From IMG/VR virus record IMGVR_UViG_3300017727_000199, positions 1 to 21,797 of that record: a stretch of DNA of 21,797 nucleotides; one strand, 5' to 3'. A program made the position numbers and the translations under genes. Of the stretch, positions 1 to 21,797 are shown in pieces (the first letter of the stretch is position 1; every line of letters begins with the position of its first letter). The notes beneath the pieces were generated by a model, which searched no databases, had not been told where the DNA came from, and worked only from the letters and a program-made list of their open reading frames with translations. The DNA comes from a virus.

Positions 1-1522
1 ATAACAGGTTCTCCATGTTAATCAGTGCGTCTGTCAGCTCGAGAGATCCCTGGCCTCGATCTGCCGCTTCCTTCTCTGAGATTTCAGCACGACGTGCAGC
101 CCCGTGTTCCGCGATCTCAGTGACTGCAGCCTCGTATTCCTCTTGTGCGAGTTTGCCTGCCTCGAGGCGTTCTTTAAGTATTTCAAGCTGCTTTGTCTCC
201 TTTCGTTCTAGCGCCTCGATCTCTGTGTCATTGAGCGCCATGATCATTTCGAGTGTTTTGGCTGCCTCTGCAGCTTTCTTGCTCTCGTCCTTTGCCTCGG
301 CTTTTGCTTTATTCTCAATGGCCGCTGTAGCCGCCTCAGCAGCCTGTGCCTCGTCGTATAGGGCGCCAGCTCGTTGCGCAAGCGCGGCAATCTTTTCGGG
401 AGCAAATCCCTGGGCCTCAGCCTGTCTTACCACTGACAGAATAGCCAGAGCGCGGCCTGTAAGCCCTGCCGTGGCCGCTTCCTCCTCCATCGCGGCAATC
501 ATGCCCTGGGCTGAGTTTGCATACTCTGAGCTTGATTCCGATGCGTCCTGTATCGCGCCTGGTATATCCGCCAGGGCCTTCGACAAAAACTCCGCTTGTT
601 CCTCTGCGGTCTGCATTGTCATTGCCGCCTGCAATACAGGCAGAGCCATTTGAGCGAACTTGTCAGTGACACCGTCGACCTGCAATAGCTCATTGACCAT
701 CGCAGTGACAGACGCAGCAGCGCCCTCATTGCCAGCCGCCATAGAATCTATCGCGTTGCGTAGATTTTTCGCCTGCTCGGTCGATATGCCCATCTGGTCA
801 GCATATTCTGCAAGGCGGGCAGCGTTACCTCTTTGCATTTGCCCAGACTTGAGCTGTGTCACGCCTAGCTCATCAAGGCTATCGATCATTAGTTGCTGGG
901 CGGCTGTAGCGTTCTGCATCGCCTCCACGTACTTAACGCGAAGCTCGATTTCCGCCAGGTTGCGGCTTGTTTTCGCTAATCTAAGGAATGAGTCACTGAG
1001 CTTCATCGCCCCAGTAGCTGCATCCTCCGACATGATCTTGCCGATATCTGCGAGGGATTCCTCGAGATCGTCTGCCGACTTTTCCGCGCCCATCATTGCG
1101 GGAATCAATACGCTACCGACTGCAGCGCCAATACCTACGATAGCGCCGAGCAGTGGCACGCCCAAAACGAAACCCAAGTCAGCCGCCTGGACGCCGACCG
1201 CTCGCATGGGGTTTTGACCAGCAGCTATCTGACCAGCCAGTTGCTCGAATTGGATGCCAGCCATGCCAGCTTTTCGGCCTAGACCGCCGATTCGGTCGCC
1301 TGCATCGTTTGCTGCTGGTGGTAATCCTGGGGGGATGGCGCCTTTTGCTTTATTACCGAAGTCATCGACGGCATTGCCTGCCGTTTTGGCTGCGCCTGTT
1401 ACGTCCTCAAACTCATCCTCGAGAGCTGCCGCAGACTGACTGAGCTTTTCAACGTCAGTTTTTGCTCGCTTTACGTCGCTCGTGTTGACTTTTAGCGTTA
1501 ATGATCCGACTTCAGTGGCCAT
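1..1522 (-). CDS. Tail tape measure protein, N-terminal part (3' end outside window)
   Basis: The frame runs open from an ATG at 1522-1520 to the window edge, giving about 507 residues with no stop, so the C-terminus is missing. Tape measure proteins fill the tail tube lumen, set tail length and are released during DNA ejection. What is seen: a small, Ala/Gln/Glu-rich, mostly helical protein; a stretch near residues 85-110 with a QFEQLAGQIAAGQNPMRAV-like pattern typical of lambda-type tape measures; a hydrophobic Gly/Ala/Val/Ile segment around residues 115-140; and long charged coiled-coil sequence (EIEALERKE..., KEAADRG...) near the edge. It begins 25 nt inside the end of the frameshifted tail chaperone gene, the usual position for this gene. 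Start choice: the first ATG in frame downstream of the chaperone, giving MATEVGSLTLKVNTSDV. Identification rests on composition, length and synteny and is strong. Confidence 0.9.
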   Translation of the reverse strand, partial: MATEVGSLTLKVNTSDVKRAKTDVEKLSQSAAALEDEFEDVTGAAKTAGNAVDDFGNKAKGAIPPGLPPAANDAGDRIGGLGRKAGMAGIQFEQLAGQIAAGQNPMRAVGVQAADLGFVLGVPLLGAIVGIGAAVGSVLIPAMMGAEKSADDLEESLADIGKIMSEDAATGAMKLSDSFLRLAKTSRNLAEIELRVKYVEAMQNATAAQQLMIDSLDELGVTQLKSGQMQRGNAARLAEYADQMGISTEQAKNLRNAIDSMAAGNEGAAASVTAMVNELLQVDGVTDKFAQMALPVLQAAMTMQTAEEQAEFLSKALADIPGAIQDASESSSEYANSAQGMIAAMEEEAATAGLTGRALAILSVVRQAEAQGFAPEKIAALAQRAGALYDEAQAAEAATAAIENKAKAEAKDESKKAAEAAKTLEMIMALNDTEIEALERKETKQLEILKERLEAGKLAQEEYEAAVTEIAEHGAARRAEISEKEAADRGQGSLELTDALINMENLL

Positions 1523-2210
1523 ACTGGTGGCGCTCCTCGATATTTACTCAGCCCAATGATCGCGCTGACTTCCCAGGGGTCTAATTTTACACCCGTGAGC
1601 TGCTCGTATGCTGCTAATTCTACATACGAGTGAGTCGGCATCGACGTATACGCTTTCCAGGCATCGTCGTGATCGGTGCTCAGTCTTGGCGCTGATAAGA
1701 GGTCTGGCGGCGTGACACCCGTCGTTTTCTCGACCTGTTTCAGCGTTTCAAATCGGCTGATGTCAGAGCCATCAGGGTGCGAGTGAATCCACATACACCA
1801 CCGACCGAACGTCACGAACTCATCGGTCAGCCGCTTATAAAATTTTCGCCAGTACCCAGGAACTCGAGAAGCTGAGTGACTACGCCAGGTGCGTCCTGGT
1901 ATAGCTCTCGGGCGTTCTTCTTGCTGAACTCGTAGTCCTCGCCGTCTTTGACAATACCGCGCCAATCAAGCGTCACAGAAACCAGGGCGTCAACGTCCAT
2001 CTTGTCAAAGTCCAGGTCGTCCTCTTTGCTTTGGCTTTTAGCCTTCAGTATCTGAGACGTCTGTGATTTCTTGGCAGCTCTCCACTCGCGGGAGTCGGCC
2101 CCCATGATCGTGATAAACACGTCTGTGGGCTCTCCGTTGAGTGGATTTTTGATATTGCACTCAGCTCCCTGCGCGTGCGCCTGGGCTGTAGCTAACTGCG
2201 CGAAGTCCAT
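1498..2210 (-). CDS. Tail assembly chaperone, -1 frameshift product (gpGT-like)
   Basis: This is the long form made when ribosomes slip -1 at the A-AAT-TTT heptamer near the end of the 1827-2210 frame. Translation then continues in the new frame (FYKRLTDEF...) to the TAA at 1498. The predicted fusion is about 237 residues: 124 from the upstream frame and 113 from the downstream frame. The downstream frame has no good start of its own, and its upstream part overlaps the first frame out of phase. This arrangement sits exactly between tail tube and tape measure genes, as in lambda G/GT and many siphoviruses, where the long form recruits tail tube subunits onto the tape measure. The extension holds a PHD-like WIHSHPDGSDISRF segment and a Trp/Pro-rich C-terminus. 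That slippage occurs is inferred from the heptamer, the frame relation and synteny; its efficiency cannot be read. Confidence 0.85.
1827..2210 (-). CDS. Tail assembly chaperone, short form (gpG-like)
   Basis: This 127-residue protein is the in-frame product of the chaperone gene. By analogy with lambda gpG it binds the tape measure protein during tail assembly and is absent from the virion. Visible features: an N-terminal region with NPLNGEPTDVFITIMGADS, which resembles the N-terminus of tail chaperone families that coat the tape measure; a Lys/Ser/Asp-rich middle; and a C-terminal DAPGVVTQLLEFLGTGENF just before the slippery site. The start ATG (2210-2208) shares its first base with the TAA of the tail tube gene (TAATG), so the two are translationally coupled. 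Family assignment is by pattern and gene order rather than a recognised domain search. Confidence 0.85.
   Translation of the reverse strand: MDFAQLATAQAHAQGAECNIKNPLNGEPTDVFITIMGADSREWRAAKKSQTSQILKAKSQSKEDDLDFDKMDVDALVSVTLDWRGIVKDGEDYEFSKKNARELYQDAPGVVTQLLEFLGTGENFISG
1839..1845 (-). promoter_or_regulatory. Programmed -1 ribosomal frameshift site (A AAT TTT)
   Basis: Read on the minus strand in the zero frame, the codons are GAA AAT TTT ATA AGC GGC TGA. The heptamer A-AAT-TTT fits the X-XXY-YYZ rule (X=A, Y=T, Z=T): AAT can re-pair as AAA and TTT as TTT after slipping back one base. The zero-frame stop follows three codons later at 1827-1829. After slippage the frame reads TAT AAG CGG CTG ACC and stays open to 1498. 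I did not identify a convincing downstream stimulatory hairpin or pseudoknot by eye. Confidence 0.85.
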
Positions 2211-3127
2211 TAGGCGTTAGTACGAGTAATTTTGATCTGCGAATCGTCTAAGCTGTCGTACAGCGCAACAAAGTCCATCGCTATCGTCACAGCACCCTCA
2301 CCCGACACGTCAGGCTGTCCGCTGTTGTACTTCACGTTTGAGAAGTCAAACTCGTAGCTGTTGCCATCCAGGTCTGTCAGAGTCAGCGTGATGCTAGACG
2401 ATGTCTCGTTCAAGAACTTCTCGTATAGCGTCTTGCTCTGGAAGTACGTGGTCAGCGTGCCAGTGACTCGAGATCGGCCAATCGATGGGCGGTTTGTAGT
2501 CTGGCTGCCAACCGAGAACAACGGCTCGATGCCATTCTCCAGGGTGAACTCGACCGACGTGACCGTCGCGATTGAGCTGCCGCCTTCGCTTATTGACCCA
2601 GTAAATGAGTCAAATGGAACCTTGCCAGCATCAGCTAAGAACGTGGAGCCAGTGATTGCTGCCGTTCCAAGCGTCAAATCCTTGCCAACTACGCCGAACG
2701 TGCAGCCGACCATGGCGTTGGGCGACACTGACAAAGCCATCGAGTTAATCTCGCAGCCCTTGTACGTGTGGAACTCAGGCGTAGCCAGGTCAGCAAACTT
2801 ACGCTGTATCGTGAACGATCGGCGAGTTGTGCCTGCCTTGAGTACGTCGAGAGCCCAGGTGCCACATAGGGCTGCCTCGATCAGGTCGTCGAATGATTCA
2901 TACTCCAGCTCACAGGTGACTTCTCCGCCTACGGTCTTGTTGCCGTGACGGAAGTCTTCAACCATGCGATCGCCTCTCAGCTTCTCGCTCTCGACGGCAT
3001 CCTTGGATACGTTGAGGGTCGTTCCTGTGTGTGGAAGTGGGGAAAACGCGGGAGTCGACGGCGTCGTGCCATACGTGGTCTCCGCGATATAGTGTAGGCT
3101 GTGCTGTGCACCGTTTGCGAATGTCAT
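2210..3127 (-). CDS. Major tail tube protein
   Basis: This 305-residue protein is the repeating subunit of the non-contractile tail tube. The N-terminus (SLHYIAETTYGTTPSTPAFSP) and the following region with GDRMVEDFRHGNKTVGGEV and the acidic ELEYESFDDLIEAAL match the phage tail tube family seen in many siphoviruses (Phage_tube_2-type). The Ser/Thr/Gly-rich beta-strand composition of residues 100-290 also fits. It lies between the tail terminator-like gene, with which it shares an ATGA overlap at 3124-3127, and the tail chaperone gene (TAATG overlap at 2210). The ATG at 3127 is the first in frame after the upstream stop. Recognition is from sequence pattern and synteny together; high confidence in the role, lower in the exact Pfam family. 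Confidence 0.88.
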   Translation of the reverse strand: MTFANGAQHSLHYIAETTYGTTPSTPAFSPLPHTGTTLNVSKDAVESEKLRGDRMVEDFRHGNKTVGGEVTCELEYESFDDLIEAALCGTWALDVLKAGTTRRSFTIQRKFADLATPEFHTYKGCEINSMALSVSPNAMVGCTFGVVGKDLTLGTAAITGSTFLADAGKVPFDSFTGSISEGGSSIATVTSVEFTLENGIEPLFSVGSQTTNRPSIGRSRVTGTLTTYFQSKTLYEKFLNETSSSITLTLTDLDGNSYEFDFSNVKYNSGQPDVSGEGAVTIAMDFVALYDSLDDSQIKITRTNA

Positions 3128-3528
3128 GTTCTGGCCTCAGTATATGTCTGGAAGTCTATCGAGACGGGCACGAAGTACCACTCCTCGTCCAAAATAGCGG
3201 GTCCGATCGAAACTGACCGAACTCGCAAGCTCTGGCTATTATACGTCAAAACTGTACCTCTCTTGAATGTATTAGCCACTGTATCCACCTCTGACGGTCT
3301 CCCTGAGCCCCGAGGTGCGACGACATCGACCTGGTAAATACCATTGGTCTCATCCTTGCCAGAGACGCCCAGGGAGGCCTGGATAGTGTCTGCTGGTAGG
3401 AATGCTGCTCGCAGGTAGGTCGTGCCAGCCTGCGGTGTATATGGGATATTAGGGAATGCCACTGGCGTCCCTGTAATCGTGGCGAGCTGTGTGTCTAAAG
3501 CCGCCTGTATGTCATTAAATACCGTCAT
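3124..3528 (-). CDS. Tail terminator-like protein (DUF4128-type)
   Basis: This 134-residue protein has the pattern of the DUF4128/gpU-like family placed just before the tail tube gene. The N-terminal MTVFNDIQAALDTQL is an amphipathic helix, followed by NIPYTPQAGTTYLRAAFLPAD, then alternating strands including GIYQVDVVAPRGSGRPSEVDTVANTFKRG and a C-terminal VPVSIDFQTYTEA. Members of this fold form hexameric rings that cap the tail tube and stop its growth, joining it to the head. The gene overlaps its neighbours by TAATG (3528) and ATGA (3124-3127), so it is translated as part of the head-tail connector block. The function is established for the family and inferred here from position and pattern. 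Confidence 0.75.
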   Translation of the reverse strand: MTVFNDIQAALDTQLATITGTPVAFPNIPYTPQAGTTYLRAAFLPADTIQASLGVSGKDETNGIYQVDVVAPRGSGRPSEVDTVANTFKRGTVLTYNSQSLRVRSVSIGPAILDEEWYFVPVSIDFQTYTEART

Positions 3529-3890
3529 TATTTTGACGCCTGTTCAATGAATGTCTTGTACTCGCCGAGAGTAACGCGGACGACGCCCTGTGGCGCTTGC
3601 TGCGACCAGCCATATTCGAGCCGCTCGGCATACGGCAGGTTGTTGGTCATATAGAACGTATTGCCTGCGACCATCTTGTTGGCTGTATTTACCAGGTTAA
3701 TCTCATTGCCTGCGCCTGGATCTTTGCCCGTCGCTGGCGCGTCTATGCTGAACTGCCAATTGTTGCGGAATCGACCTGTGTCTACTGGCGAGCGCTTGAT
3801 GATCTTGCTGCCCATACCTATCAACGTGCCTCTGACTACCTTCTCAGGCAGGTCGGCGAAGTCTTTAATGGCAGCCGTCAGCGTCTTCAT
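3528..3890 (-). CDS. HK97 gp10-like neck/tail completion protein
   Basis: This 120-residue protein resembles the HK97 gp10 family of small neck or minor tail components. Diagnostic pieces are IKRSPVDTGRFRNNW, the widely shared 'SPVDTGRLR' signature of this family, and NNLPYAERLEYGWSQQAPQGVVRVTL, the matching 'YA..lE.G.s..AP.G' motif near the C-terminus. Such proteins sit between the head-closure and tail-terminator genes and help join or complete head and tail. Here the gene overlaps the preceding connector by ATGA (3887-3890) and the following one by TAATG (3528-3530). The two motifs together with synteny make the assignment fairly firm. Confidence 0.85.
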   Translation of the reverse strand: MKTLTAAIKDFADLPEKVVRGTLIGMGSKIIKRSPVDTGRFRNNWQFSIDAPATGKDPGAGNEINLVNTANKMVAGNTFYMTNNLPYAERLEYGWSQQAPQGVVRVTLGEYKTFIEQASK

Positions 3891-4237
3891 TTGCGTATCT
3901 GCAGCTCGCTAACCAGGGCGGTATCTGCTGGCTGGTTGGTGCTTATTGAGACTACGCGATAAACGTCTGAACCGATCGCGACTGTATCTCCGACCTCATA
4001 AGTATGGGCCTCAGACACGAGCCTCCTGTCTCCAGCCAGTACAGTTTGATCAGCAGAGTCAGCATCGCGATAGTCAAACAAAACGCCATTCTTGGTGAAT
4101 GTGGACGTGGTATCACTCGTCGCCCCTGTCCCTGGGTCATACGCTCCCTTTGACGTCCGTGTGAACGTCAGCTCCTGTCCGAATTTAGCCAGCAGAGTCT
4201 CTGCGGTCTTGGCTAGTGGAGCGTAATTAAAGCTCAT
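3887..4237 (-). CDS. Head closure / head-tail joining protein (putative)
   Basis: This 116-residue protein has an N-terminal helix (NYAPLAKTAETLLAKFGQ) followed by a beta-rich body: ELTFTRTSKGAYDPGTGATSD, then NGVLFDYR, a loop with ADQTVLAGDRRLV, and YEVGDTVAIGSDVYRVVSISTNQPADTALVSELQIRK. The 'dG..YRVv.v....p......y.lqlr' ending is typical of head-closure (stopper) proteins of the SPP1 gp16/lambda gpFII type, which seal the portal after packaging. The assignment rests on this pattern and on its place between the connector gene and the gp10-like gene. Both ends overlap neighbours by ATGA. No catalytic motif is visible or expected. Confidence 0.6.
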   Translation of the reverse strand: MSFNYAPLAKTAETLLAKFGQELTFTRTSKGAYDPGTGATSDTTSTFTKNGVLFDYRDADSADQTVLAGDRRLVSEAHTYEVGDTVAIGSDVYRVVSISTNQPADTALVSELQIRK

Positions 4238-4722
4238 GTGCGTGACACGCTGTTTACACCATGGATGATTTTACGAACTGCGTGATTGAATGCAGGCGTT
4301 CGCTTTCTCATCATGGAATTGCTGCTGTAAGTCACTCGAATGTCGCCGATCTGCTCAGATTCTGTCTGGCGCTCTTGCGAATTGAGTGCGCTGTCGCCAT
4401 CAAGCTCGATTTTTGTCAGCTCATACATGGCGTTCTTTACTTCTTTCGGGATCTCATCGGCGTCGACGTCATAGTGATCGACAAATACGCGATCTCTAGG
4501 CCACTGCAGCGCCTGCGTCTCTGTGTGCTTTAGTCCTAAGAAGTTTAGGGACTCAAAATAGTCCATTGCGCGGAGTATGGCGTGGCTGATCTTTGCATCG
4601 CTATGGCTGTGCACTATGCCGCGATCTGTTGCCCAGGTATCCCAGGCGGTGACAGTGATATACGAGTTCGCATTCGCTACGAGCGAACCATCTTCAATTA
4701 TCAATGTGACCTCTTCCGCCAT
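4234..4722 (-). CDS. Head-tail connector, annotated family 'DnaT-like ssDNA-binding'
   Basis: This 162-residue protein starts with LIIEDGSLVANANSYITVTAWDTWATDRG, the characteristic 'GS.v.nANSYis...a..y...rg' beginning of phage proteins often labelled DnaT-like ssDNA-binding (DnaT_2). It continues with ILRAMDYFESLNFLG, LQWPRDRVFVD and DEIPKEVKNAMYELTKIEL. The helical 'IP..vk.A..ela' part corresponds to the gp6/gp15-type head-tail connector fold, and the gene is the first after the major capsid gene. I therefore infer a structural connector role rather than DNA replication. A Shine-Dalgarno GAGG lies 5-6 nt before the ATG at 4722-4720. A terminator separates it from the capsid gene, so it may depend on readthrough. 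Confidence 0.75.
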   Translation of the reverse strand: MAEEVTLIIEDGSLVANANSYITVTAWDTWATDRGIVHSHSDAKISHAILRAMDYFESLNFLGLKHTETQALQWPRDRVFVDHYDVDADEIPKEVKNAMYELTKIELDGDSALNSQERQTESEQIGDIRVTYSSNSMMRKRTPAFNHAVRKIIHGVNSVSRT

Positions 4723-4732
4723 AATATCCTCG

Positions 4733-4762
4733 CAATAAAATAAATGGGGCCCGAAGGCCCCT
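4733..4762 (-). terminator. Intrinsic terminator after the major capsid gene
   Basis: On the minus strand a perfect 6-bp stem GGGGCC/GGCCCC (4761-4756 with 4751-4746) closes a UUCG tetraloop. It is followed by ATTTATTTTATT, a T-rich tract. It begins 6 nt past the capsid stop codon and ends 11 nt before the next start. Partial termination here would leave capsid mRNA in excess over connector and tail mRNA. Confidence 0.85.
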
Positions 4763-4767
4763 GGGTA

Positions 4768-5685
4768 TTAGCCCAATACATGACCAATGAAGTCAGACTT
4801 CCAGGCTTTTACGCCCCATGAAGCTGCTACTTCGATCATTGACTTGCGGTATCCGCGATATGAACGAACCTCAAATACGAGGCCGCTGTGTGGGTCTTGA
4901 ACCACAATCGCGTCATCTGCTGAATCGCCACCGTTTGGAACTGCTGGAGCGCGCATTGCAAGCTCCATAGCAGCGCGGTGCATTGCGATGTTGTACGCAG
5001 TACCAGCCGCTGAGTAAACGCTGCCAGACTCACGCAAAGCCATACCTTGCAGGTCGAGCAATACGCCCTGGCGAAGCAGGTCGGTGCCGCCAGCAGTGTT
5101 TGCTGATTGCAGGTTTGCCAGGTTGCGAAGGTTTGCACCTGCCGCTGTATTGATGATCAGAGACACCTGACCGTCATTTGGTGGCATACCGTTGTCGACC
5201 AGCTCCTTGCGGATGTCTGCGATCAGGTCGAAGTTAGACGCGAATGGAACGGTTCCACCAGTGCCTACTGTTCCCGCTGGGGTAGCTGTACCAGCTGCCT
5301 CACCGAGGTCTGCTTCGATCTCATTGCAGAGTGTTCGCATAGCTTGCTTGATCTGATCACCATAGACAGTCTCGAAGCCGATACCATTGTTCAAGTGACG
5401 TACATCTTCACCTGTGTATGGAATCTGAACTGCGCGAGCGTTTGTGATGCTCAGTGTCTTGTTGTCGACAGTCTGATCAGTGCCCTCGGGGATAGTCATC
5501 GCCTCAGTCACGTCTACAGCTGTTGCAGCGCGAGTGAATGAAGCACGAACGACGTCGCCCTTCGCTGCTCGCTCTGAGCCGTTTGCATTGATAGTTGACG
5601 CGGGGATGAAGCCGACTAGCTCCCTGCCCACGACATCAGCAGCTTTGTAGATGTCGGCTGCTAGGTCTGTAAGTACGTTAGCCAT
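4768..5685 (-). CDS. Major capsid protein (HK97 fold, P22-coat-like)
   Basis: This 305-residue protein forms the icosahedral shell. Position, length and pattern agree: it directly follows a coiled-coil scaffold gene and precedes the connector gene. It carries the motif run AMTIPEGTDQTVDNKTLSITNARAVQIPYTGEDVRHL at residues 62-98, which recalls P22 coat-type proteins. It also has a helical spine-like segment (VYGDQIKQAMRTLCNEIEADLG), a beta/P-loop region rich in Gly/Thr around 135-150, and a C-terminal GLVFEVRSYRGYRKSMIEVAASWGVKAWK, the usual strand and 'yG.kv.r' ending. A strong AAGGAGG Shine-Dalgarno sits 6-7 nt before the ATG at 5685. There is no N-terminal delta-domain and no adjacent HK97-type protease gene, consistent with a separate scaffold. 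Confidence 0.88.
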   Translation of the reverse strand: MANVLTDLAADIYKAADVVGRELVGFIPASTINANGSERAAKGDVVRASFTRAATAVDVTEAMTIPEGTDQTVDNKTLSITNARAVQIPYTGEDVRHLNNGIGFETVYGDQIKQAMRTLCNEIEADLGEAAGTATPAGTVGTGGTVPFASNFDLIADIRKELVDNGMPPNDGQVSLIINTAAGANLRNLANLQSANTAGGTDLLRQGVLLDLQGMALRESGSVYSAAGTAYNIAMHRAAMELAMRAPAVPNGGDSADDAIVVQDPHSGLVFEVRSYRGYRKSMIEVAASWGVKAWKSDFIGHVLG

Positions 5686-5696
5686 TGTCGGCCTCC

Positions 5697-6344
5697 TTAA
5701 TCATCGAAAAGTTGACCGCCTGACGCAAAAAACTCAGCTCGTTGCTGATGCCCCATTGCCTCAAAGTCGGCCCTGCTTACTTCACTTGATCGTTCTTGGG
5801 CCCTGCCTTCTGAACGTGCGGCGCCGCCGCCAGCTGCCTGACTACCATCAACTAAGAACGGTAAACGCTCTTTGATGCTGCTTGTCAGGTCACTAAGTGT
5901 GGACACGGTCAATTGACCGCTATCGTCCGTCACTCGGATCTCCCCATCAACAAACGCAAGCCTCTGGCTTATCTGTTGCTGCAAGAGCGAGGCTTTTGCC
6001 ACGTCCTTGGTCAATCCACTTGCAAGTTTACCAGATTCTGCGTCAATGCGCGCCTGTATGCGCTCCTGCTGCATTTTCTCCATTTCCTGGCGGTATCTAT
6101 CAGCCTCAGACTTTTGTGCCTCAAACAGCTGTTTATAGTCGTTTTCGGCCTTTGCCTTTTCTTCAGCCTGTTGCCTGGCTAACTCTTGAGCCTCTTCAGC
6201 TTCGCGCTGCTTGGCCTTTTTCTCGGCTAACAGCTGGTCATTCTTGCTCTTTAAGCCAGACACCTGCTGCTCAACCATGCTCTGCAGCTGCGCTTCAATT
6301 GCCGCTTTCTGCTCCTCGTTTAGTTCGATACCTTCAATTTCCAT
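5697..6344 (-). CDS. Scaffolding protein
   Basis: This 215-residue, highly charged protein is dominated by an uninterrupted coiled coil from about residue 10 to 110 (repeats of KAKQREAEEAQELARQQAEEK type). A short beta-like section (FVDGEIRVTDDSGQLTVSTL) and a Gly/Ala-rich linker follow. Its C-terminus is SRADFEAMGHQQRAEFFASGG, a helix-turn-helix-like end of the kind that binds coat protein in phage scaffolds. It lies immediately upstream of the major capsid gene (11 nt gap). Scaffolds direct procapsid assembly and then leave the shell. AGAGGTGA is placed correctly before the ATG at 6344-6342. The family is recognised by composition and neighbours rather than conserved residues. Confidence 0.85.
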   Translation of the reverse strand: MEIEGIELNEEQKAAIEAQLQSMVEQQVSGLKSKNDQLLAEKKAKQREAEEAQELARQQAEEKAKAENDYKQLFEAQKSEADRYRQEMEKMQQERIQARIDAESGKLASGLTKDVAKASLLQQQISQRLAFVDGEIRVTDDSGQLTVSTLSDLTSSIKERLPFLVDGSQAAGGGAARSEGRAQERSSEVSRADFEAMGHQQRAEFFASGGQLFDD

Positions 6345-6379
6345 AATTCACCTCTGGTGGTTTGTGCGGCTCTGCCGCG

Positions 6380-6541
6380 TTACTTTGCTTTCTCGATGAG
6401 GAATAAAGACTCCTCTAGATCTGCCTGCTGCTCATCAGGCAAAAACGCCATCAAGCGCCTGACTTCGGCGATATCTGCCTTGGTCACATTGCGCTTGTTC
6501 GTGATTTTGGTGATCGCCATCCAGGCGTCAGCTCTATCCAT
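6380..6541 (-). CDS. Small helical protein of the head operon
   Basis: A 53-residue protein starting MDRADAWMAITKITNKRN. The start ATG (6541-6539) lies 8 nt inside the end of the MuF-like gene and has a very good Shine-Dalgarno, GGAGGGAG, about 5 nt upstream, which is the main support that it is real. The product looks like two helices: a basic first half (ITNKRNVTKADIAEVRR) and an acidic second half (LPDEQQADLEESLFLIEKAK). It sits between the MuF-like minor capsid gene and the scaffold gene, so a virion or assembly role is likely, but I do not recognise the family. Confidence 0.7.
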   Translation of the reverse strand: MDRADAWMAITKITNKRNVTKADIAEVRRLMAFLPDEQQADLEESLFLIEKAK

Positions 6542-8387
6542 ACGCTCCCTCCAGGAGTTTCTCTATTAAGTCGATAAAAAGTTGATCAGCCTTATCCTTT
6601 CGCCCTAGGAAATACAGCGAGAAGTTTTCCGCAAACCACTCCTCGTAATTTGTATCGCCATACTCTGACGATGACTTCCGCTTTTTAGCGGAGTATTTAC
6701 CGCTACGAAACAGCTTTTCTACGGGCGGCAAAACACGACGGCCATACTTAACGTCCATCTTTGCGCCATACATTTGGTGTATGTGGTGGCCCAGCTCGTG
6801 AAATATGGTCGATCTGAACTGATCAAAATCGTTGTCCTGGTAACTTCTTGCCGACCAGGGTCGACCTCGAAACCAGTACGTCCCACCCTCGTTTGTCCAG
6901 GCGCTCAATTTCGACTGATCCCTGTTTCGACGCTCTCCATTTGTGAGTCCTTTAACCCGAGCACCCATAGTATTTGGATTGATGCCCATGATCGCATCGC
7001 CCATGTCGGCGTTTGCGCGACCTCCCGTTTTCACAAACCCCTGCAGTCTCGGCACGTTGAAGGCATCGCAAAGCCGATCCATGTCATCAAGGCACGCCTC
7101 AAGCGCGACCAGGGTATCGTCATCAAACAATCCAAGTTGATCGAATTTAGCGCCCTGGGTGCGCCCATAAAATCTCGAATATCCCCAGTGTCTCTCGTCC
7201 TGGGCGTTGTTCTTAGCCCATGCTTCGAGCCTCGATTTTGCTTTGGCAGCAGATAAGAGTTGTATCTCCTCCATACGCCTAGGATTAATATCGCCTAGCG
7301 GCTTGGCTGGCGTCGTAAATGTAAGCTCGTCAGGATCGGCGCTAAAAGTCGCCTGCTGCTGCATCATCGGCGCGAATTGCTTATCGACGCCACGCAGCTG
7401 ATCAAGAGATATAGGTCTCCCTTGCTCGTCGACAAACTTATCCAGGGTTATATTGCCCTCCCTAAATAACTTGGCCCTTCCTGGCCCGAGAACTTTATCC
7501 TGGAAGCTCTGTGGCTGCGTTTTAAGCCACTTTGAGTATGTTGTCGATGCTGATACAGGGCTGACTCCATCGGCTCCCACGGACGGCCTAGTGCCTCCCT
7601 CTGGCCCGACGTCATATTCTGGATTTACCACCATCGTGATGGTTGATCGGCAATTGAAGTGCGCGGGTGGCTTGGGGTCTTTGTCGAAGTCTCGATAAAT
7701 GACGCCGTCCCTGGACATACAAACTAGGCTTGTCCTGGCGTCTAACGTCGCGACCCACTCATACCCCTGGATCACGTCATCATTCTCTTGCATTGATAGC
7801 GTGCGAGTCTGATTCGATACGTGATTGGTCGCTGTCCTGGCTACTGTCGCCGCTCTGCGCCCCAGCAATGGCTCGAGATCACCTACGCGCTTGGCCAGCT
7901 CTTGGTTAGTGTAACCAAATACAGCCGCCTCTCTAATCTGAACTTCTATTTGATTTTTTGTATGGCGGTCGAACTCGTCTAGCATCCTGATCATAGAGTA
8001 GCCAGGGGAGCCTGGTATATTAATCAGGCTCGTATTCATTGCCGTATAGATCTGGCCTGGCGTAGGGATTGCTGCTGTGACGCCTAGCTGACCGATCACG
8101 CCCGCATTGAACTCAGCCTCATACTCGCCAAAATCCAGAAGGGCCTCGAGCAGCTCATCGCGATATGAGCCCTGCTCGGCAAGCATATACTGATACAGGT
8201 CGCCTCCTTGCTGCAGTATTCGCTGCCGACTGAAGCTCGTGAGTCCTGGCTGATCAAGCCGCTCGATAACGCTCATCAGTAGATCGGATATAAACTCCGA
8301 GGCTCGTTCTTCTCGTCCACGGGCATACCGCAGAACGAATATCTGATGCCTGGTTAAAGCATTGAGGATCTCATCGTTTGCCGACAC
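6534..8387 (-). CDS. MuF-like minor head protein with C-terminal HExxH metallopeptidase-like domain
   Basis: This 617-residue protein has two parts. Residues about 130-260 carry the Mu gpF/SPP1 gp7 head-morphogenesis pattern: RVGDLEPLLGRRAATVARTATNHVSNQTR, then EWVATLDARTSLVCMSRDG and KPPAHFNCRSTITMVV, i.e. the conserved 'D.RTs..C...dG' and 'P.H.nCRs.' motifs. Residues about 390-617 form a separate C-terminal domain with TIFHELGHHIHQ (HExxH at 530-534) and a downstream NYEEWFAENFSLYF that could supply a glutamate zinc ligand (E583 or E587). MuF proteins are portal-associated and can enter the cell with DNA; some carry toxin or enzyme C-termini. Start is GTG at 8387, overlapping the 37-residue gene by 17 nt; no better ATG exists before residue 39. 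Peptidase activity is inferred from the motif alone. Confidence 0.85.
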   Translation of the reverse strand: MSANDEILNALTRHQIFVLRYARGREERASEFISDLLMSVIERLDQPGLTSFSRQRILQQGGDLYQYMLAEQGSYRDELLEALLDFGEYEAEFNAGVIGQLGVTAAIPTPGQIYTAMNTSLINIPGSPGYSMIRMLDEFDRHTKNQIEVQIREAAVFGYTNQELAKRVGDLEPLLGRRAATVARTATNHVSNQTRTLSMQENDDVIQGYEWVATLDARTSLVCMSRDGVIYRDFDKDPKPPAHFNCRSTITMVVNPEYDVGPEGGTRPSVGADGVSPVSASTTYSKWLKTQPQSFQDKVLGPGRAKLFREGNITLDKFVDEQGRPISLDQLRGVDKQFAPMMQQQATFSADPDELTFTTPAKPLGDINPRRMEEIQLLSAAKAKSRLEAWAKNNAQDERHWGYSRFYGRTQGAKFDQLGLFDDDTLVALEACLDDMDRLCDAFNVPRLQGFVKTGGRANADMGDAIMGINPNTMGARVKGLTNGERRNRDQSKLSAWTNEGGTYWFRGRPWSARSYQDNDFDQFRSTIFHELGHHIHQMYGAKMDVKYGRRVLPPVEKLFRSGKYSAKKRKSSSEYGDTNYEEWFAENFSLYFLGRKDKADQLFIDLIEKLLEGAYG

Positions 8388-8484
8388 GCGGCTTGGCCTT
8401 CGCCTTCATCTTCTTCTTGGCTGCTGCGGCTTTCTTCTTGCCCTCAGCTGTATATGGATACTTCTTTCCCGCTACATTCGGCAT
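8371..8484 (-). CDS. Very small lysine-rich basic protein
   Basis: A 37-residue protein starting MPNVAGKKYPYTAEGKKKAA, followed by AAKKKMKAKAKPRVGKR. Fourteen of its 37 residues are Lys or Arg, giving a histone H1-tail-like or AAKKK-type basic peptide. AGGTGAGAT precedes the ATG at 8484-8482, a good Shine-Dalgarno, and the gene overlaps the GTG start of the MuF-like gene, which couples them. Similar 'PNV.GKKYPYT..GKKAA' peptides are familiar near portal genes of environmental phages. A DNA- or RNA-binding or internal head protein role is inferred from charge and position only. Confidence 0.75.
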   Translation of the reverse strand: MPNVAGKKYPYTAEGKKKAAAAKKKMKAKAKPRVGKR

Positions 8485-8492
8485 ATCTCACC

Positions 8493-8774
8493 TCACCATT
8501 TGGATTTGTTGGCCCAGTAGGCCGCTGACATCTTACCCTTTGCGATGTTCTTTGCGTGACGCGCCTTGAATGACTTGCGCCTGGCAGCTGCAGACTTGCT
8601 CTCGCCTTCACGCTTAGGTGATCCCGAGACGCCTTGCTGCCCATATCGGATCAGTTTGACTTTATCGCCCTCTTTAGCCAGGACGACGTGAGACTTGGTG
8701 GCGTGCTTTGGCGTGCGCTTTGGCTTGTTAAAGCCTGACAGCCCATATCTTTCGAGTCGCGGATCTTTCGCCAT
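8493..8774 (-). CDS. Small basic phage protein (DUF6321-like)
   Basis: This 93-residue, very basic protein starts with MAKDPRLERYGLSGFNKPKR. It carries the segment KLIRYGQQGVSGSPKREGE and then AAARRKSFKARHAKNIAKGKMSAAYWANKSKW, a conserved family common in phages of aquatic bacteria and usually listed as a domain of unknown function (DUF6321 as I recall). The repeated 'RYG..G.sg' elements (residues 9-14 and 43-50) suggest an internal duplication. The start ATG shares one base with the portal stop (TGATG at 8772-8776). It lies between portal and MuF-like genes with another basic peptide after it, so a packaged or portal-associated nucleic-acid-binding role is plausible but unproven. Confidence 0.8.
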   Translation of the reverse strand: MAKDPRLERYGLSGFNKPKRTPKHATKSHVVLAKEGDKVKLIRYGQQGVSGSPKREGESKSAAARRKSFKARHAKNIAKGKMSAAYWANKSKW

Positions 8775-10174
8775 CAGCTAAGAACTGGGGGAAGGTCGCC
8801 CAGCTCCTCTTTGACGTCTTCCAGGGATCGAGTGCCATCGATAATGCCTGCAGCCTTCAAGCGATTAAAGATGTCCTGGTCGCTGATTATCTGCCTATCC
8901 ATGAGCGTGACCATCGACATAATGAGCTGCGGATCGACCGACTTGTCATAGAACTCGCGATTGATCTCGATGACCACCTCGTCAGGCGTTCCCATGAACT
9001 CAGCGCACCATCGGACACATTGCTGCAGTGCGGCAGATAGGTTGCCCACGATGTCGCCCAGGACGCTGTTCTCCGATGCAAATCGTATCCTGGCGCCCTC
9101 TGCTGTCTCATTGCTGCCTCGATCGGTGATGATACGTGCACCGATTGCGACCATGGCCTGCTCTTTGGCTCGCATCGCTTCCATAACGAGCTGATTAGCT
9201 TGTGGCTGCAGCAGAGTGGCGCCGCCTGTCTCCCCCAGAATGTGACCAGCACGAGATCCCAGCTTGATGCCCTCGGGATTAGCCTCGAAGAACTCGTCAG
9301 CATTGAGGCTGTGCGTAATAAACAGCGTGGGCTGCCCTGTGATGAAGCAGCTCTCCTCGTAGTCGGCTGAGTTGCGATAGTGCGCGATATTAACGTCAGC
9401 GATATCTGACAGCGGCGCATCATCAATTGTCGAGTCGTTGTTCTTGCTACCCACAAATATGCCAGGGATGCGGTCCCAGGTGCTGCCGTCTGACCGTCTT
9501 GGGTAGATCTCATCGCTGTACGGCATCTCGTCGCGATAGACCTGCTGTGTATAGCCATCCTCTCGCAGCCTAAGTACTCGGTATTGCACCTCCATGTCAT
9601 GACCGAACTCGTCATCGCCCGATCGGTAATCCTCAGCCAGGACGACCATAGTCAGCACCTTGCGGCCTGCCATCGTATCGGTGCACCAGTTGATCACCTG
9701 CTCTGCGGTGTACGGAATAACGGACGCTTTTAGATCCAGGCGAGCAATGTCCTCAAGCGATAGGTCACCATCAGCCTGCGGATAGTCGACCAAAAGGAAC
9801 GCCCTGCCGCACTCGAGCAGGTTTGACAGCTCATCCTTTGCCAGCTGCTCTATGCCTAGGCCGTCACCACTCGCGTCATCGATCAAATACTCCAATCCAG
9901 GCGGAACCTCAATCTTGGGCTCCTTTCGGAATGCAGCACCGACCAGGGCGTTTTTTGTACGTCCCGTGAAGTTGGTAAACAGTGCTCGCTTTAAATACTG
10001 ACGATATCGAACTGACTGAGCCCCTAAAGCGTCGTCATTGCTCTCTGCGTCTGGTACGGGTAGGTAGGTATGGCGTTTCTCTTTAACCGCCACGGAGCCT
10101 CTCACAGCGTCTCGCGTCTTAGTCCACGAAGGCTTATACAGCTCATAGTTTGGGTGCTTATTACTGACCGACAT
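8774..10174 (-). CDS. Portal protein (DUF4055-type)
   Basis: This is the dodecameric ring through which DNA enters and leaves the head. The 466-residue product has the DUF4055-type portal pattern: N-terminal YELYKPSWTKTRDAVRGSVAVKEK, YLPVP, then YRQYLKRALFTNFTGRTKNALVGAAFRKEP (the 'R...y..ra.f.N.t..tv..l.g.vFr..p' motif), GRAFLLVDYP and SASE-like RIRFASENSVLGDIVGNLSAAL near the C-terminus. An upstream GTG at 10183 would add three residues, but only the ATG at 10174-10172 has a properly spaced Shine-Dalgarno (AGGTGA, 5 nt away), so I start there. It follows terL by a short gap and shares one base with the next gene. Length and gene order fit well. Confidence 0.9.
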   Translation of the reverse strand: MSVSNKHPNYELYKPSWTKTRDAVRGSVAVKEKRHTYLPVPDAESNDDALGAQSVRYRQYLKRALFTNFTGRTKNALVGAAFRKEPKIEVPPGLEYLIDDASGDGLGIEQLAKDELSNLLECGRAFLLVDYPQADGDLSLEDIARLDLKASVIPYTAEQVINWCTDTMAGRKVLTMVVLAEDYRSGDDEFGHDMEVQYRVLRLREDGYTQQVYRDEMPYSDEIYPRRSDGSTWDRIPGIFVGSKNNDSTIDDAPLSDIADVNIAHYRNSADYEESCFITGQPTLFITHSLNADEFFEANPEGIKLGSRAGHILGETGGATLLQPQANQLVMEAMRAKEQAMVAIGARIITDRGSNETAEGARIRFASENSVLGDIVGNLSAALQQCVRWCAEFMGTPDEVVIEINREFYDKSVDPQLIMSMVTLMDRQIISDQDIFNRLKAAGIIDGTRSLEDVKEELGDLPPVLS

Positions 10175-10207
10175 TGGCGTCACCTAATAATGTGAATCGT
10201 GATTTTA

Positions 10208-11443
10208 TCATAGGGTGAATCTGATGGGCACATGAGCCACTGGCTTTACGATTGGCATCTCATACGCGATCGGGTAGGTCGTCGCGTCGTTCTGGTGATC
10301 CCGCCCGTTTGATTTGTCAGGCTCGCCATTCTTGTACACCTGCTGCTCCAGGCACTCAGCTGTCACTGGGCACTTGGATGCGTTGACCTTTACCCTGCCA
10401 GACTCCAGCGCTGCATTCATCGCCATGATGCGATCCTTGACCATAGGGTTTCGCTTGTTGACGCGAACCCATAGGCCAGCCTGCTCGAGTAGCGCGATAT
10501 CCGACTTGGAAGCGTCGACCGTCTTGCGGCTCTTACCACTTGCGTCAGGATAGATATACACCTGGTTCTCGCTGTAACGACTCTGAATGATCTTAACCAT
10601 CTCAGGCGTGTCATACATATTGACCAGCTCGTCGACAGCGTGCCAGGTACGGCCACCGTCGCGTTGAACGTATACGGTCGCTGCCTGCTTGGTGACGTTA
10701 AAGTCGCAGCCAATGAATAGCGGCTCGCCTTCTCTGATCTCCTCGTCACTCGAGCAAGCATGACGGTTGTAGCTTGTATATACCGTTCCTGACGTGAGAT
10801 TGACAAACCGACCCTCAAGGTACGCCTGCAAGAGATGCTCAGGGTAGGCGCTTTGTAATGACTCGATATAACCGTCAGGCAAATGTGGATTGCTTTTGGT
10901 TGGCGCCTGGATGATCTCATAGCCTGGCTTGGCCTCTTTTCGCCATTGCTCGTATACGAACTTAAACCCCTCAGGCGTTGTCGTCACTCCAATCGTATTA
11001 AAGCCATTCTTCTTCTGGCGGTTTCTTGCCATGACCTGGCGCCATACGTGAGCAGCGTCATCTCGCTTCAGTGTATCCAGCTCATCGATATCGGCGTCTG
11101 CGTGCTCATATCCGACTATACGGTTGGGATTCTCCATCGATCGAAACATGACAGTGCCATAGCCTTGGACGTCGATCTGATTGAGAGGCGTCTTTTGCAG
11201 CCTATACGGAATCTCTAGCTCTGTGAGGATCTGCTCAAAGCGCGGCCAGGCGATCATTCGTATCAGGTCATAGGTAGGCTCATAGAATCCGCGATTCACG
11301 CCAGGATTAGCCAGAAGGCCCGTTATACAGCGCAAGATTGCTGCCTCTGTCTTACCTGCTCCGAACCCAGCAACAAAAGCGGGGAACCTTGCCCCCGTCA
11401 TCATGTATTTATACTGGGGAACCGTCGGCTCAATCGACGCCAT
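10208..11443 (-). CDS. terL: Terminase large subunit
   Basis: This ATPase-nuclease motor (411 residues) cuts concatemers and drives DNA into the procapsid. The ATPase has Walker A GFGAGKT (residues 26-32) and Walker B ADIDELD (D120, E121), followed by the coupling motif TTTPEG (154-159). The nuclease domain shows the expected acidic residues: GCDFN (D247), YIYPDASG (D300) and HQNDATTY (D386), the RNase H-like triad. Length is slightly short but complete for this family. The ATG at 11443 lies inside the end of the terS gene (14-nt overlap); its Shine-Dalgarno is weak, so translation is probably coupled. Confidence 0.97.
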   Translation of the reverse strand: MASIEPTVPQYKYMMTGARFPAFVAGFGAGKTEAAILRCITGLLANPGVNRGFYEPTYDLIRMIAWPRFEQILTELEIPYRLQKTPLNQIDVQGYGTVMFRSMENPNRIVGYEHADADIDELDTLKRDDAAHVWRQVMARNRQKKNGFNTIGVTTTPEGFKFVYEQWRKEAKPGYEIIQAPTKSNPHLPDGYIESLQSAYPEHLLQAYLEGRFVNLTSGTVYTSYNRHACSSDEEIREGEPLFIGCDFNVTKQAATVYVQRDGGRTWHAVDELVNMYDTPEMVKIIQSRYSENQVYIYPDASGKSRKTVDASKSDIALLEQAGLWVRVNKRNPMVKDRIMAMNAALESGRVKVNASKCPVTAECLEQQVYKNGEPDKSNGRDHQNDATTYPIAYEMPIVKPVAHVPIRFTL

Positions 11444-11720
11444 CAGGCTTAACTATGTTGACCACGATGGGAGCTGCTTGATCGTTAATGATGTGCTCTT
11501 CCTTCATATCAGGCAGATACTTGTTGAGTAAACGTAGGCGCTGCTCGTTGGCGACCTTGCGTTTTGTCAGCTCTTTATCAAACGTCTCTGAGGCCGTATC
11601 CAGATGCTCTATTTTCTCAATGTTATCAAGTATGTATGTAACTGAGCCTCTGCTCGATAAATAGTCGCGCAGCTCGCTCTGTCTTATAGCTCTGTTCTTT
11701 TGTGCTGCTGTCTTAGCCAT
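11430..11720 (-). CDS. terS: Terminase small subunit (putative)
   Basis: This 96-residue protein is assigned by position immediately upstream of terL and by its shape: a basic N-terminus (MAKTAAQKNRAIRQSELRDYL) and then a predicted helical hairpin (ILDNIEKIEHLDTASETFDKELTKRKVANEQRLRLL) that could be the oligomerisation region. A C-terminal strand (IVVNIVKPDGVD) could be the part that contacts TerL or the portal. Small subunits recognise the packaging site. It lacks a clear long HTH domain and is shorter than many TerS proteins, so DNA recognition by this protein is inferred. It starts 8 nt inside the preceding small gene. Confidence 0.65.
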   Translation of the reverse strand: MAKTAAQKNRAIRQSELRDYLSSRGSVTYILDNIEKIEHLDTASETFDKELTKRKVANEQRLRLLNKYLPDMKEEHIINDQAAPIVVNIVKPDGVD

Positions 11721-11919
11721 TGTCGGGATGTCCGATATTTAGCGCCCAATATTCGCCTCTTTCATTACCAGACCGAATCACGCCGACAGCGATCTCCCCT
11801 GGCTCCATTGGGTAGGTTTCGACAGTACCGTCAGAAAACGCCACCAAATACAGGCCAGGCTCGCGAGGCATCTCACCAGGAGCCACTGGGCTCCATAGCA
11901 GTGTTACGATCTGTTCCAT
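11713..11919 (-). CDS. Small protein upstream of terminase
   Basis: This 68-residue protein is the first gene after the early terminator. It starts MEQIVTLLWSPVAPGEMPRE and contains PGLYLVAFSDGTVETYPMEPGE and WALNIGHPDNG. The 'epGlYlv...dG' beginning resembles small phage proteins of DUF551-like or other strand-rich families, but I do not recognise a named one. The frame extends five codons further to an ATG at 11934, but that ATG abuts the terminator T-tract and has no ribosome binding site, so I prefer the ATG at 11919. Its overlap with terS suggests co-translation with packaging genes. Confidence 0.65.
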   Translation of the reverse strand: MEQIVTLLWSPVAPGEMPREPGLYLVAFSDGTVETYPMEPGEIAVGVIRSGNERGEYWALNIGHPDNG

Positions 11920-11934
11920 AGCTCTATTGTACAT

Positions 11935-11972
11935 AAAAAAAGACCCCAGGGCCTGCCACGAACCTTGGGGTC
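11935..11972 (-). terminator. Intrinsic terminator ending the early block
   Basis: On the minus strand a GACCCCA/TGGGGTC stem (11972-11966 with 11948-11942), extended by a GG/CC pair across a bulge, is followed directly by seven T residues (11941-11935). It lies between the last early gene (ends 12020) and the packaging genes, and so marks the early/late border. Confidence 0.88.
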
Positions 11973-11976
11973 AAAA

Positions 11977-12009
11977 TAGGCGAAGCCAAAAGGAATAAAA
12001 CCTCGCCTA
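11977..12009 (-). terminator. Possible second hairpin in front of the early terminator
   Basis: TAGGCGA (11977-11983) and TCGCCTA (12003-12009) form a perfect 7-bp inverted repeat around a 19-nt AT-rich loop. On the minus strand it is followed by TTTTGACC. The large loop and short T-run make it a weak terminator; it could instead protect the 3' end of early mRNA or take part in antitermination. Confidence 0.4.
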
Positions 12010-12019
12010 ACCTTAAACA

Positions 12020-12148
12020 TTACGAGTCGTCTGCCTCCTCAGCGCATTGCCAGCAGACACTATCATCAAAGCGATCATCCTCGACAATAGACTCCTCACT
12101 CCAATACCTTCGATCACAAGCGGGACAGTCGAACGGGTACTCCATCAT
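12020..12148 (-). CDS. Small zinc-ribbon-like protein
   Basis: A 42-residue, strongly acidic protein with two CxxC knuckles: CPAC (residues 8-11) and CWQC (residues 32-35), spaced as in a zinc ribbon. The start ATG (12148-12146) overlaps the stop of the upstream gene as ATGA, and a second in-frame Met follows it. It is the last gene before the terminator. Small zinc ribbons in phage early regions often bind nucleic acid or host RNA polymerase, but the role here is unknown. Support comes from the Cys pattern and the overlap. Confidence 0.7.
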   Translation of the reverse strand: MMEYPFDCPACDRRYWSEESIVEDDRFDDSVCWQCAEEADDS

Positions 12149-12345
12149 GATCTTACCCTCGTCAATCTATCCAGGTAGTTGGAATACCGCACTATCTCTA
12201 GTGGCGGCTCCTCATTCTCGGACAGCTTTACCACGCTGAAGTCATACAGTATCGCAGCGTCTTCCTTCCATCGCCTGGTCATTGTATGAGCCGCCTGGAG
12301 CGCGATCTCCCACTCCTCCTCGAGCCATTCAATATCACCTTCCAT
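12145..12345 (-). CDS. Small acidic protein of unknown function
   Basis: A 66-residue protein starting MEGDIEWLEEEWEIALQAAH. The start at 12345-12343 is preferred because GGGGGTGAT, close to a full-length Shine-Dalgarno, ends right before it. An upstream in-frame ATG at 12357 would add four residues but lies inside the previous gene. The protein looks helical and acidic, with LYDFSVVKLSENEEPPLEIVRYSNYLDRLTR after a basic MTRRWKED patch. No family recognised. It is tied by ATGA overlap to the zinc-ribbon gene. Confidence 0.65.
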   Translation of the reverse strand: MEGDIEWLEEEWEIALQAAHTMTRRWKEDAAILYDFSVVKLSENEEPPLEIVRYSNYLDRLTRVRS

Positions 12346-12347
12346 AA

Positions 12348-12779
12348 TCACCCCCATTTGATATCAAGCTCACTGTATTTGAACATAGGCTCTATGTCGT
12401 CACCGAGAGGCTTTCGCCCTGGCGGCGTTCCTCCTGCTATGCGTAGTTTCGGGCTAGAGAGAACTTGCTCGCCGTCAGAGATCTTGACCATACCGAATCG
12501 CTGATTGTGATGAAAGAGCAGAAAAAACGGCTTGCCCGTGAATAGAGCCAGCTGACAGCCTTCGATCATCTTTGGGACATTGACGCCGAGGAAAGGCGAT
12601 TTGGTTTTGTAGACCTTAACCTCAGCCCACGCCACCACTTTACCATCTCGCTGATAGGCAGCATCGATGCGATACTTGGCGCCGTTTCCTAGCTTTGTCC
12701 ACTTGGCCCCGTACTTATTCGCAAAGTGATCCAGGACCATGGCCTCATTAATGAGATCTTGTTTCGTCTCACGAAGCAT
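12348..12779 (-). CDS. Putative PD-(D/E)XK nuclease-fold protein
   Basis: A 143-residue protein with a layout resembling small PD-(D/E)XK nucleases or resolvases: an early acidic helix (LINEAMVLDHFANKYG, E12), then YRIDAAYQRDG with a candidate catalytic D39, a strand with AEVKVY (E53-x-K55), and a later helix starting at VPKMIEGCQLAL with K70. The rest contains FFLLFHHNQRFGMVKI. The frame could start as early as 12860, but that portion overlaps the membrane-protein gene. The ATG at 12779 has GAGGT 5 nt upstream and overlaps that gene by only 11 nt. A role in DNA processing or recombination is inferred from the motif order only. Confidence 0.6.
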   Translation of the reverse strand: MLRETKQDLINEAMVLDHFANKYGAKWTKLGNGAKYRIDAAYQRDGKVVAWAEVKVYKTKSPFLGVNVPKMIEGCQLALFTGKPFFLLFHHNQRFGMVKISDGEQVLSSPKLRIAGGTPPGRKPLGDDIEPMFKYSELDIKWG

Positions 12780-12957
12780 CGCAGACCTCATCGGCAATCT
12801 CTTTATAGTCAGGCCAGTGACCTCCGAGAACCTGGTCGCAGTAGAACTGCTGCTCTGCAATCTCGTCCTCCATGTCCATGCTGCCTGCTATACCGACCAG
12901 CAACAAAACAACAAACACAGCGCCACCGTAAGCGATCTTTTCGTTGAGGGCGATCAT
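12769..12957 (-). CDS. Small single-pass membrane protein
   Basis: A 62-residue protein with a short cytoplasmic-type N-terminus (MIALNEKIAYG), one hydrophobic segment of about 15 residues (GAVFVVLLLVGIAG, residues 11-25) and an acidic soluble tail (DMEDEIAEQQFYCDQVLGG, then HWPDYKEIADEVCDAS) with two cysteines. It could sit in the inner membrane with the tail outside. It is in the early block, linked by ATGA to its upstream neighbour, so it is unlikely to be a spanin; superinfection control or host modulation is possible but not shown. The Cys-containing tail resembles many small phage membrane proteins of unknown function. Confidence 0.7.
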   Translation of the reverse strand: MIALNEKIAYGGAVFVVLLLVGIAGSMDMEDEIAEQQFYCDQVLGGHWPDYKEIADEVCDAS

Positions 12958-13160
12958 ATATTTTCTCCCACTAAGTGGCGCAGCTGACGGAAACCTGCTC
13001 TATCCTCAAGAAGGGCCTCCATTGTCCTATACTGCGTTTCCAGGATATATCGAGACTTCAGCACCTCGACGACTATTGCTCGAATCTCTGATTGCGTCAG
13101 ATACAGATCAGGCTTTGCCAGGAATGCCTCGAGCACGATGTTTGATGGTGCGCGGCTCAT
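12954..13160 (-). CDS. Small helical protein of unknown function
   Basis: A 68-residue protein starting MSRAPSNIVLEAFLAKPDLY, with LTQSEIRAIVVEVLKSRYILETQYRTMEALLEDRAG as a predicted long helical region and a basic-aromatic end (FRQLRHLVGENI). ATGA overlaps join it to both neighbours, which supports it as a real gene in a translationally coupled string. No family recognised; there are no cysteines or catalytic motifs. Confidence 0.65.
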   Translation of the reverse strand: MSRAPSNIVLEAFLAKPDLYLTQSEIRAIVVEVLKSRYILETQYRTMEALLEDRAGFRQLRHLVGENI

Positions 13161-13393
13161 GATCGCGCCTCCTTAGCGATGAACGCCTTAACAGTGCCGC
13201 TGAACTTGCTGGCTCGCTCGTTAAAGTCGGCCACATCTTTGAGATACAGCTCCTCGGGCAAAACGCCAGCCTCTTGCGCCTTATCGATAACATAGATCCA
13301 CTCGGCATTGGTGCAGTTGACCAGGGCGGAGCGACAGATACGATCCATCACGTCCTTCTTGCTGGTGTCGATTTTGGTTACGCGGTTATTCAT
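13157..13393 (-). CDS. Small protein of unknown function
   Basis: A 78-residue, mostly helical protein starting MNNRVTKIDTSKKDVMDRIC, with ALVNCTNAEWIYVIDKAQEAGVLPEELYLKDVADFNERASKFSGTVKAFIAKEARS. GGAGGGTAAG lies just before the ATG at 13393, a strong ribosome site. It is the first of three overlapping small genes (ATGA at 13157-13160). No family recognised. Confidence 0.68.
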   Translation of the reverse strand: MNNRVTKIDTSKKDVMDRICRSALVNCTNAEWIYVIDKAQEAGVLPEELYLKDVADFNERASKFSGTVKAFIAKEARS

Positions 13394-13413
13394 GACTTAC
13401 CCTCCAGGTAAAG

Positions 13414-13429
13414 GGCCGCTTATGCGGCC
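13414..13429 (-). other. GC hairpin at the end of the 13420-13809 gene
   Basis: GGCCGC and GCGGCC (13414-13419 and 13424-13429) form a perfect 6-bp inverted repeat with a TTAT loop (ATAA on the minus strand), overlapping the stop codon of the upstream gene. On the minus strand it is followed by CCTTTACC, too poor in T for a full terminator. It may act as an attenuator or 3'-end stabiliser. Confidence 0.45.
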
Positions 13430-13809
13430 ACGTCTTCTTTGATCTGCTCGTCGATTACCATGTAGTGGAAAACGAGCTGCGCGGCCAGTGTGACATGATC
13501 ATCGAGATCACGAGGCTGAACAGGCTGAGATGAAATTTCGATATCAGCATCCTCTAGAAGGCGCTCTGCTTTGCGCTTATCGTCTGGGTCTATAAAGTCG
13601 CTAACGCTTGCAGCCTTAATTGCAGCGAGGAACTTGTAAGCCGATGCGCCGTTGACCATTTTGTGATCGCAGATATCCCTTGTTTGGCGAATGTTCAAGC
13701 TATCGGCGTTCCAGCTATTCCACAGGCCGTCCATTTTTAGATGGTTAATCTCTTTGATAAACATCTGAGCAACGTACTGAGCTTCGGATTTGATTGCTGT
13801 GTAGTTCAT
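13420..13809 (-). CDS. First gene of the second early operon, unknown function
   Basis: A 129-residue, helical and acidic protein starting MNYTAIKSEAQYVAQMFIKE, with LWNSWNADSLNIRQTRDICDHKMVNGASAYKFLAAIKAASVSDFIDPDDKRKAERLLEDADIEI and a C-terminal LAAQLVFHYMVIDEQIKEDVAA. No catalytic motif or family recognised. AAAAGGAAGC gives a Shine-Dalgarno before the ATG at 13809. It is preceded by the promoter/operator-like gap at 13810-13926, so it is likely the most strongly expressed gene of this accessory block. Confidence 0.7.
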   Translation of the reverse strand: MNYTAIKSEAQYVAQMFIKEINHLKMDGLWNSWNADSLNIRQTRDICDHKMVNGASAYKFLAAIKAASVSDFIDPDDKRKAERLLEDADIEISSQPVQPRDLDDHVTLAAQLVFHYMVIDEQIKEDVAA

Positions 13810-13831
13810 GTCTTGCTTCCTTTTGGTTGAT

Positions 13832-13847
13832 GGCGGTGTCCCCCGCC
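13832..13847 (-). other. Leader hairpin in front of the 13420-13809 gene
   Basis: GGCGG (13832-13836) and CCGCC (13843-13847) can pair around a 6-nt loop in the 5' leader, between the predicted promoter and the ribosome site. It may protect the mRNA or affect translation; no known riboswitch is recognised. Confidence 0.4.
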
Positions 13848-13856
13848 GACAAGAGA

Positions 13857-13885
13857 ATCATCTCAAAACCCCATATAGGCGTCAA
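13857..13885 (-). promoter_or_regulatory. Sigma70-type promoter, second early operon
   Basis: On the minus strand TTGACG (13885-13880) is separated by exactly 17 nt from GATGAT (13862-13857), an acceptable -35/-10 pair. An AT-rich stretch, GAAAATATAATAAATG, lies just upstream like an UP element. It faces the gene starting at 13809. The -35 box lies inside the palindrome at 13881-13898. Confidence 0.6.
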
Positions 13886-13898
13886 CCATTCTGGTGAC
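13881..13898. promoter_or_regulatory. Operator-like palindrome, copy 1
   Basis: On the plus strand GTCAACCA-TTC-TGGTGAC: a core ACCA-N3-TGGT with outer GTCA/GAC arms, overlapping the -35 box of the promoter. The same sequence apart from the 3-nt spacer recurs at 20065-20082. Further GTCAC copies at 13913-13917 and 13923-13927 lie just upstream of the promoter. Likely a repressor or activator site; the binder is unknown. Confidence 0.65.
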
Positions 13899-13926
13899 AT
13901 TTATTATATTTTCGTCACTTTTGTCA

Positions 13927-14313
13927 CTAATTGTATGAAATCCAGTTAAAGCCATCGGGGTCTGATTCCCATTGTCGATACTGCTCTCGGTAGAACTTGG
14001 CTATCTCTAGGCGCAGCTCCCTGGTCGTCTTAAATATCCCGTTCGACTTCTCTCTGAGAATTTCCAGGTGTCCAGGACCATACAGGCCATCAAGAAACAT
14101 CATGAAACGAGCAGGCGACTCTCCCATCTCGCGATGATGATAGCGGCACATGGTTATCGCGTTATCCATGGACCATCTCACGGCCTTGTTGCGTCTGCCG
14201 TATATGTGGCAGCAGTCAAGACCCTCTTGCTTGCCGCAGACCATACAGTGCTGATCTCGAGCCCTTACACACTTACTGAACCAGATATCAGCTGAGTCTC
14301 TTTTGATCGACAT
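13927..14313 (-). CDS. HNH endonuclease-like protein (NinG/Rap-like)
   Basis: A 128-residue protein starting MSIKRDSADIWFSKCVRARD. Zinc/HNH features: CMVC (C23, C26), CCHIYGRR (H36), then SMDNAITMCRYHH (N51, C56, H59, H60). The 'aD.wFs..vRarD...C..Cg' start is the pattern of phage NinG/Rap and related HNH proteins, which act on recombination or replication intermediates. The frame is open to 14397, but the start at 14313 is preferred because GGGAGG lies 6 nt upstream and the longer version overlaps the zinc-ribbon gene almost fully. It is the last gene of the replication/recombination operon; its stop lies against the second promoter region. Confidence 0.78.
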   Translation of the reverse strand: MSIKRDSADIWFSKCVRARDQHCMVCGKQEGLDCCHIYGRRNKAVRWSMDNAITMCRYHHREMGESPARFMMFLDGLYGPGHLEILREKSNGIFKTTRELRLEIAKFYREQYRQWESDPDGFNWISYN

Positions 14314-14464
14314 AATCATCCTCCCTGTACCGTCGCTCTCTGAGAATAGCCTTCTCCGTGTTTGTGCAGTCGCACGCCCATCCATCGAGCAATCCATTGA
14401 CCCAGACGGGCTTCATCGTTTTATAGCACTCAGTGCATTTGACCACTGGGGGCTGCTCCATCAT
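14288..14464 (-). CDS. Small Cys-rich zinc-binding protein
   Basis: A 58-residue protein starting MMEQPPVVKCTECYKTMKPV, with CTEC (residues 10-13) and CDC (31-33), enough for one zinc site, and then a highly charged helix (TEKAILRERRYREDDYVDQKR). It overlaps the upstream gene by 35 nt and the HNH gene by 26 nt in other frames. Two consecutive ATGs (14464, 14461) are possible starts. No family recognised; a small zinc ribbon in the nin-like region is the best description. The overlap with the upstream frame lowers confidence slightly. Confidence 0.6.
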   Translation of the reverse strand: MMEQPPVVKCTECYKTMKPVWVNGLLDGWACDCTNTEKAILRERRYREDDYVDQKRLS

Positions 14465-14678
14465 TCAACACCTCAAAATTGGGCTCACTGTTAAGCACCA
14501 GGAGCCACTCCATGCCAAACTCCGTCGCATTGACTGCGACCCGTATCCCTTGCGGGAATGCTTTACATATCACCAGGCTCGACTCGTCTGGCGCTTCTGG
14601 GTGCGGTATGACCGCGTATATCGTCGACGCAAGAAGGAATATGATCGAATCATTCTCCAGGTGCGCTGCGAGTATCAC
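14430..14678 (-). CDS. Small protein of unknown function with GTG start
   Basis: An 82-residue protein: a helical/hydrophobic N-terminal part (ILAAHLENDSIIFLLASTIYAVIPHPEAP), then DESSLVICKAFPQGIRVAVNATEFGMEWLLVLN and a Gly/Ala/Pro tail. It starts with GTG, with TAAGG 8 nt upstream, and overlaps the metallophosphoesterase stop as GTGA (14675-14678), so it is probably translated by coupling. No family recognised. Confidence 0.65.
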   Translation of the reverse strand: MILAAHLENDSIIFLLASTIYAVIPHPEAPDESSLVICKAFPQGIRVAVNATEFGMEWLLVLNSEPNFEVLNDGAAPSGQMH

Positions 14679-15829
14679 GATTTCGGCCTTACCGTGATTC
14701 GGGCGACCTCTCCATCAGCTGCATCGTAGGTAATAACCTTAGCGCCACGCTGCGACATCAGGCCCAGGCGGGTCGCGTATGAGTCTCTAGAAGCGAGAGT
14801 CGGATGCTGCTCTGTAATCGCGCCAGCGTCTTCCAGCAGCCTCTCATGGTGATAATGGCCCGAGTGTATATAGGCGATCTTAGACTTTCCCCAGTCCTCT
14901 CGAAATCGTGGCTCGCTTGCAAACACCTTGGGCAAGCTGCCCATCTTTGCTTTATGTCCGTGGTGGAAGCAAAGCATCGTCTCGCCATGTCGATACGCGT
15001 AATACGGGAAGTCGTTGTCGATGACCTCGAGCCTTGGCTCATTTGCGTATAGCTTGCGGATAAACTTGCGTAGCCAGATAGACCCAGCAAGATCGTGATT
15101 TCCTTCAGCACACACAAAAACGACCTTCTCGTATTTCTTGAGCATCATGCGGACAGCCTCGTCCATGACCGTCATAGCGATGTCGACTATGCGTGAATAT
15201 CTTGAGTCACCCTCGAGCAAATTTTTGCCAGACGGCGTTAATTGATCTAGACCGTCCCAGTGCAAAAAATCACCCAGATTACAAAGCATCCCGATCTTGC
15301 TTTTGGGCGTACTGTCGATCATCTCTTTGATGCTAGACAAAAACAAATCCCGCGCCATATTGGTGTCGTAGTCCTCGCTGGTTTCCTGTCCCCAGCAGTA
15401 AGCGCCCAGGTGAAAATCCGTGATGACCATCAGGGTCAAAAGATCTCGCTCGACCTTTGCAGGCTGCTTTATTGGCTTCCATGGCTTGATGCCCTCACAG
15501 GCCAGCTCGATGCGCTCGATCATTGCCTGGAACTGGACCTCCTTATCGGCCATGGATTTCACCCATTGACCACTAGGCTTCCCGTCCGAGTCGTAGTACG
15601 TTGACACGCCTTTGACGTTAAACCCATGGGGGACCGTGTGGACCATGTCATGCGCGGGGGCGTAACCCTGCGCTGCTGCCCTGGCCATAATGGTTTTCAC
15701 CACGTCTCGGATGGTCCACTTGGAGCCCCCAAGCTCCTGGGAAATCCTGGTATAACCTAGGCCTTGCTCGTGTAATTCTATGACTTTGCGCTGCCTTTCT
15801 GTGGTACAAAACCGCATTAATCCACTCAT
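14675..15829 (-). CDS. HTH-linked calcineurin-like metallophosphoesterase
   Basis: A 384-residue protein with two parts. Residues 8-50 form a helix-turn-helix (TERQRKVIELHEQGLGYTRISQELGGSKWTIRDVV). Residues about 130-340 hold all metallophosphoesterase metal motifs: TDFHLG (D138, H140), NLGDFLHWDG (D187), EGNHDL (N244, H245), HHGHK (H291 region) and SGHYHH (H325, H327). Related phage enzymes include lambda NinI phosphatase and Mre11-like nucleases; the fold alone does not tell phosphatase from nuclease. The N-terminal HTH suggests DNA binding, favouring a DNA substrate. AAGGGGGGAAC precedes the ATG at 15829; ATGA overlaps join it to the NinB-like gene. Confidence 0.9.
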   Translation of the reverse strand: MSGLMRFCTTERQRKVIELHEQGLGYTRISQELGGSKWTIRDVVKTIMARAAAQGYAPAHDMVHTVPHGFNVKGVSTYYDSDGKPSGQWVKSMADKEVQFQAMIERIELACEGIKPWKPIKQPAKVERDLLTLMVITDFHLGAYCWGQETSEDYDTNMARDLFLSSIKEMIDSTPKSKIGMLCNLGDFLHWDGLDQLTPSGKNLLEGDSRYSRIVDIAMTVMDEAVRMMLKKYEKVVFVCAEGNHDLAGSIWLRKFIRKLYANEPRLEVIDNDFPYYAYRHGETMLCFHHGHKAKMGSLPKVFASEPRFREDWGKSKIAYIHSGHYHHERLLEDAGAITEQHPTLASRDSYATRLGLMSQRGAKVITYDAADGEVARITVRPKS

Positions 15830-16263
15830 GTTCCCCCCTTGAGCTTCATGTATTCGGAATCAGCAGGGATTTTTAGCGTAATGCCGTGATCTGCTGCCCA
15901 TGCCCAAACCTGATCGAGATAGTCCATCATTTCGCCAGTTTTGAGCGCCTTAGTGCTCCTTAGTTGCCCAGGGATCACCGTGTTGTGGATTACTCGATCT
16001 TCAGTTCCTAGGAATTTGTGCTTGCAGAGATCTTTCATGTCGTTTTCGTTTATCTCGTACCCCTTGGCCGTAAAGTGCTCGGCCATCTCGCGATACCAGA
16101 CGTGCGAAAGTGCGTTTTGATTTAATGATCGTTTGTTTTGGTATGGCTTAGCCTCCCAGGCTACTGGCTTGGTGAAGTCCCACTCATTTTCTAGCCAGCG
16201 CTGAAAGAAAGCGACACGCTCCTTGATCTGCTGCCTGTCTTTAATGAGCCAGAATTGACTCAT
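15826..16263 (-). CDS. ninB: NinB-like recombination protein (lambda Orf family)
   Basis: A 145-residue protein with the NinB/Orf pattern: N-terminal MSQFWLIKDRQQIKERVAFF, a central NKRSLNQNALSHVWYREMAEHF (the conserved 'rs..qN..lw.ml.dis' element), KTGEMMDYLDQVWAWAADHGITL and the PADSEY ending. Orf proteins bind ssDNA and SSB and help load annealing proteins, replacing RecFOR. It is coupled by ATGA overlaps to the helicase gene upstream and the metallophosphoesterase gene downstream. The presence of an annealing protein and an SSB-like protein in the same operon fits. Confidence 0.88.
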   Translation of the reverse strand: MSQFWLIKDRQQIKERVAFFQRWLENEWDFTKPVAWEAKPYQNKRSLNQNALSHVWYREMAEHFTAKGYEINENDMKDLCKHKFLGTEDRVIHNTVIPGQLRSTKALKTGEMMDYLDQVWAWAADHGITLKIPADSEYMKLKGGT

Positions 16264-17204
16264 GTGCGTGGTAACTCGATGTGCATCGATCGATGGCTTT
16301 CGGCCTTTTTAAACGTCAGGCCCTTGCCTTCCCACAAATTGATGTGACCCTCATAGGGCCCATTTCGCTGCTTGGCCACTATCAGCTTTAAATCAGGCTC
16401 TGCCAAAATCAATTGCTCCTTGTCGTTGAGCTTCTCGCCCATGCTCTGGAACTGCTTAATCTTTTGTCGCCGTTTATTATGCCAAACTATGAACAATAAG
16501 TGTGCTTGATCGACAATTGTAGCGCCTCCGCGCACGTCAAACCGTGTTGGCACGTACTCGTCACCACCCGTCTGCGGCTTTCTGACGTGATGGACCAGGC
16601 AGATATGCACATCCTTAGCCTCTGCAATACCCAGCAGCTGATTCATGAATAAGCGCTCGCGCTCTGTGTCATCGGTAACGCCGCAGAATTGAAGGTTATC
16701 AACTAAGACAACCTTTACTCCTCGATCGGCCATGGCAATGATGCAGCCCAGCACCTCGAGAGGCTCGACACCGCCCAGGGCCCTGTACCAGTAGACGCGC
16801 TCCCCTGCCCACTTGAAGAAATCCTCGGCGAATCCCATGGGCGGCTGGTCGGCTGCTGCTGCCTGCTTGCACATCATAAAGGCCGTGTCGCTCATCTTCA
16901 TCTCAAACGATGCCAGGCCGACCTTCACGTGCTGCGCCAGGTGCGTCAGTACAAACGATGCGATGGTGCTTTTCTTGTGTCCGTTAATCCCGCACCAGAC
17001 ACTGACCTCGCCCGTTCGCAGTCTGACTTTGTCGTGCGTATCTATCCAGGGGAGCGGGTAGCCGTAGGTGACGGGGTCAGTTTGCACCCTATCAAAAAAC
17101 GCCTTCTCGAAGTGCTCGATCTTTACTACGTCAGCCGCCTCGCTCATGGCGAAAACTTCCTGCAGCTCCTTGTCCGTGAAATCCCTCTTTTCGATAACTC
17201 TCAT
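16260..17204 (-). CDS. DnaB-like replicative helicase / RecA-fold ATPase
   Basis: A 314-residue protein matching the DnaB C-terminal ATPase core. It has a helical start, a Walker A-like GINGHKKST (residues 72-80), ASFEM (catalytic-type E101), Walker B VVLVDNLQF (D169), a sensor segment LVHHVRKP (203-210), RGGATIVDQAH (225-235) and AKQRNGPYEG with a possible arginine finger. The P-loop is odd: the usual second glycine (GxxxxGKS) is replaced by lysine. No DnaB N-terminal domain or primase domain is attached, so loading probably relies on the initiator next door. ATGA overlaps on both sides place it between the O-like initiator and NinB. Confidence 0.9.
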   Translation of the reverse strand: MRVIEKRDFTDKELQEVFAMSEAADVVKIEHFEKAFFDRVQTDPVTYGYPLPWIDTHDKVRLRTGEVSVWCGINGHKKSTIASFVLTHLAQHVKVGLASFEMKMSDTAFMMCKQAAAADQPPMGFAEDFFKWAGERVYWYRALGGVEPLEVLGCIIAMADRGVKVVLVDNLQFCGVTDDTERERLFMNQLLGIAEAKDVHICLVHHVRKPQTGGDEYVPTRFDVRGGATIVDQAHLLFIVWHNKRRQKIKQFQSMGEKLNDKEQLILAEPDLKLIVAKQRNGPYEGHINLWEGKGLTFKKAESHRSMHIELPRT

Positions 17205-17797
17205 ATTTCTAGCTCTCTTATTGTTTCGTTTGACTCGAATTCATCCTCCCATCGCCGTCCATGTATCCAAGTCGATGCGTGAGGTATGTACCGCTGCTCA
17301 GTAGACCATGGATAAATGGCCAGTGCCTGCGTAGCAGCTTTTCGGTCTTTTTGGGTTAGTCGATCAAATGCAGTCTTGGCTTTTGCCTTGTTTGTCTTGC
17401 GTGGATAACCAGCCCAAAACTCATCAAATTCCTTATGGTTAATAATTGATGATTCATTGGTGGTTAGAGGTGTAATTTTACTCCTATCCATAGGTGTAGT
17501 TTTACACCTATCCATAGGTGTCATTTTACTCCTATCGATAGGTGTAATATTGACCCTATAGATGGTCGACTGTGAATAGCGCCGATGTCGAGTGATAAGC
17601 TCCTTTTCTTCTAGCACCTTTAGGGCTGTGATAAGCGTTTTACGGCTTACACATGACCGCCTGGTGATATCGTCATACGAAGGGTAGCAGTAGCCATCCT
17701 CGTCAGCTCTATCAGCCAGGGCGATTAAAACCGCCTTCTGCGTTGAAGTCACATCGATCACGACATTAAGCGCCCAATTAATAGCGGCAATACTCAA
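17201..17797 (-). CDS. O-like replication initiator with origin inside its gene
   Basis: A 198-residue protein. Residues 10-82 form a winged helix (TSTQKAVLIALADRADEDGYCYPSY, then ITRRSCVSRKTLITALKVLEEKELI) typical of phage replication proteins. Residues 84-115 are a repeated linker: ITPIDRSK, MTPMDRCK, TTPMDRSK, ITPLTTNE, encoded by the iterons. Residues 122-190 (FDEFWAGYPRKTNKAKAKTAF, ATWIHGRRWEDEF-like end) match the C-terminal part of O-like proteins, which contacts the helicase. The start is TTG (17797-17795), with AAGGAG 6 nt upstream and a TTGA overlap with the previous stop. No alternative ATG exists upstream of the HTH. Confidence 0.85.
   Translation of the reverse strand: MSIAAINWALNVVIDVTSTQKAVLIALADRADEDGYCYPSYDDITRRSCVSRKTLITALKVLEEKELITRHRRYSQSTIYRVNITPIDRSKMTPMDRCKTTPMDRSKITPLTTNESSIINHKEFDEFWAGYPRKTNKAKAKTAFDRLTQKDRKAATQALAIYPWSTEQRYIPHASTWIHGRRWEDEFESNETIRELEI
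17400..17465. other. AT-rich unwinding region and DnaA-box-like site beside the iterons
   Basis: The 40 bases at 17421-17460 are AT-rich (29 of 40) and directly flank the iterons on the downstream side of the initiator gene, where lambda has its unwinding element. At 17408-17400 on the minus strand TTATCCACG matches 8 of 9 bases of the DnaA box. A weaker copy, TTATCCATG, lies near 17308. These are sequence resemblances only. Confidence 0.5.
17466..17561. repeat. Four 24-bp iterons, putative replication origin
   Basis: Tandem units at 17466-17489, 17490-17513, 17514-17537 and 17538-17561, each with the form ATAGGTGT-N-ATTTTAC-N-CCTAT. Unit 2 holds a perfect 9-bp inverted repeat (ATAGGTGTA/TACACCTAT); the others have mismatches. 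The period is eight codons, so the protein linker repeats too. Iterons inside the initiator gene are the lambda ori design. Confidence 0.85.
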
Positions 17798-18204
17798 GAG
17801 GTCTCCTTCAATAGCTTATCGACAAACCCGTTTCGCCTGCCTCCCCTAATTAACGCTTGACGGTAACGCTCCTTGTCAGCCGCTTTGATCTTGCTGCCCT
17901 GCTCGACGTGCGCCTCGTAGATCTCGACGACATAATCATCCAAATCATCGCCCTTAGTGCTACGCATGGGCGGGAAATTTCTATCGGTTGGCGGAAATAG
18001 GTCAGAAACGTCTACGTGTACGGCATCGCAGACCTCAAAAACTGAGCACCCAGCGTAGCAATAGATCAGGATTCTCCCGTCGTTGCCCTCTGTAATGCGT
18101 AAAGATGGCGATCTGTCGTCATGTGCTGGACATTGCGCCATGTAGCTCCCCTTGCCGCTTTTGCGGTATGATGGGAGTCGATCAAGGAACTCTCCGAGAT
18201 CCAT
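17794..18204 (-). CDS. Stand-alone CHC2 zinc-finger primase-like protein
   Basis: A 136-residue protein with the zinc-binding domain of DnaG-type primases: CPAHDDRSPSLRI (C25, H28) and IYCYAGCSVFEVCDAV (C49, C53), a CHC2-type CHCC site with the typical 'PsL.i' strand between. A charged helical C-terminus follows. There is no RNA polymerase (TOPRIM) domain, so it cannot prime by itself. It may bind the origin or single strands, or it may be the split-off finger of a primase whose catalytic part lies outside the window. It is coupled to the initiator gene by a TTGA overlap. A strong AGGAGGG lies before the ATG at 18204. Confidence 0.85.
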   Translation of the reverse strand: MDLGEFLDRLPSYRKSGKGSYMAQCPAHDDRSPSLRITEGNDGRILIYCYAGCSVFEVCDAVHVDVSDLFPPTDRNFPPMRSTKGDDLDDYVVEIYEAHVEQGSKIKAADKERYRQALIRGGRRNGFVDKLLKETS

Positions 18205-18242
18205 GTTGTACCCTCCTAGCGACGTTACCGCGCCGCACCCCT

Positions 18243-18269
18243 GGGGCCTTATAGGCCCCTTTTTTTATT
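18243..18269 (+). terminator. Plus-strand-oriented intrinsic terminator
   Basis: GGGGCC (18243-18248), a TTATA loop and GGCCCC (18254-18259) are followed on the plus strand by TTTTTTTATTT. Read on the minus strand, the way all genes run, the T-tract is absent (A-tract before, CAGGGG after). It lies in the gap between the regulator gene and the primase-finger gene and overlaps the regulator's stop codon. Confidence 0.75.
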
Positions 18270-18483
18270 TGCTGGCTTTCTCGAACTCCTCGATTGAGAC
18301 CCCCAGCGCTTCACAAATGCGGACAGCTGTGACGAATTTCATCGACTCCCCGCATCTCCATTTATGCACCGCCTGGCGTGAAACACCCAGGAATCGAGCA
18401 ATATCTGAGCTGCTCATTCCCAGGTCATCCTGCAGCGTTCGCAGTGCCCGACCCGTATCGTAGATCGGCTTGCTAATCGTCAA
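18265..18483 (-). CDS. XRE/Cro-type HTH regulator
   Basis: A 72-residue protein with a classical XRE helix-turn-helix: LRTLQDDLGMSSSDIARFLGVSRQAVHKWRCGESMKFVTAVRICEALGVSIEEF, including the 'va..lGvsr.av..w..G' core at about residues 27-46. It starts with TTG (18483-18481) in a TTGA overlap with the SSB-like gene, with GAGGA about 9 nt upstream; no in-frame ATG lies before the HTH. It is embedded in the early operon, not divergent from a second repressor, so Cro-like feedback on the early promoters or on the iterons is possible. Its site could be the shared palindrome at 13881 and 20065, but this is untested. Confidence 0.85.
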   Translation of the reverse strand: MTISKPIYDTGRALRTLQDDLGMSSSDIARFLGVSRQAVHKWRCGESMKFVTAVRICEALGVSIEEFEKASK

Positions 18484-18776
18484 AACGGCATATCCTCGTC
18501 AAGTGATGAATCGCCTGGCCTTGGTCCGCCTGGTCCCTGTGATGGGGGCGTCTCTAGGTTTTCGGGCACGAGCTGAAAAACATACCCCTCTGGCGGCGTT
18601 ATTTCCAGCCCCACGTACTTGGCGCCGTTCTTGTTTGTGTTGATCCAGCCGCCCAGCTCGGCGACCTCGCCACAAACATTAATCGAACCACGATAATCGG
18701 GCTGGTTATCTTTCTCCTTGAACTGATTGCGGTGCAGGTTGCCTTTGTTCACTGGTGGCTTGTATGTGTTTTCCAT
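18480..18776 (-). CDS. Small OB-like ssDNA-binding protein with SSB-type acidic tail
   Basis: A 98-residue protein whose first half (YRGSINVCGEVAELGGWINTNKNGAKYVGLEI, residues 29-60) has the strand pattern of a small OB-fold (DUF736-like) protein. Its C-terminus is a Pro/Gly-rich linker ending in SLDEDMPF. The last six residues (DEDMPF) mimic the bacterial SSB tip DDDIPF, which recruits partner proteins. That, plus its place between the annealing protein and replication genes, suggests a phage SSB. GGAGCG lies just upstream of the ATG, overlapping the end of the annealing-protein gene. Confidence 0.75.
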   Translation of the reverse strand: MENTYKPPVNKGNLHRNQFKEKDNQPDYRGSINVCGEVAELGGWINTNKNGAKYVGLEITPPEGYVFQLVPENLETPPSQGPGGPRPGDSSLDEDMPF

Positions 18777-18778
18777 GT

Positions 18779-19474
18779 TTACGCTCCTAGTAGTTGTTTT
18801 GCTTGCTTGCGCTCATCAGCGGACAGTCGGTTGCGAATGATCGATTTCTCGTAATCGGTGCACTCGGCCCATGCCTCTGCGAGCTTGCTGCCATCTTCTT
18901 GTTCGATGGCGGTTCGTATGTAGTCGACCTGGCCCTCAAAAAGCTCCTCAGCCTCTTTCAGCAGGTCGCGCCATGCAGCCTTAAAGGCTGTTTTTTCGCC
19001 CGATGGGGCGCCGTTGAATGCCTCGTTTTGCTCCTCCTCGCTGAGGCCGTTGATGTACTGGTGAAACTTAACCGAATCCGCCATGGCCTTGATGGCCTCG
19101 TCATAGGGCGATGTGGGCGGCAAATCCTCGCCACGGTAAATGTATAAGCCCAGGCCGTGCATACTAATCGCTTTGGCGAAGCAGCGCTGCATGGACGTAT
19201 TGAGCTGAAACACGCTCGGGTTTTGGATCGGCTTGTTCCTGTGATCTAAGACAGGCAAGTGCATCCTATGCGACACGCCATCGACTGTGACAGTGCACGA
19301 CACCATGACCTCGCCATTAGCAAAGGTCACAGGCTCGTGATGCTCATAGGTTGCGTCTGGACACTGCTCACAAAGCATCTGCCAGGCTGACGCCCAGCTG
19401 ATGTAGGACAGATTGCCCTTTTTCTCGATGAACTCGCCGACATCGATTTTTGACAGCTCGCTGAATTTACTCAT
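18779..19474 (-). CDS. Single-strand annealing protein, Sak3/DUF1071 (Rad52-like)
   Basis: A 231-residue protein starting MSKFSELSKIDVGEFIEKKG. The run IDVGEFIEKKGNLSYISWASAWQML at residues 10-34 and PDATYEHHEP, GVSHRMHLPVLDHRNKPI and LNTSMQRCFAKAISMHGLGLYIYRGEDLP are the signature of the DUF1071/Sak3 recombinases, relatives of Rad52. The C-terminal third is acidic and helical, with EEELFEGQVDYIRTAIEQED-type sequence. These proteins anneal single strands in phage recombination and usually work with an SSB-like partner, here the next gene. It overlaps the upstream gene by 8 nt. Confidence 0.9.
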   Translation of the reverse strand: MSKFSELSKIDVGEFIEKKGNLSYISWASAWQMLCEQCPDATYEHHEPVTFANGEVMVSCTVTVDGVSHRMHLPVLDHRNKPIQNPSVFQLNTSMQRCFAKAISMHGLGLYIYRGEDLPPTSPYDEAIKAMADSVKFHQYINGLSEEEQNEAFNGAPSGEKTAFKAAWRDLLKEAEELFEGQVDYIRTAIEQEDGSKLAEAWAECTDYEKSIIRNRLSADERKQAKQLLGA

Positions 19475-19727
19475 AGGTCAGGTGCTCCCCTTCGATGTAT
19501 GACGCCGACTCGAGATAGTGATGGCAATTCCAATAGCCAGAGCTGTACGCAGCTGTCTCGCCCTTGTATTCGCCTCGCTCGCAGTCAGCAAAGCCAGCCA
19601 ACCACTCGCGCGATGACGACTGGATAAAATCCATGTACGCCTTCTGCTTGTAGTCGTTATGCCTGGATGCGTGCAGCAGAATGCTCAGTGCAAGCTCCTC
19701 TTGTATGGCTTTCATTGCGTCCATCAT
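19467..19727 (-). CDS. Small protein of unknown function
   Basis: An 86-residue protein starting MMDAMKAIQEELALSILLHA, with SSREWLAGFADCERGEYKGETAAYSSGYWNCHHYLE in the second half. The 'fl.Gf.dc..g........ys.GY..c' pattern is shared by many small phage and ribosome-modulation-factor-like proteins, but I cannot name a function. Starts with ATG at 19727 in an ATGA overlap. Cys and His residues near the C-terminus are not arranged as a clear zinc site. Confidence 0.68.
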   Translation of the reverse strand: MMDAMKAIQEELALSILLHASRHNDYKQKAYMDFIQSSSREWLAGFADCERGEYKGETAAYSSGYWNCHHYLESASYIEGEHLTYE

Positions 19728-20011
19728 GCTGCTTCCTCCATATCCAGGATATGACTCTCGATTGCATCCTCGTTTAGAACGTGATGACAGCCGAATTTGC
19801 AGTGATGTAGGTCTACGGAAAACACGGTTTCGAGAAATACAGCTCCCTCGGCTTCGTGGTGTTCGACGCTCTTATCTGAGCGATAGCGGACGTCGAGGTC
19901 TTCGAAATCGACATCTAAAGCCACGGTATTGTCATCGATCCACTCGATAACTTCCGCGCCTTCGATCGCAGTCAGATCCTCGCCGTATGGGTAGTTAATG
20001 ATGATATACAT
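19724..20011 (-). CDS. First gene of the early operon, unknown acidic protein
   Basis: A 95-residue, strongly acidic protein: MYIIINYPYGEDLTAIEGAE, then a run of alternating Asp/Glu with hydrophobics (VIEWIDDNTVALDVDFEDLDV), a charged middle, and HHCKFGCHHVLNEDAIE, with CxxxC and three flanking His that could bind a metal. No family recognised. Such acidic early proteins sometimes mimic DNA or bind host factors, but this is conjecture. AAGGAGGGG precedes the ATG at 20011, a strong ribosome site. Confidence 0.68.
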   Translation of the reverse strand: MYIIINYPYGEDLTAIEGAEVIEWIDDNTVALDVDFEDLDVRYRSDKSVEHHEAEGAVFLETVFSVDLHHCKFGCHHVLNEDAIESHILDMEEAA

Positions 20012-20042
20012 TGTGTGCCCCTCCTTAATTGGACAGACACAG

Positions 20043-20069
20043 CGTATACCTGATGGCTGACACCGTCAA
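20043..20069 (-). promoter_or_regulatory. Putative early promoter upstream of 20011
   Basis: TTGACG (20069-20064) is a good -35 box in the same palindromic setting as the promoter at 13857-13885. The best -10 candidate is TATACG (20048-20043), with a short 15-nt spacer; TACGCT at 17 nt is weaker. An AT-rich CATAAAATAA stretch lies just upstream. It faces the first early gene. Confidence 0.5.
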
Positions 20070-20082
20070 CCAGGATGGTGAC
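20065..20082. promoter_or_regulatory. Operator-like palindrome, copy 2
   Basis: On the plus strand GTCAACCA-GGA-TGGTGAC, identical to the copy at 13881-13898 except in the 3-nt spacer, and again overlapping a TTGACG -35 box. The gap at 20012-20087 holds nothing else except a nearby TGAC/GTCA repeat at 20058-20068. Confidence 0.65.
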
Positions 20083-20087
20083 TTATT

Positions 20088-20438
20088 TTATGCGTAGGTC
20101 CACAGGACGGGGGTAGTTTTCCTATCGTCGACGTGCACGAAGCTCCTCGCTACACCCACAGAAAATCCCATTTTGAGGGCCTCGTGGACGATGTTCATAC
20201 GCTCGACGCCGTTACTGACGGCTATGTCCGCAGCGATCCCCTGGCAATGGGTTCCTGTGCCTGGGGCGGCCTTAACGACCTCACTTGGATGGGAAGCGTC
20301 ACGAAAACCTGACGTAATCTTGAAGGGGAATCCGCACTTGGTTCTCAGGGAGTCCAGGCGTAGTAAAAACGCTTCATCCATTGCGTTTTTGTTAGTGTGC
20401 GTACAGTTGAATTCCTCAAGTCGGAAGTGGGTCAGCAT
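20088..20438 (-). CDS. M15-type peptidase endolysin
   Basis: A 116-residue protein of the M15_3/D-Ala-D-Ala carboxypeptidase-like group, here as a cell-wall lysin. Motifs: ITSGFRDASHP (residues 41-51), GTHCQGIAADIAV with H64 and D71 as zinc ligands, and SFVHVDDRK with H102 as the third ligand. The small size and lack of a signal peptide mean it needs the holin to reach the peptidoglycan. The TAATG overlap with the holin gene (20436-20440) confirms the lysis pair. It cleaves peptide bonds in the cross-bridge or stem; the exact bond is not evident. Confidence 0.9.
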   Translation of the reverse strand: MLTHFRLEEFNCTHTNKNAMDEAFLLRLDSLRTKCGFPFKITSGFRDASHPSEVVKAAPGTGTHCQGIAADIAVSNGVERMNIVHEALKMGFSVGVARSFVHVDDRKTTPVLWTYA

Positions 20439-20812
20439 TATTTTTTCCGTAGGTTCATTAGTTTGTCAGCCCCGCGTATACCAAACGAAGCGCTCACGGC
20501 TAAGAATAGCAGATATTGATACCACTCAGGCAGGGTATCGAGTGCGGCGAATGCCATGTCTACGCGGTCAATCACAGCGACATCATTCATGGCTATGGCG
20601 TAACCGATCATAAAGATTGGAGCAGCTAGGCAAAGGGTCCAGAACTCGTCTTTCCAGCTATTGCTGCTGGCGTCGGCCATCTTGTTTTCCCAGGATGCGT
20701 CGCTCTGTATCACCTGCAGCTTGCGCTCGTGTGTCGCCTGCTTTTCTTCTGCCTTTCGCTTGAAGTGGTCGCCAATGAGGCCAGTAATCGGAGTTATAAG
20801 CGTCTGCCACAT
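20438..20812 (-). CDS. Holin (GTA 3TM-type)
   Basis: A 124-residue membrane protein starting MWQTLITPITGLIGDHFKRK. A charged amphipathic helix (KRKAEEKQATHERKLQVIQ) follows, then SWKDEFWTLCLAAPIFMIGYAIAM and a second hydrophobic segment WYQYLLFLAVSASFGIRG near the C-terminus. This is the GTA_holin_3TM pattern, with 'W.DE..tl....p......' and 'ASFGIR' landmarks. The frame begins at a TTG (20818), but AAGGA is only correctly spaced for the ATG at 20812, so I start there. It lies directly upstream of the endolysin gene. Confidence 0.85.
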   Translation of the reverse strand: MWQTLITPITGLIGDHFKRKAEEKQATHERKLQVIQSDASWENKMADASSNSWKDEFWTLCLAAPIFMIGYAIAMNDVAVIDRVDMAFAALDTLPEWYQYLLFLAVSASFGIRGADKLMNLRKK

Positions 20813-20814
20813 GA

Positions 20815-21540
20815 TCAATCCTTGATGATGACCATATCGAAATTCGCCGTGACTCGTGCGTCGTTGCCGCTGACTTCATTGACTTGAATATCGATGTCGG
20901 TTTTTGCGGGTACGACTAAGGGCGCCGCGATGTCATATCGATAGTGACCATCTGACTCAGCGACGTGCGCGATTCTGAACGGCTTACCGAGCAGCCTGTG
21001 GTACATCAGCACCTGGCAGGTCTTTGTTCCATCGATCGTCGCATCAAGGGCCAGCAGGTAGCCTGTAAAGCCCGCAGGGACCGTATAAACAGCCATGAGG
21101 GTCTGGGCATACCCTGCGTCTATCTGCGCCACAATCGTCCCTGACGCGCTCACAGTGCGAGCCGTGATAGTGCCAGCATTTGTTGCATCGTAAGTCATCC
21201 GAAAGACGCGCAGAAAGGTGCTGGTGGTAGTGACTGCTGATACGCCTGTCAGCGTAACCGTCTCACTTATCTCATTATAGTTAGCATCGAGGCCTTCGAT
21301 TGTCAGGCTGCTCGTATCTGCTGCGTCCGTCGATAAACAATAAACGGTCTGAGCGCTAGATAAAGCCGACCAGGGGTATACTCCACCGCCAGTCCATACA
21401 CTCTCGGGGTCTGTGTTTTGATCGATGTCAAAGTTGGCGCCGAACTTGTGAATCGTAAAGGATCTGTCGATTACCCCCCTGGAAACGTCAAAAAATATAT
21501 TAGACGATGGGCGCTCGTTCGAGAAAAATTGATACGTCAT
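20815..21540 (-). CDS. Putative virion structural protein
   Basis: A 241-residue, Thr/Ser/Ala-rich, beta-sheet-type protein starting MTYQFFSNERPSSNIFFDVS. It has SVWTGGGVYPWSALSSAQTVYCLSTDAADTSSLTIEGLDANYNEISETVTLTG (residues 46-100) and a C-terminal half with TLMAVYTVPAGFTGYLLALDATIDGTKTCQVLMYHRLLGKPFRIAHV. The 'VW..gg.YpWp....a..l.v.S...D' start is common in virion proteins of marine phages. It may be a capsid fibre/decoration or tail appendage protein. ATGA overlap with the upstream gene; the holin follows. Confidence 0.72.
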   Translation of the reverse strand: MTYQFFSNERPSSNIFFDVSRGVIDRSFTIHKFGANFDIDQNTDPESVWTGGGVYPWSALSSAQTVYCLSTDAADTSSLTIEGLDANYNEISETVTLTGVSAVTTTSTFLRVFRMTYDATNAGTITARTVSASGTIVAQIDAGYAQTLMAVYTVPAGFTGYLLALDATIDGTKTCQVLMYHRLLGKPFRIAHVAESDGHYRYDIAAPLVVPAKTDIDIQVNEVSGNDARVTANFDMVIIKD

Positions 21541-21797
21541 TCCTGCTCCGTTGCGTAGAGTGACTCCATAGTACCGATACGAATCGTCAGGTCGCGAACC
21601 TCGTCCTGCATCTTTCTGAGGTCTTGCACGTCTAGCTCGACGCCCTCGATCAACATATCTTGCCTAGCATCGTCGGGAAGGCTTCCCAATTCGCCTCTAG
21701 GCCAAAGTATCCGAAACTCGGTGTTTCGCTCTATCTCCATCTGAGACTTGTCTAGCGAGTGTTCTATGGTGTTCAGGCGCTCTTGTATGCCGAAGTA
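21537..21797 (-). CDS. Coiled-coil protein, 5' end outside window
   Basis: The frame is open across the window edge: 19 codons upstream of the ATG at 21740 remain free of stops (YFGIQERLNTIEHSLDKSQ) and form an amphipathic helix with it, so the true start is probably beyond the window. From 21740 it continues MEIERNTEFRILWPRGELGS, then PDDARQDMLIEGVELDVQDLRKMQDEVRDLTIRIGTMESLY, a second coiled coil around a central Pro-containing turn. It could be a small virion, chaperone or spanin-like accessory protein. The 67-residue version starting at 21740 is the minimum. Confidence 0.65.
   Translation of the reverse strand, partial: YFGIQERLNTIEHSLDKSQMEIERNTEFRILWPRGELGSLPDDARQDMLIEGVELDVQDLRKMQDEVRDLTIRIGTMESLYATEQE

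Follow-up and report, generated by a model that had tools for sequence, protein, structure and literature searches.

A putative phage replication origin in the linker-coding part of its initiator gene, with sequence-paired iteron classes and a recurrent AT-rich repeat tract

The window (the whole stretch of viral DNA analysed, 21,797 nucleotides) carries a replication initiator gene between a zinc-ribbon gene and a helicase gene, with an SSB-like gene and a Sak annealing-protein gene close to it, and we therefore regard the region as a replication module. The downstream neighbour matches AAA_25 (E=6e-7), DnaB_C (E=5e-5), and the primase/helicase PHROG 239 (E=4e-32), while the upstream neighbour matches Zn_ribbon_DnaG below the Pfam cut-off (E=2.5e-4) and the primase PHROG 6088 (E=1e-15). 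The genes and the domains of the initiator are as follows:

17794–18204, minus strand: DnaG-type zinc-ribbon protein, upstream neighbour
17201–17797, minus strand: O-like replication initiator, 198 aa, TTG start, with an HTH_36 winged helix, a linker, and a C-terminal domain
17537–17797, minus strand: winged-helix DNA-binding domain, residues 1–87 (structure prediction)
about 17606–17644, minus strand: predicted recognition helix, residues 52–64 (H52–64)
17204–17431, minus strand: helical C-terminal domain of the FWxxYPRK type
16260–17204, minus strand: DnaB/RecA-like helicase, downstream neighbour

Profile searches of the initiator returned HTH_36 above the Pfam cut-off (E=5e-15), with no Pfam match to RepA_N. 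The match to PHROG 270 (replication initiation, E=9.5e-37) extends over residues 6–190 and covers most of the protein, and PHROGs 1032 and 391 were also matched. In the predicted structure, the wing of the winged helix is formed by E68–71 and E79–82, and the pLDDT falls below 50 at residues 88–120, a stretch that takes in the larger part of the iterons and the beginning of the tract described below; these residues are predicted to form a disordered linker. A search of solved structures by sequence gave no match for the window initiator and none for lambda O. The fold search with the window initiator gave generic winged-helix matches only, in which 4pt7 and 5kbj, titled as initiator or Rep-DNA complexes, scored Z 9.5 and 8.8, level with unrelated winged helices.

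Four 24-bp units are located at 17462–17557 on the minus strand, corresponding to codons 81–112 of the initiator:

17534–17557, minus strand: iteron unit 1, core 17540–17557, the most degenerate, departing from the ideal core at 3 positions
17510–17533, minus strand: iteron unit 2, core 17516–17533 (repeat and core search)
17486–17509, minus strand: iteron unit 3, core 17492–17509 (repeat and core search)
17462–17485, minus strand: iteron unit 4, core 17468–17485 (repeat and core search), running into the AT-rich tract

The 18-bp cores are imperfect inverted repeats that follow each other in exact 24-bp steps. A preliminary description of this DNA had placed four tandem 24-bp units with inner inverted repeats in the initiator linker and had noted an 8-residue protein repeat; the coordinates are right, the pLDDT in this region is below 50, and the repeat is present in the translation of the four units (RVNITPID/RSKMTPMD/RCKTTPMD/RSKITPLT). 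No other self-repeat in the window is as strong as this array. When AGGTGTAANNTTACACCT was searched at up to 3 mismatches, the four iterons and one further site were found in the window, against a shuffle mean of 0.04. To compare the array with its coding requirement, the peptide was fixed and the codons were redrawn in 20,000 trials of synonymous resampling. The mean pairwise unit identity was 0.81 observed versus 0.62 resampled, and the inverted base pairs numbered 26 versus 13.7, with neither observed value reached in any trial (0/20,000). The peptide accounts for neither the identity of the repeats nor their inverted symmetry, and the gene thus holds tandem repeats beyond coding needs, as expected of in-gene iteron origins in general. 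The further site is a lone 3-mismatch core match, GGGTCTAATTTTACACCC, at 1577–1594 on the plus strand within a coding frame; it may have arisen by chance or represent another site for the initiator, like oriR in SPP1.

Relatives of the initiator were collected from viral-contig scans and graded from 99% identity downward. Almost every close relative has a 24-bp array at this place in the linker, in differing sequence classes; L031 has inverted repeats with no clear 24-bp period, and the arrays of L037 and L038 are weakened. The iteron classes are as follows:

Class A (window): AGGNGTAAAATNACACCT
Class B: CCCAATATNGGG
Class C: AGTGNNGAAATCAACACT
Class D: AGTACGGTTAAGCGTACT
Class E: AGTACGCAAATGAATACT and GGTATAGAATTAAATACT

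The class-A pattern occurs in six contigs of the viral collection, every one a known close relative. The peptide repeat varies between classes and the DNA architecture stays. In the distant actinobacterial homologues L073, L075, and L077, the arrays have a 22-bp period; periods that are not a multiple of three in these more distant initiators indicate that the DNA, not the peptide, is kept. The comparison of relatives had been proposed in the preliminary description, and it revealed no case in which the peptide repeat was retained with the DNA repeat gone.

Comparison of the iterons with the proteins encoded by the same genes showed that the two change together. For 31 distinct DNA-binding domains, iteron similarity, calculated from 5-mer spectra of both strands, correlated with recognition-helix identity at r=0.81, with the rest of the domain at 0.62, and with the C-terminus at 0.38 (Mantel, phylogeny-uncorrected). 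The partial r for the recognition helix given the rest of the domain was 0.71, with permutation tests that ignore shared ancestry. Among the first 80 residues, the best predictors of iteron class were residues 53, 51, 56, and 54, which lie at or beside the start of the predicted recognition helix, and the residues roughly match the classes (SRKT with A; NRKS/NQKT with B; TRH with C; TRN/SRN with D and E). L038 and L043 share 90% of their C-terminal DNA and have an identical 36-bp tract, with DNA-binding domains at 63% and iterons at 57%; conversely, L034 and L054 share 86% of the DNA-binding domain and 85% of the iterons and only 50% of the C-terminus. The DNA-binding domain and the iterons travel as a single cassette, exchanged among relatives separately from the C-terminal domain, with the switch at or near the tract. 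Since the array is kept while its sequence class changes with the recognition helix, the claim that the phage has its own initiator/iteron pair gains support, and across dozens of relatives the initiator protein and its putative DNA site change together. The exchange of C-terminal domains at or near the AACCATCAA tract was observed for the initiators of L038, L043, L034, and L054.

Downstream of the iterons in the gene lies an AT-rich tract of degenerate AACCATCAA repeats:

17432–17465, minus strand: AT-rich tract, candidate DNA unwinding element (near-identical gene L021, family spacing, AT content)
17457–17465, minus strand: tract copy AACCACCAA
17446–17454, minus strand: tract copy AATCATCAA
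17432–17440, minus strand: tract copy AACCATAAG

The three copies, with 1, 1, and 2 mismatches to AACCATCAA, lie in three reading frames. In the family, where the copies fall in different frames, one DNA motif reads as TIN/TIK, EPS, and NHQ. The segment 17420–17479 is 72.5% AT, among the richest of the window, and lies 3' of the iterons, on the same side as the A-rich stretch past the annotated lambda O iterons; the lambda-like placement that had been claimed for it therefore holds. An adjacent AT-rich tract whose motif is kept in the family is what in-gene iteron origins would carry, its unwinding role being putative here. AT content peaks elsewhere in the window, with the richest 40-mers (77.5%) at 13895–13942, away from the putative origin.

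A tract of the AACCATCAA type recurs in many phage initiator genes next to unrelated iterons. The spacing between AACCATCAA-like 9-mers in the family is 11 (50 times), 12 (17), or 14 (6). Scanning for three-copy tracts matched 68 viral contigs at 11-bp spacing and 29 at 10-bp spacing, and among 70 non-redundant tract-spanning proteins, 51 matched PHROG 270 and 47 matched HTH_36. A few tract-spanning proteins (10/11-bp AACCAYCA tract; alignment A2) match not HTH_36 but DnaA_N, DnaT, or another domain, suggesting that the tract may be common to different initiator types. Just 5' of the tract, a repeat array beyond synonymous resampling (p≤0.01) was present in 38 of the 61 testable genes, with periods that include 22, 17, and 14 bp and split 15/13/10 modulo 3. 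In a set of 44 genes from two bacterial orders, picked solely by PHROG 270 similarity, at least two copies at 10–12 bp were found in 11 genes against 0.87 expected (5 for the reversed motif), and all 11 tract-bearing genes use two or three frames. The control scan at 12-bp spacing matched 114 contigs, mostly low-complexity or antisense repeats, with PHROG 270 in 12 of 76 proteins, and raw contig counts are for this reason no proof of an 11-bp preference. The reversed-motif control matched 14 contigs and is contaminated, because ACCACCAA belongs to the C variant of the motif. Taken as sequence evidence, the scans indicate a tract class across phage initiator genes, with boundaries unsettled given these imperfect controls. 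In the open-access literature, searches by tract sequence retrieved only papers on unrelated matters, and searches for in-gene origins returned no description of the AACCATCAA tract. In L083, a three-copy AACCATCAAAT tract was observed at 5818–5848, right past a stop codon and not within a long open frame.

Three other readings of the locus were weighed. The preliminary description had taken a near-perfect DnaA-box-like site as part of the origin, and the 9-mer TTATCCACG is indeed present at 17400–17408 (minus strand), matching a DnaA box at 8 of 9 positions; but it coincides with the codons of the conserved Tyr-Pro-Arg, and sites within one mismatch of TTWTNCACA number 22 in the window, about one per kb. 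In the relatives L023–L026, its counterpart is CTATCCCCG, CTATCCGCG, TTATCCGCG, or ATATCCACG, and the site decays in relatives that are 74–87% identical, the YPR codons being conserved and the DNA not. We rejected this 9-mer as a functional DnaA box, and a DnaA-dependent origin built on one unconserved single-mismatch site is hardly tenable. That the repeats belong to the peptide, or arose by recent slippage duplication and have no function as DNA, would fit a unit of 24 bp, which is divisible by three and is translated as an 8-residue repeat, and a recent tandem duplication could alone raise identity above the synonymous expectation; it would explain neither the inverted symmetry nor the comparative pattern, in which the peptide changes between classes as the architecture stays, the iterons covary with the recognition helix, and the periods of wider initiators are spread over all three values modulo 3. 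We consider this reading very improbable. That the repeats serve the initiator as autoregulatory operators or in copy control/incompatibility, and are not themselves the origin, would suit a winged-helix protein, since regulators with this fold, which is common to Fur, MarR, and CRP, typically use inverted-repeat sites. The array, however, lies mid-gene, 240 bp past the start codon and at no promoter position, it precedes the recurrent tract of AT-rich repeats, an order seen in known origins, and the surrounding module is a replication module, making this explanation unlikely.

We conclude that 17432–17557 is very probably a phage replication origin, located where its initiator gene encodes the linker. 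This reading of the sequence is based on the inverted symmetry of the array beyond synonymous expectation, its place in the disordered linker of an initiator of the PHROG 270/HTH_36 type, whose gene adjoins primase-like and helicase genes, the same-place arrays of different sequence in relatives, the tracking of the recognition helix by iteron similarity, and the single cassette formed by DNA-binding domain and iterons against swapped C-termini; the non-multiple-of-three periods and three-frame tract of wider initiators, together with the experimental precedents for in-gene origins in lambda, SPP1 oriL, pSK41, and the HTH_36 chimera pPR9, further argue for it. GC skew showed no turn at the putative origin and is uninformative, as the 21.8-kb record is a fragment whose genes almost all lie on one strand.

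The arrangement is of a known kind, and the iteron/helix classes and the shared candidate opening tract make it a variant. An origin inside the initiator gene has its experimental precedent in lambda (PMC7466680). The origins in lambda gene O, phi80 gene 15, and P22 gene 18 resemble the putative origin in having in-gene iterons with inner inverted repeats followed by an AT-rich tract, and in iteron number (four annotated in lambda, four gp15 sites in phi80, and four in the window). Their initiators belong to PF04492 (Phage_rep_O), whereas the window protein is HTH_36 with no PF04492 match, and the two share some distant PHROGs (678, 391, 345). Comparison with lambda, P22, and phi80 bore out the claimed difference of the iteron sequence and 24-bp period from those of lambda; no AACCATCAA tract was found in the initiator genes of these three phages. 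In SPP1, oriL in gene 38 comprises direct repeats and an AT-rich unwinding element within the initiator gene, bound by gp38 (PMC6316719); it is likened to the window by description and differs in that SPP1 has a second origin, oriR. In pSK41-type RepA_N plasmids, the Rep boxes lie mid rep gene, encode the linker, and are bound by the winged-helix N-terminus, and in plasmid pPR9 the N-terminus and origin of a pSK41-like Rep have been exchanged for a pfam13730 (HTH_36) N-terminus with its origin (PMC5703833). Both resemble the window in their mid-gene, linker-coding repeats and winged-helix N-terminus (pPR9 by description), and the pPR9 exchange is the same kind of event as the cassette swaps in the window relatives; they differ in being plasmids, with antisense RNA copy control, and pSK41 also in its RepA_N N-terminus. 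The profile match over most of its length places the window initiator with the PHROG 270/HTH_36 type represented by the replication protein of Lactococcus phage BK5-T, whose gene carries an annotated repeat region at the corresponding position; BK5-T differs in a 45-bp repeat period, an AT-rich host version, and the lack of AACCATCAA copies.

On the model of lambda, SPP1, and RepA_N plasmids, the winged-helix N-terminus would bind the 24-bp inverted-repeat iterons, probably as one dimer per iteron, and the bound initiators would stack into a nucleoprotein complex. This complex may open the neighbouring AACCATCAA-type tract, after which the C-terminal domain may recruit a helicase, either the product of the neighbouring gene or a host helicase, for loading and initiation. 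In plasmids, Rep proteins bind the iterons and also the repeated ssDNA elements that lie in the unwinding region (PMC4081077). The prospect that AACCATCAA at every 10–12 bp (or TTGATGGTT, read from the opposite strand) acts sequence-specifically in strand opening or helicase loading, as an element common to in-gene origins with unrelated iterons and initiator types and read by a common factor, is nearly balanced in our judgement and tilts slightly against. DnaD recognises the ssDNA pattern TnnTnnT or paired TnnT motifs (PMC10201434), and since every TTGATGGTT holds TnnTnnT, DnaD-like ssDNA recognition is, as a speculation, one candidate reader.

To our knowledge, the origins of most phages are unmapped. 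The pairing of recognition helix and iteron is readable from sequence and provides a natural set of initiator/iteron pairs with differing specificities, by which a protein-DNA code is opened to direct testing. Should the AACCATCAA tract prove to be a genuine common element, it would be a simple sequence flag for origins in many phages and prophages, and would raise the question of which factor recognises one tract next to iterons that are unrelated. The genes also contain segments where several reading frames bend to one DNA motif. A further arrangement was observed in the Acetobacteraceae-type phage and prophage initiators L071, L074, L316, and L340, which carry 21-bp arrays on GGAACCTCGTTCC followed by AACCACCAAT tracts.
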